Of a stretch of 41,061 bases of DNA, positions 1 through 41,061 are shown in pieces. The notes beneath the pieces were generated by a model, which was given only the letters and a program-made list of their open reading frames with translations, had not been told where the DNA came from and did not search any database. Origin of the DNA: a virus. The position numbers and the translations under genes were made by a program. The stretch lies in the IMG/VR virus record IMGVR_UViG_3300042879_002862, positions 1-41,061 of that record. One strand, given 5' to 3'. Each line of letters opens with the position of its first letter. Position 1 is the first letter of the stretch.

Positions 1-19
1 GACAAAGGCTCCACCCCCC
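1..19. repeat. Terminal direct repeat, left copy
   Basis: The first 19 bases are repeated exactly at 40934-40952. This is what an assembler leaves at the overlap of a circular or circularly permuted genome. It is too short to be a typical terminal repeat of a linear phage genome. Both copies run straight into C-rich sequence, so the assembly probably stopped there for technical reasons. Confidence 0.8.
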
Positions 20-35
20 ACTCCCCCCCCACCCC

Positions 36-119
36 TCGCGCGCGCACGCGCACGCACACACGCACACACAGGCACGCGCACACACACGCACACACGCAGG
101 CATACGCACGTATCGCGCG
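36..119. repeat. Low-complexity alternating CG/CA tract
   Basis: A stretch of roughly 80 bases alternates pyrimidine and purine almost without break as CG and CA steps, following a C-rich run at 13-35. Such tracts are known to favour Z-DNA. No gene is visible before 222. The tract may be real phage sequence or may be degraded by its position at the contig end. Confidence 0.6.
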
Positions 120-202
120 GGTTCAAGGTAGGCGTGTGCAGGCATGGTGACGGAATACCCTGCAAAGGGGTCAACGGTTTTAAGGAGTTACGATGCTTTG
201 TC

Positions 203-220
203 CGATAATTGTAATTATCG
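203..220. other. Palindrome CGATAATT-GT-AATTATCG
   Basis: A perfect 8-base inverted repeat with a 2-base centre lies just beyond the stop codon of the minus-strand HTH gene. Its minus-strand reading with flank, AATTATCGGAC (210-200), recurs exactly at 5630-5640 beside an early leader element downstream of the integrase gene. It could be a protein-binding site or a weak transcript end. There is no T-run to support a terminator. Confidence 0.45.
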
Positions 221-221
221 C

Positions 222-689
222 CTAGGCCGGTTCGGTGTATTCGCCGGGGGTAAGTGAGATGCTTACTGTCTGCGTGGCCACATTCTGCGTGCTTAATCCG
301 CGCTCAAGGCGTGCATGTTTGTTGAGTACATCGAAGGCGTTCGCTAGGTGTCCGAGGTTCGCGCTAGCTTGCTTCTCGGGGTCAGACATGGATTTGAGGG
401 TTTGAAGTTGCACGCTGTCCAAGATGTCCGCTTTAGCCTTGCGGTATTCCTCAACATTATGCAATTCAGCGAATGCCGGCTTGAATTTATCCAGAATCAG
501 GGAAACGGCGCTGTCACTAACACCCATCTTGCGGGCTATCTCGCCTTGCTTGACGCCTCTCGCGTAGTCTAGGACCACTGTCGCAAGCTCACCTTGACTC
601 AGCTTTGATGCCGCACGCTTCACGCCTTTGGGTCGTCCTGCTTTCTTCTTCGCAGTCGCTACAACCTCAACCTCTGTTGTCTCTGTCAT
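222..689 (-). CDS. HTH DNA-binding protein with AT-hook-like N-terminus
   Basis: The protein has about 155 residues from the ATG at 689; a TTG at 725 would add 12. A basic N-terminus (KKKAGRPKGVKR) contains a GRPKG AT-hook-like motif. It is followed by a clear helix-turn-helix (QGEIARKMGVSDSAVSLIL) and a helical C-terminal half. I prefer the ATG because it leaves the gene 16 nt beyond the stop of the upstream XRE gene, although GAGAGG abuts the start codon with almost no spacing. With the neighbouring XRE gene it forms a two-gene regulator operon divergent from the early genes. A regulatory role is inferred. The HTH also resembles those of some small terminase subunits, so a packaging role cannot be excluded. 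Confidence 0.75.
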   Translation of the reverse strand: MTETTEVEVVATAKKKAGRPKGVKRAASKLSQGELATVVLDYARGVKQGEIARKMGVSDSAVSLILDKFKPAFAELHNVEEYRKAKADILDSVQLQTLKSMSDPEKQASANLGHLANAFDVLNKHARLERGLSTQNVATQTVSISLTPGEYTEPA

Positions 690-705
690 CCTCTCAGCGT
701 GAGCC

Positions 706-930
706 CTAATCCGTATCGCTGTCAACTTCCTGCTCTATCAACTCGCCCAGTGCTTTCCAACTTCCCAACGCTTTCTTGAGCGCGACTAGGTGAGTGAGCT
801 TAATTGATCCAGCTCCCTTGCGTGACCAATGCGAGATCACTTGATTGCTGATACCTGTCTCTTGACCGAGACGGTACGCCGTCCAACTTTTCGCCTTCAG
901 TATGCTTTTCAGAATATCTTTCACGCTCAT
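706..930 (-). CDS. XRE/Cro-family HTH regulator
   Basis: A 74-residue protein. Residues about 13-60 form a Cro/CI-type helix-turn-helix (AYRLGQETGISNQVISHWSRKG, where GISNQVISHW spans the turn and recognition helix), followed by a helical tail ending in acidic residues. Its length fits Cro-like regulators without a dimerisation or cleavage domain. It is the first gene of the leftward regulator pair and is transcribed away from the early genes, with about 140 bp of AT-rich sequence between. This is the usual arrangement of a lysogeny or early switch, so it probably binds in that interval. No full-length CI-type repressor is visible in the window. Confidence 0.85.
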   Translation of the reverse strand: MSVKDILKSILKAKSWTAYRLGQETGISNQVISHWSRKGAGSIKLTHLVALKKALGSWKALGELIEQEVDSDTD

Positions 931-986
931 GAGCCTAGCCTAACATATTACCATCACAAGCCAAAAGATATTTTACCAAAATACGC

Positions 987-1021
987 TTGACTATCTGAAC
1001 CGTTTGACCGATAAATATAAT
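987..1021 (+). promoter_or_regulatory. Candidate early rightward promoter
   Basis: TTGACT at 987-992 is followed after 17 nt by GATAAA (1010-1015), which fits a sigma-70 promoter with a good -35 and a weak -10. An exact TATAAT lies at 1016-1021 but has no -35 at proper spacing. Use of the first pair would start RNA near 1022, placing the hairpin at 1024-1043 at the very 5' end of the early transcript. Confidence 0.45.
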
Positions 1022-1023
1022 CA

Positions 1024-1055
1024 TACTCAAATGTATTTGGGTAACCGACTAGCAA
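1024..1055 (+). promoter_or_regulatory. Early leader element 1: hairpin plus CGACTAGCAA
   Basis: TACTCAAA (1024-1031) pairs with TTTGGGTA (1036-1043), giving 8 bp with one G-U and a TGTA loop. ACCGACTAGCAAC follows directly. This is the first of at least eight comparable elements in front of early genes. The next start codon is 14 nt further on, with GGAG as ribosome-binding site. Confidence 0.65.
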
Positions 1056-1069
1056 CCAACGGAGACAAT

Positions 1070-1312
1070 ATGAAAAATATTCTTTTGCTCGAGGAAAACT
1101 GGGGAGCGTACATCCCGCAACAATTCGCAATCCGTTTTCCTCAATACGTCGATGAGCCTCAGTGCGAAGTTTTGGAGCAGGGACCGGACCATCCGCTCTA
1201 TTGGATAGTATGGGATGATATTGTAAGCGACACCAAGATGACCGGCTTCGATGGCACCGCCTACCGGCTTTATTCCGACGGCGGCTTGTACGCGCATCCG
1301 ATAGCAGCCTAG
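1070..1312 (+). CDS. Hypothetical early protein, 80 aa
   Basis: Starts at the ATG at 1070 with GGAG upstream; a longer TTG-initiated frame would run through the leader hairpin and is unlikely. The protein is acidic and aromatic-rich (NWGAYIP, LYWIVWDDIV, AYRLYSDGG) without signal peptide or membrane segment. I recognise no family. The WxVWDDI and DGG segments look like beta strands of a compact soluble domain. As the first rightward gene after the divergent regulators, it is placed where phages usually encode immediate-early host-takeover proteins. Its last codons and stop (GCAGCCTAG) belong to a stretch shared with the end of the next gene. Confidence 0.7.
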   Translation: MKNILLLEENWGAYIPQQFAIRFPQYVDEPQCEVLEQGPDHPLYWIVWDDIVSDTKMTGFDGTAYRLYSDGGLYAHPIAA

Positions 1313-1374
1313 TCCCTACAGCGCTCCTCACGGGGGGCGCGATAGGCAATCCCAAGGGGTTGACCGACTAGCAA
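1313..1374 (+). promoter_or_regulatory. Early leader element 2: two hairpins plus CGACTAGCAA
   Basis: After CCCTACAG, GCGCTCC (1321-1327) pairs with GGGGCGC (1334-1340), 7 bp. GATAGGCA follows, then CAATCC (1347-1352) pairs with GGGTTG (1357-1362) around CAAG, and then ACCGACTAGCAA. The framework matches element 3 while the stem sequences differ. The hairpin and following bases recur at 22419-22439 with one change in 21. No Shine-Dalgarno sequence is evident before the next ATG. Confidence 0.65.
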
Positions 1375-1401
1375 AACAACAACGGACTAACAAGCAACAC
1401 T

Positions 1402-1923
1402 ATGAAAACAATCCTTGGATATACAATCGGAGCCGTAACCATCCCACTATACTGCCAGGACGCGAAGCTCGTTACTGTAACGGTTCGACTCTTTGACGTT
1501 ATCGACCCTGCAAAGGAGTTGCTACACGCTGCGCGTTACTCTGATCATTCCCTGTCTAACGTTCAACGGAAGGTCCAACGAATCAACGAACTCGGGGTGT
1601 CTCATTGGCTGGATAGTACGTTCATGGGTACGTGCATCGAGTTCGAGTTGCAGGGAAGTATCGAGCGCGGCGACTGGTACTCCGCAAGATTGCAATCGAC
1701 TGAATTTAGGACCGCCAACCTTGCGCTCCTGGGCAAGCTGAAACCCGTTTCTGCCGATATGAAACACGGAGCCGACTATCTCGTTACCTTGATCAAGGGG
1801 TTGCATGACCTCAAAGCGGTCGAGGTTACTTATGACCGAGATATAGGTGGGTGGATTGAAAGCAGCAAGCCAAACGCGGTTTACACTGACCGGGTGACGC
1901 AATCGGAAGCGGTTGCAGCCTAG
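1402..1923 (+). CDS. Hypothetical early protein, 173 aa
   Basis: Begins at the ATG at 1402 and has no good Shine-Dalgarno sequence; the start lies 28 nt after the CGACTAGC box of element 2. The sequence is soluble and mixed alpha/beta with no signal peptide, membrane segment or cysteine cluster. N-terminal residues (GYTIGAVTIPLYCQDAKLVTVTVRLFD) look like a beta sheet, and a helical middle follows. I recognise no family. It ends in AVAA with the same GCAGCCTAG codon string as the preceding gene. Position suggests early expression; function is unknown. Confidence 0.7.
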   Translation: MKTILGYTIGAVTIPLYCQDAKLVTVTVRLFDVIDPAKELLHAARYSDHSLSNVQRKVQRINELGVSHWLDSTFMGTCIEFELQGSIERGDWYSARLQSTEFRTANLALLGKLKPVSADMKHGADYLVTLIKGLHDLKAVEVTYDRDIGGWIESSKPNAVYTDRVTQSEAVAA

Positions 1924-1990
1924 CCCCTACAGTGTACCTCCAAGCGGGGTACACGATAGGCACCACTCGCGTAGTGGTGACCGACTAGCG
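1924..1990 (+). promoter_or_regulatory. Early leader element 3: two hairpins plus CGACTAGCGA
   Basis: GTGTACCTC (1932-1940) pairs with GGGGTACAC (1946-1954). GATAGGCA follows, then CACCACT (1961-1967) pairs with AGTGGTG (1973-1979), then ACCGACTAGCG. The framework CCCTACAG - hairpin - GATAGGCA - hairpin - GACCGACTAGC is shared with element 2, but all four stem arms differ in sequence while remaining paired. That is direct evidence that the RNA structure matters. Confidence 0.7.
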
Positions 1991-2020
1991 AAACATTAAC
2001 GACTAAACCAAAGGGGTGTC

Positions 2021-2239
2021 ATGAGCTACGAAAAAGAGAAAGCGCAACGTGTTGCGATGGTGGCGGGGATGGTGTCTGAGTTTCTATTGGCTAAAGTTAA
2101 AGAGGCACCGAGCGAGTCATGGTTTGAGCTATACAGCGCGGTGTATGATTTCCTTGACTATCCTGAGTTTAGGAGCGGGGAACTCGATGCTTTATGTCGA
2201 TTAGATCGGCGTAGCTATGACGAACGAGAGGAGGCGTAA
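2021..2239 (+). CDS. Hypothetical early protein, 72 aa
   Basis: Starts at the ATG at 2021, behind AAAGGGGTG. The protein is small, highly charged and predicted mostly helical, with an acidic C-terminus (DRRSYDEREEA). No membrane segment, zinc ligand or known motif is visible. Its stop codon lies 4 nt before the start of the next small membrane protein, and the GAGGAGG overlapping its last codons is the ribosome-binding site for that gene, so the two are co-translated. Function is unknown. Confidence 0.65.
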   Translation: MSYEKEKAQRVAMVAGMVSEFLLAKVKEAPSESWFELYSAVYDFLDYPEFRSGELDALCRLDRRSYDEREEA

Positions 2240-2243
2240 CACC

Positions 2244-2378
2244 ATGACCACCACAACCGCATATATCCTCGACTGCCTGATCAACGGTGCCTGTATAGGC
2301 GTATGGCTAGCAGTAGTAACAACGGTATCGGACGATCTTTGTGCCTGGTGGCGTAACCTTAGGATCGGAAGCAAGTAG
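2244..2378 (+). CDS. Small membrane protein, 44 aa
   Basis: A short open frame starts at the ATG at 2244, about 8 nt after a strong GAGGAGG sequence. Residues about 7-28 (YILDCLINGACIGVWLAVVT) form one hydrophobic membrane-spanning segment, followed by DDLCAWWRNLR and a basic tail, as in phage toxins or superinfection-exclusion peptides. Strong ribosome-binding sequence and tight coupling to the upstream gene support a real gene. The last codons carry one copy of the dispersed AGGATCGG repeat. Role unknown; a membrane-acting early effector is an inference. Confidence 0.6.
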   Translation: MTTTTAYILDCLINGACIGVWLAVVTTVSDDLCAWWRNLRIGSK

Positions 2379-2389
2379 TGTTCTCCCTA

Positions 2390-2472
2390 CCGTCTCAAGT
2401 CAGGCGGCGGGGTGAGTGCTGAAAGGCTCTCAAAATAAAACCCTCCCAAGGTGCTGTAACACCAAGGAAGGG
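2390..2472 (+). promoter_or_regulatory. Structured leader of the J-domain gene
   Basis: Two stems precede the gene. CCGTCT (2390-2395) pairs with AGGCGG (2402-2407). A longer nested hairpin pairs CCCTCC (2441-2446) with GGAAGGG (2466-2472) and, inside it, GGTG (2450-2453) with CACC (2460-2463). No T-run follows, so this is not a simple terminator. CCACTAAC at 2478-2485 is a weak relative of the CGACTAGC box. The ribosome-binding site GAGGAGG lies outside the stems. Confidence 0.5.
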
Positions 2473-2506
2473 ACGTCCCACTAACTACCTACTGAGGAGG
2501 TAATTT

Positions 2507-3022
2507 ATGAGTTACACAGACACTACACGCTTTTTTTCCAACCTTCAAACTGTTGAGGAGATCAAAGCGCACTACCGCCGACTAGCGGTTAAGTACCACC
2601 CCGACAAGGGGGGCGACCTGCGAATCATGCAGGAAATTAACCAGCAATACCACGACGCGCTCAAAGCTTGCGACGGTCAGACACGGACCGAAGGTGCGAA
2701 GGAGTACCGCTACAAATACGAAGCCGAAGTAGAGCAAGCGGTCATTGACAAGGTGGCCGCGCTCGTTGGGCTTGGACATGAGGATCTTACTATCGCCTTG
2801 ATAGGAACTTGGATTTGGGTCACTGGCAACACTCGCACGCATAAAGAACAACTGAAGGGCCTAGGCTTAAAATTCCACGCCGACCGAGAGGCTTGGTTTT
2901 TCAACGTGAAGCCCTGGAAGGGTGGCCGCTCTCGCGGTGGGCTCTCAGGGCTTGCGATGAAGTACGGCTACAAAGAGTTTGCCGCTAAAGAGCGCGAGCG
3001 CATCGAGAGATCGGCGGCCTAA
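2507..3022 (+). CDS. J-domain (DnaJ-like) protein
   Basis: A 171-residue protein that starts at an ATG with a strong GAGGAGG 7 nt upstream. Residues about 12-55 are a J domain with the diagnostic HPD motif in KYHPDKGGD. J domains stimulate ATP hydrolysis by Hsp70 (DnaK). There is no Gly/Phe region, zinc domain or substrate-binding domain as in full DnaJ. The C-terminal half carries a small domain (IGTWIWVTGNTRTHKE, LGLKFHADREAWFF) that accompanies J domains in phage and plasmid proteins. It probably redirects host DnaK to a phage target, perhaps in replication initiation; the target is unknown. The stop codon lies inside a dispersed-repeat copy. Confidence 0.85.
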   Translation: MSYTDTTRFFSNLQTVEEIKAHYRRLAVKYHPDKGGDLRIMQEINQQYHDALKACDGQTRTEGAKEYRYKYEAEVEQAVIDKVAALVGLGHEDLTIALIGTWIWVTGNTRTHKEQLKGLGLKFHADREAWFFNVKPWKGGRSRGGLSGLAMKYGYKEFAAKERERIERSAA

Positions 3023-3032
3023 CCCTAGGATC

Positions 3033-3051
3033 GGGAGCGGTTCGCGCTCCC
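3033..3051 (+). promoter_or_regulatory. Intercistronic hairpin
   Basis: GGGAGCG (3033-3039) pairs with CGCTCCC (3045-3051) around GTTCG. It follows the AGGATCGG core directly and precedes AACCAACTAACC, a degenerate relative of the leader box, and the next gene. There is no T-run. Confidence 0.5.
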
Positions 3052-3080
3052 CTCAATTTAACCAACTAACCAAGGAAAGC

Positions 3081-3308
3081 ATGAAAACCAAACAAGACAA
3101 AGCAACGCAATCGCTTGAGCCAGATTCTATTTTTAGAAAGGCAGCCTCATTGATTCACGCCTATCACTTATGGGGCGGGCTCTCGCCCGACGATCGGGAG
3201 CGGCTAAAACTCTATTGGGCTTTGCTTGATACTGACGAGCGGCAACATATGGCGGAGTGGTGCGAGGAGAACAAAGGACACCTCCCCAACTGGCTGCGTA
3301 TTTACTAA
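3081..3308 (+). CDS. Hypothetical early protein, 75 aa
   Basis: Starts at the ATG at 3081, 6 nt after AAGGAAAG. The protein is soluble and helical (SIFRKAASLIHAYHLWGGLSPDDRERLKLYWALLDTDERQHMAEWCEENKG in overlapping pieces), with no visible catalytic or metal-binding pattern. LSPDDRERL and TDERQHMAEW read as paired amphipathic helices. I recognise no family. Its TAA stop is part of a dispersed-repeat copy, and the next leader element follows. Confidence 0.65.
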   Translation: MKTKQDKATQSLEPDSIFRKAASLIHAYHLWGGLSPDDRERLKLYWALLDTDERQHMAEWCEENKGHLPNWLRIY

Positions 3309-3341
3309 CCCCAGGATCGGCACCAACTACAACCGACGCAG

Positions 3342-3400
3342 CGCCTCCGTGAGGGGGCGTTGTCTCGGGTGATGTTTGCCCGCACTTGGAGACTAGCAAC
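3342..3400 (+). promoter_or_regulatory. Early leader element 4: two hairpins plus GACTAGCAAC
   Basis: CGCCTCC (3342-3348) pairs with GGGGGCG (3353-3359) around a GTGA tetraloop. CGGG (3366-3369) pairs with CCCG (3379-3382) around TGATGTTTG. GACTAGCAAC (3391-3400) then abuts the ATG of the next gene. The second hairpin is a compensatory-change partner of the one at 3749-3765. GGAG in TTGGAGACTAGCAAC is the only available ribosome-binding sequence. Confidence 0.7.
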
Positions 3401-3712
3401 ATGGCAAGGAATCGAAGCGACTCGACGGAGATCGCGCAAGGAATAATTGACCTAATCGGAGGCGACACAGGGCTCTCGCGGCTTAGGGCGGCAAGGATAG
3501 AGGCGCTATCTGATGGCCTTGTCTTCAACCTTATGGCCGACAGCATGACGACCGAGGGGATCGTGGTCATCCGCAAGGTGCCGAAAGGCTACCGGCTGTA
3601 TGTGGTGCAGTTGGGGGGATGGGTTGAGGCGCGAGGGCTTGATGAGGTGAAGCCGGAGGATGTGAAGGCGCAACTTTGGAAACTGATCGGCAAGAAGGAA
3701 CCGACCTTCTAG
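3401..3712 (+). CDS. Hypothetical early protein, 103 aa
   Basis: Starts at the ATG directly after GACTAGCAAC; a TTG start 15 nt upstream is also in frame but would encode the leader box. The N-terminal third is helical (TEIAQGIIDLIGGDTGLSRLRAARIEALSDG). A beta-rich middle (GIVVIRKVPKGYRLYVVQLGGWVEARGLD) and a short helical C-terminus follow. No catalytic or metal motif is visible. The DGLVFNLM...RKVPKGYRLYVV pattern looks like a small alpha/beta fold. Family and function not recognised. Confidence 0.65.
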   Translation: MARNRSDSTEIAQGIIDLIGGDTGLSRLRAARIEALSDGLVFNLMADSMTTEGIVVIRKVPKGYRLYVVQLGGWVEARGLDEVKPEDVKAQLWKLIGKKEPTF

Positions 3713-3723
3713 CACATTCGACC

Positions 3724-3778
3724 GGGTGCCCCTGATGGGGTGCCCCATCGAGTGAAGTTTGCTCGGTAAACGACTAGC
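3724..3778 (+). promoter_or_regulatory. Early leader element 5: two hairpins plus CGACTAGC
   Basis: GGGTGCCCC (3724-3732) pairs with GGGGTGCCC (3737-3745) around TGAT, 9 bp with tandem G-U pairs. CGAG (3749-3752) pairs with CTCG (3762-3765) around TGAAGTTTG, then GTAAACGACTAGC. Compared with element 4, the stem changes from CGGG/CCCG to CGAG/CTCG while the loop changes at one base. AAAGGA upstream of the next ATG is the ribosome-binding site. Confidence 0.7.
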
Positions 3779-3798
3779 TAATTGTATTAAAGGACAAT

Positions 3799-4080
3799 AT
3801 GAGACGCATATTTCTTGCAGTAACAATCATAACCCTGGGATCGGCGGCGACTGGTTGCGGAGTGGTACTCCCCTCCTCTGATCCGTTCATCATGTACGGG
3901 ACCGAAGAAAGCCTGAGAGCTTATCACGATTCCCTCAACGGACTGATCGCCAACTCTAAGACGCAGGACCCTAGCGGAAACTCTGCCTACTGGGACACGA
4001 GACAGGCGCAGGTAAGGAGCGAGGGAAACTATCGCGGTTTCTGGCAGAAACTAACTTCAGGATCGGAAGCAACAAAGTAA
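3799..4080 (+). CDS. Predicted lipoprotein, 93 aa
   Basis: Starts with ATG behind AAAGGA. The N-terminus MRRIFLAVTIITLGSAATGC is a typical lipoprotein signal: two arginines, a hydrophobic stretch and an ATG-Cys lipobox with cleavage before Cys20. The remaining 73 residues are hydrophilic and contain YGTEESLRAYHDSLNGLI and WDTRQAQVRSEGNYRGFW, with no known enzyme motif. It should be exported and lipidated in the host envelope. Early phage lipoproteins often block superinfection, but that role is inferred. The lysis genes lie far away, so an outer spanin is less likely. Dispersed-repeat copies lie near both ends of the gene. Confidence 0.7.
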   Translation: MRRIFLAVTIITLGSAATGCGVVLPSSDPFIMYGTEESLRAYHDSLNGLIANSKTQDPSGNSAYWDTRQAQVRSEGNYRGFWQKLTSGSEATK

Positions 4081-4093
4081 GGAGATTAGCGAT

Positions 4094-4339
4094 ATGACAA
4101 GCATGAAAACATTCTTTCGTTGGTATTATCAAACAGCGGCTCTCGTTGGCATCCCCGTTGTGTTCTTGTTGTTGATGATAGGGGCGCAAAAGTTCCTGTT
4201 CACGCTGACCTGCACAACTGCCGGGTATCGCTGCGAGTATGCGCTAGGGGCGCAGTCTGCGATGGCTGAATATATGTCTGAACTTGTGGCAGGAAATGAC
4301 GGCATGGACATTATCGCTAAGCCTAGGGCAAAAAGATAA
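4094..4339 (+). CDS. Single-pass membrane protein, 81 aa
   Basis: Starts at the ATG at 4094 behind AAGGAGATTAGCG. Residues about 15-36 (AALVGIPVVFLLLMIGAQKFL) form a membrane segment after a short basic, aromatic N-terminus. The C-terminal part has two cysteines (TCTTAGYRC) that could form a disulfide outside the cytoplasm, then an alanine-rich helix and a basic tail. The gene lies 13 nt after the lipoprotein gene, so the two are probably expressed together and may act together at the envelope. Family not recognised. Confidence 0.65.
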   Translation: MTSMKTFFRWYYQTAALVGIPVVFLLLMIGAQKFLFTLTCTTAGYRCEYALGAQSAMAEYMSELVAGNDGMDIIAKPRAKR

Positions 4340-4348
4340 TTGTCAACG

Positions 4349-4427
4349 GGGTGTATCATGGTATGACACGCCCACAAAAAAGGGGGTACGGGACTTTCGT
4401 CCTATACCCCCACCTACCGACTAGCAA
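4349..4427 (+). promoter_or_regulatory. Early leader element 6: two hairpins plus CGACTAGCAA
   Basis: GGGTGT (4349-4354) pairs with ACACGCCC (4366-4373, using the last six bases). A longer stem pairs GGGGGTA (4382-4388) with TACCCCC (4405-4411), with GGAC/GTCC nested inside. ACCTACCGACTAGCAA follows. The order of hairpin, hairpin and box is the same as in the other elements. Confidence 0.65.
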
Positions 4428-4436
4428 TCAGAAGGA

Positions 4437-4470
4437 CACCTTTGAGGTGCAGCCATAAGGCTACGCCTCA
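4437..4470 (+). promoter_or_regulatory. Two mutually exclusive hairpins before the integrase gene
   Basis: CACCT (4437-4441) can pair with AGGTG (4445-4449). Alternatively TGAGG (4443-4447) can pair with CCTCA (4466-4470), with AGCC/GGCT nested inside around ATAA. The two share bases 4443-4447 and exclude each other. The integrase ribosome-binding site AGGAG lies at 4477-4481, just downstream. A switch in integrase translation is possible but unproven. Confidence 0.45.
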
Positions 4471-4491
4471 TAGTTTAGGAGTGCAATACTT

Positions 4492-5508
4492 ATGGCTAAA
4501 GTAATCCATTTACGCGCACCCACCCCAAAAGAGTCTGTAACAGAGGGCACCAGCGAGGTGCTTGATGCGCTTAATCTTTGGCTCCAGATCAGACCCGAGA
4601 ACACGCGCCGTGTGTACTTACGCATCGCTGAAGAGTGGTCGATGTTCCTAGGCTATTCCCTTACCCAAGGATCGGCGGCGAAGGTATGGAAGAAGGCGAC
4701 TCACAAAGATGCCCAGTCATTTATCAACCAAGCAAGGCAGCGACCAGCACAACAAGGGAGGGCAAGCGAGGCAAGCCCGGATGGGTGCGTTTCGATGGCG
4801 ACAGTTAAGCACAAGGCCGGAGTGTTGAAGGCTGCGTATGATGCGCTCACCGCTCACGGGTTGCTCGAGAGTAATCCCTTCCATGCTGTGTGCCTGGAGA
4901 TGAAGCGGTTTAAGAGCGGAGAGCGTAGGCGTAATGAGGGGATGAGCGCTGACGAGGTGAAGAGGTTCCTTACCTTCACGCCACTAGACCCCGAGCACTA
5001 CCGCGACCGGGCTATGTTTCATCTCATGTTCGGTGCCGCGCTTAGGCGTTCCGAGTTAGTCGATGTAACGTTATCGGACATTATCACCACGAACAAAGGG
5101 AGTACCTACCTTCGATTGCGTAAGACCAAATCCCAGAACCCTCAGAAGGTATCGCTCCCCGAGTGGGTGGCCGAAGAGATCCAAGACTTCAAGCGGCGCC
5201 GCAATCAGGAGGGTGCGGGAGAGAGAGACCTGATGTTCGTTCGGTATCTCAACCGGGGCGAGGAACCGATGGGAGAGAAGTATATTTACCGAGTTTTCAA
5301 GTCCTACCTCAAACGCTTCAAGCTGAACCCTGATTACTCCCCTCACTGTGCCCGTGTGACAGCCATCACGCAGCTATTACGCCAAGGATACAGTCACCGC
5401 GAGGTCCAAGAACTATCCCGCCACGCAAGCATCGTGATGGTCGAGAAGTACGACCGGCGCATGTATGAGATTGAAGAATCCCCATCTAAAAAACTTTCAT
5501 ACGACTAG
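4492..5508 (+). CDS. int: Tyrosine recombinase / phage integrase
   Basis: A 338-residue site-specific recombinase. Residues about 20-125 form a SAM-like core-binding domain. The C-terminal catalytic domain shows the full set of residues: Arg185 in ALRRSEL, Lys213 in the KTKSQ hairpin, His285 and Arg288 in PHCAR, His311 in SRHAS and the nucleophile Tyr320 in EKYDR. Tyrosine recombinases cut and rejoin DNA through a covalent 3'-phosphotyrosine. In a phage this usually integrates the genome into the host chromosome, so a temperate lifestyle is likely, although dimer resolution is an alternative. No excisionase is recognised. The N-terminus lacks an obvious arm-binding domain. The coding sequence contains one dispersed-repeat copy. 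Confidence 0.95.
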   Translation: MAKVIHLRAPTPKESVTEGTSEVLDALNLWLQIRPENTRRVYLRIAEEWSMFLGYSLTQGSAAKVWKKATHKDAQSFINQARQRPAQQGRASEASPDGCVSMATVKHKAGVLKAAYDALTAHGLLESNPFHAVCLEMKRFKSGERRRNEGMSADEVKRFLTFTPLDPEHYRDRAMFHLMFGAALRRSELVDVTLSDIITTNKGSTYLRLRKTKSQNPQKVSLPEWVAEEIQDFKRRRNQEGAGERDLMFVRYLNRGEEPMGEKYIYRVFKSYLKRFKLNPDYSPHCARVTAITQLLRQGYSHREVQELSRHASIVMVEKYDRRMYEIEESPSKKLSYD

Positions 5509-5640
5509 GGGTGCATCACTTTTTTGGGTTGTGCGAATCTGAATATCTGTTAAGGTCATCATCGTTAAGGCTGTATCTGTTTTAACGTGTAGCTAGAAGT
5601 CGGTTTCACCAGCTAAGAAGGGGTGAGATAATTATCGGAC
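5509..5640. other. Non-coding interval after integrase; candidate attachment region
   Basis: No open frame is convincing here. GTTAAGG occurs twice (5549-5555 and 5564-5570), and CGTTAA (5563-5568) is inverted as TTAACG (5582-5587). TCACC (5606-5610) pairs with GGTGA (5622-5626), and GATAATTATC (5627-5636) is a palindrome. Short repeats beside an integrase are typical of arm-type sites, so attP may lie here. No tRNA-like core is visible, so this is only a candidate. Confidence 0.35.
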
Positions 5641-5786
5641 GACTAGCGACCAAATGATTCTGTATTCGCCCAACATCCCAGCTTTAAGTAAAGTTATGGG
5701 TCAATTATCGGGCATTTAATTCAGGATTCGGTCGCTAAGAGACTGATAACAAACGGCTGCTAGCTCTTACCAAAGGACTAGCACCC
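5641..5786 (+). promoter_or_regulatory. Leader element 7 and structured leader of the replication module
   Basis: GACTAGCGAC begins at 5641. TAGCGACC (5644-5651) is perfectly inverted as GGTCGCTA (5730-5737). Between them CCCA/TGGG and CTTT/AAAG form a hairpin at 5677-5700. A further CTAGC box (GGACTAGCACCC, 5775-5786) abuts the first replication gene and overlaps its ribosome-binding site AAAGGA. GCTAG (5759-5763) could pair with CTAGC (5778-5782) and mask that site. Confidence 0.55.
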
Positions 5787-6107
5787 ATGAAAGATACCCA
5801 AGAGAAGATTAGCGTACCGTTCCCAGAGGAACCGGGCGCAATCCAAATGACCCCACAACAGTGGGCTCAGTTCATCGAAAAGTTAGGCGAGCCGTGTGCG
5901 TTTCACCTGTGTGAACAAGCCGAAGCCTATGCCGACCAGTGGCCGAAGCGCTGGAAGAAATACAAGGACCACTACCTGACGCTACTCAACTGGCACCGAC
6001 ACAAGGTGTCCGATGGGTACGAGTTCTTTGAGCACCCCGCACATGGCCCTGGCTACTACAAGCCTTGGGTTATTGACCGGGCTACGAACCAGGGAGCGCG
6101 GCGATGA
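5787..6107 (+). CDS. DnaT / helicase-loader-like replication protein
   Basis: A 106-residue protein. Its second half (WPKRWKKYKDHYLTLLNWHRH) matches the W..YKDH...LLNW pattern found at the C-terminus of DnaT-like and phage replication-initiation proteins, where it contacts DNA or the replicative helicase. The N-terminus contains MTPQQWAQFIEKLGE and a CAFHLC pair of cysteines. It is the first gene of the replication block and overlaps the RecA-fold ATPase gene by 4 nt (ATGA), so the two are made together. I infer a role in loading a helicase at the phage origin. The match is a short motif only. Confidence 0.55.
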   Translation: MKDTQEKISVPFPEEPGAIQMTPQQWAQFIEKLGEPCAFHLCEQAEAYADQWPKRWKKYKDHYLTLLNWHRHKVSDGYEFFEHPAHGPGYYKPWVIDRATNQGARR

Positions 6108-7003
6108 CTCAAGACCTAAGCCTTACGTTCAACCAGGTACTCGACATCGAGACGCCACCAAGGGCCCAGATATGGGGACCGGCAATCATGCAAGGGAACC
6201 TTGTTATCGCCTACGCCCCGACGGGTGTCGGCAAGAGTCTTTGGGCATGGTCGCTGGGATATGCGGCAGCCGTTGGCGGTAAGTTCCTAAACCATGTTTG
6301 CCCTCATGCCTATAAGGTTCTGCTTATAGAAGGGGAGCTTGGCGCGGTCACTACCAAGAAGCGCTTGCAGATGATTCAGGCGGCGTCCCCCTACTCTGTT
6401 CGCGGCGACTACTTCCGAGTGCTGACCAAGGACCAGACAGGGGGAACGCTTTGGAACATGAGCGACCCCGAGATGCAGCGCAGGTACAACGCCCAGATTG
6501 GAGACGCCGACCTCATCATCATCGACAACCTTATGGTAGCAGCCGCTCCGCTCAACCGTCACGACGACGAGATAGCGATGTGGAACCGGCTTGCTCCTTG
6601 GCTGTTCATGCTTCGCGACTCAGGTCGCACCGTCATCATGGTGGCGCACACGAACAAGACCGGAGTCTTCGCCGGTGTGCAGACCAAGATGAACCTCATG
6701 GACACGGTGATAGAGCTTCGGCCACCGGAGACTCTTCGCCCGATACCTGGCACCGAGTTTGAAATTCACTACCGCAAGACCCGAGACACCAAGAAGACGG
6801 ACGCTCTGCCGCTCCACGTTGAGTACTGCGAGGGGGATGACGGCGTGAGTCGATGGACATGGCGACCGCTTGAGGACTCTCAGCAAAAGATAATCCAGCA
6901 GATGAAAGAGGAAGGGCTCACTCGTCGCGAAGTCGCGAAGCAGTTGGGCCTCAGTTACCGGGAAGTGAACTACGCATGGGACAAGTGGGAGGTAGCCGTA
7001 TGA
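6104..7003 (+). CDS. RepA-like RecA-fold ATPase (AAA_25 type)
   Basis: A 299-residue protein with a Walker A motif APTGVGKS (38-45), a catalytic-type acidic motif EGEL (76-79), a Walker B strand LIIIDN (137-142) and a sensor-like MVAHTNK. This is the RecA/DnaB fold of hexameric RepA-type helicases and RadA/KaiC-like ATPases. A C-terminal HTH follows (LTRREVAKQLGLSYREVNYAW). It lacks the N-terminal domain of full DnaB helicases. With the preceding loader-like gene it probably initiates or drives phage DNA replication on the host replisome, as no DNA polymerase is encoded. A recombination-mediator ATPase is an alternative. Confidence 0.85.
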   Translation: MTQDLSLTFNQVLDIETPPRAQIWGPAIMQGNLVIAYAPTGVGKSLWAWSLGYAAAVGGKFLNHVCPHAYKVLLIEGELGAVTTKKRLQMIQAASPYSVRGDYFRVLTKDQTGGTLWNMSDPEMQRRYNAQIGDADLIIIDNLMVAAAPLNRHDDEIAMWNRLAPWLFMLRDSGRTVIMVAHTNKTGVFAGVQTKMNLMDTVIELRPPETLRPIPGTEFEIHYRKTRDTKKTDALPLHVEYCEGDDGVSRWTWRPLEDSQQKIIQQMKEEGLTRREVAKQLGLSYREVNYAWDKWEVAV

Positions 7004-7230
7004 AGAAGAAGAGTTTCGTCGTCGAGTATTCGCAAAGTCAGAAAGCATTTCACGTTCAAGAGCTTGGCTCCGCCGTTGAAGCTAACGCCCGTAGGTTTTG
7101 GAACAAGCCCTGCGAGATGTTCGACTGGATACCTGTGTTCGTAGGGACACGACGCCAGTGCGAGATCATGGTGAACCAATCCGAGAAAAGATTGCAGCGT
7201 GAGGAGGCACCAGAACAATGGATTCACTAG
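7000..7230 (+). CDS. Hypothetical replication-module protein, 76 aa
   Basis: Starts at the ATG at 7000, overlapping the stop of the ATPase gene by 4 nt, with GGGAGG upstream; a longer upstream ATG would run into the ATPase frame. The protein is small and basic (MKKKSFVVEYS...), with an alpha/beta look and aromatic residues (RRFWNKPCEMFDWIPVFVG). No known motif. Tight coupling on both sides implies a role with the replication genes. Confidence 0.65.
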   Translation: MKKKSFVVEYSQSQKAFHVQELGSAVEANARRFWNKPCEMFDWIPVFVGTRRQCEIMVNQSEKRLQREEAPEQWIH

Positions 7231-7634
7231 AGGTATGGCGTCACTTGAGTGGCGTTATGACAGCGGAACAGTGGCAAGAGTTCAGAGATTCCGATGACGG
7301 GATGTGGTTACGAGCGCGAATCGAGGGGTTTAAGGGCGCAAGCATGAAGAAGTTAATCGAGGCAGGTAAGCGACGACGCGCAGAGGCTTGGGAGGTAGCA
7401 AGCGATATGGCTCGCAACATTATCACCGCTGAGATTGAGGAGATGAAGCTCGATGTTCCTGAGGATACGAAGGGTGTGCTGATTGAGCGCTTGGCTGAGA
7501 AGCTGATGTGCGAACAGAGCATTATACCGCCCCGCTATACAAAGCTGGTTCAGTGTAAGACCTGTGGCCCAGTACATGCGCCTGAAGGCACCGAACTTGT
7601 AACGCCTAACTGCCCATGGTGTGAGATATGCTGA
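7218..7634 (+). CDS. Helical protein with C-terminal zinc-ribbon-like motif
   Basis: A 138-residue protein. Residues 1-105 are mostly helical and charged (GVMTAEQWQEFRDS, EEMKLDVPEDTKGVLIERLAEKL). The C-terminus carries two CxxC-type pairs, CKTC and CPWC followed by EIC, spaced as in a zinc ribbon. It could bind nucleic acid or a protein partner. It overlaps the previous gene by 13 nt and the nuclease gene by 7 nt, so it belongs to the replication/recombination operon. Family not recognised. Confidence 0.65.
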   Translation: MDSLEVWRHLSGVMTAEQWQEFRDSDDGMWLRARIEGFKGASMKKLIEAGKRRRAEAWEVASDMARNIITAEIEEMKLDVPEDTKGVLIERLAEKLMCEQSIIPPRYTKLVQCKTCGPVHAPEGTELVTPNCPWCEIC

Positions 7635-8449
7635 TAAAGAATCTTTCCTTCGCTGACTACTGCGCGATGCCCGGCATGAACAACTCTAAGCTCGGTATCA
7701 TGAAGCGATGCCCGGCTAAGTTTAAGTGGCTGTGCGAGAACGAGCGCTCGGATACGGATGCCCTCCGCATTGGTCGCGCTATCCATACGGCTGTGCTTGA
7801 GCCGCACAAGTTTAACGACGAGTTCCTATGCTTGCCTGACATCGACCGACGCACCACCAAGGGGCGCGAGATGTATGCAGAGCTAGTATCGCAGAACCCT
7901 GACAAGACAATCCTCAAGCCCGACGACTTCAACATGGCGCTCGATGTGGCTACCTCTATCAGGGGAAACGTCCATGCGAACTACTTGCTAGAGGGTGCCA
8001 TGACTGAGGTCACTCTTGACTGGACGCACCCAGAGACAGGGATTGGGTGCAAAGCGAGAGTCGATGGGTACAACGAGGAGCTAGGGATACTCTTAGACAT
8101 TAAGACTACCCAAGACGCATCACGCTCAGGCTTTCCAAGAAAGCTATTCAGCTATGGGTATCACCGCCAGGCTGCTTACTACCTGACAGGTATGCAAGCG
8201 AACGGCGAGAAGGCTCAGCACTTTGTCTTCATAGCGGTCGAGAAAGAACCGCCCTACGCAGTCGGTATATACCGGCTCGACGACAAGACCATACAGCTAT
8301 CCAAGCAAGAGAACGACCGACTGCTTCGACTATATGCCGAGTGCAAGCGCGCCGACTCATGGCCTGGATATACCCAAGGGATCGAGGACATCTCGCTCCC
8401 AGACTATGCGACTAACCTGATGGAGGAAACTTATGGACAATCCCTTTAA
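7628..8449 (+). CDS. PD-(D/E)XK exonuclease, RecE/exonuclease VIII-like
   Basis: A 273-residue nuclease with the signatures of RecB/RecE-type PD-(D/E)XK enzymes: His53 in IGRAIH, Asp146 in KARVDGY, Asp157-x-Lys159 in LLDIKTT and a conserved Gln181 in YHRQAAYYL. It matches the exodeoxyribonuclease VIII-like family in length and order of motifs. Such enzymes resect double-stranded ends to give single strands for annealing. Here it sits directly before an SSB-like gene and upstream of a resolvase-like gene, forming a phage recombination set. No RecT or Red-beta annealase is recognised, so either another small protein or the host provides annealing. Confidence 0.85.
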   Translation: MLIKNLSFADYCAMPGMNNSKLGIMKRCPAKFKWLCENERSDTDALRIGRAIHTAVLEPHKFNDEFLCLPDIDRRTTKGREMYAELVSQNPDKTILKPDDFNMALDVATSIRGNVHANYLLEGAMTEVTLDWTHPETGIGCKARVDGYNEELGILLDIKTTQDASRSGFPRKLFSYGYHRQAAYYLTGMQANGEKAQHFVFIAVEKEPPYAVGIYRLDDKTIQLSKQENDRLLRLYAECKRADSWPGYTQGIEDISLPDYATNLMEETYGQSL

Positions 8450-8897
8450 TGGCGTAAGCCGCTCACGCAAAGAGCGCAAAGTAATCGACGCAGGTATTTA
8501 TCACGGCGTTCTCACTGATGTGAAGACTGTGCAGGTAACGGACAAGAAGACGCAGGAGAGGAAGACTAAGATTCTTTTCGTGTACGGAGTCCCCTCTGAG
8601 GAGACTGAGCTTACAGCTTTCTTCAATCCGTCACTCGCTGACACATCATGGATCGTTAAGTTCCTTAAAGCCTCATGCGGTAGCACGTTTACTCCTGAGA
8701 TTCAGGGGTCGAGCGAGAAGATGTGGGCGTTCATTCGTGGGCTTGTCGGCAAGGAGTGGAACCTGGTTGTCACTCAGGCCAATGGCTACAACAACGTGCA
8801 GTCAGCGGTGCCAGTCAAGGAGAAGAAAGCCCCTACTCCACCACCACCTACTGAGGATGTGACGTTTACATTCGCTGACGATCAGATTCCTTTCTAG
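8433..8897 (+). CDS. SSB-like protein with DDQIPF tail
   Basis: A 154-residue protein. The first 115 residues look like an OB-fold-type beta domain (IDAGIYHGVLTDVKTVQV, TKILFVYGV, ELTAFFNPS). A flexible proline-rich linker (KAPTPPPPTED) leads to the final residues DDQIPF. Bacterial SSB proteins end in DDDIPF, which docks host repair and replication proteins. The same architecture of OB domain, disordered linker and acidic-IPF tip strongly suggests a single-strand-binding protein that plugs into host SSB partners. It overlaps the exonuclease gene by 17 nt and has GGAGG as ribosome-binding site. Confidence 0.75.
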   Translation: MDNPFNGVSRSRKERKVIDAGIYHGVLTDVKTVQVTDKKTQERKTKILFVYGVPSEETELTAFFNPSLADTSWIVKFLKASCGSTFTPEIQGSSEKMWAFIRGLVGKEWNLVVTQANGYNNVQSAVPVKEKKAPTPPPPTEDVTFTFADDQIPF

Positions 8898-8906
8898 GAG
8901 TATCGC

Positions 8907-9134
8907 ATGAAACTCAAGGAAGTTGTGTACGAGAGGAAGTTTAATCTCGGTAATTACGAAACAGAAACCATCGGAGTTGCGATGGTAGTGGACGAGGGTG
9001 ACAAGTTCGCCGATGTGCTGTCAGCGGCTCGCAAGGCTGTGATGGCATCGACTACGGCGCTCACTCGCCCTCAGTCTAGTGCGACTAAGGATTTGAATTC
9101 GGTGCTTGAATCTAAACGCTCCACTGGAAGTTAG
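8907..9134 (+). CDS. Hypothetical replication-associated protein, 75 aa
   Basis: Starts at an ATG 6 nt after AGGAG. The sequence opens with KEVVYERKFNLGNYETETIGV, which resembles small beta-strand proteins found beside phage exonuclease and SSB genes. An acidic loop and a helix (FADVLSAARKAVMAS) follow, then a polar tail. No catalytic motif. Its place next to the SSB-like gene suggests a role in DNA replication or recombination; this is inference. Confidence 0.6.
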   Translation: MKLKEVVYERKFNLGNYETETIGVAMVVDEGDKFADVLSAARKAVMASTTALTRPQSSATKDLNSVLESKRSTGS

Positions 9135-9147
9135 TCGCCAGAGGTCG

Positions 9148-9190
9148 GGGTGCGGGGGCACCCTTGAAGGTCGAAAGACTCCCCTACTTT
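9148..9190 (+). promoter_or_regulatory. Structured intercistronic region
   Basis: GGGTGC (9148-9153) pairs with GCACCC (9158-9163) around GGGG. GGTC (9169-9172) pairs with GACT (9177-9180) around a GAAA tetraloop, and a T-run lies at 9186-9190. It could be a weak terminator or a leader structure. The rest of 9135-9274 shows no gene on either strand. Confidence 0.4.
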
Positions 9191-9274
9191 TTGGCAGTAC
9201 CACATTAACGAGAGGAGTTTACCGCCCCTTTGAGGTCACTTGTAAGACCAGCGGTTCTTTTAGAAGGACACTAC

Positions 9275-9454
9275 ATGGACTGGCAAACAATGATCGCTTT
9301 CCCGCTCTGCTTCTGGGGTACGTACCACATGCTCAACGCTGTAAAGGATTGGAGACGGCACCAAGACCTGACCCGAATCTTGAGAGACATGGATAACCTA
9401 ACCGCGAAGCTGGATGGGATAAAGAACGACGACAAGATTAAGAGGGTTAAGTAA
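9275..9454 (+). CDS. Small membrane-anchored protein, 59 aa
   Basis: Starts at the ATG at 9275 with AAGGA upstream; a TTG start would add 15 residues but has no ribosome-binding site. Residues about 5-23 (TMIAFPLCFWGTYHMLNAV) are a membrane segment. The rest is a charged helix (DLTRILRDMDNLTAKLDGIKNDDKIK) with coiled-coil character. The topology resembles small phage membrane proteins of unknown role. Its stop directly precedes the next start (TAAATG). Confidence 0.6.
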   Translation: MDWQTMIAFPLCFWGTYHMLNAVKDWRRHQDLTRILRDMDNLTAKLDGIKNDDKIKRVK

Positions 9455-9697
9455 ATGGCAGACGAACAGTACGGACGTATCTTGAGTGCGATTGAGTACA
9501 CGCTTGAACAGATGAAGCGAGGGCCGAGAGACCGTGGTGAGCGCGAGAGCGCTGATACCTACGAGCAGAGGGTAGAGCTTTGGTACAAGCACAAGCATAA
9601 GTTCGCACTGTTCGCCATTAAGTGTCTCAAGACGACGGATCACCTTAGAGCTAAGCAGTACTTAAATGAGTTACGAAGAGTTCGAGATTCTATATGA
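9455..9697 (+). CDS. Hypothetical helical protein, 80 aa
   Basis: A charged, helical protein (SAIEYTLEQMKRGP, ADTYEQRVELWYKHKHKFALFAIKCL, HLRAKQYLNELRRVRDSI) without membrane segment or catalytic motif. The start follows the previous stop with no gap. Its stop overlaps the start of a 24-residue membrane peptide (ATGA). Family not recognised. Confidence 0.6.
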   Translation: MADEQYGRILSAIEYTLEQMKRGPRDRGERESADTYEQRVELWYKHKHKFALFAIKCLKTTDHLRAKQYLNELRRVRDSI

Positions 9698-9768
9698 CTT
9701 GTGTCTTTGTTGGGTGGGGAGCCTTGCTCCTTGGATTTTGTCTAGGATGTTTATGGAGTGAGTCATGA
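9694..9768 (+). CDS. Membrane microprotein, 24 aa
   Basis: A tiny frame, MTCVFVGWGALLLGFCLGCL plus WSES, is almost entirely one membrane segment rich in Gly and Cys. Its ATG overlaps the stop of the upstream gene (ATGA, 9694-9697), and its own stop overlaps the start of the downstream gene (ATGA, 9765-9768). Coupling on both sides and a coherent hydrophobic sequence argue for a real gene. It would normally be missed by length cut-offs. Confidence 0.6.
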   Translation: MTCVFVGWGALLLGFCLGCLWSES

Positions 9769-10022
9769 ACGGATGGATTGAATCGGTGATTAGGATAAGT
9801 CTCTCACGATACACGATCAGGGTATGGCGCGATGAGTCAGACGACTACGAGCACACGCCAGGGCGCTTCACTGACATTGAATCAGTGGCTAGAGCGAACG
9901 AGGATGAGCCCCCTGCCGACCTTGCAAAGAAGATAGCCGCGCTCCCTAACGTAGTAGCCGTAGAGGTACTGGACTGGGACCACGGGGGAGTAATGTTTTA
10001 TGCGGATTGGCCGGAGTTATAA
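9765..10022 (+). CDS. Hypothetical protein, 85 aa
   Basis: Begins at the ATG overlapping the preceding stop, with GGAG upstream in the microprotein gene. The sequence has an N-terminal beta pattern (WIESVIRISLSRYTIRVWRDE), an acidic middle and a C-terminal half reading LPNVVAVEVLDWDHGGVMFYADWPEL. It is acidic and soluble. The form suggests a small ferredoxin-like alpha/beta fold, which is inference. Family not recognised. Confidence 0.6.
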   Translation: MNGWIESVIRISLSRYTIRVWRDESDDYEHTPGRFTDIESVARANEDEPPADLAKKIAALPNVVAVEVLDWDHGGVMFYADWPEL

Positions 10023-10241
10023 ATGACAAGCAAAACACCTGAACAACTAGCAAGCGACTGGGCGAAGGATAACACGGGCATCATCCTCTTGAGCGATGAG
10101 CCTATGACTCGCGCCGGGGAGTTATCGAGAGCGTATCTCGCTGGGTTTACCGAGGCTAAGAACAGATTCATGGACGCATGGGACATGGGGTTTGAGGCGG
10201 GGAAACAGTTCTTCTTGAAGATGCAGGATGAGGGGGAGTGA
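10023..10241 (+). CDS. Small helical protein sharing a module with the DUF551 protein
   Basis: A 72-residue protein starting directly after the previous stop, with GGAG upstream. It opens with KTPEQLASDWAKDN and contains RAYLAGFTEAKNRFMDAW. The next gene opens with KTPEELAEEYIRYDN and contains HAFLAGYQAAKDQL at a similar spacing, so both carry the same N-terminal helical module. Here the module is followed by a short helical tail instead of DUF551. Function unknown; duplication or domain sharing is the likely origin. Confidence 0.6.
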   Translation: MTSKTPEQLASDWAKDNTGIILLSDEPMTRAGELSRAYLAGFTEAKNRFMDAWDMGFEAGKQFFLKMQDEGE

Positions 10242-10639
10242 TGAAAACACCTGAAGAGTTGGCAGAGGAGTATATCCGCTATGATAACGAATCAGCTTAT
10301 TGGACTAAACACGCTTTCCTCGCTGGCTACCAAGCCGCAAAGGATCAGCTTGCTAATGCCGGCAAGGCGATGCCGCAATGGATCAGCGTTAAGGATAGGT
10401 TGCCGGAGGATAAGGAATCAGTGATTTACTGGCACGATCTACATGGCACTAACATAGGCCACTACGACTCGACATTCCCTAAGCCTAATTACCACTGGTG
10501 GTCATACAATTACGGCGACCATGCAGACTTCAGAGTCCATTGGTGGATGCCGTTGCCGAAGATACCCGAAGCGCCGAAGGAAGAGTATCAGTTCACAGGC
10601 AGAGATGTGCCGATATTTGAGAAGCCGAAGGGGGAATGA
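10241..10639 (+). CDS. DUF551 domain protein, 132 aa
   Basis: Starts at the ATG at 10241, overlapping the previous stop by one base (TGATG) with GGGGGAG upstream; a GTG one codon earlier is also possible. Residues 1-40 form the shared KTPEELA...AFLAGYQAAKD module. The rest is a typical DUF551 domain: PQWISVKDRLPE..., then a region rich in Trp and Tyr, and the closing VHWWMPLPKIPEAP. DUF551 is common in phage accessory regions and has no established function. Confidence 0.75.
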   Translation: MKTPEELAEEYIRYDNESAYWTKHAFLAGYQAAKDQLANAGKAMPQWISVKDRLPEDKESVIYWHDLHGTNIGHYDSTFPKPNYHWWSYNYGDHADFRVHWWMPLPKIPEAPKEEYQFTGRDVPIFEKPKGE

Positions 10640-10887
10640 TGAGCCGCGATTGGAACGAGCATAAGTACAATAACTCAGAGAACCTGTGGAGCTGGATTGA
10701 TGAGCAGTCCGAGAAAGCTGAGCGCAATATCTCAGAGGCTTTCGAGTGGAAGAGTGACTCGTATCGGATGCTGTCCATCGGGCGCAAGGAGATGCTTGAG
10801 AAGTTAGGCGATTGGCTTAAAGACAATGAGACTAGCCTTGGTGAGATAGCTGAGCGGTGGGGATTGGGGGTGAAGGATGACCAATAG
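10636..10887 (+). CDS. Hypothetical helical protein, 83 aa
   Basis: Overlaps the previous gene by 4 nt (ATGA); a second ATG follows immediately. The protein is polar and helical: NLWSWIDEQSEKAERNISEA, then IGRKEMLEKLGDWLKDNE, then a short HTH-like end SLGEIAERWGLG. It could bind DNA through the C-terminal segment, but the evidence is thin. Family not recognised. Confidence 0.55.
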   Translation: MMSRDWNEHKYNNSENLWSWIDEQSEKAERNISEAFEWKSDSYRMLSIGRKEMLEKLGDWLKDNETSLGEIAERWGLGVKDDQ

Positions 10888-11206
10888 CAGAGCCAAAGGA
10901 GCAGCCGGAGAACGCGAACTAGCCAACCGGCTAAAGGAGCTAGGGCTTACCGCCCGAAGGGGTCAGCAATTCTGTGGGGCTAACGGCGATAGCGACGTAG
11001 TGTGCGAGGAACTGTCCTCTTATCACATCGAGTGCAAGAGGGTGCAGGCTCTAAACCTTCACGACGCCATGAGTCAGGCGGTAAGAGACGGCAAGGACAA
11101 GACCCCTGTGGTTGTTCACCGCAAGAACGGAAAGCCCTGGCTTGCCACCCTCTTCCTTGAGGACTGGATTAAGCTAGCTGTTAAGCCTACTTCAGAACCT
11201 TCTTAA
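10877..11206 (+). CDS. Holliday-junction-resolvase-like PD-(D/E)XK nuclease
   Basis: A 109-residue protein with the motif order of Hjc/VRR-type resolvases: Glu12 in AAGERELANRL, Asp38/Asp40 in NGDSDVV and Glu52-x-Lys54 in YHIECKR, followed by a helix and WLATLFLEDWI. These enzymes cut branched DNA such as Holliday junctions. In this phage it would resolve recombination or replication branches before packaging. It is the last plus-strand gene of the replication block, and its 3' end overlaps the convergent minus-strand holin-like gene by 20 nt. Confidence 0.75.
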   Translation: MTNSRAKGAAGERELANRLKELGLTARRGQQFCGANGDSDVVCEELSSYHIECKRVQALNLHDAMSQAVRDGKDKTPVVVHRKNGKPWLATLFLEDWIKLAVKPTSEPS

Positions 11207-11360
11207 TAGCTGCATGGCCCAAGCCTACCGCCCCAAGCGCACCAGCTATCTCAACGATGAGACCCTGGAACGGCATAAGAGGTGGGATGAATGGAGCTGC
11301 ACATGCCAATACTGCAAACACGCTAGCAAGTGAGCGCTTTAGTCCCTTTGACTCAAACAT
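11187..11360 (-). CDS. Small two-segment membrane protein, candidate holin
   Basis: A 57-residue frame starts at the ATG at 11360 behind a near-ideal AAGGAG at 7-nt spacing. It shows a basic N-terminus (ESKGLKRS), a first membrane segment (LASVFAVLACAAPFIPPLM), a short turn, a second segment (LIVEIAGALGAVGLGHAA) and a basic end (IKKVLK). This is the layout of class II holins. Its place at the end of the lysis block, after the endolysin and a secreted protein, supports that call. It overlaps the convergent resolvase-like gene, and no terminator is visible between them. Confidence 0.6.
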   Translation of the reverse strand: MFESKGLKRSLASVFAVLACAAPFIPPLMPFQGLIVEIAGALGAVGLGHAAIKKVLK

Positions 11361-11371
11361 ATTGATTCTCC

Positions 11372-12187
11372 TTATACACGGTTAAGATACTTCGCTAGGT
11401 TCTCGTAATAGCTCTTGGGCCTGTCGCAGTTACGCTTTCTTGGGTCGATGAACTTTCCCCCTAGCTTGTCGTTGCAATTAAACCCTAGGCCCCATACGTG
11501 CCTCTGCTCGCATGGCTTGGTGCTACGCAGGAACTTACTCACTGAGTTCTCTTCAGCCGGACTGCCATCCATATCAGCTATACACGGTGGCTGAACTCTT
11601 GGGGCCGCGCCGTGATATTCACAGACAGTGTTCGGTAGGCAAGGACGCCGATGAGGACTATCAACGAGAGTACAGCTAGGCAGTACGCTGCGTGTAAGGT
11701 TGTGAAGGACAGTTCTTGCTTTCTCATCCAAGTCTGATTCCAGCATGGGGCTTACGTAGCATGTAAGCTCACCCCTACTTTTGGAGAGTCTGGCGTCTAG
11801 CTGTTTAGCTACCGCGACGAACTTATCGAGGAGCCTCTTGTCCCCTGCTTTCACCTTCCTGTTAGCTGAGGCTATAGTCTCCCCCGCAAAGACCTCATAC
11901 GGCCCGCAGCGCTTGTTTCTTAGGCATGGACCATTAGAGAGGTGGACCCGAATCTCCTTTCGTCTGGGGTCATTTAAGAGCCTCTCAGCGCATGGGCATT
12001 TAGTCCCGAAGGTAAGCTCTAGCCAGCCAGTACGGATGACGGATTGCCCCTTGAACGCAGCAAGTGACTTCTCACACGGCCAAGACTTCTGGCAGATGGC
12101 TAGGTAAGAGAGAGCCGGAGCCGCACTAGCTTGAGAGCAGGTAGTGACAAGCGCCAGTATCAATATGACCCAAGACTTCTTTCCCAT
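11372..12187 (-). CDS. Exported cysteine-rich protein, 271 aa
   Basis: The N-terminus MGKKSWVILILALVTTCSQA is a signal peptide, likely cleaved after ASA. The mature protein has more than a dozen cysteines, many in close pairs (CQKSWPC, CPC, CLRNKRC, CLPNTVC), consistent with disulfides in the periplasm. Segments such as EIRVHLSNGPC and HVWGLGFNC suggest a folded enzyme-like domain, but I recognise no family. The gene lies between the endolysin and the holin-like gene and overlaps the endolysin by 62 nt, so it is probably a lysis or envelope factor. The start has AAGGA upstream. Confidence 0.7.
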   Translation of the reverse strand: MGKKSWVILILALVTTCSQASAAPALSYLAICQKSWPCEKSLAAFKGQSVIRTGWLELTFGTKCPCAERLLNDPRRKEIRVHLSNGPCLRNKRCGPYEVFAGETIASANRKVKAGDKRLLDKFVAVAKQLDARLSKSRGELTCYVSPMLESDLDEKARTVLHNLTRSVLPSCTLVDSPHRRPCLPNTVCEYHGAAPRVQPPCIADMDGSPAEENSVSKFLRSTKPCEQRHVWGLGFNCNDKLGGKFIDPRKRNCDRPKSYYENLAKYLNRV

Positions 12188-12599
12188 AGTCCTTATTCCC
12201 CCCTCCGTTCCAGCGTAAAAGTGCTGCTTCAGTGTCTTGGTGCTTGAGGAGGAGCGTCTGAAGGAACTCAGAGCCCCATTTAAGGTTAGTCTTTGGGTCT
12301 AGTGCTTCGGTTAGGAACTCACCCTTAAAGCCCCTCTCGCGAAGGACCTGCCCCATTATCTGCATGAGGCCAAAAGAGGTGGCGCGAAGACGGGCTTCCG
12401 TCTCAAAGGCGCATCGGGTTGGCACATGGCCAAGCATCGTCTTGCGAGTCTTATCCTCGACGTACTTCTTGAAGAAGTTAGGCTCGTATCGAACGGCGTA
12501 AGTATTCCCGGCTGACTCCTGGTGGATAACAGCGGCGAGGAGCATGGGAGATATGCCGGTTGCCTGAGATGCCTGAATGATAAGGGGGGCTATGCTCAT
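12126..12599 (-). CDS. Lytic transglycosylase (SLT-type endolysin)
   Basis: A 157-residue protein with the SLT/goose-lysozyme pattern: catalytic Glu28 in HQESAG, SFGLMQIM at 75-82 and LLRWNGGG at 127-134. These enzymes cleave the glycan strand of peptidoglycan with formation of 1,6-anhydro-muramic acid. There is no signal peptide, so release would need a holin. Its ATG overlaps the stop of the upstream membrane-protein gene (ATGA), and its C-terminal codons overlap the secreted protein gene. Place and size fit an endolysin; a virion-associated role is less likely. Confidence 0.85.
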   Translation of the reverse strand: MSIAPLIIQASQATGISPMLLAAVIHQESAGNTYAVRYEPNFFKKYVEDKTRKTMLGHVPTRCAFETEARLRATSFGLMQIMGQVLRERGFKGEFLTEALDPKTNLKWGSEFLQTLLLKHQDTEAALLRWNGGGNKDYGKEVLGHIDTGACHYLLSS

Positions 12600-12886
12600 T
12601 GTACGTTGAAGATGTGGGGGAGTGCGGCTTTGAGGCCAGTGAACCAGAGGAGGGTGAGGACGAGAGCGGTGCAGAGGAGGCGTATCACTGGGTGGATTAG
12701 GTTCTTTTGTTGCTCGGTCATTTTCTCTACAACTGAGACTGGAATATAACCCTGCTCACGTAGGGCTTTTAGCTCAGCGGTAACACCCTGGAATCCTTGC
12801 CTTAATACTGACTCTAAACTCTCGAAGCGTTGGTCTTGAGAGTCCTTAAAGGAATGAAGGTCATAGTGTCCGTTGAGCTTGTCCAT
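12596..12886 (-). CDS. Membrane protein with N-terminal helix, candidate holin or pinholin
   Basis: A 96-residue protein. Residues 12-45 look like an amphipathic or coiled helix (DSQDQRFESLESVLRQGF), and residues about 66-85 (HPVIRLLCTALVLTLLWFTG) form one membrane segment near the C-terminus. The gene is directly coupled to the endolysin gene (ATGA). A single C-terminal membrane segment fits a holin-like, antiholin or i-spanin-like protein. With the two-segment protein at 11187-11360 there may be two membrane lysis factors. Confidence 0.6.
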   Translation of the reverse strand: MDKLNGHYDLHSFKDSQDQRFESLESVLRQGFQGVTAELKALREQGYIPVSVVEKMTEQQKNLIHPVIRLLCTALVLTLLWFTGLKAALPHIFNVQ

Positions 12887-12898
12887 TACATGCGGGTT

Positions 12899-12978
12899 CC
12901 CTTAGAGCGTTCTAAGGGCTATTTTATTGTCGCCAATGGGGTGCATGTAAGTGTAGCCTGGGGGTAGGACTAGCGACC
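12899..12978 (+). promoter_or_regulatory. Leader element 8: hairpin and GACTAGCGACC box
   Basis: CCCTTAGA (12899-12906) pairs with TCTAAGGG (12911-12918) around GCGT. The box GACTAGCGACC lies at 12968-12978, just before the only plus-strand gene in the late region. The box matches that at 5641 through GACTAGCGACC. The weaker stem TAGCCT/AGG-CTA would cover the box. AGAGGA after the box is the ribosome-binding site. A promoter is expected here but none is convincing. Confidence 0.55.
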
Positions 12979-12992
12979 TATAGAGGATACTT

Positions 12993-13304
12993 ATGAGAAC
13001 TGTACTTTTGGCCTTGGGGCTACTTGTTCCCTGCCTGTCACACGCTCAATCTGACGAGCTTGACGACCCGATGTACGGGAGCTATCGCACCTATCAGGAA
13101 TACGAGAGAGCCGTAGACAGACACGCAGCCAGAGACTACGCCCGACAGCAATCGGAAGAGCGCCTAGAGATTGAGCGCGAGCAGTTAAAGGCGCAGCGCG
13201 AGATGAACTACGAACTGAACCAGATGCGCCAGGATCAGTATTGGAGAGACGCGGAGGATCGTCAAGAGCGCGAGCACCGGAGGCGCTTGAACATCCTGCC
13301 ATAA
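12993..13304 (+). CDS. Exported, highly charged helical protein, 103 aa
   Basis: The N-terminus MRTVLLALGLLVPCLSHAQ is a signal peptide with a cleavage site after SHA. The mature part is rich in Arg, Glu and Gln and strongly helical (QQSEERLEIEREQLKAQREM). The gene is alone on the plus strand within the leftward late region and has its own early-type leader box, so it is probably expressed on its own schedule. It resembles a moron: an added gene that alters the host envelope or the lysogen. A periplasmic coiled-coil partner of lysis proteins is an alternative. Confidence 0.7.
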   Translation: MRTVLLALGLLVPCLSHAQSDELDDPMYGSYRTYQEYERAVDRHAARDYARQQSEERLEIEREQLKAQREMNYELNQMRQDQYWRDAEDRQEREHRRRLNILP

Positions 13305-13311
13305 GGCGGCT

Positions 13312-16300
13312 CTACCTAAACAATTTCTCCCAATCCTTCAGCTCTTGCCGTATCTCCCTCGGGGCGCTGTCAACCGATAGGTTCTTCTTCCCCAGAGCTG
13401 CATCACGGTACTTTCGCACCTGAGATTTGTTTATCTTGATGTCCTTGGCCCTAGCCATAGCCTCAAGCTCTCTAACATCATCCCACTTCTTCAGCGCCTC
13501 AGCCTCGCCTAGCCGTTGATTGATATTATCGTTGTCCTTAGCCAGATAGCCTGCCTGCTTGCGGATGTTGTTGAGCGTCTGCTCCTTTCTCACCTCAATC
13601 GGGGTCCATCCTGCCATTCGCGCCAAGACTTGCCGCATAGTCACATCCTTCTGAGGGATGAGTGCCTGTCCGCTAGAGGTCATAACGCCACGGTCTGCCC
13701 AATCAGCGCCGCGAGCTATGTTAGCAAGGAGGTTAGGCATCATCGGCGTAGCTGCTAGAGCCTGAAGGTCTTGCCCCTTGTCCATATAGCCCCTCATCCG
13801 CTTGAACTGATCGAACGGAGCTTGCGCCATACCCAAGATACCCTTCTGGATTGCGTCTTGCCCTGAGCCTGGGAAGATTTCTCCGAAGCCTGCGCTCGAT
13901 GACAGGTCGATTCCGCTCAAAGCGCTTAAAGGTCCGTAGATCGCAGCGTCTCCAAGCCCAGCTTTTCTCAAGGCGGCTTCAGGTTCGCGTCCCTCAGTGC
14001 GAGATAGCGTGATTGCGTTAGGAACAAACGGTAATCCCATCAATCCGGTCGTCATTCCGGTAGCAAGGAGGTAGCGAGTGCGAACATCCCACCCGTTCTC
14101 CATCATGTTCTTCAGAATCTTAGCCTTATAGAGCTGGTACTTGGTGATAGTACGCACTAACGGGTTCTTGAACGTAGCCGGAAGCTCTCCTTGAGACGGA
14201 ACCGCCCTGCTCTCTCTCGCAAAGTTCTCGGCAAACTGCTGACGCGATCCGTTTGGGGTGTTTTTGGCTATATTTGGATATGCCTCCCATCCGTTTATGA
14301 AGCCGCTAAGGTCAGTAGACTTTTCAGTGAAAGCCTTCAGGCCGAAGTAGGCGTCATGGATAGTATCAAGAGTTGATAGCACTGCGCTGTTGTGCCGTCC
14401 TCTCCCCTTACGCAATAGACCCTTGTATACCGTGCTCGGGATGATACCCTTGCGCTGTGCCTCTTTGATGGCCTTGTCGAGTTCTGGGTGTTTTGCCGCA
14501 AACTTTGCCGGTTGCGTCCACCACATAACCTCTTTCGGGATAGTGGATAGGTAGGTCTTCTCTACGTCAAAGCCCTTGAGGTACTTCCCGAGCATCGAAT
14601 ACTGAAGCTGAATCTTTCCAAGGATGTCAGCCGTTGGGGTTCTCAGGTTTCCACCGATGTATGCGACGTTGAACGCTTGGTTTAAGCCCTGAAGGAACTT
14701 ACCATCTGTCTTGCTAAAGCCTTCTGCCCAGCTAAGGAGTCGGCGATTGAGATTGGCGTTGTCGATGCCTGCAAGGTTAGTTGCTAGCTCAATCTCTCCT
14801 GCTCTCTGTGCTCGTTGAAGCGAAATGAGTTTAGCTGCTCCGGTTGTGTACTCAGCGATGCTTCGCACAAGGTCGTCGCTCTCTCCTGGGAGTCCTCTGG
14901 TTTTCCCGTCAGGTCCGGTGATTAAAGCGATAGGCTTGAGATGCTTGTAAAAGCCCTTGGTGCTTACGTCAGAGGCATCGTCATTGAGGATGTCTAGTAT
15001 GTCTGGAGATACGCCTTGATACTCGCCGCGCTTGAGAGGATTAGGGTCAGACTGTCCGAACTCAATCGTTCCTCCGTTCTGCTTGGCAAGCTGGTCGAAG
15101 TGATTCTTAGCGGTAACGAACTCTTTGCCTTTCTTCTCAAAGCGCCTGCTCTCTACGACGTTGCCCTGAGCATCACGAAGTCTGACATAGAACTCACCGT
15201 ACCGATTAAACGGTACATAGTTAGTATTCAACATGTCGTTGAACCTGTCGTCGATCTCCTTTCTCTTGGTAATCGCTTCGGTCATGATCTCGGACTGGGC
15301 CTCAGGAGTCTTTGCCGACCTCAGTTTTAATTGAACCTTATGCTCCTCTCCCGCGACTGCATGAGCGTAGAGTTCATTGAGCATCTGCTTCGACCACTGA
15401 TTAACCGCCAAGGCTGCGTCAGCTTGCTTCTCGGTAAGCCCCAGCTTAGTCGCCACCTCCCTGGTAATCTTAAATCCTTGAGGCCCCTTTCTTCGCGCTG
15501 CAACGAGGAACCGATTGACTGGCCCCATCTCAGCTTCAGTCAGTGATGTGTATGGCTTGAGTGTTTCGCTCGCGTCATGAACCATCGCGTTCATGTCCTG
15601 CGGTATGCGCCAGTGAGCTTCGATAAACCCCTTGGACTGAGGGGCTTGCTTCATCGTGGTGTCCATCCACTCAAGGTGCTTTCTCCACGGGCCTAGTAGC
15701 CCTTCGCCTGAATAGCGTTGGTTGGTAGGAGATTGAGCCTTGAAGCCTGTGAGATCGTCTGCCTGCCTTGTGCCCTTATTGAAGAGAGACAATGCTCCCT
15801 TGTAGAGCGCCTGAACGTCCTCAAGGTTAATGAATCCGGCTTCTGAGCTTCTTACTGGAGCTTTGCGACGGTTGGCTAGTCGTTGGCCTTGAGCTTTCCG
15901 TCGTGCCTCTGGTTGCGCCTCTGGGAAGAGCGCCATCTGATCGCCAGGGCTTGTTTTAGGTCGCGACATCCTTGGGAGCGTGGAGCTAGTAGCCTTGGGA
16001 TCGTAGCCCTCAACAACTTCTATCGGAGACGCCTGTTGCCGCTGTCCACTTATAAGCCTTTGCCCGGCTGCTCGCGCCTGTGCGATGTCTGATGTTGGAT
16101 CAAGCACAACCTGGCCGGGGCCAGAGGCGGGAGCGTCTGGGGCTATTATGTCTGGGGCGGGAACCGGAGACTGGGACTGTCCAATTATCGGAACCTCTGA
16201 GTCAGGAACGAATCTTTGCGACCCTTCCGAGAGCCTATCAATCTGCTGCATGAGCGGATCGTTTTCAATCGTCTGTGCCGGGCCTCTGCCCCTATAGACA

Positions 16301-17880
16301 TCGACTGGCTCGACCAACGGCCCGACCTCTGGCTGTGGTCCCAACACTCTTTGCGGAGCAAGTGCTATAGGTCCAGGAGGAGATGAACGCTCTGCGCCAG
16401 GAGGAAGCGCTACATCAGATATAGGACGCTCAGTCGCTTCGGCTAGGCTTCTTACGATTGGAGTCGGGAAGGATTCAGTGTCATCCCCTACCTTAATGAC
16501 TAGCTCTTTGTCGCTGGCAGAGTATCGCTCTCGTCCCGGCTTTCTAGCCTCGGCTCGCTTCGACATTAGATCGTCAAATACGGCCTGGTTCTCAGAGATT
16601 TGCGCTCTAGCGACGCGCTCCGGGCTTGTGCCCATTATGTAGGAGGTGATCTGTCGCTCTTCAGGCGATAGACCTGCCATATCTTCTACTGTTTTGACTA
16701 TCGGCTTACCCGACGGCTGAAGCCTTTGAATGTCAATGACATCTTTAGAGCTAGTAAGAGGGCTCTGTCTCAATGACGCAAGCTCTGAGTCCTCTGGATA
16801 GAACATGTCGTCTATCTCTCTCTGACGGCCTGCAAGGTCTCTGGCTCGATACCCTTCTTCAACCTGAATCAAAGGCTCTTGCTGAGGGGCAACATCAAGA
16901 ATTGGGAGATCGGAATCAAGAGTCAGCCTGTTGCCGCCAGCGAACGCAGAAGGAACCGCAAGGCCATCAAACTCTGATACTGGAGGGAGGTCGGGCTCGG
17001 GGCTCGGAGCATCAACCATCATCCCAGCCTCAAAGTCCTCCACGCTCTTCCCCTGAGGGCCTACGTCGTCGCCTGAGACGCGAGCTTGGCCTGGGAGTAG
17101 CGAGAGTGCTCCTGTTGTTCCTGCGCCAGCCAAGCCTTGAATAAGGAGGTTCTGCTGGAACTCTTCTGGGGTCTGAGGATCGCCCACCAATCGGTCAATC
17201 TGAGCGCCACCATAAGCTCCGGCCACGTTTGTTAGACCGCCGACTGTAGCGGCTGTCCCTGCGCGACGGAGAGAGGCTGCGCCTGGTTTTAGAATCTGTG
17301 CTACGTCGAATCTGTTAAGCGCCGTGTCGAGAGCAAAATTAGCTCCTGCGCCGAGAGCTGCTGGAAAGGGCTTAATGCCCTCCTCTCTGTATGTAGCGTA
17401 TCTGTCTCCCGCTGGAAGTGCAGCCGGAAGCGCTGCAAGATAGAGATTCCCAAGTCCACGCCCTACGCCTCGCGCTGCGTTATAAGCTAGTCCTCCTCCA
17501 AGCGTAGGAAGCATGGCTAAAGCCTCACCTCCGACCGTAGCCGCTATATCTTGAAACGATCCTGGCTCTGCGCCGCTGTCGGCTCTGGCCTGGTCTATGA
17601 GGTCTTGAGAACGCTTTCTATCTTCTTCCGCTGTGCCGAACGGATCGCCAAGCAATCGCTCAAGCCCCGCTGCTCCCTTACCAAGAGAGCCTAGCGCTCG
17701 CGCTGGAACGCTACCGATAACCGGCAGGTCTGTAAGCCAGCTAGGGTATTCGTACTGAGGCTCCTCATCGGAGCTATCCCCAAGGGACTGCCAATCTGAA
17801 ACGGATTGATAGCTATTGGGGTCGAGTTCGTCTTCTTGGAAGTATTCCCCCGTCTCAGCATCCTGCAACCAACGTGCCAT
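13312..17880 (-). CDS. Giant polyvalent / ejection-type protein (PLxRFG-like), 1522 aa
   Basis: Residues about 1-270 include Gly/Ala-rich hydrophobic segments (GLGNLYLAALPAALPAG). A long Pro/Gln-rich, likely disordered region follows to about 690. The central and C-terminal part matches large phage proteins of the PLxRFG/LPD38 type, including NTNYVPFNRYGEFYVRLRD in place of the usual P-L-x-R-F-G, then QLQYSMLGKYLKG and RYLLATGMTTGLMGLPFVP. Such proteins are thought to be packaged or ejected with the DNA. It is the last virion gene, beside other ejection-type genes and translated directly after its neighbour. I see no catalytic motif. It is the longest gene in the window. Confidence 0.75.
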   Translation of the reverse strand: MARWLQDAETGEYFQEDELDPNSYQSVSDWQSLGDSSDEEPQYEYPSWLTDLPVIGSVPARALGSLGKGAAGLERLLGDPFGTAEEDRKRSQDLIDQARADSGAEPGSFQDIAATVGGEALAMLPTLGGGLAYNAARGVGRGLGNLYLAALPAALPAGDRYATYREEGIKPFPAALGAGANFALDTALNRFDVAQILKPGAASLRRAGTAATVGGLTNVAGAYGGAQIDRLVGDPQTPEEFQQNLLIQGLAGAGTTGALSLLPGQARVSGDDVGPQGKSVEDFEAGMMVDAPSPEPDLPPVSEFDGLAVPSAFAGGNRLTLDSDLPILDVAPQQEPLIQVEEGYRARDLAGRQREIDDMFYPEDSELASLRQSPLTSSKDVIDIQRLQPSGKPIVKTVEDMAGLSPEERQITSYIMGTSPERVARAQISENQAVFDDLMSKRAEARKPGRERYSASDKELVIKVGDDTESFPTPIVRSLAEATERPISDVALPPGAERSSPPGPIALAPQRVLGPQPEVGPLVEPVDVYRGRGPAQTIENDPLMQQIDRLSEGSQRFVPDSEVPIIGQSQSPVPAPDIIAPDAPASGPGQVVLDPTSDIAQARAAGQRLISGQRQQASPIEVVEGYDPKATSSTLPRMSRPKTSPGDQMALFPEAQPEARRKAQGQRLANRRKAPVRSSEAGFINLEDVQALYKGALSLFNKGTRQADDLTGFKAQSPTNQRYSGEGLLGPWRKHLEWMDTTMKQAPQSKGFIEAHWRIPQDMNAMVHDASETLKPYTSLTEAEMGPVNRFLVAARRKGPQGFKITREVATKLGLTEKQADAALAVNQWSKQMLNELYAHAVAGEEHKVQLKLRSAKTPEAQSEIMTEAITKRKEIDDRFNDMLNTNYVPFNRYGEFYVRLRDAQGNVVESRRFEKKGKEFVTAKNHFDQLAKQNGGTIEFGQSDPNPLKRGEYQGVSPDILDILNDDASDVSTKGFYKHLKPIALITGPDGKTRGLPGESDDLVRSIAEYTTGAAKLISLQRAQRAGEIELATNLAGIDNANLNRRLLSWAEGFSKTDGKFLQGLNQAFNVAYIGGNLRTPTADILGKIQLQYSMLGKYLKGFDVEKTYLSTIPKEVMWWTQPAKFAAKHPELDKAIKEAQRKGIIPSTVYKGLLRKGRGRHNSAVLSTLDTIHDAYFGLKAFTEKSTDLSGFINGWEAYPNIAKNTPNGSRQQFAENFARESRAVPSQGELPATFKNPLVRTITKYQLYKAKILKNMMENGWDVRTRYLLATGMTTGLMGLPFVPNAITLSRTEGREPEAALRKAGLGDAAIYGPLSALSGIDLSSSAGFGEIFPGSGQDAIQKGILGMAQAPFDQFKRMRGYMDKGQDLQALAATPMMPNLLANIARGADWADRGVMTSSGQALIPQKDVTMRQVLARMAGWTPIEVRKEQTLNNIRKQAGYLAKDNDNINQRLGEAEALKKWDDVRELEAMARAKDIKINKSQVRKYRDAALGKKNLSVDSAPREIRQELKDWEKLFR

Positions 17881-18714
17881 TTATTTGCCCTTTACGTTTC
17901 GCTCGCGCTTAATCACTTTGACTTGATCGCCTACAGTCGGCCCCTGCCTATTTCTATCGCCTCGTCCGTCTTGTGGCGCTGGGGTTGGGGAGGGTCGTGG
18001 GACTGGGGCTGTTGGGTCGAAGAAGTCTTTTATTGTTTTGCCAATGCCGGGCGATGGAGGGTTCGCAAGCTCCTCTCTCTTTTGCTCAATCCTATCAAGA
18101 ATATCCTGCTGCCGTGATGTTGATGGTTCTACTTCCCATCCAAGCTGCTGCGCCTTTTCCGCCATACTCCAAGGGATGCGGTCTTTAGCGCCTGTCTCAG
18201 CGTTCATCACGACAACCATGTCGCTAGATTTAATGTCGCCTGCTTTTTTGCGCTTTTGGTTCTTGTTGTAGTCCTCTCTGGAAAGAACGCCAGGATAGTA
18301 TTCGTTGAGTCGATCATAGTCGAGATTATCAGCAACGGTTATTGCGCCAGTTAGTTCCGACCTTCGCTTGCTTAGCTGAGAATCCTCATACGCCTGTCGC
18401 TTAGTCTCATAGTCCATCGCTGCCATCGGATCACCCGCATCGTAAGCGGCATTGATCATCTCTTGATAAGCATCGCGGATCGTTGCAGGTCGTGAGTTGC
18501 CCGTTCTTTCCTGAAGAATTTCACGCATCCGTTCTTTGCGCTGATCCTCTTCTAGCTTTAGGTTGGCGTTCTCTGTAACAATCTCCTCCTGTGCAACATT
18601 TTCATAGCTGATGTCGCGATTGTTCATGATCGAAGAAAGATCCCCAAACTCTCCCCCCATTACCCACTTCGGAAGCGTAAGCGCATTAGTATAAACACTC
18701 GTCCGTGATGCCAT
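17881..18714 (-). CDS. Hypothetical virion-module protein, 277 aa
   Basis: A polar, mostly helical protein with a long charged middle (NLKLEEDQRKERMREILQER) and a disordered Pro-rich C-terminus (DFFDPTAPVPRPSPTPAP). No membrane segment or enzymatic motif. The stop is immediately followed by the start of the 1522-residue gene, so the two are co-translated. Its place among ejection-type genes suggests an internal virion protein or an assembly partner of the giant protein. Family not recognised. Confidence 0.6.
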   Translation of the reverse strand: MASRTSVYTNALTLPKWVMGGEFGDLSSIMNNRDISYENVAQEEIVTENANLKLEEDQRKERMREILQERTGNSRPATIRDAYQEMINAAYDAGDPMAAMDYETKRQAYEDSQLSKRRSELTGAITVADNLDYDRLNEYYPGVLSREDYNKNQKRKKAGDIKSSDMVVVMNAETGAKDRIPWSMAEKAQQLGWEVEPSTSRQQDILDRIEQKREELANPPSPGIGKTIKDFFDPTAPVPRPSPTPAPQDGRGDRNRQGPTVGDQVKVIKRERNVKGK

Positions 18715-18716
18715 CG

Positions 18717-19925
18717 CTACTTCCCTCCTCCAAACATACGCAAGATGCTATCAGTCATGTCGTTGTTCCCCGCTCTGTCGCCGTAGCCCATCAGGATGCG
18801 CATTATATCCATGTTGCCACCGCTAGGAGGCGTAGGAGCTACTCCTCCACCACCACCGTATGAACGGGCGTAGTCGTTAGCTGTGAATCCAGCGAGAGCT
18901 TTCATCAGCTCTTGCGATAGTCCTGTCTGAGAGTTCAATCCACCTTGAGATATTCGCGCTATGTCGTTTTGGGACTGAAGCCCGAGGATGTTACTAAGGA
19001 AGTTAGTAGCAAGCTCCTGTCTGCGGTCTCCTCGATTAGCTTCGAACTGGCTGATATTCGTCTGACGATCAAGGTCAGTGTTCCACTGGTCACGGAGAGC
19101 GTTCTTCTCTTGCTGGTCAAAGTTGGCGATAAACTGCATCGCTTGTTGCTGTCTCTGTGCTGTCTGGTCTGCGTATTGGCGCTGCTTCTCGGACTCTTGG
19201 GCGTTAAGGTTTACAAGGAAGTCGGAGTTAGCTTGTACCTCTGCGCCTGAGCCAGTAAGCCCTCTAGCGGCCATCAGCTTCTCCATATCCTGCATACCTT
19301 TCTGCTTTTGGAACTGATACAGAGGAGAGCCTTCAAAGTTCTTAGGCTCATAGGCTTGCATCGTGTTCATCCCCTCTCCCATAGCTCTCATAAGAGCTGC
19401 CGTCATAGGGGACTGATAGTTGGCGTACTGAGAGCCTACGATTGCTGGAGCGACTGGAGCTGCTGGGGCTGCTTCTGGTGCTGCGGGTGTTGGCTCTGCT
19501 GCTGCTGCTGGGGCTGGAGCTGCGGCTGCTGGTGCAGGAGCTGCATAAGGCTTCCAGTCTTTGCCGAGAACCTTGTCCCAACCGAAGCCGTACTTGGAGC
19601 CAATCCCCTTCAGCGAGTTTCCGATCTCATTGTATTGAGCATCCCCCTGCTTCAAAGTCCCCCACTGCTTCGCAAGGTTATTGAACTTGTCGGTCATCCG
19701 ATTCATCAAACTGCCAGCGATGAGACTGCCATCGCCTCCACGATAGTATCCCTTGCCAGCGTTACGGAGTGACGTTGAGTAAGGAGTTGGAGTCTGAGTG
19801 GTAGTCGTCGGAGTTGTGCCAGTAGGCTTAGGCTGAGGGATCTGTCCTCGTCTAACAATGCCACCTGTAGGGGCGCGATATAGCCCCGGAGAAACGTATC
19901 TGTAGTTGTTTGGTACTGTAGCCAT
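18717..19925 (-). CDS. Ejection-type internal virion protein, 402 aa
   Basis: After an N-terminal VSPGLYRAPTGGIVR segment and a T/P-rich linker comes an Ala/Pro low-complexity stretch (about 130-165). The middle contains GSPLYQFQKQKGMQDMEKL followed by AARGLTGSGAE, a pattern typical of P22 gp7/gp20-like DNA-ejection proteins. The C-terminus is long, Gln-rich and helical, with Gly-rich ends. Such proteins are packaged and injected to form a conduit across the envelope. The N-terminal segment is shared with the 155-residue protein at 21751-22218. Confidence 0.65.
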   Translation of the reverse strand: MATVPNNYRYVSPGLYRAPTGGIVRRGQIPQPKPTGTTPTTTTQTPTPYSTSLRNAGKGYYRGGDGSLIAGSLMNRMTDKFNNLAKQWGTLKQGDAQYNEIGNSLKGIGSKYGFGWDKVLGKDWKPYAAPAPAAAAPAPAAAAEPTPAAPEAAPAAPVAPAIVGSQYANYQSPMTAALMRAMGEGMNTMQAYEPKNFEGSPLYQFQKQKGMQDMEKLMAARGLTGSGAEVQANSDFLVNLNAQESEKQRQYADQTAQRQQQAMQFIANFDQQEKNALRDQWNTDLDRQTNISQFEANRGDRRQELATNFLSNILGLQSQNDIARISQGGLNSQTGLSQELMKALAGFTANDYARSYGGGGGVAPTPPSGGNMDIMRILMGYGDRAGNNDMTDSILRMFGGGK

Positions 19926-19928
19926 AGT

Positions 19929-21086
19929 CTACCTGATTCTTCCTAAGATTCCTTTGCGGTTTGCGTTTAGTGCCGCTACGGGCGCTGGGGCCTGCGGCTG
20001 TGGTTGTGGTTGAGTTGGTTGCGGCTTGCCTGGTTGCGCCTTGGGAATCTTATTCCCGCCAGTGATAGTGCCAATTTCAGTATCAAGCTCAGGCGTCCAG
20101 TTAATGTCGATAGTGCCGTGATGCTCTTTGACTGCTCCTCGCTGTAGGGCCCTGTTTGCAATATCCTCTCGCTGCTTCTCGGAGAACTTTCCTAGCCAGT
20201 CGTTGCCGTACTTGTCGAAGAAGGCTGAGTAGCCCCAGATGTCCCGAGCTGTAAGGTCTTTAGAGTCGCGTGATGTAGCGAACTTGTTATTTACCCAGCC
20301 GTATTGGGGAGTCGCGCCTACGAAGTCTTGAGGGAGGTATGGGTTGATGAGGTCTTTGGTCTTTCGCCCTCTGCTCTGCGTCATCGCTCCCTGTAAAAAC
20401 TCAGGGATAACGACACCCTTATCCTGAAGCCCTTTAAGCCTCTTCCCTTCCGTCTTCCACTTGTCGCTAGTCCAGAGCTTGCTAGCTCCCATGATTGGGT
20501 TGATGACGGGATTCGACATCAGCTTGTCGACCTTCTTCATAGTGCCGCCCCACTGCTTGCGAGCGAAGCCTTCGCCTAACGTAGAAAGCCCAGCGGTATA
20601 GTAAGCGGCTACCGCCCTCGGAACCGCCAAAGTAGCATCATATGTCTTCTGCTCATCCCTCGCGTTCTTATCCAGAATTTGATTGGCAGAGTTATAGGCG
20701 CTCATAGCGGCGGCGGCCCATCCAGCATAGTTAGTGCCAGGAGCGGCGTTGGCTGCTTCGCTGCCAATCCCTGAAGCCGCATCAGCACTTGCGTTCCACG
20801 CTTGTTGACTAGCCTGCCCTGCCGCCTGATTCCATGCTGCTTGAGTCGCTTGGGTGTACGATGGTCCGGCAAAGTAGTTATAGGCACTGGTGCCTAGGTC
20901 ATACAGCTTCTTGCCATCGTCGTAGGTTTGCTTGCCCTTCTTCAGATATTGAATCGCCTGGTCTAGTTGAGACGGCCCTTGCCCCTGAGCCTGTGCCCCT
21001 TGCCGCCCCTGCTGAGCTTGCATAAGCAAAAGCGCCAACATCAACCGCTGTCGGTCTATAGGCGAAGACTGCTGGGCAATAGGCAT
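19929..21086 (-). CDS. Ejection-type protein, 385 aa
   Basis: Begins with a Gln-rich stretch (LALLLMQAQQGRQGAQ), then an Ala-rich helical region (QAAGQASQQAWNASADAASG, AAMSAYNSANQIL) of the kind seen in phage ejection proteins. A more ordered domain follows from about 200 (IWGYSAFFDKYGNDWLGKFS). The C-terminus is a Pro/Gln repeat (KPQPTQPQPQPQAPAP). No catalytic site is visible. Short gaps to both neighbours show a single operon. An internal virion or tail-tip role is inferred from composition and position. Confidence 0.55.
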   Translation of the reverse strand: MPIAQQSSPIDRQRLMLALLLMQAQQGRQGAQAQGQGPSQLDQAIQYLKKGKQTYDDGKKLYDLGTSAYNYFAGPSYTQATQAAWNQAAGQASQQAWNASADAASGIGSEAANAAPGTNYAGWAAAAMSAYNSANQILDKNARDEQKTYDATLAVPRAVAAYYTAGLSTLGEGFARKQWGGTMKKVDKLMSNPVINPIMGASKLWTSDKWKTEGKRLKGLQDKGVVIPEFLQGAMTQSRGRKTKDLINPYLPQDFVGATPQYGWVNNKFATSRDSKDLTARDIWGYSAFFDKYGNDWLGKFSEKQREDIANRALQRGAVKEHHGTIDINWTPELDTEIGTITGGNKIPKAQPGKPQPTQPQPQPQAPAPVAALNANRKGILGRIR

Positions 21087-21088
21087 AG

Positions 21089-21751
21089 CTACTTCCCTCG
21101 TTTAAGCATCTCGTCGATGGTAGGGAATGAAACCTGAGGGGCTTGAGATGGTGCCGTATAAGCCTGAGGATTTACCTGCGGAGCCGCCATAGGAGTCGGA
21201 GCAGAGCCAAGAGTCTTGGCTACTGTCGGCGTGAGGTACTGATTAAAGAGCGACGTAGTATCTAGGAACTGCTTATAGTTGTTGGCCATCTCAGGAGTCA
21301 GCATCTTCGCCGCATCAGCATAAGGCTGATAGTTGGAGATCATCTGCTTCATCATCTTCTCTTGCAGCTTGATCGCCTTGGCCTGAGCCTTTCGCGCCTT
21401 AGCATCATTCGCCCGTCTAGCTGCTGCCGCCCCCGCTGATCGCTGAGCATTGTACTGCGCCATCTGCTGATTGTAGGCGTTGTTCTCAGCTTCCATCTTG
21501 GCGTAGACGTCTAGGAGCTGGTTGCGGGAATCCTTTCGAGCATCATTGATGTCGAACATGTTGTAGAGCTTGCGGCCACCGTCAGCGATCTTAGAGATGG
21601 TCCCCCAGTTGCGATCAATCCAGGAGCCTCCGCTAGACGAGCCACTTCCGCCCATCCCTGGGAGATTGCCTTCAAAGGTGCCAGGGGTCTGATAGCTCCC
21701 ACCGCCGAACTGACTTCCAATCCAATCCAAGCCGTCAGATAGCCAACTCAT
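21089..21751 (-). CDS. Ejection-type helical protein, 220 aa
   Basis: A Gly/Ser-rich N-terminus (SQFGGGSYQTPGTFEGNLPG) leads to a long basic Ala-rich helix (SAGAAAARRANDAKARKAQA, KLQEKMMKQMISNYQPYAD) and a region ending in Pro-rich segments. The helix pattern and size resemble small phage ejection or internal head proteins. Its start overlaps the stop of the upstream gene, so it is co-translated. Specific function unknown. Confidence 0.55.
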   Translation of the reverse strand: MSWLSDGLDWIGSQFGGGSYQTPGTFEGNLPGMGGSGSSSGGSWIDRNWGTISKIADGGRKLYNMFDINDARKDSRNQLLDVYAKMEAENNAYNQQMAQYNAQRSAGAAAARRANDAKARKAQAKAIKLQEKMMKQMISNYQPYADAAKMLTPEMANNYKQFLDTTSLFNQYLTPTVAKTLGSAPTPMAAPQVNPQAYTAPSQAPQVSFPTIDEMLKRGK

Positions 21752-22218
21752 TACCGCCTCCGAAGAAGATCGGCGATGCTGCCACCGCCTGGAGGAGTTT
21801 GAGAAGGCGTCTTGTTCATGACGCCATCCAGGATGCGACGAAGCTCAGGGGGAATCTCCATGGGGTCAGCCGCATATCCAGGGTCGATGTTAGCCCCCGG
21901 CATCTTAGGAATTGGTCGAGCGCCAGGACCAGTGCTACCGCCCATAAAGGCAATCAGGCGTTGGATATTAGCGTCCATGCCACCAGGGGCTTGAGTAACC
22001 ATCGGTTTAGCGCCAGCGGCGATAGCGTCTGCCATTGAGGGGGAGCCAGGGGTGCGCGGGAGGAATCGCTGCTCAGGTGCCTTGGATGCCTGGCCTGTAG
22101 CTGACCGAACAAGATTGCCGGTGCTGTTGCGGTATACGCCTGGGCTAACTCGCTCCATCTTAGGCTTAGCCTTAGGGATAGCGATGCTCACACTAGGATT
22201 CTTCTCGTTGCTATTCAT
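21751..22218 (-). CDS. Hypothetical virion-module protein, 155 aa
   Basis: The N-terminal part contains ERVSPGVYRNSTGNLVRS, nearly the same module as the start of the 402-residue protein (YVSPGLYRAPTGGIVRRG). The rest is Pro/Gly/Met-rich and probably disordered (GGSTGPGARPIPKMPGANID), with one helical stretch (IPPELRRILDGVM). It overlaps the upstream 67-residue gene by 8 nt. The shared module suggests both proteins bind the same partner during assembly. Confidence 0.6.
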   Translation of the reverse strand: MNSNEKNPSVSIAIPKAKPKMERVSPGVYRNSTGNLVRSATGQASKAPEQRFLPRTPGSPSMADAIAAGAKPMVTQAPGGMDANIQRLIAFMGGSTGPGARPIPKMPGANIDPGYAADPMEIPPELRRILDGVMNKTPSQTPPGGGSIADLLRRR

Positions 22219-22414
22219 CCTCTGTCTCCGTTTTAGATTGCTTGCCCTTGGCCTTAGGAATCTTTAAGCCCTTACCCTTGCCCATAGTGACAATAGTGAT
22301 AAAGCGAGCCTTCTTGCCCTCGTCTTCCTTCTCGTCGTCCTCCATGTCCGGCAATACATCAAATATCCGGTTCAGGGACTCCATGAGCTGCTTGTAGTCG
22401 TCGGCTTTGTTCAT
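22211..22414 (-). CDS. Small charged protein, 67 aa
   Basis: An acidic N-terminal half (FDVLPDMEDDEKEDEG) and a basic, Lys-rich second half (MGKGKGLKIPKAKGKQSK) with a final acidic end. There is no fold signature, and it is likely disordered in part. Its ribosome-binding sequence AGGA lies in the arm of a stable hairpin immediately upstream, suggesting translational control. It overlaps the next gene by 8 nt. Function unknown. Confidence 0.55.
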   Translation of the reverse strand: MNKADDYKQLMESLNRIFDVLPDMEDDEKEDEGKKARFITIVTMGKGKGLKIPKAKGKQSKTETEDE

Positions 22415-22416
22415 AA

Positions 22417-22439
22417 GTCAATCCTAAGGGGTTGACCGA
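22417..22439. promoter_or_regulatory. Hairpin covering the start region of the 67-aa gene; copy of an early-leader hairpin
   Basis: GTCAATCC (22417-22424) pairs with GGGTTGAC (22429-22436), 8 bp around TAAG. On the minus strand the arm contains the AGGA that serves the ATG at 22414, so folding would hide it. Read on the plus strand, 22419-22439 matches 1347-1367 of early leader element 2 at 20 of 21 positions, including GACCGA after the stem. Confidence 0.55.
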
Positions 22440-22455
22440 GGCGATGTAAGGGACC

Positions 22456-22980
22456 CTATGCGCTAATAGCTACAGCTAGGTTCGCTGCATCCACTGCCTT
22501 CTGAGCCGTCGTCTCGCTTGCCCGACTAGAGACCGCAACGTCTATCCTGCCTAGCTCCGGGGTCAGCTCGGTCCTTACGGCATTAGCCAGGTCTGCGGGA
22601 GAAGTTCCGGTGCTAGTAACCACTGTGGCATTAGCACTCTGAATCAAGAGGGCTTGGACTCCTGGGCTATAGGCGATGGGGTCGTCACCTGGGCCTCCGA
22701 TGAGGTTTCCTCCTGCAACACGGGCGACGTAGTTACCGGCTGTAAAACTAAGTTGCCACGACCCCAATAGCTCGACGGTGATACCGACTTGGACACCTGG
22801 GCCGAGCGTGTCGAGTCCTGATCCTTTGGCGATGCGGTCATATATAATCCCCTCCTCTGAGGCTTGAGCTAACTTGCAGGCGTCATAGAGCGCCGAACAG
22901 TCAACATCCGTTACCCCGTTGTCGATAGCGACAAGAGCGGTTGTGAAGTTGAATGTAAACGGTGCAACGTAGTATGGCAT
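22456..22980 (-). CDS. Structural protein of uncultured-phage type, 174 aa
   Basis: A beta-rich protein (YYVAPFTFNFTTALVAIDNG) with a short helical centre (DVDCSALYDACKLAQASEEG), further strands (QVGITVELLGSWQLSFTAGN) and a helical C-terminus. Proteins of this type recur beside the 478-residue type in uncultured tailed-phage genomes, as far as I recall; I cannot confirm this here. The start overlaps the stop of that gene (TAATG). A tail or adhesin-linked structural role is inferred. Confidence 0.6.
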   Translation of the reverse strand: MPYYVAPFTFNFTTALVAIDNGVTDVDCSALYDACKLAQASEEGIIYDRIAKGSGLDTLGPGVQVGITVELLGSWQLSFTAGNYVARVAGGNLIGGPGDDPIAYSPGVQALLIQSANATVVTSTGTSPADLANAVRTELTPELGRIDVAVSSRASETTAQKAVDAANLAVAISA

Positions 22981-24416
22981 TACACATCCAAGTTACGGCT
23001 GGCATTAACACTACCTCCAGCACTTGTTACTGATATTGTAGTCGTAAACGGTATGATTGGCGATGCTCCACTACCTTGCCGCACGTCTACTCGACAGTTG
23101 AAGTTTGACGCATAAGTAAATGAAACCGTCTCACTCGTGGTCGTGGTTGCCTTATCAATGTAAGGAACAAAAACATCATCGGCAGTTACGATATTTTGAG
23201 ACAAAGCTGGAGAGAGCCCGTTAAAGGTCTTAGTGCCAGCCGTGAAACTTGTGTAGGTATATCGCTCGCCTTTGATACGGATAACACCCGCTGCTGGTGT
23301 GTCGCTCTTAATCGACTCCACCACCGTTAAGGCCGTTGCTCCTGCCGAAGCTGCAACTGGCGTATACTCGTCTTTCAATACTGCGCCTGAGCCATTGTCA
23401 CGGGCAACAAGCACTCGGTCGCCAGAGAGCAGATTTCCTACTGTAATAATTGCTACGGTTGGAGGTGTCTGCGTTGTGCCATCATGGGCTATGAGCTGAT
23501 ACCGAGTTGCCTCTGCCGCCAGAACTCCTGTCAACCACCAGCCTTGAGCTACGAAGAACGTACCTCCGGCAAAAGTACCAAACGGAGCTGAGGGTATTTC
23601 GGTGTACGCAGCATTAAGCACTCTATAGCGCCAGCCAGGGATGCTGTTAAGCGTTGCCGCACTTGTCTCTCGTGTCAGGTATTGCAGGTACTGGTAAGCC
23701 TCGGCCAGTGTACAGCCACCCGACAGAGCAATCGTTCCCTTGTAGAGTTTTCCGCCGTTACCGTTGCCAAGGTCTTGAGTAGTATCGCCAAAGGTCACTG
23801 TTACCTTGGATGACAATAGCGCTGCCTGACCCTCCGTAAGAGTAATGTTCGAGTCTACCGCCGTTGCAAGAGCTGCTGAAGTTTCACCGCCCGCAGAGAG
23901 GTTTACGTCGAAGTGCGAATAGCTCTGACCCCATTTACGAGAGAAGGCCGTTACATTTCCTGAGTCGATAAAACTACCGGAGGTTTTAACCTTTACAAGA
24001 ATCTGAACATGTCCATCAGCCCAAAACTTTGTCAGCTTGCTACCATTCTGAACTACATACACAGGAGATGCAGCAACGATACCTCCGATGGTCTTTAGTC
24101 CTGAATACTGAATGTTTGCAGAGTCCTGCTTGATACTGCCGAAGTTAATGTACTGAGAAGCGTCATCGTCAATGTTAAACGCCACCGCACCAGAGGTAAG
24201 AAGGTTAAGACGAGATGCAACCGCCGCATCACGAGGGCCGTCCAGCTTGGATGGATTTGGCGCAAGAATATCGAGCAGGTCATTACCACTTGCCGCCGCA
24301 TCATCTGCCAAATCTTGCAGCCACGCATGAAGGTCAAGCACCGAGTAAACGGTAGTACCCGAAACGTGTCGGATATCTCCTGTTGTGGTTATTGAAAAAT
24401 CTGCTGCTATTGGCAT
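22980..24416 (-). CDS. Tail-associated structural protein, 478 aa
   Basis: Starts with DFSITTTGDIRHVSGTTVYS followed by LDLHAWLQDLADDAAASGND, a pattern seen in large structural proteins of uncultured tailed phages. The rest is beta-rich with Gly/Thr/Ser repeats and a closing domain (TETVSFTYASNFNCRVDVRQ region and Thr/Ser-rich end). No lyase or depolymerase site is visible. It sits between the large adhesin-like gene and the 174-residue gene, so it is probably part of the tail or receptor-binding apparatus. Confidence 0.6.
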   Translation of the reverse strand: MPIAADFSITTTGDIRHVSGTTVYSVLDLHAWLQDLADDAAASGNDLLDILAPNPSKLDGPRDAAVASRLNLLTSGAVAFNIDDDASQYINFGSIKQDSANIQYSGLKTIGGIVAASPVYVVQNGSKLTKFWADGHVQILVKVKTSGSFIDSGNVTAFSRKWGQSYSHFDVNLSAGGETSAALATAVDSNITLTEGQAALLSSKVTVTFGDTTQDLGNGNGGKLYKGTIALSGGCTLAEAYQYLQYLTRETSAATLNSIPGWRYRVLNAAYTEIPSAPFGTFAGGTFFVAQGWWLTGVLAAEATRYQLIAHDGTTQTPPTVAIITVGNLLSGDRVLVARDNGSGAVLKDEYTPVAASAGATALTVVESIKSDTPAAGVIRIKGERYTYTSFTAGTKTFNGLSPALSQNIVTADDVFVPYIDKATTTTSETVSFTYASNFNCRVDVRQGSGASPIIPFTTTISVTSAGGSVNASRNLDV

Positions 24417-24425
24417 AGGGCCTCG

Positions 24426-27400
24426 TTATGTATCACTCAGTTGGTTAGCGGTTTGACTGTTATTACTATTGCTCAAAGTCGTTGTAGTTCTCCACTCCTG
24501 ATAAAATGGCGATGACGTTGCCTTTCTCACCACTATCTCAATCGGGATATCTGTCGTGTGCGTGTAGGTGTAGGTAAAGCTACCTGTCGTTACGGTTTGA
24601 TTGGCGATAACTGCAAGCGTGTCTGTGCGTCGCACTAGGATGCGAGAGTCATTGACGATGTTAGAGACGGTCAAGGTGTAGGAAGCGGCAGGGCTATAGT
24701 AAGTCCCGTCGTCGGCTTGCATACGAGCAAAGCCAGGCACTTCGTTGCCGCTACCGTCTACAACTCTAACACCTTTAAGCGATGCTCCGGCAGAGCCATA
24801 AACTGTGCCGTATGCAGTTTCAAAACCTGTGCCGGATGGAACTATTAAATCATGGAACGCCGCATTTGGAAGTGACGAGTCGAATGTACCAACATCTTGA
24901 TTTAGCCAGTAGTGAATAAACTGTGCTATTTGAGCTGGCGTTTGACCGCCTGTAACTGTAACCGTAATACTCCACTGCTTGCCATTCCAAGTGACAGGAC
25001 TTGCTCCATGATTCGTTACAGTGATTCCCCAAGCGCCAGGGACGGCTGTGCTGATAGTATTTGGTATTTGCGTTACTGGAGTATTAAACCCGTATGCTGT
25101 CATTGTAAAAGCGGTTTCAATGGTATCGTACCCTTGGTCTCGCAATCTAAATGCTACTGGAATGTTTGTCGTCCATTCGGGATTTAAAGAAAGAGTGCCC
25201 GTAGCAACTTCACGAGTTTTTGAAAGCAAAGCACCCGTGTCGGTGCGGAACATATAGGCTACAGAACCAGGCTGTATTCCTGAAATCGTATGCTCCACAA
25301 TCTTATCGCCGTATTGATTGTTATAAAAAGCAGTTGAGTTTGTAGTTGCTTTAAAAGCTACCGAACCTGTAGCCGTATCGTTTGCGGTACTGCTGGCAGT
25401 TGCTTTAACCTTGATTCGTAAACCAGTAGGACTGATGTTTGTCTCTGCTGAAAGATTTGCGCCCGTCAAAGATTTATATGTGCCAGTAAAGCCAGTGCCT
25501 CTGTCTAAGTCATATTCGTATGTGATTGACCCCACCGGAGAAAAAGGAAAAGTTGGAGCGGCATTAACAAAGCCAGTAATGCCCTTGATATAATGGAGCG
25601 TTTCGTTTGTAACGAACCTACCAGATACTTCTAGAAACGACCTTGCAACACTTAAATCAGGGAATACTAAGCCTGGGCCTGGAGTAATTCTAAGCCTTGA
25701 ACGCTGGAGAGAACTGTAGCGATTAAAATAAAATGCAAGCTGGATTTCTGTCGGAGTCGTTACCGAGTTTACAAACTCGTAGCCATGAGTACCAACGCTT
25801 ACGCCATTAGTAACACTGCCTGCAACATTAAAAACTCTTCGCTGTTCTCTATCCGGTGCGGTGAAAATTGTAAGCGGAGTTGTACCTGTGCTGCTTGTAT
25901 CTACTTCGCTATAATATCTAAAATTTGCACTTAGGTTGATATCGAAGCCAGCAGTTCCAGCCACAATATAAATTTTTGACAGGAAAAATTCGGTTGCAGT
26001 TCCACCAGAAAAATTATGGTTGCCTCCAAAATCTTGTCTGCTACCTGGACTTCCCCAGTTTCTACAAACTACAGATATTCCGCCACCAATGTTAAAGGAT
26101 GCAGTACTAGTGCTTCCCTTGCCATTTACCATTCGGAAATTGTCATAAACACCACTGGCGCTTAGTGTTGCAATTTGCCCTACTGTCAAACCTGCACGAT
26201 TGCTTGTGCTAAAATCAATGTTTTGTACCAGAATGTTTGAACCGCCAAACCGCACTATAGGAGTGTTACCACCACTTCCATCGGAGGCTCTTGAAAGATA
26301 GCAATTTTTTATAGTTGCGTTTGTGCCGCCTAAAGATAGATTTGAAGTTTCTCCTGGGCTTGAGTGAAACGAAATGACGTTTTCAATAGTGCCGTTTGTT
26401 ACAAATAAACTTGCTCCATTACCACCAAAAAGAGTGTCTGTGAAACCACCGATTGTAAATTTGTTAATGCTACTTACAAAACTTGAACTGGAGCCTGACA
26501 TGGCGAAATTACATTGACCGCTTTGCTCACTGAAAGGGCCGCATAAAGCGCAATCTTCAACAACGAGCTGACCAAAGCCCATAGCATTGTTTCTTCTGAT
26601 TGCACCAAAAGCACAGTTCTTAAACGTGCCAGTTACATTGCCTTGCAGGAATTGAAATTGACCTGTGATGTTTTCTAAAACTATCGAGGTCTCTGCCGCT
26701 ACGCTAAACTTGAAACAGTCTGTACCACCAAAATTACTACTTCGTGATAAAACTGCATTTTTGGTTGAGTAGCCACCGCCTGTTACTGCTACTGCGGCAT
26801 TTGCTGTCAGGGTTAATGATGTCGTTGAAGCAACACTTAAAACCGTTCCAATCAAAACCCCTGATGTATTGCGGATTTGAGTACCGACTAGCTTGTTATC
26901 AAAATCAGTTCCCACGCCCGTTACGGTCGTTGAGCTGGTTGTGCAAGTAATAGTGCCAGCCATTTGACGGCCATAAAACAATGCCGAGCCAGAACCAAAG
27001 TCTGTATAATTAAATATGTGAATGTTGGGAACTCTGACTCGTGCGCCATTGGGAGGAAGTTGTCCTACTGTCCCGCCTACACCGTTAAAAGTTATCAGGC
27101 CATTTGCCGTTACATCAAAAACCTTTGAACGAGTCGAGGTGTCAAACCAGGTAGTTGTAAAGTGTGCTCTGTTACCTACTGCGCACCACCATTCATAAAC
27201 GCCAGTACCTGCGCCAGTTTCTACTTGAATCGCTGGGATAGCGTCATTGACGTAATACTGCATGGTCTGACCAGCGGTGCCATTACAAGTACCTAATTGG
27301 AACCAATCGCCCAAAAACTGAGTTACTGAGCTTCTGTGGGTAATAGCAAAGTTTTGAATTTTTGGACCCGAAAAAGTTATCCACCCTCGCTGTCCACCCG

Positions 27401-27851
27401 TTGCGCTATTGACTGTAGCGGTTGCACCGTTGGCAAAAGTTAAAACGTCATTGTCTGCGATGTTTGCTACTTTCCTGCGGAGTTTGACATAGCCAGTAGT
27501 AGGCATTGTAAAGTTAGCTACCATTGGTACCGTTACGCCAATATCGCTCCAGATACCAAGAAACTCCCCTACTGGAGTACCGCCTACTGTTACATCGTTA
27601 GTTCCAAAAGTAGGGAGTGCTGGTATATTACCGCTTGAAGCGTCAAACGGAATCCACCAAACCTCACGAGCATCTACTGTGAGATTCCCATTGATGCTTA
27701 CAGTTGTGCCCCAAACCCTACTACATTGAGCATGATAGTTATCTGAGTTTACCGTTACAGTAACTCCACGATTGATGGTTACATCTTCGTTGCCGAAAGA
27801 GGAGGTGAAAGTGACCTGGTCAATGTTGGCTGTCGAAGTAATCGTTGGCAT
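24426..27851 (-). CDS. Large beta-helix-like adhesin / tail protein, 1141 aa
   Basis: The N-terminal half reads as repeated short strands rich in Asn, Gly, Thr and Val (VTINRGVTVTVNSDNYHAQC, then NGTIENVISFHSSPGETSN, NATIKNCYLSRA, NILVQNIDFSTSN), typical of a right-handed beta-helix. The C-terminal half carries Ig-like or bacterial-adhesin-like modules (SYTLTVSNIVNDSRILVRRT). No catalytic residues are evident. The gene looks richer in A and T than its neighbours, which suggests exchange. It probably recognises or degrades a host surface polymer. Specificity cannot be read from sequence. Confidence 0.6.
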   Translation of the reverse strand: MPTITSTANIDQVTFTSSFGNEDVTINRGVTVTVNSDNYHAQCSRVWGTTVSINGNLTVDAREVWWIPFDASSGNIPALPTFGTNDVTVGGTPVGEFLGIWSDIGVTVPMVANFTMPTTGYVKLRRKVANIADNDVLTFANGATATVNSATGGQRGWITFSGPKIQNFAITHRSSVTQFLGDWFQLGTCNGTAGQTMQYYVNDAIPAIQVETGAGTGVYEWWCAVGNRAHFTTTWFDTSTRSKVFDVTANGLITFNGVGGTVGQLPPNGARVRVPNIHIFNYTDFGSGSALFYGRQMAGTITCTTSSTTVTGVGTDFDNKLVGTQIRNTSGVLIGTVLSVASTTSLTLTANAAVAVTGGGYSTKNAVLSRSSNFGGTDCFKFSVAAETSIVLENITGQFQFLQGNVTGTFKNCAFGAIRRNNAMGFGQLVVEDCALCGPFSEQSGQCNFAMSGSSSSFVSSINKFTIGGFTDTLFGGNGASLFVTNGTIENVISFHSSPGETSNLSLGGTNATIKNCYLSRASDGSGGNTPIVRFGGSNILVQNIDFSTSNRAGLTVGQIATLSASGVYDNFRMVNGKGSTSTASFNIGGGISVVCRNWGSPGSRQDFGGNHNFSGGTATEFFLSKIYIVAGTAGFDINLSANFRYYSEVDTSSTGTTPLTIFTAPDREQRRVFNVAGSVTNGVSVGTHGYEFVNSVTTPTEIQLAFYFNRYSSLQRSRLRITPGPGLVFPDLSVARSFLEVSGRFVTNETLHYIKGITGFVNAAPTFPFSPVGSITYEYDLDRGTGFTGTYKSLTGANLSAETNISPTGLRIKVKATASSTANDTATGSVAFKATTNSTAFYNNQYGDKIVEHTISGIQPGSVAYMFRTDTGALLSKTREVATGTLSLNPEWTTNIPVAFRLRDQGYDTIETAFTMTAYGFNTPVTQIPNTISTAVPGAWGITVTNHGASPVTWNGKQWSITVTVTGGQTPAQIAQFIHYWLNQDVGTFDSSLPNAAFHDLIVPSGTGFETAYGTVYGSAGASLKGVRVVDGSGNEVPGFARMQADDGTYYSPAASYTLTVSNIVNDSRILVRRTDTLAVIANQTVTTGSFTYTYTHTTDIPIEIVVRKATSSPFYQEWRTTTTLSNSNNSQTANQLSDT

Positions 27852-27859
27852 CGTTTACT

Positions 27860-28393
27860 CTATAACGGAATCACTATAATACTGTTGCCCCAGGATGCGA
27901 GCGTTACGCCTGTGTTGTTTACTACACTGAAGCTATTAACAAACGCCGCCGGAATACTGTTGAACTCAAGCCGCTTCTCTGAGTTAGTCGCGGGTAGCGT
28001 CAACTCGTACGAAGTAGAACCATCCGAGACTTGGACCTTCGCGCCAGCCCCAACGGAAATCTCCCCAAGAATGACTATTAGCCTCACAGACTCCGACGTT
28101 CCCACATTAGGGCAATTAACAGTTGACGAAGAGGCTCCGCTTGCCAACCCGTTCAATACCGTCTCATCCAACAGATAGGCAGTAAATCCACCAATGGCCC
28201 CCACTAAATCTAAAGTAGAATTGATGCGCGATGTAATGGCAGACCCTATGTTACTAGCCGACAGGAGGCTGCTCTTGGCGACGTCAGACAGAAGCGCAAG
28301 GTTAGAGCTAGTAATAGAATAGGTTGTATCAACCGAACTAGATCCGTCTGGTGCCGGGTCGGGCGTAATTGGAAAGTCTGGAGAGCCTACCAC
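27860..28393 (-). CDS. Hypothetical tail-module protein, 177 aa
   Basis: Starts with GTG, overlapping the last base of the upstream stop (TAGTG). The first 90 residues are Ser-rich and helical (NLALLSDVAKSSLLSASNIG). The second half is beta-rich (VRLIVILGEISVGAGAKVQV, SFSVVNNTGVTLASWGNSII) and looks like a small jelly-roll or carbohydrate-binding fold. It lies between the collagen-like protein and the large adhesin, so a part in the host-recognition complex is likely. Family not recognised. Confidence 0.55.
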   Translation of the reverse strand: MVGSPDFPITPDPAPDGSSSVDTTYSITSSNLALLSDVAKSSLLSASNIGSAITSRINSTLDLVGAIGGFTAYLLDETVLNGLASGASSSTVNCPNVGTSESVRLIVILGEISVGAGAKVQVSDGSTSYELTLPATNSEKRLEFNSIPAAFVNSFSVVNNTGVTLASWGNSIIVIPL

Positions 28394-28914
28394 TAGAGCG
28401 TTACCTCCACGATCTCATCTAAGGTTCCGTCTATGTTGTAGACAAATGTCTTGCGAATTGTTTCGGTGCCACGATGGTAGTCAATTTGAGATAGCACCCC
28501 AGCGGTATAGGTCATGACTTTGTAGTTGCCACTATCGTAATCAATACGAGACACCTTGCCGGAAGAGTATGTAAACTCAGGTCCCTTCTCATTGTCTCCT
28601 GGCTCCCCCTGTGGCCCCTGAGGGATGGCGAAATTAAGCACAACATTCGTGGAATTGCCGCCGTTTGTTACTGATGCCGGTGTGCCAGACGATACGGTCG
28701 TTGTTGTGCCTACATTTACAGTCGTCGGGCCTGGGATACCCTGCGAACCTTGAGGGCCAGTAGCACCAGTAGGGCCAGCAGGACCCTGAGGGCCAGCAGG
28801 ACCAATAGGGCCGGTAGCACCAACAGGACGATTAGCATCGTAGAAAGCCTGCTCCTTCCACTTTCTGTCTTGTAATCCATCGGTGGACTGTCGTGGTGGC
28901 CTACGGATACTCAT
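28393..28914 (-). CDS. Collagen-like tail protein, 173 aa
   Basis: From about residue 32 the protein has ten Gly-X-Y triplets (GATGPIGPAGPQGPAGPTGA, ending GSQGIPGP), and a shorter set GPQGEPG near residue 105. Phage collagen-like segments form trimeric rods in tail fibres. The C-terminus is beta-rich and seems to hold repeats (KVSRIDYDSGNYKVM, GVLSQIDYHRG, DGTLDEIVEV) like a small beta-prism or YD-repeat. It overlaps the gp10-like gene by 4 nt (ATGA). It is probably a trimeric fibre or spike connector. Confidence 0.75.
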   Translation of the reverse strand: MSIRRPPRQSTDGLQDRKWKEQAFYDANRPVGATGPIGPAGPQGPAGPTGATGPQGSQGIPGPTTVNVGTTTTVSSGTPASVTNGGNSTNVVLNFAIPQGPQGEPGDNEKGPEFTYSSGKVSRIDYDSGNYKVMTYTAGVLSQIDYHRGTETIRKTFVYNIDGTLDEIVEVTL

Positions 28915-30335
28915 CGAAGAACCTCTATATCCTCCTCAGCCTGAGAGAACACTACATCCACCGCATCGGTAGCCGTGAACTCATATTGCTTGGTGCGGTA
29001 TTGATTGCGGCGTAGGTCGCGCAGGACGAGGTTATACTCCCCAAGATTACCAAGGCTGAACTCCTTGATGTTCGACCAGGCCATATTGTCAGTCTTGTAT
29101 CGGATCATGAGCTTAGGAGTCCTAGCCGATAGTCCTGCCCCTCGCTTCGCCCTGAAGCGTACCTCGTTGCACTGCTTAATCTTGCTAGTCCCGTGGTCCA
29201 TGTGCCCAGTTACTCGTGCTAGTCGGATAGTATCGGTATCGTCAGTAGCGTAATCGCGGCTGATTTCAGAGATGGTCAAGCTGTCCCGACGACCAATAAG
29301 ATGCAGTCCCCACTTCTCAGCGTAGGCATAACAGTTCCCCACCCATCGGTCATACGCCGCATCCGAGTAGTTCCACTTGCCAAACTCACACCAGTCGTTC
29401 GTAGCCTGATTGAATACCAAGGTGCGATTGGCCTTCTTGAAGGTAAATACAAAGAAAACATAGCCGTCTATTTGAATCTTCATCGCTACGCCATCAGCGA
29501 CACTTGAAAGCCCTTGAAGCTCCCTATCGAACTTAGTGCTTAACCGCTCGACCTGCTTACCAGAGAAGGAGACAAGGCGACGATTCTCATCAATCCAGTA
29601 GAGAGAGTTCTCATCCTGCAAAACAGCATAGGGAGCAGCGCAACCAGATTGGATGAAGCCACCGGGGATACGAGCGAAAGGCGTTGAGCCGTCGTTCTCC
29701 CAGATTTCTACCGAGCGTTGACCAAAGAGATACAGCTCGCGATTGAGAACCTTAAACGACACCAACCTATCAGGACTTCCTGCGCCAGTAGCAAACGAGA
29801 GAGCCGTCCAACTAGAGCCAGCATTTACATCTGACCAGTAGAACTTATTGTCGCTGGGGCTAAGAGCTAGGATGTAGCCGTCGATGAAGTCGACATGAGA
29901 TACGGTAGTCGGAGCTGTGATAGCTGTGATGTATGCAGCGGGTCCACCAACAGGGCCATATACAATCTTGCCACCATTAGCCGCATAGAAGTTAGTGCCA
30001 TCGACCGTTATCGACGTGGGAGTGTTTTGACCTAAGAGCAGAGTGCCAGCCGTGAGCGCCGTGATGACAGGCGTATTGGAAACATAGGTAAGCTGATAAA
30101 CCTCACCGCCGCCGACTGCAATCACGCAATCCTTCTCAGCCCAATAGAACATGGCGTCGAAACCGAATCCGCTTGCTGCGTTGGCTATGAAGGTCTTCTT
30201 GGAGCCGAAGCGATTAGTCGTGCCGCCGTTAAGAGTGCGATAGCCATCAATGAGCGAGAAGTTCTCGTCGTTTAGCTCTATGCCATCGACGCCCTTCGTT
30301 ATCGACTCGAAGATGGGGAGCTTTACGGTTGGCAT
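28911..30335 (-). CDS. P22 gp10-like packaged-DNA stabilisation / tail-hub protein
   Basis: A 474-residue protein, the length and composition of P22 gp10: N-terminal VKLPIFESITKGVDGIELND, then beta-propeller-like repeats (AMFYWAEKDCVIAVGGGEVY, GYILALSPSDNKFYWSDVNA, RELYLFGQRSVEIWENDGS) and a C-terminal beta domain. In P22 gp10 forms the hexameric hub of the tail machine below gp4 and closes the packaged head. The position after a gp4-like gene and a fibre gene agrees. Confidence 0.75.
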   Translation of the reverse strand: MPTVKLPIFESITKGVDGIELNDENFSLIDGYRTLNGGTTNRFGSKKTFIANAASGFGFDAMFYWAEKDCVIAVGGGEVYQLTYVSNTPVITALTAGTLLLGQNTPTSITVDGTNFYAANGGKIVYGPVGGPAAYITAITAPTTVSHVDFIDGYILALSPSDNKFYWSDVNAGSSWTALSFATGAGSPDRLVSFKVLNRELYLFGQRSVEIWENDGSTPFARIPGGFIQSGCAAPYAVLQDENSLYWIDENRRLVSFSGKQVERLSTKFDRELQGLSSVADGVAMKIQIDGYVFFVFTFKKANRTLVFNQATNDWCEFGKWNYSDAAYDRWVGNCYAYAEKWGLHLIGRRDSLTISEISRDYATDDTDTIRLARVTGHMDHGTSKIKQCNEVRFRAKRGAGLSARTPKLMIRYKTDNMAWSNIKEFSLGNLGEYNLVLRDLRRNQYRTKQYEFTATDAVDVVFSQAEEDIEVLR

Positions 30336-30338
30336 CTA

Positions 30339-32171
30339 CTATGCCTCCAGTGCGGCTACTCGTGCTTCAAGGGCTTCTACTTTGGCATTGAGTTCTTGGA
30401 TAGCCTTGCAGAGGACCGAAGTTAGACGATCATAGCTAATAGCGTCTGGCTCTCCTTCTATGTTCTTGGCAACAACTTCAGGAACAACATTCACCATCTC
30501 CTCAGCGATAAACCCGACATCGTGACGATTTGGCTCTGCTTTGTAAGTGAATGTAACAGGACGCATTGCAAGGACTTCAGTTAGTCCATACGAACTATTT
30601 TCAATGTTGTCTTTGTAGCGAGCGGAGGAAGTGTCATACGTCCAATCGCCAGTTGCGTTGTTCCACTTCATAAAATGAGTGCCAACCGCAGCGGTCATAT
30701 TGCCTACTTTGTAACTAAGACCACTCCCATTATATATAGTTGGAGAGGCATCATAGGCTCCCCCATATATTCCTGAATAGTTGCCAATAGCAATTATTGG
30801 ATTGCCGCCGTTCTGCCAAGTAAAAGCACACCCTCCACCTGTTCCAGTGTTAGCGCCGTTTACGACCATAACTTTTGAGCCTGTTCCGTCTCCGACTGTT
30901 AATAAAGAGTTTGGAGTAGTTGTTCCGATTCCTACGTACCCTGCGCTAGTAATCCTCATGCGCTCGGTTGGCGTTCCAGATCCGTCGGAGGTGGTAGAGA
31001 AAACGAGTCGCCCAGGCATATCGTTGGTTGCCCCAGGAGTTCCATCGACTAATGCCGCTATATTAGCTGCGCTAGTAAAAGTAGTGCCATTCGCACCAGC
31101 AAAATCTAAGCTACCTAAAATATCTGAATTGTTGACGATGACATTACTGCCAGTAGTTGTTCCACGAGATTTGCGAATCATCAGATTCGGACCACCAGCA
31201 CTTGCAGCGTATCCGCTCCAATACTGTGGGAAAAATCCTGTTGTTGCTACTTCAAACGTATCAGATGGTGCAGTAGTCCCAATCCCCACCCTATTGTTCG
31301 TTCGATCAACAAACAGAGGCGCAGGAGTAGCATTGATTAGCTGGAACTGAGTACCGTCGTAAACGACCTCAACCATGTCGTTGGCTTGTATCTCACCAGT
31401 CACTAGAGCTACACCGTAGCGCTGAATTGCCTTCGCGCCTTGCCCGTTAATGTTGAGAGTCGCTGCCGAGTTGCTTGCCGCACTTGCCTTAAAACGAAAT
31501 ACCTGACCAGCCTCATACCCTGTTAGAGCAGGACTAGCCGCCGCAGTAATGGTATTTGTTCCAGAGACACCAGAAAGAATCTGAAAGCGTGACCGCTGAA
31601 CATCAGCCGGAGTAGGACAGTTCTCTAAGTAGAAAGAACCTCCGTAGTACGTGCAGCTATAGAGCTGTCCCGCAAGCAAGTCCCCTGCCTGAAGGCTACT
31701 AGGCGTTGGCCCCTTAACGATACTGATAGGAGCAAGGGCATTGAACTGTAATGTAGTAGCGCCTGAGTTAGTGTATCCTGCGATAAACGTAATTCGTTGA
31801 CCGTTGGCATAGCTCTCTACCGTAGCAGGAACGCTAACTACCTGAGCATTAGCGGAGCCAGTAGAGATACCGCCCAGAAGAACAGTCGTGTCATCGAATC
31901 CATAGAGCAGGTTGTCCAGGGTATAGAGCGTTACATCAGCCGCAGTCTTAACCACAAACTTATAGCGGCCATCGGCCCAGACTTGAGCCTTGCCGTTACC
32001 ATCGAGGATAAGGGGGTTAGTAGCCGATGTACTCTTGTCGCTAGAGGTATAGAGCGATACAGGAGTCGTCGTACCAGCGGAGTAGGTGTAAACCTTTCCT
32101 GCCGCAAGCGGTTGCCCACTGTTATCAGTAAGCCCGTTCCAGATTGATTCTACCTGTACCGCCGTTGCCAT
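30339..32171 (-). CDS. Tail fibre with S74 intramolecular chaperone domain
   Basis: The N-terminus (SIWNGLTDNSGQPLAAGKVY, then GKAQVWADGRYKFVVKT) is a head/tail-binding domain of the kind seen on P22-like tail spikes and fibres. The middle is beta-rich with repeats such as IGIGTTTPNSLLTVGDG. The end is a peptidase S74 domain: Ser515 and Lys520 in SSARYKDN, HDVGFIAEEM, and a final coiled coil (AIQELNAKVEALEARVAALE). This domain trimerises the fibre and then cleaves itself off, probably before Ser515. It is the likely receptor-binding protein. Confidence 0.85.
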   Translation of the reverse strand: MATAVQVESIWNGLTDNSGQPLAAGKVYTYSAGTTTPVSLYTSSDKSTSATNPLILDGNGKAQVWADGRYKFVVKTAADVTLYTLDNLLYGFDDTTVLLGGISTGSANAQVVSVPATVESYANGQRITFIAGYTNSGATTLQFNALAPISIVKGPTPSSLQAGDLLAGQLYSCTYYGGSFYLENCPTPADVQRSRFQILSGVSGTNTITAAASPALTGYEAGQVFRFKASAASNSAATLNINGQGAKAIQRYGVALVTGEIQANDMVEVVYDGTQFQLINATPAPLFVDRTNNRVGIGTTAPSDTFEVATTGFFPQYWSGYAASAGGPNLMIRKSRGTTTGSNVIVNNSDILGSLDFAGANGTTFTSAANIAALVDGTPGATNDMPGRLVFSTTSDGSGTPTERMRITSAGYVGIGTTTPNSLLTVGDGTGSKVMVVNGANTGTGGGCAFTWQNGGNPIIAIGNYSGIYGGAYDASPTIYNGSGLSYKVGNMTAAVGTHFMKWNNATGDWTYDTSSARYKDNIENSSYGLTEVLAMRPVTFTYKAEPNRHDVGFIAEEMVNVVPEVVAKNIEGEPDAISYDRLTSVLCKAIQELNAKVEALEARVAALEA

Positions 32172-32845
32172 TAGTGCGCTCCGTCACAAAACTCGTACTC
32201 AGCCCTCTCGCGCTCCCCGCTCTTAGCTTCGCCGAACTCTGATTGATACTGTCGCTCAATCTCGCGCTGCTGCTGTACTGGAAGGCCGTACTCAAACGAT
32301 AGCTTGTGAGCTAGTCCGAATGTAATGGCCTCAAGGTAGCGCACCGGGAAGTCAGCTGTTCCAGCCGCCGTGTCAAAGTCCTTGAGCTTTACGATGCCAG
32401 TGTAATAGAGCGTTCTAGTCTGCTGAGGGACCGGCCATACATAGAGCGTAGGGGTTATCTGCCCATTGAGCGCCACTATCGTAGGGTCGCCGGTACTGGT
32501 CTTATCCGGTACATCTACATACTGCCGATAGGAGGCTACGTCGCAGGGATGGTCTATGTTGTCGATACGAACGTAGGCTCGGTCTATGGCGTAAACCGCT
32601 GGGTCGGTCGATGCGAGCGAGTAGCTTGCCTGCCCCGTGGTAAGGGTCTGAGTGAACTCTTTGAGGGTCCACAGGAACACATGCTTACTCTGCCAGCTCT
32701 TAATCATCGAGTTGAGAGCGATAATCCCCTGCTGATACATCTCAGCGGAAAGCACGTCCCCAAGGGAGAACTTACCGATAATCCGATAAGCCCGTTCGAT
32801 GATCTCGTTTCGAGTTACGTTGAAGTCGTATTCAGATGCAGCCAT
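32171..32845 (-). CDS. P22 gp4-like tail accessory / head-completion protein
   Basis: A 224-residue protein with the pattern of P22 gp4-type adaptors: an N-terminal helical part (NEIIERAYRIIGKFSLGD, then ALNSMIKSWQSKHVFLWTLK), followed by TLTTGQASYSL and a beta region (DNIDHPCDVASYRQYVDVPD), and helices at the end. P22 gp4 binds below the portal and opens the way for gp10. It is much shorter than transglycosylase-fused homologues, and no catalytic residues are visible. It precedes the fibre and gp10-like genes in transcription order, as expected. Confidence 0.75.
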   Translation of the reverse strand: MAASEYDFNVTRNEIIERAYRIIGKFSLGDVLSAEMYQQGIIALNSMIKSWQSKHVFLWTLKEFTQTLTTGQASYSLASTDPAVYAIDRAYVRIDNIDHPCDVASYRQYVDVPDKTSTGDPTIVALNGQITPTLYVWPVPQQTRTLYYTGIVKLKDFDTAAGTADFPVRYLEAITFGLAHKLSFEYGLPVQQQREIERQYQSEFGEAKSGERERAEYEFCDGAH

Positions 32846-32857
32846 TGTGTCCCGTTA

Positions 32858-32896
32858 GAAGAAAACGGGGAGAGCCCCAAACAGGCAGCCCTCCCC
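32858..32896 (-). terminator. Terminator after the capsid module
   Basis: On the minus strand, GGGG-CTCT-CCCC (32878 to 32867) is followed by GTTTTCTTC (32866-32858). An alternative longer stem pairs GGGGAG with CTCCCC between 32896 and 32867. The GC stem plus T-rich tail between the capsid-side genes and the tail genes fits a partial rho-independent terminator that would limit tail-gene expression relative to capsid. Confidence 0.5.
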
Positions 32897-32903
32897 TAAA
32901 AAC

Positions 32904-33311
32904 CTACGACTGAAGCGTGTACTCAACAGTCAAGCGAACAACCGTACCCACAGTTGGGGTAGCGATTGAAACCGCAAGAATGTCGATAGTGTCATCAGAT
33001 GTATACTTGTACCCATGCCCAGTATGAGCATTAGTACGAGTGAGTGCCGATGCTGTATAAGCCGTCGAAGTAATGTGACGGTCGGTATCCCCACCATCTC
33101 CTACTGCGAGGTTAGCCGTTGCGCCTACTGCTGCTGACGAAGTCAGGATGCAGTTGAGCACTGTGGCACCAGCAGGAATCTTGCACATCTCAAGAACGTC
33201 GTTGGTTGCGAATCCAGTTGGGATTGCAATCTCAGCCGTTACTGTCGTTGTATCAAGACCGCTACGAGCCATTACGGATGCAGCTACTTTTGAACTTTGA
33301 AATGTTGCCAT
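32904..33311 (-). CDS. Small beta-rich capsid-associated protein, 135 aa
   Basis: An Ala/Thr/Val-rich beta protein (TTVTAEIAIPTGFATNDVLE, KIPAGATVLNCILTSSAAVG, ANLAVGDGGDTDRHITSTAY) with no cysteine cluster or charged helices. It directly follows the major capsid gene with a 16-nt gap, and a terminator-like hairpin follows it. Small beta-sandwich proteins at this place are often head-decoration proteins; that is inference from composition and position. Confidence 0.6.
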   Translation of the reverse strand: MATFQSSKVAASVMARSGLDTTTVTAEIAIPTGFATNDVLEMCKIPAGATVLNCILTSSAAVGATANLAVGDGGDTDRHITSTAYTASALTRTNAHTGHGYKYTSDDTIDILAVSIATPTVGTVVRLTVEYTLQS

Positions 33312-33327
33312 GTCAGTTGCCTCCTAA

Positions 33328-34371
33328 TTAGCTGCCAGAAACGTTAGTACGAGAGAGGTAGATGCCAAGAGATCCGTAATCAATCGAGTTGAAAATAGAC
33401 TTCTTAACGCCAGCAATCATTCCGATTGCATAGCCTTCCTCATTGTCATAATCGAAGGTCTTCTGAACAACCTCAGGACGCTTACCCCAAGCCCAGCAAA
33501 GAGCTTGTGCGCCGAGGAGTACAGACTTCGACCATGGTACGTTCGATCCAGCACCAGAATCCGTAGCGATTGCTGCATTTTCATGCACATGCACCACAAC
33601 TCCGTCCCAGATTGCGACTGCGCCCGTGAACAAAGGATTCTCCTTGCCGCGAACTTCAGCTTCACGCATAGCCTGTTGGAACTCCGTGGTGGCACGAAGG
33701 TCGTACACAGCGTCAGGGTGAGTGAGGAGGACGAAATACGGCTTGCCCTCAACCTTTACCGGACGAATTGGGATGTACGAACGATTTCCACCAGTCAAAG
33801 CCCAAGTCTTCAGGAAGCTGATCATGTTAAGCGTGAGCTTAGAATCAGCCGCCGTAAGAGCAGACTTAGCAGTAGCAGCGGTTCCAGTAGCGAGAACGCC
33901 CGAAGAAGTCTTGTAGAAGATCTTCGATGGGTTGGCTGTAGAACCTGCTCCAATTCCGAGTTCATCGAAATGAAGTTGGTCTACCTTCTCGCTCATCCAA
34001 TCCTTGAGGCTTGCCTCAGACTCAGATGAAATGTCGAACATAGCTCGCTTGCGGCTCATTGCGCCGTCATCACGAACTGCATGTCGGAACTGCTTCAAGG
34101 TGATCTTCATGGAGTATGTAGAGAGCTTCTCTTCATTCCCCTCAAGAACCTGCCCTTCAGTAACGCCAGCACCTACGAGCTTCATGCGAAGGCCAACAGT
34201 GATCTCGTCACCCTTGTCCTTAGTGAGCTGTGTCTTCTCGGTTACGATTGAGTCCGCGCCTGAGCTAACGAACTTGCTAAAATATGACTCTTTAACGCTG
34301 TCGCGGTAGAGCCGCTCTTCCCACGCCTTCTTTACAAGCGGGTCGGAGGTTGAGAACCCGGTCTTTGCCAT
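33328..34371 (-). CDS. Major capsid protein, N4-gp56-like
   Basis: A 347-residue protein from the ATG at 34371; a TTG two codons earlier is possible. AGGGA lies upstream. The sequence has the hallmarks of the N4-gp56 family: VKKAWEERLYRDSVKESYFS near the start, an E-loop-like part with QLTKDKGDEITVGLRMKLVG, and HAVRDDGAMSRKRAMFD, followed by the long A-domain region (PYFVLLTHPDAVYDLRATTE). The HK97-fold shell is built from many copies. The preceding gene encodes a scaffold-like protein, so assembly is likely scaffold-dependent. Confidence 0.85.
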   Translation of the reverse strand: MAKTGFSTSDPLVKKAWEERLYRDSVKESYFSKFVSSGADSIVTEKTQLTKDKGDEITVGLRMKLVGAGVTEGQVLEGNEEKLSTYSMKITLKQFRHAVRDDGAMSRKRAMFDISSESEASLKDWMSEKVDQLHFDELGIGAGSTANPSKIFYKTSSGVLATGTAATAKSALTAADSKLTLNMISFLKTWALTGGNRSYIPIRPVKVEGKPYFVLLTHPDAVYDLRATTEFQQAMREAEVRGKENPLFTGAVAIWDGVVVHVHENAAIATDSGAGSNVPWSKSVLLGAQALCWAWGKRPEVVQKTFDYDNEEGYAIGMIAGVKKSIFNSIDYGSLGIYLSRTNVSGS

Positions 34372-34392
34372 GTTCAATCCCTAAAAAAGTTT

Positions 34393-35274
34393 TTACCCTT
34401 TTAGGAACTCCATCAACTCAGCGTCGCTCATCATTGAGGGATCAACCGCTCTATTGCCACCCATTAGGCCAGTGCCACCAGCGGAGCCGGTAACTTGCGG
34501 AGCTTGTCGAAGCGCAGACGACACATTCTTCAGCACATGCTGAGGAAGTTGTTTCCGCTCCTCTAAGAGCTTTTGCGTGTAAGGAACAAGCTGTTGTAGA
34601 GCTTCTTCCATCTGCCGAACCTTTTGTTCAGCCGATGCGCGTTTTGCAAGTTGAATCAGCGTCTCTGGGAGCGCTGCACTATATGGGTTTGACTTGAACT
34701 GTTCTACAAACTGTTGAGGCATACCGTCAGCCAACAACGACTGTCCGATAGCTTCAATGTCTATATCCCCGCCAACATGATGGGCTAGCAAGACTTGGGC
34801 TTGGTGTTGGTTAGTAAGAGCCTGTTCTTCGGCATCCAGCTCGTTGATCTTCTGTTGAGCCATCTCAATCTGACGCGCTTGCATCAGGGCTTGAGTCGGT
34901 GACTCGTAGAATTTCTCATCGAGCGTGGTCTGGAGTCTCTCCTGTGCCGTTTTCAGCTGCTTTCTAAGCTCTCCAATCTCGCTATTACGCCGCTTGATAA
35001 AGAGTTCCTGTTGTTTGAGCTGCTCTCGGAGAACTTCGGGGTCTTGCTTGCTTTCCGCTTGCTTTTCCTCTGTCTCCTCCTTTGGCTGCTCAGCTTCAGT
35101 TTTCTGCTGTGCGGGGTCCGTTTGCTGCGGAGCTACCTGTGCTTGCGACTCTTCTTTGCCACTGTTCTCAAGGAACGCTGCAATATCGTCGTCACTCGCA
35201 TCAGGAAGATCCACGTACTCTGGACTCGTTCCCTCTTGAGTATCTTCTGCTGTGGTTACGTCACCAGTTTCCAT
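34393..35274 (-). CDS. Scaffold-like protein, 293 aa
   Basis: A strongly charged, Gln/Glu-rich, helical protein. The N-terminal 75 residues are acidic and disordered (YVDLPDASDDDIAAFLENSG). A long coiled coil follows (LREQLKQQELFIKRRNSEIG, ELRKQLKTAQERLQTTLDEK). A short C-terminal helix (MSDAELMEFLKG) resembles the coat-binding tail of P22 scaffold. No enzymatic motif is present. Its place between portal and capsid genes is the standard scaffold location. Scaffold proteins guide procapsid assembly and then leave. Confidence 0.8.
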   Translation of the reverse strand: METGDVTTAEDTQEGTSPEYVDLPDASDDDIAAFLENSGKEESQAQVAPQQTDPAQQKTEAEQPKEETEEKQAESKQDPEVLREQLKQQELFIKRRNSEIGELRKQLKTAQERLQTTLDEKFYESPTQALMQARQIEMAQQKINELDAEEQALTNQHQAQVLLAHHVGGDIDIEAIGQSLLADGMPQQFVEQFKSNPYSAALPETLIQLAKRASAEQKVRQMEEALQQLVPYTQKLLEERKQLPQHVLKNVSSALRQAPQVTGSAGGTGLMGGNRAVDPSMMSDAELMEFLKG

Positions 35275-35283
35275 CCATCACCT

Positions 35284-37446
35284 TTACATTATCCCCGGAC
35301 CTTGATTGGCCTCATTCGGGGGTAAATTCTCTTGTGGTGCTTGGAGAAATCTTTGCGCTACTTCAGGGGGAATCTGCCCCTGCGCGATGAGAGTCTTTTG
35401 GATCTCAGCATCAGCCTTCGCTTGTTCTGCGCTCGCTTGCGCCTGTCCTTGTTGCGCCATCATGTTCATGAGCTTCTGCTTCACGGAGTCAGGCATGTCG
35501 GCAAACTCAAGGATTGCTTCGGGTGGTATCGGTTGACCAGCTTGTGCCATCTCGCTTAGGAGCATGAACGTGCTTAGTCTCATCGACGGCGACCAGTTAC
35601 TCTCAGTAACCTCTACGTCGTAGTATTCAAGCTCTGCTGTGTTGAGCAGAGTCATAATGTCCTCGTCACTAAACTCATCGAGAGGCTGACCACCTACTTC
35701 TACAGGGGCCTTGCTGTTAGCGTTACGAACGATGCGAAGGATTCTGTCTGGGGTGTAGTAGCGCTGAATGAGCTTAACCAAGAGACGCCCTAGCTTCTGC
35801 TTTGCGAACGCAAGGTTATCAAACAGGTACTCACTACCCATGAGCTTCTGGTTACGACGCTGAGCAAAGAGATTGCCCGACTCGTTAGCGCCGTTAGGGT
35901 TGATGATGACGTTCATCTGGTCGAGAACTTGCTGTTCTCCAACCTGCATCATCTGAATAAGCTCACCAGGGAACTTAACGCCATCGACTCGCTGAGGGGG
36001 TCTCGTTACGTCATTAAGCTCGATAACCCAGCCAGGGGATGTAGAGATACGCTTAAACTTCTCCTTCTCGTTATCAGGGAACGTGGATTGGTCGATGAAC
36101 CATCCATAAGCCGCCACCTTGTTGATAACATCGAGAGCCGCTGAGTAGTTCTTGTTGATATACATCTGAGCGTCTTTCGACGACTCGACCTTGCCCCAGA
36201 ACTTGTAGCCTCGCTTCTTGGCGTAAATCGGGAGGACAAAGAAGTCATCAGCCGGAAGGTCAGCCGGATGCTCATCTGAGAGAACCACGCCACCAGCTAC
36301 CTTAGTGACTCGCATCTTCGTAATGTTCTGTTCTACAACGTAGAAGCCAGGGATAGTGCGAACGGCTCTAAGGTCCTTAGCGTCCCAGCCATAAGCATTG
36401 AAGTAGAAATCCTCTCCTGCATTAGCCGCAACCGAAGCCTTCTCGTACATACGACGCCAGCACTCAAGCACCCGGTATTCCTTGCGAGCGATGTTTACGA
36501 GCGGGTCTTCGCCCAAGGTCTGAATAGGATTCCCGTGAGCGTAGTTATCGTAGGCGTACTGAACGCTCTTCTTCGGGTCTAGTACAAAGTCTTGGAAGTC
36601 TTTCTGAATATCCTCAGCCTTATCAGGCCAGAGCTGTTCAATCTTAGCGCGACTGAGCCAGCGGTGCTTAATCAGGTACTCGCAGTCAGAGAGGTCTATC
36701 TTCTCGTGTGGCCCAAAAACTACATCGAGGTACGGGAACTTCTCGACGACAATCTCGCCCCTAAGGTCGTTATCAAACTTTACATAGACGTTCAGCAATC
36801 CACGGCCAACGATGACCGCATCCTCAAACGCTAGGCTCTCTTCCCGTGAGAAGAAGCAGCGGTTCAAGATATGCTTGGTAGCAACATTCAATAGGTCCGC
36901 GACTTTTTGATCACCCCCTTCTTGCGGTACGTAGCGAATGTCAGTTCGCTCGGCGCGTTGCATACCCGTTATTTGGTCTACGTTCTTCTCAATTTTATTG
37001 ATAGTAACCGCAGCTCGGCTAAGGCTTTCAAGGCGACTCTTCTCAGTCTCTTCCCAATGCTTACCAGCATACATGTCTTCCGATTCCTGCGCCGCTTTGA
37101 GACTGTCACGTTCAAGCTCCCTCCCTGTCTTAAAGAGTTCCTGTACCTCAGCAAGAACCTGAGCATCATCCTCTTTTTTTTTGGCTGTCTTAACTACGTA
37201 CTCTTCGATCTGATGCGTATGCCCGTCTAAGGCAGGAGCAACGAGCCAACCCCCAGGAGAACCAGGAGCAATCTCATTACCCATCTCATCCATCTGAGGA
37301 GGCGTCGGCGGCTGAAAAGTAATATCATGGGTATGTCCAGCGTCGGTCGAGCAAAGGCCAAGGCCAGTCTCGTCGTTGATGTAAACGATGTGGTGATGTG
37401 CCGCCCTACCTAGGCCGAATCGTGATAGCTTCTTGAGCGCCTTCAT
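35284..37446 (-). CDS. P22-type portal protein with His-rich N-terminal extension
   Basis: 720 residues from the ATG at 37446, which overlaps the terminase stop (ATGA); a TTG 12 nt upstream is less likely. The body matches P22-like portals in length and pattern (EESEDMYAGKHW-like start, INKIEKNVDQITGMQRAERT, EDAVIVGRGLLNVYVKFDND). A long C-terminal Gln/Ala-rich helix follows (MMAQQGQAQASAEQAKADAE), as in the P22 barrel. The first 80 residues are unusual, with two HxH motifs (AGHTHD, DGHTHQ) and an HHH cluster. The dodecameric portal forms the DNA entry vertex. Confidence 0.85.
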   Translation of the reverse strand: MKALKKLSRFGLGRAAHHHIVYINDETGLGLCSTDAGHTHDITFQPPTPPQMDEMGNEIAPGSPGGWLVAPALDGHTHQIEEYVVKTAKKKEDDAQVLAEVQELFKTGRELERDSLKAAQESEDMYAGKHWEETEKSRLESLSRAAVTINKIEKNVDQITGMQRAERTDIRYVPQEGGDQKVADLLNVATKHILNRCFFSREESLAFEDAVIVGRGLLNVYVKFDNDLRGEIVVEKFPYLDVVFGPHEKIDLSDCEYLIKHRWLSRAKIEQLWPDKAEDIQKDFQDFVLDPKKSVQYAYDNYAHGNPIQTLGEDPLVNIARKEYRVLECWRRMYEKASVAANAGEDFYFNAYGWDAKDLRAVRTIPGFYVVEQNITKMRVTKVAGGVVLSDEHPADLPADDFFVLPIYAKKRGYKFWGKVESSKDAQMYINKNYSAALDVINKVAAYGWFIDQSTFPDNEKEKFKRISTSPGWVIELNDVTRPPQRVDGVKFPGELIQMMQVGEQQVLDQMNVIINPNGANESGNLFAQRRNQKLMGSEYLFDNLAFAKQKLGRLLVKLIQRYYTPDRILRIVRNANSKAPVEVGGQPLDEFSDEDIMTLLNTAELEYYDVEVTESNWSPSMRLSTFMLLSEMAQAGQPIPPEAILEFADMPDSVKQKLMNMMAQQGQAQASAEQAKADAEIQKTLIAQGQIPPEVAQRFLQAPQENLPPNEANQGPGIM

Positions 37447-39068
37447 ACGTACAACCAAGAGTTAGACTTAGGCCCAGAGGAGTTATTTTTGAACGCCTTA
37501 TCCCACTCGCTCTCTTGAACGGCCTGTTGAAACTTCCCAAACCGGAAGTCTCGAAAGAGATCATACTGGTAAGCCAACGCATCAAGAGCGTCGTCGTGCC
37601 AGAAGGGGAATTTTTGCATCTCCAATTTCAATCTCTCGCGGTATGCAGCCGGTACAGACGTACACAAATGCAGCTTCCCGTGTAACAAAGGCCACTGTAA
37701 TGCAGCCTCAATGCGCTGCTTCTTGTTCCTTCCGGCTGGTCTAAGGACAACCAACCCTCCATTATCGACACTAATGGCTTTGCCTTTGGCATGTAAGTGT
37801 TTCGCAATGTGGATTTCAGCGGTGCTAATGCCCACCTTCTCGATTCCAAGCTGGCGAATCATCCCGTTACGAAGGAACATGCGAACTACATTGTCCAAGG
37901 CTTCAGCCTCAGTCATCGGCTCAACCATCATGTCGAGGACAAATACCCGGCTAGCTCCAACGTCATCGCGGAAGGGCTCAACCCCACACACGATCATCGC
38001 CCAGCTATCCCCCTGCCGGTTGTCGCTCCTCCTCTCTCCCGCCGGGTCCACCGTCATGAACTTGAATAGGTTCTTAGGTAGCTCGGCTGGACTAACCTCA
38101 ACCAGCATCGAAGCGTCTAGTTTCTCCGTCCCCTGAGGCGTTGGGTCCAAGAGCTGCTGGGAGTAGAACATCTGCCGATTGATTCTAAGCTCCGCTAACC
38201 GCTCCTCAGGCAAGTAAGCAGACGTCCCACTCGGACTACCATCCACCGTCGCAGGTCTCACCCTGGTCGCGTATACGAGCTTTGAGTCGCTTGTAGCCTT
38301 GTGCCGGAGAGTGTTGAGCAATCCCTCATGGTGATAGGTCGTCCCGATAACCCGGTGAGCACCGTCGATGGTTCCAAGGTTCTGGCTCATGTCGAAGGCG
38401 TCCTTGAGCTTAGCCATCATGTCAGGGCTATTAACCAGGTCGGGAACCTCAATGTCGTCGTAGACGCGAAGGCTATAGTGCTTACCTACCGGGCTACCCT
38501 CAACCAATCCCCACGCCTCAACGGTCGCCTCCTTGTAGAAACCTTTGCGCTTAACGATAAGCCCATCCGTCTCCGACCACTTGTCAGCTTCAGCGCGAGG
38601 GTCAGCGTAGAGGATGTCAGGGAAGCAAGCCTTTAAGAGGCTAGAGTTCTCAAAGATAGACTTAATGGAACGCAGGAAAGCTAGCGCAGCAGGCCGCGAG
38701 AACGAGAAGATTCCAACCCGCTCCTCAGGATTCTTGAGAATGTCCTGAATGGTCTTAGCCGTCGTGATAATCGTTGACTTGGCATGCTCACGAGCCCAAA
38801 GGTCTAGGGTATGGGAACGAGGTCCACGCTCAACCTCAAGGCACCTAGCCACCCACCAGGGGTTATTGGCTATCGAGACCCGCATCCCGAAGTAGACTAG
38901 GAACCAGAGATTATACTTGAACAGCTCAGCCAGAGCCGCCTCGTTGGTCATCCCTACCTTCTGAGCGTCGCCTAGGTACCTACAGAAATCACAGCCGTAC
39001 TTAACGCCAGGGATACGGGTCCACTTGATGCCGTCTATCTCTAAGTCAGGCTTTTGCTCGTCGGTCAA
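37443..39068 (-). CDS. terL: Terminase large subunit
   Basis: A 541-residue packaging motor starting at TTG, which overlaps the upstream stop (TTGA) with CGGAG 9 nt before; no ATG lies near in frame. The ATPase has a variant Walker A, AREHAKST (92-99), without the usual glycines, and Walker B VYDDIE (202-207). The C-terminal nuclease shows Asp341 in TVDPAGE and the pair HDDALD near residues 491-496. TerL pumps DNA into the procapsid and cuts it. The variant A-loop occurs in a known branch of phage terminases. Confidence 0.9.
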   Translation of the reverse strand: MTDEQKPDLEIDGIKWTRIPGVKYGCDFCRYLGDAQKVGMTNEAALAELFKYNLWFLVYFGMRVSIANNPWWVARCLEVERGPRSHTLDLWAREHAKSTIITTAKTIQDILKNPEERVGIFSFSRPAALAFLRSIKSIFENSSLLKACFPDILYADPRAEADKWSETDGLIVKRKGFYKEATVEAWGLVEGSPVGKHYSLRVYDDIEVPDLVNSPDMMAKLKDAFDMSQNLGTIDGAHRVIGTTYHHEGLLNTLRHKATSDSKLVYATRVRPATVDGSPSGTSAYLPEERLAELRINRQMFYSQQLLDPTPQGTEKLDASMLVEVSPAELPKNLFKFMTVDPAGERRSDNRQGDSWAMIVCGVEPFRDDVGASRVFVLDMMVEPMTEAEALDNVVRMFLRNGMIRQLGIEKVGISTAEIHIAKHLHAKGKAISVDNGGLVVLRPAGRNKKQRIEAALQWPLLHGKLHLCTSVPAAYRERLKLEMQKFPFWHDDALDALAYQYDLFRDFRFGKFQQAVQESEWDKAFKNNSSGPKSNSWLYV

Positions 39069-39436
39069 TTTATGCTCCGGAGGCGGTAAGGACTCTTCCT
39101 CAACACATGCCTATTCCTCCAGATGAAGGTAACTAGCTCCTTCCTGTCAATCTCAAGGGCGTCACAGATCCACTGGCAGGTCCCAGGGGCGCACCTCTTA
39201 TCGGAGATAAGCCAGTGCCGGTCATCCTTGCGCCATCGCTTGACGTCGTTACAGCGCACCAAGCCTAAAGCCCCAGAGATCCCCTGCGCCAGGCAGACCG
39301 CCCACATCTTTAGCTCCGGCTGACGCCTGTCCCAATCCCCCGACACTATCGGGAACACTTGCTCTAAGGTAATAAACCCTTCCGTGTATCTCATCGCGCT
39401 ACAGATTCTATCGCGACCGATAACTATGACCGGCAA
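39065..39436 (-). CDS. Small protein before terminase; possible small subunit
   Basis: The first reading gives 123 residues; a second Met (ATG at 39394) would give 109 and may be preferred, as neither start has a strong ribosome-binding site. The sequence holds WDRRQPELKMWAVCLAQGIS, a four-cysteine middle and the end TCQWICDALEIDRKELVTFI followed by WRNRHVLRK. The latter looks like a helical DNA-binding or packaging-linked motif. The gene overlaps terL by 4 nt. Small terminase subunits usually sit here, but no standard fold is recognised. Confidence 0.55.
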   Translation of the reverse strand: MPVIVIGRDRICSAMRYTEGFITLEQVFPIVSGDWDRRQPELKMWAVCLAQGISGALGLVRCNDVKRWRKDDRHWLISDKRCAPGTCQWICDALEIDRKELVTFIWRNRHVLRKSPYRLRSIN

Positions 39437-39470
39437 GAATAGTGATGTTTTTTATGGACGCCTGACCCAG

Positions 39471-39930
39471 AGCTAGAATAGAATCGTCTTAGCTTTGATC
39501 CATGCGGCGGGTAGTCAGCATGGGGAGCTAGCAACTACTACATTGAGTGCCTGGATACCGTAAGGTCCAGGGTGACTGGTGAAGAGCCACTCACGGCAAC
39601 GTTTTAAATTTTTTGGCGACCCACAAAGTACCAGTGTTGGCGAAGTAGCATTGGATACTTGAGTTAGTGAACCTCTCCACAGTCTATCCGGTAACGGGTA
39701 GATAGTTACCTAGCGAAAGGTAGGTAGCGGCCAGAGCCCTGAAACATTGGTGCTCCCAGAGGCTAAGGAATAAGGCGACCAGACAGAGACTAAACGGGTA
39801 AGGGCTCTGACCATCCCATCCTATAGCGATATAGGACTCGACTTCGTAGAAACCTCAGATGGAGCGTTTTTTCTGCATAGTTTGATTCACTGTCCTCCTA
39901 GTTGAGAACGGTGATCCCAAACTATGCACT
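39471..39930 (+). ncRNA. Large structured RNA candidate
   Basis: Most of this non-coding stretch can pair. CCATGC (39500-39505) pairs with GCATGG (39517-39522), and its loop GTAGT pairs with ACTAC (39534-39538), forming a pseudoknot. CCTGGA/TCCAGG (39550-39571) ends in a GTAA loop. GTGACTGG pairs with CCACTCAC (39572-39594, one mismatch). AAGTACCAGTGTT pairs with AGCATTGG-A-TACTT (39626-39660). TCTATCCG/CGGGTAGA (39683-39702) has a GTAA loop. TTACCTA pairs with TAGGTAG (39706-39727). CAGAGCCC (39732-39739) pairs over long range with GGGCTCTG (39802-39809). TCCTATA/TATAGGA (39819-39836) has a GCGA loop. GNRA loops appear only in plus orientation. A CTAGCAAC box (39528-39535) resembles the early leaders. 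Confidence 0.65.
39867..39928. promoter_or_regulatory. T-run and 11-bp inverted repeat at the end of the RNA candidate
   Basis: Six T residues (39867-39872) precede an exact 11-base inverted repeat, TGCATAGTTTG (39874-39884) and CAAACTATGCA (39918-39928). Inner bases can extend the stem with a bulge. It could end the RNA, act as a protein-binding site or belong to the same RNA fold. Confidence 0.5.
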
Positions 39931-39991
39931 TTCCTAGATGGTGGCCCTAGAAGCCAAGCAACAAGGGATCATGTAGCGTCTGGTAGAGATC

Positions 39992-40020
39992 CTAGTAGAG
40001 AAGAGTAGAGAAGCTACTAG
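39992..40020. other. Hairpin with GA-rich loop and tandem repeat
   Basis: CTAGTAG (39992-39998) is inverted as CTACTAG (40014-40020). The 10-mer AGTAGAGAAG is repeated in tandem at 39994-40003 and 40004-40013, and the purine-rich run continues to about 40040. No gene is visible from 39931 to 40132. Confidence 0.5.
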
Positions 40021-40132
40021 AAGAGAAGAGGTTAGTAGTAGAAACTGCAATCTGATCAGAACAAACGCCATCCCAGAAAAAACACTCGATTCCCTTACCG
40101 CACCTCCACCCACCAATAGTAAACTCCCGCTC

Positions 40133-40609
40133 ATGGCCAAATGCTTTGAGTGCAAAAACCCCGCTACCCATAAGCACCACGTAGTCCCTGAATCCCTTGG
40201 TGGGACGCAGACCGTTCCCCTCTGCGACTACTGCCACCCAAAAGCTCACGGCGAAAATGGCTACTGGCCACTCGGCCAACTCATCAAAGCTAAGCTCCAA
40301 GAACGCAAAGCCCAGGGATACCGCATCGGCGGTCATCCCTCATACGGAACTATGTTCACCGCTGACAACCGCATCGTCGAGAACCCAGAGGAGAGATACT
40401 GGCAATACGTCGGCAAAGCCCTCCATGACATGGGGCTACACTTTAAGGCCATCGCCAAGATGTTTAACGCTCGCGGTGTTCCTACCAAAACAAGACGTGG
40501 ACGCTGGTCAGCGTGGAACGTCAACAAAGCCGTGAGGCGATTGAGAGAGGAACTGGGCGAGCAACACACACCGGGGGTGTGGTCGAGGGGAGAGAAGGTG
40601 CGGCCTTAG
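40133..40609 (+). CDS. HNH-type zinc protein with serine-recombinase DNA-binding domain
   Basis: 158 residues. The first 40 form a zinc-stabilised HNH-like motif: Cys4/Cys7, His15-His16 in HKHHVVPESLGG, and Cys31/Cys34 with His39 in CDYCHPKAH. The rest (GYRIGGHPSYG, then NPEERYWQYVGKALHDMGLH, FKAIAKMFNARGVPTKTRRG, RWSAWNVNKAVRRL) matches the Recombinase domain of large serine recombinases, without the catalytic resolvase domain. It thus looks like a homing-type nuclease using a recombinase module for DNA binding. The start codon has no Shine-Dalgarno sequence. Its place near terminase also allows a packaging role, as for other HNH proteins. Confidence 0.75.
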   Translation: MAKCFECKNPATHKHHVVPESLGGTQTVPLCDYCHPKAHGENGYWPLGQLIKAKLQERKAQGYRIGGHPSYGTMFTADNRIVENPEERYWQYVGKALHDMGLHFKAIAKMFNARGVPTKTRRGRWSAWNVNKAVRRLREELGEQHTPGVWSRGEKVRP

Positions 40610-40635
40610 GGGATTGGTGATAGAGTGCGAACGCT

Positions 40636-40914
40636 ATGAGCAGGATGGAAAAAGAGCGGCTTGAGAGGGTGAACAAGTGGAGGGAGCAGTTTCCTCGCCT
40701 GGACCCATTAGCCCCATACGAACGAAACGTGTTCAACCAGCAGCTCAACTATGGGCATGGGAGCCCTGAGCACCTAGAAGCGTGTGCGGTATTGGAGATG
40801 GTCCTAGAGGAACGGGCTATCGCTGCAATAAAGACAGAGAGATTCCCTAGGCGATTTGTCCGATGGGTCAGGTCGGCCCTTAGAAAATACGGCGCAACCA
40901 CGGATGGGTCTTAA
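40636..40914 (+). CDS. Hypothetical basic helical protein, 92 aa
   Basis: A helical, basic protein (RMEKERLERVNKWREQFPRL, HLEACAVLEMVLEERAIAAI, RRFVRWVRSALRKYGA). It has no membrane segment, zinc site or known motif. It follows the HNH gene by 26 nt on the same strand, and the next sequence is the terminal repeat. The basic C-terminal helix could bind nucleic acid. Function unknown. Confidence 0.55.
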   Translation: MSRMEKERLERVNKWREQFPRLDPLAPYERNVFNQQLNYGHGSPEHLEACAVLEMVLEERAIAAIKTERFPRRFVRWVRSALRKYGATTDGS

Positions 40915-40933
40915 TTAACTATAGAGGATGGGC

Positions 40934-40952
40934 GACAAAGGCTCCACCCCCC
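40934..40952. repeat. Terminal direct repeat, right copy
   Basis: An exact copy of bases 1-19. Placing the two copies on top of each other closes the sequence into a circle and makes the HNH gene pair neighbour to the regulator pair at 222-930. Confidence 0.8.
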
Positions 40953-41061
40953 CCCCCCCCCCCCCCCCCCGCCCCCGCCCCCGCCCCCCCCCACGCCCCC
41001 CCCCGCCCGCCCCCCCCCCCCCCCCCCCCCCCCCCGCCCCCCCCCCCCCCCGCCGAGCCGG
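40953..41061. other. Poly-C contig tail, probable artefact
   Basis: About 110 bases are C with scattered G and hardly any other base. The corresponding stretch after the left repeat copy is quite different. Reverse-complement poly-G read tails from two-colour sequencing would give such a sequence. I treat it as assembly noise and call no gene or structure in it. Confidence 0.7.

Follow-up and report, generated by a model that had tools for sequence, protein, structure and literature searches.

The window analysed here is the whole of IMG/VR virus record IMGVR_UViG_3300042879_002862 (41,061 bases, positions 1 to 41,061). Near one end of this phage DNA an interval without a plausible gene lies beside the terminase gene, and an earlier note had placed in it an ornate plus-strand RNA of some 450 nt. 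The locus raises the question of whether such an RNA exists and, if so, what it does for the phage. The stretch from 39490 to about 39930 (+) is a real, conserved, structured RNA of approximately 440 nt, here called type A. With a probability of roughly 0.6, it is the product of a stand-alone gene, namely a trans-acting ornate RNA with its own promoter, exchangeable between phages and probably directed at a variable or host target.

Genomic context

The early genes of the record lie on the plus strand and the late genes on the minus strand. The integrase is encoded at 4492-5508 (+), and the late minus-strand set comprises the portal, the major head protein, the tail genes and terL. As the note had stated, the only large interval without a plausible gene is 39437-40132; a second gap, 3023-3798, holds short genes by inspection. 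The features around the interval are the following.

37443-39068 (-): terminase large subunit, terL (phrog_38, E=5e-42), the anchor of the locus
39065-39436 (-): small gene between the RNA promoter and terL, conserved in relatives
39455-39484 (+): sigma-70-like promoter TGGACG-18-TAGAAT (scan match), with a predicted RNA start at about 39490
40133-40609 (+): HNH endonuclease gene (158 aa) downstream of the RNA (phrog_1271 HNH endonuclease, E=8e-4)
222-725 (-): HTH protein, terS candidate (weak HTH matches only)

A family search with the small gene at 39065-39436 (-) returned no match. The HTH gene at 222-725 (-) is presumed to be terS. In the relative L011 the gene order can be read directly as HTH gene (terS candidate), HNH gene (opposite strand), RNA (opposite strand), small gene and terL, and the counterpart of this HTH gene was found at window 222-725, which on a circular map is the other side of the RNA-HNH segment. 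The matching HTH gene and the order in L011 together indicate that the map is circular or circularly permuted and that the record is one cut of it. The promoter scan yielded one match where 0.7 are expected by chance, taken by itself a weak signal. In homologues the -35 region (TTTTTAcTwGACG) is found again ahead of type A RNAs and also ahead of the type B RNAs described below.

The record ends in a long C-rich run (40943-41061). Several relatives have a C-rich tract (CCCCCACTCCCCCCCC-like) past the RNA on this side of terL, and the poly-C end of the window is located there. The terminal run is probably a real tract stretched by assembly, and the tract is perhaps a packaging site. A CTGATCAG-type palindrome (AATCTGATCAG) is located at about 40046-40056 of the window and recurs upstream of the HNH gene in homologues, twice in L004; it is possibly a leader or operator. 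The spacer that follows the RNA (39960-40050) is C-poor and TAG/AGA-rich in most type A phages.

Annotated phages are distant relatives only, with TerL at 24-28% in three records and the portal and head protein at 22-35% among the matches listed. When bacterial genomes were scanned with TerL in search of the host, a single relative came up, at 46% and in an unclassified bin, and no TerL relative was found in 28 order relatives of that bin.

Distribution of the type A RNA

Relatives of the phage were collected by TerL search (13) and by profile search (30). The type A RNA is carried by L002, L004, L006, L007 (with its duplicate L008), L010, L018, L025 and L048. With the window, these make ten IMG/VR records (nine homologues), and in all ten the RNA adjoins terL in the same slot. 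Three different conserved blocks, used as patterns to scan 2.9 million viral contigs, matched the known type A set only. A fourth one, an 18-nt terminal-hairpin pattern, also matched L024 and L026; both matches are coding sequence and were rejected as chance. Pairwise identity of the RNAs is 67-88%, a good range for covariation, except that L002 and L004 are nearly the same. No long open frame common to the homologues was found on the RNA strand. Searches with blastn against annotated phages (type A and the type B, C and D RNAs introduced below) and against plasmids (type A) returned no match, and no description of the type A RNA was found in the open-access papers searched.

Secondary structure and covariation

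The fold energy of the region lies below that of shuffled sequences on the plus strand (z = -3.9) and less so on the minus strand (z = -2.6), and in a genome-wide control the plus strand of the RNA region ranked second of 104 strand-windows. Some type A homologues fold hardly better than shuffles (L048, z -1.3). Folding energy alone is thus suggestive and not unique, and the covariation is decisive. Two further stretches of the window, 4001-4460 (-) and 32801-33260 (both strands), also fold well for their composition (z about -4 to -5).

The structure model was started from RNAalifold on a nine-sequence alignment, which predicted 99 pairs, two-sided changes occurring in 37 of them. A misaligned hairpin was then removed along with three competing pairs, and an outer 5' stem and a pseudoknot were added. 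Over the nine aligned sequences the final model of 102 pairs scores 0.291 for covariation, with 96.3% of cells paired and two-sided changes in 35 pairs (78 cells). A shuffle control for the same model gave 88.5% paired, 15.6 two-sided pairs and a score of 0.138, and a slid control with partners moved by 1-3 columns gave 34.6-41.3% paired and 3-4 two-sided pairs. The structure was partly derived from the same alignment, so the slid control favours the model and the two-sided changes are the stronger evidence. The pairing of 96% against 35-41% in the slid control, together with the 35 two-sided pairs, establishes a real conserved RNA. The note had counted eight or more helices; the model has 19, at least one two-sided change being found in 14 of them. 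The elements are listed below in 5' to 3' order.

39490-39530 (+): 5' domain, with an outer stem 39490-39494/39526-39530 (79% paired, two pairs with two-sided changes) and a hairpin 39500-39505/39518-39523 (100% paired, two-sided changes in 5 of 6 pairs)
39511-39538 (+): putative pseudoknot of GUAGU (39511-39515) with ACUAC (39534-39538), pairing possible in 9/9, letters invariant
39544-39840 (+): long-range closing helix around the core, 39544-39548/39836-39840 (95.6% paired, one two-sided and one one-sided pair)
39550-39571 (+): hairpin with a GUAA tetraloop (39560-39563) and four two-sided pairs
39572-39660 (+): three core hairpins, 39572-39594, 39595-39622 and 39626-39660, with two, one and six two-sided pairs
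39684-39764 (+): three hairpins, 39684-39703, 39705-39728 and 39729-39764, the first and third from the alignment model and the second from separate folds of eight homologues
39774-39798 (+): near-invariant strand GGCGACCAGAcAGAGACUAAACGGG, mostly unpaired in the model, one C/T position varying across nine sequences
39820-39835 (+): hairpin with a GNRA loop (GCGA in the window), two two-sided pairs, stem of varying length
39848-39873 (+): hairpin GAAAC-CUC[AGAUG]GAG-C-GUUU, from separate folds of homologues and repeat analysis, carrying the first direct-repeat copy (AGATGG, 39856-39861)
39874-39928 (+): long 3' terminal hairpin, 99% paired, four two-sided pairs
39935-39940 (+): second direct-repeat copy, AGATGG, matching the first within each phage (9/9)

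Like the pseudoknot, the inner long-range helices 39661-39665/39803-39807 and 39671-39674/39796-39799 hardly vary, and all three are consistent with the model without providing a covariation test. In the hairpin 39705-39728 the sequence varies and the stem is kept. The GGCGACCAGAcAGAGACUAAACGGG strand is a putative functional core. No U-run follows the terminal hairpin, and no standard intrinsic terminator fixes the 3' end.

The direct repeat consists of AG plus 3-5 letters; one copy is placed in the loop of the penultimate hairpin and the other 75-80 nt downstream, immediately past the terminal hairpin. The letters after AG vary from phage to phage (ATGG, ATGAC, TCATC, TCAC, TCAT, TGA) and agree within each (9/9, two of them near-copies). 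No third segment in cis pairs with both copies at a consistent position. The concerted change of the two copies suggests that both contact the same partner, a protein or a nucleic acid.

Other details of the note fared unevenly. Among its three GNRA tetraloops, GTAA at 39560 and the loop at 39826 are kept in 9/9 sequences, the latter as GCGA, GCAA or GAAA on a covarying stem, whereas GTAA at 39691 occurs only in the window, L002 and L004. A perfect 8-bp long-range helix (39732-39739/39802-39809), contained in a 12-nt inverted repeat (39729-39740/39801-39812), has all eight pairs in the window alone and shows no two-sided change; its 5' arm sits in a covarying local hairpin (about 39734-39755, four two-sided pairs), and it is ruled out as a conserved element. 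The CTAGCAAC box, said to link the RNA to the early leaders, is absent at this place in homologues, and its four window copies were reached by 4 of 100 shuffles, so that this link finds no support.

Comparison with known RNA families

The note could not match the RNA to known families, and an Rfam search of the window, at the gathering score and at E<=10, likewise gave chance matches only. The homologues and the other RNA types gave none beyond chance matches and the tRNAs of L036. There was no match to tmRNA or RNase P RNA, and ARAGORN found no tRNA or tmRNA in the window. The covariance models of ROOL and HEARO also gave no match, nor did that of GOLLD at the gathering score or at E<=10, for types B, C and D as well as type A. 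The RNA is probably a new class within a known kind, the ornate RNAs of phages, and it may be likened to GOLLD and ROOL by kind, not by membership.

Like HEARO or omega-RNA, which lies upstream of IscB or IsrB, the type A RNA is a structured RNA upstream of an HNH-encoding gene; however, its slot also exists without HNH, and the adjoining ORF is a 158-aa HNH protein and no IscB/IsrB-type gene. A protein of 158 aa is far too small for IscB. The phi29 pRNA is also the product of a phage RNA gene near packaging genes. Type A is much longer, its phage has a TerL-type terminase, and an unrelated RNA replaces it at nearly identical TerL.

The structures of GOLLD and ROOL have been solved, and to our knowledge neither has a known function. 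With GOLLD the type A RNA shares the character of a large, ornate, phage-borne ncRNA of unknown function, and tRNA genes lie beside type D as they often do beside GOLLD; it differs in length (about 440 nt against often over 800) and in having no tRNA beside it. ROOL is likewise an ornate phage RNA and has pseudoknots, of which type A has a putative one; the sequences differ. The ROOL family is characterised by a homo-oligomeric nanocage. Both GOLLD and ROOL are phage RNAs often found near tRNA islands, and ROOL, with its pseudoknots, was proposed to form an RNA-only complex (PMC12286853). In the summary of Harris and Breaker (2018) given in PMC7567579, GOLLD RNA is described as accumulating in lytic infection and as dispensable for phage production. 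An abundant ncRNA of about 800 nt in phage ICP1 lies in an ORF-less gap beside the lysis cluster, with no tRNA adjoining (PMC7567579). As a large phage ncRNA in such a gap it resembles type A, here compared by description; it is twice as long, and its neighbour is the lysis cluster.

Exchange of RNAs at the locus

Four relatives (L003, L005, L009 and L011) carry a different RNA, type B, in the same slot. Where the flanks are similar enough for comparison (L003, L009), types A and B have the promoter region in common. In type B, two-sided changes were found in 22 of 98 predicted pairs against 1-4 in slid controls, a covariation weaker than that of type A and drawn from two divergent lineages. 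No sequence relation between types A and B was detected by nhmmer --max.

TerL is up to about 90% identical between type A and type B phages, and mapping the A/B labels onto the TerL tree takes three changes or more, across branches with good support. When L048 (A) is compared with L011 (B), homology stands at 82% as far as the promoter region; there it ends, and downstream of the RNA it picks up again at 71% and later 85%. For L003 (B) against L004 or L002 (A), homology at 84-90% ends in the promoter region and returns on the downstream side, around the HNH gene. The break and resumption of homology around the RNA show that the RNA was replaced as a cassette. Among type A phages the trees of the RNA and of TerL are in broad agreement, so that the signal of exchange comes from A versus B only.

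Further candidates were found in more distant phages. L012-L014 (TerL 55%) have, in the same place, a candidate type C RNA of about 450 nt (z -4.3), and L036-L038 (TerL 54%) have a candidate type D RNA (z -3.6); both candidates rest on single sequences with low folding energy. In L036 the type D candidate is followed immediately by genes for tRNA-Ser, tRNA-Ile and tRNA-Met on the same strand (L036:2284-2598 (-)). The more distant TerL relatives L039, L041, L043-L046 and L052 have no obvious RNA at the slot. Covariance models of the type A 5' and 3' domains found no match at the B, C or D loci, and a common origin of the four types thus has no support from nhmmer, blastn or the two domain models. 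A GAUC-CAA motif seen by eye near the 3' hairpins of the types is not enough for a common origin.

A small ORF between the RNA and the HNH gene is present in type B phages (L003:605-799 (-) and L011:4863-5051 (-)) and ends in ...AExRFxLALAK; a similar ORF end was seen by eye in L007, a type A phage.

Function of the RNA

The HNH gene lies downstream of the RNA on the same strand in types A and B, a point against the stand-alone reading, and the promoter upstream of the RNA could serve the HNH gene. A cis-acting leader controlling this gene, like a long riboswitch or attenuator, is nevertheless unlikely. The RNA-HNH spacing varies, another small ORF can intervene (L003, L011), and no standard terminator was found. 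The HNH gene is not an obligatory neighbour of the slot, as it is missing beside type C (L014), and type D is followed by same-strand tRNA genes (L036). These two slots argue that the RNA is not merely an HNH leader, and together with the promoter region they support a stand-alone gene.

The RNA lies between terL and the terS candidate and opposite to both in orientation, as would be expected if the RNA or its promoter regulated the packaging genes, transcription against the terS candidate silencing or delaying it until late infection. Such regulation is quite improbable here: interference needs no elaborate conserved fold, yet 102 pairs are maintained, and the RNA overlaps neither gene. Its position beside terL, near the recurrent C-rich tract that may mark a packaging site, and the paired direct repeats flanking the terminal hairpin would also fit a packaging RNA akin to phi29 pRNA, or a packaging site that really acts as DNA. 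The replacement of the RNA by an unrelated one at TerL about 90% identical (L003 versus L002 and L004) is not expected of a fixed motor part, and base-pair covariation argues against a pure DNA site, so that this explanation is very unlikely. A self-splicing intron, intact or as a remnant, that the HNH endonuclease next to it had moved could account for the HNH neighbour, for cassette exchange as homing and for the invariant ACAGAGACUAAACGGG of the homologues, which we take to resemble the group I R element, but it is highly improbable, as there is no Rfam intron match at E<=10 and no interrupted gene, what lies upstream is a promoter region instead of an exon, reading downstream revealed no complement to the GACUA strand (hence no P7 of a group I intron), and the region around the HNH gene is 84% identical between L003 and L002 while the RNA is replaced.

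A stand-alone RNA gene thus remains the preferred explanation. The RNA would have a sigma-70-type promoter of its own and be transcribed, from the slot between the terS candidate and terL, in the direction opposite to that of the late packaging genes. It would work in trans as a folded object, as may GOLLD and ROOL, with a multi-helix scaffold whose invariant single-stranded segments may bind, during infection or lysogeny, either the ribosome or a protein of the host or phage. The target probably varies, or is subject to antagonistic selection as a host factor or a defence would be, rather than being a fixed part of the packaging motor, since phages with nearly the same terminase carry unrelated ornate RNAs under the same promoter region. 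Tentatively, the slot may be a dedicated ornate-RNA locus, in which several unrelated architectures with the same job are swapped under one promoter in the manner of non-homologous protein modules.

Implications

Large ornate RNAs are among the least understood molecules of bacteria and phages. The type A RNA adds to them a new class that is compact (about 440 nt) and well supported, has a promoter region and occupies a defined locus, and the natural A/B exchange in close relatives provides a handle on function. An RNA-exchange slot of this kind was not seen described in the open-access literature. If the RNAs are interchangeable, one need of the phage would be met by several unrelated RNA folds. 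A dedicated locus, if real, would be the RNA counterpart of exchangeable anti-defence or host-takeover cassettes and would hold at least two, perhaps four, new RNA classes.
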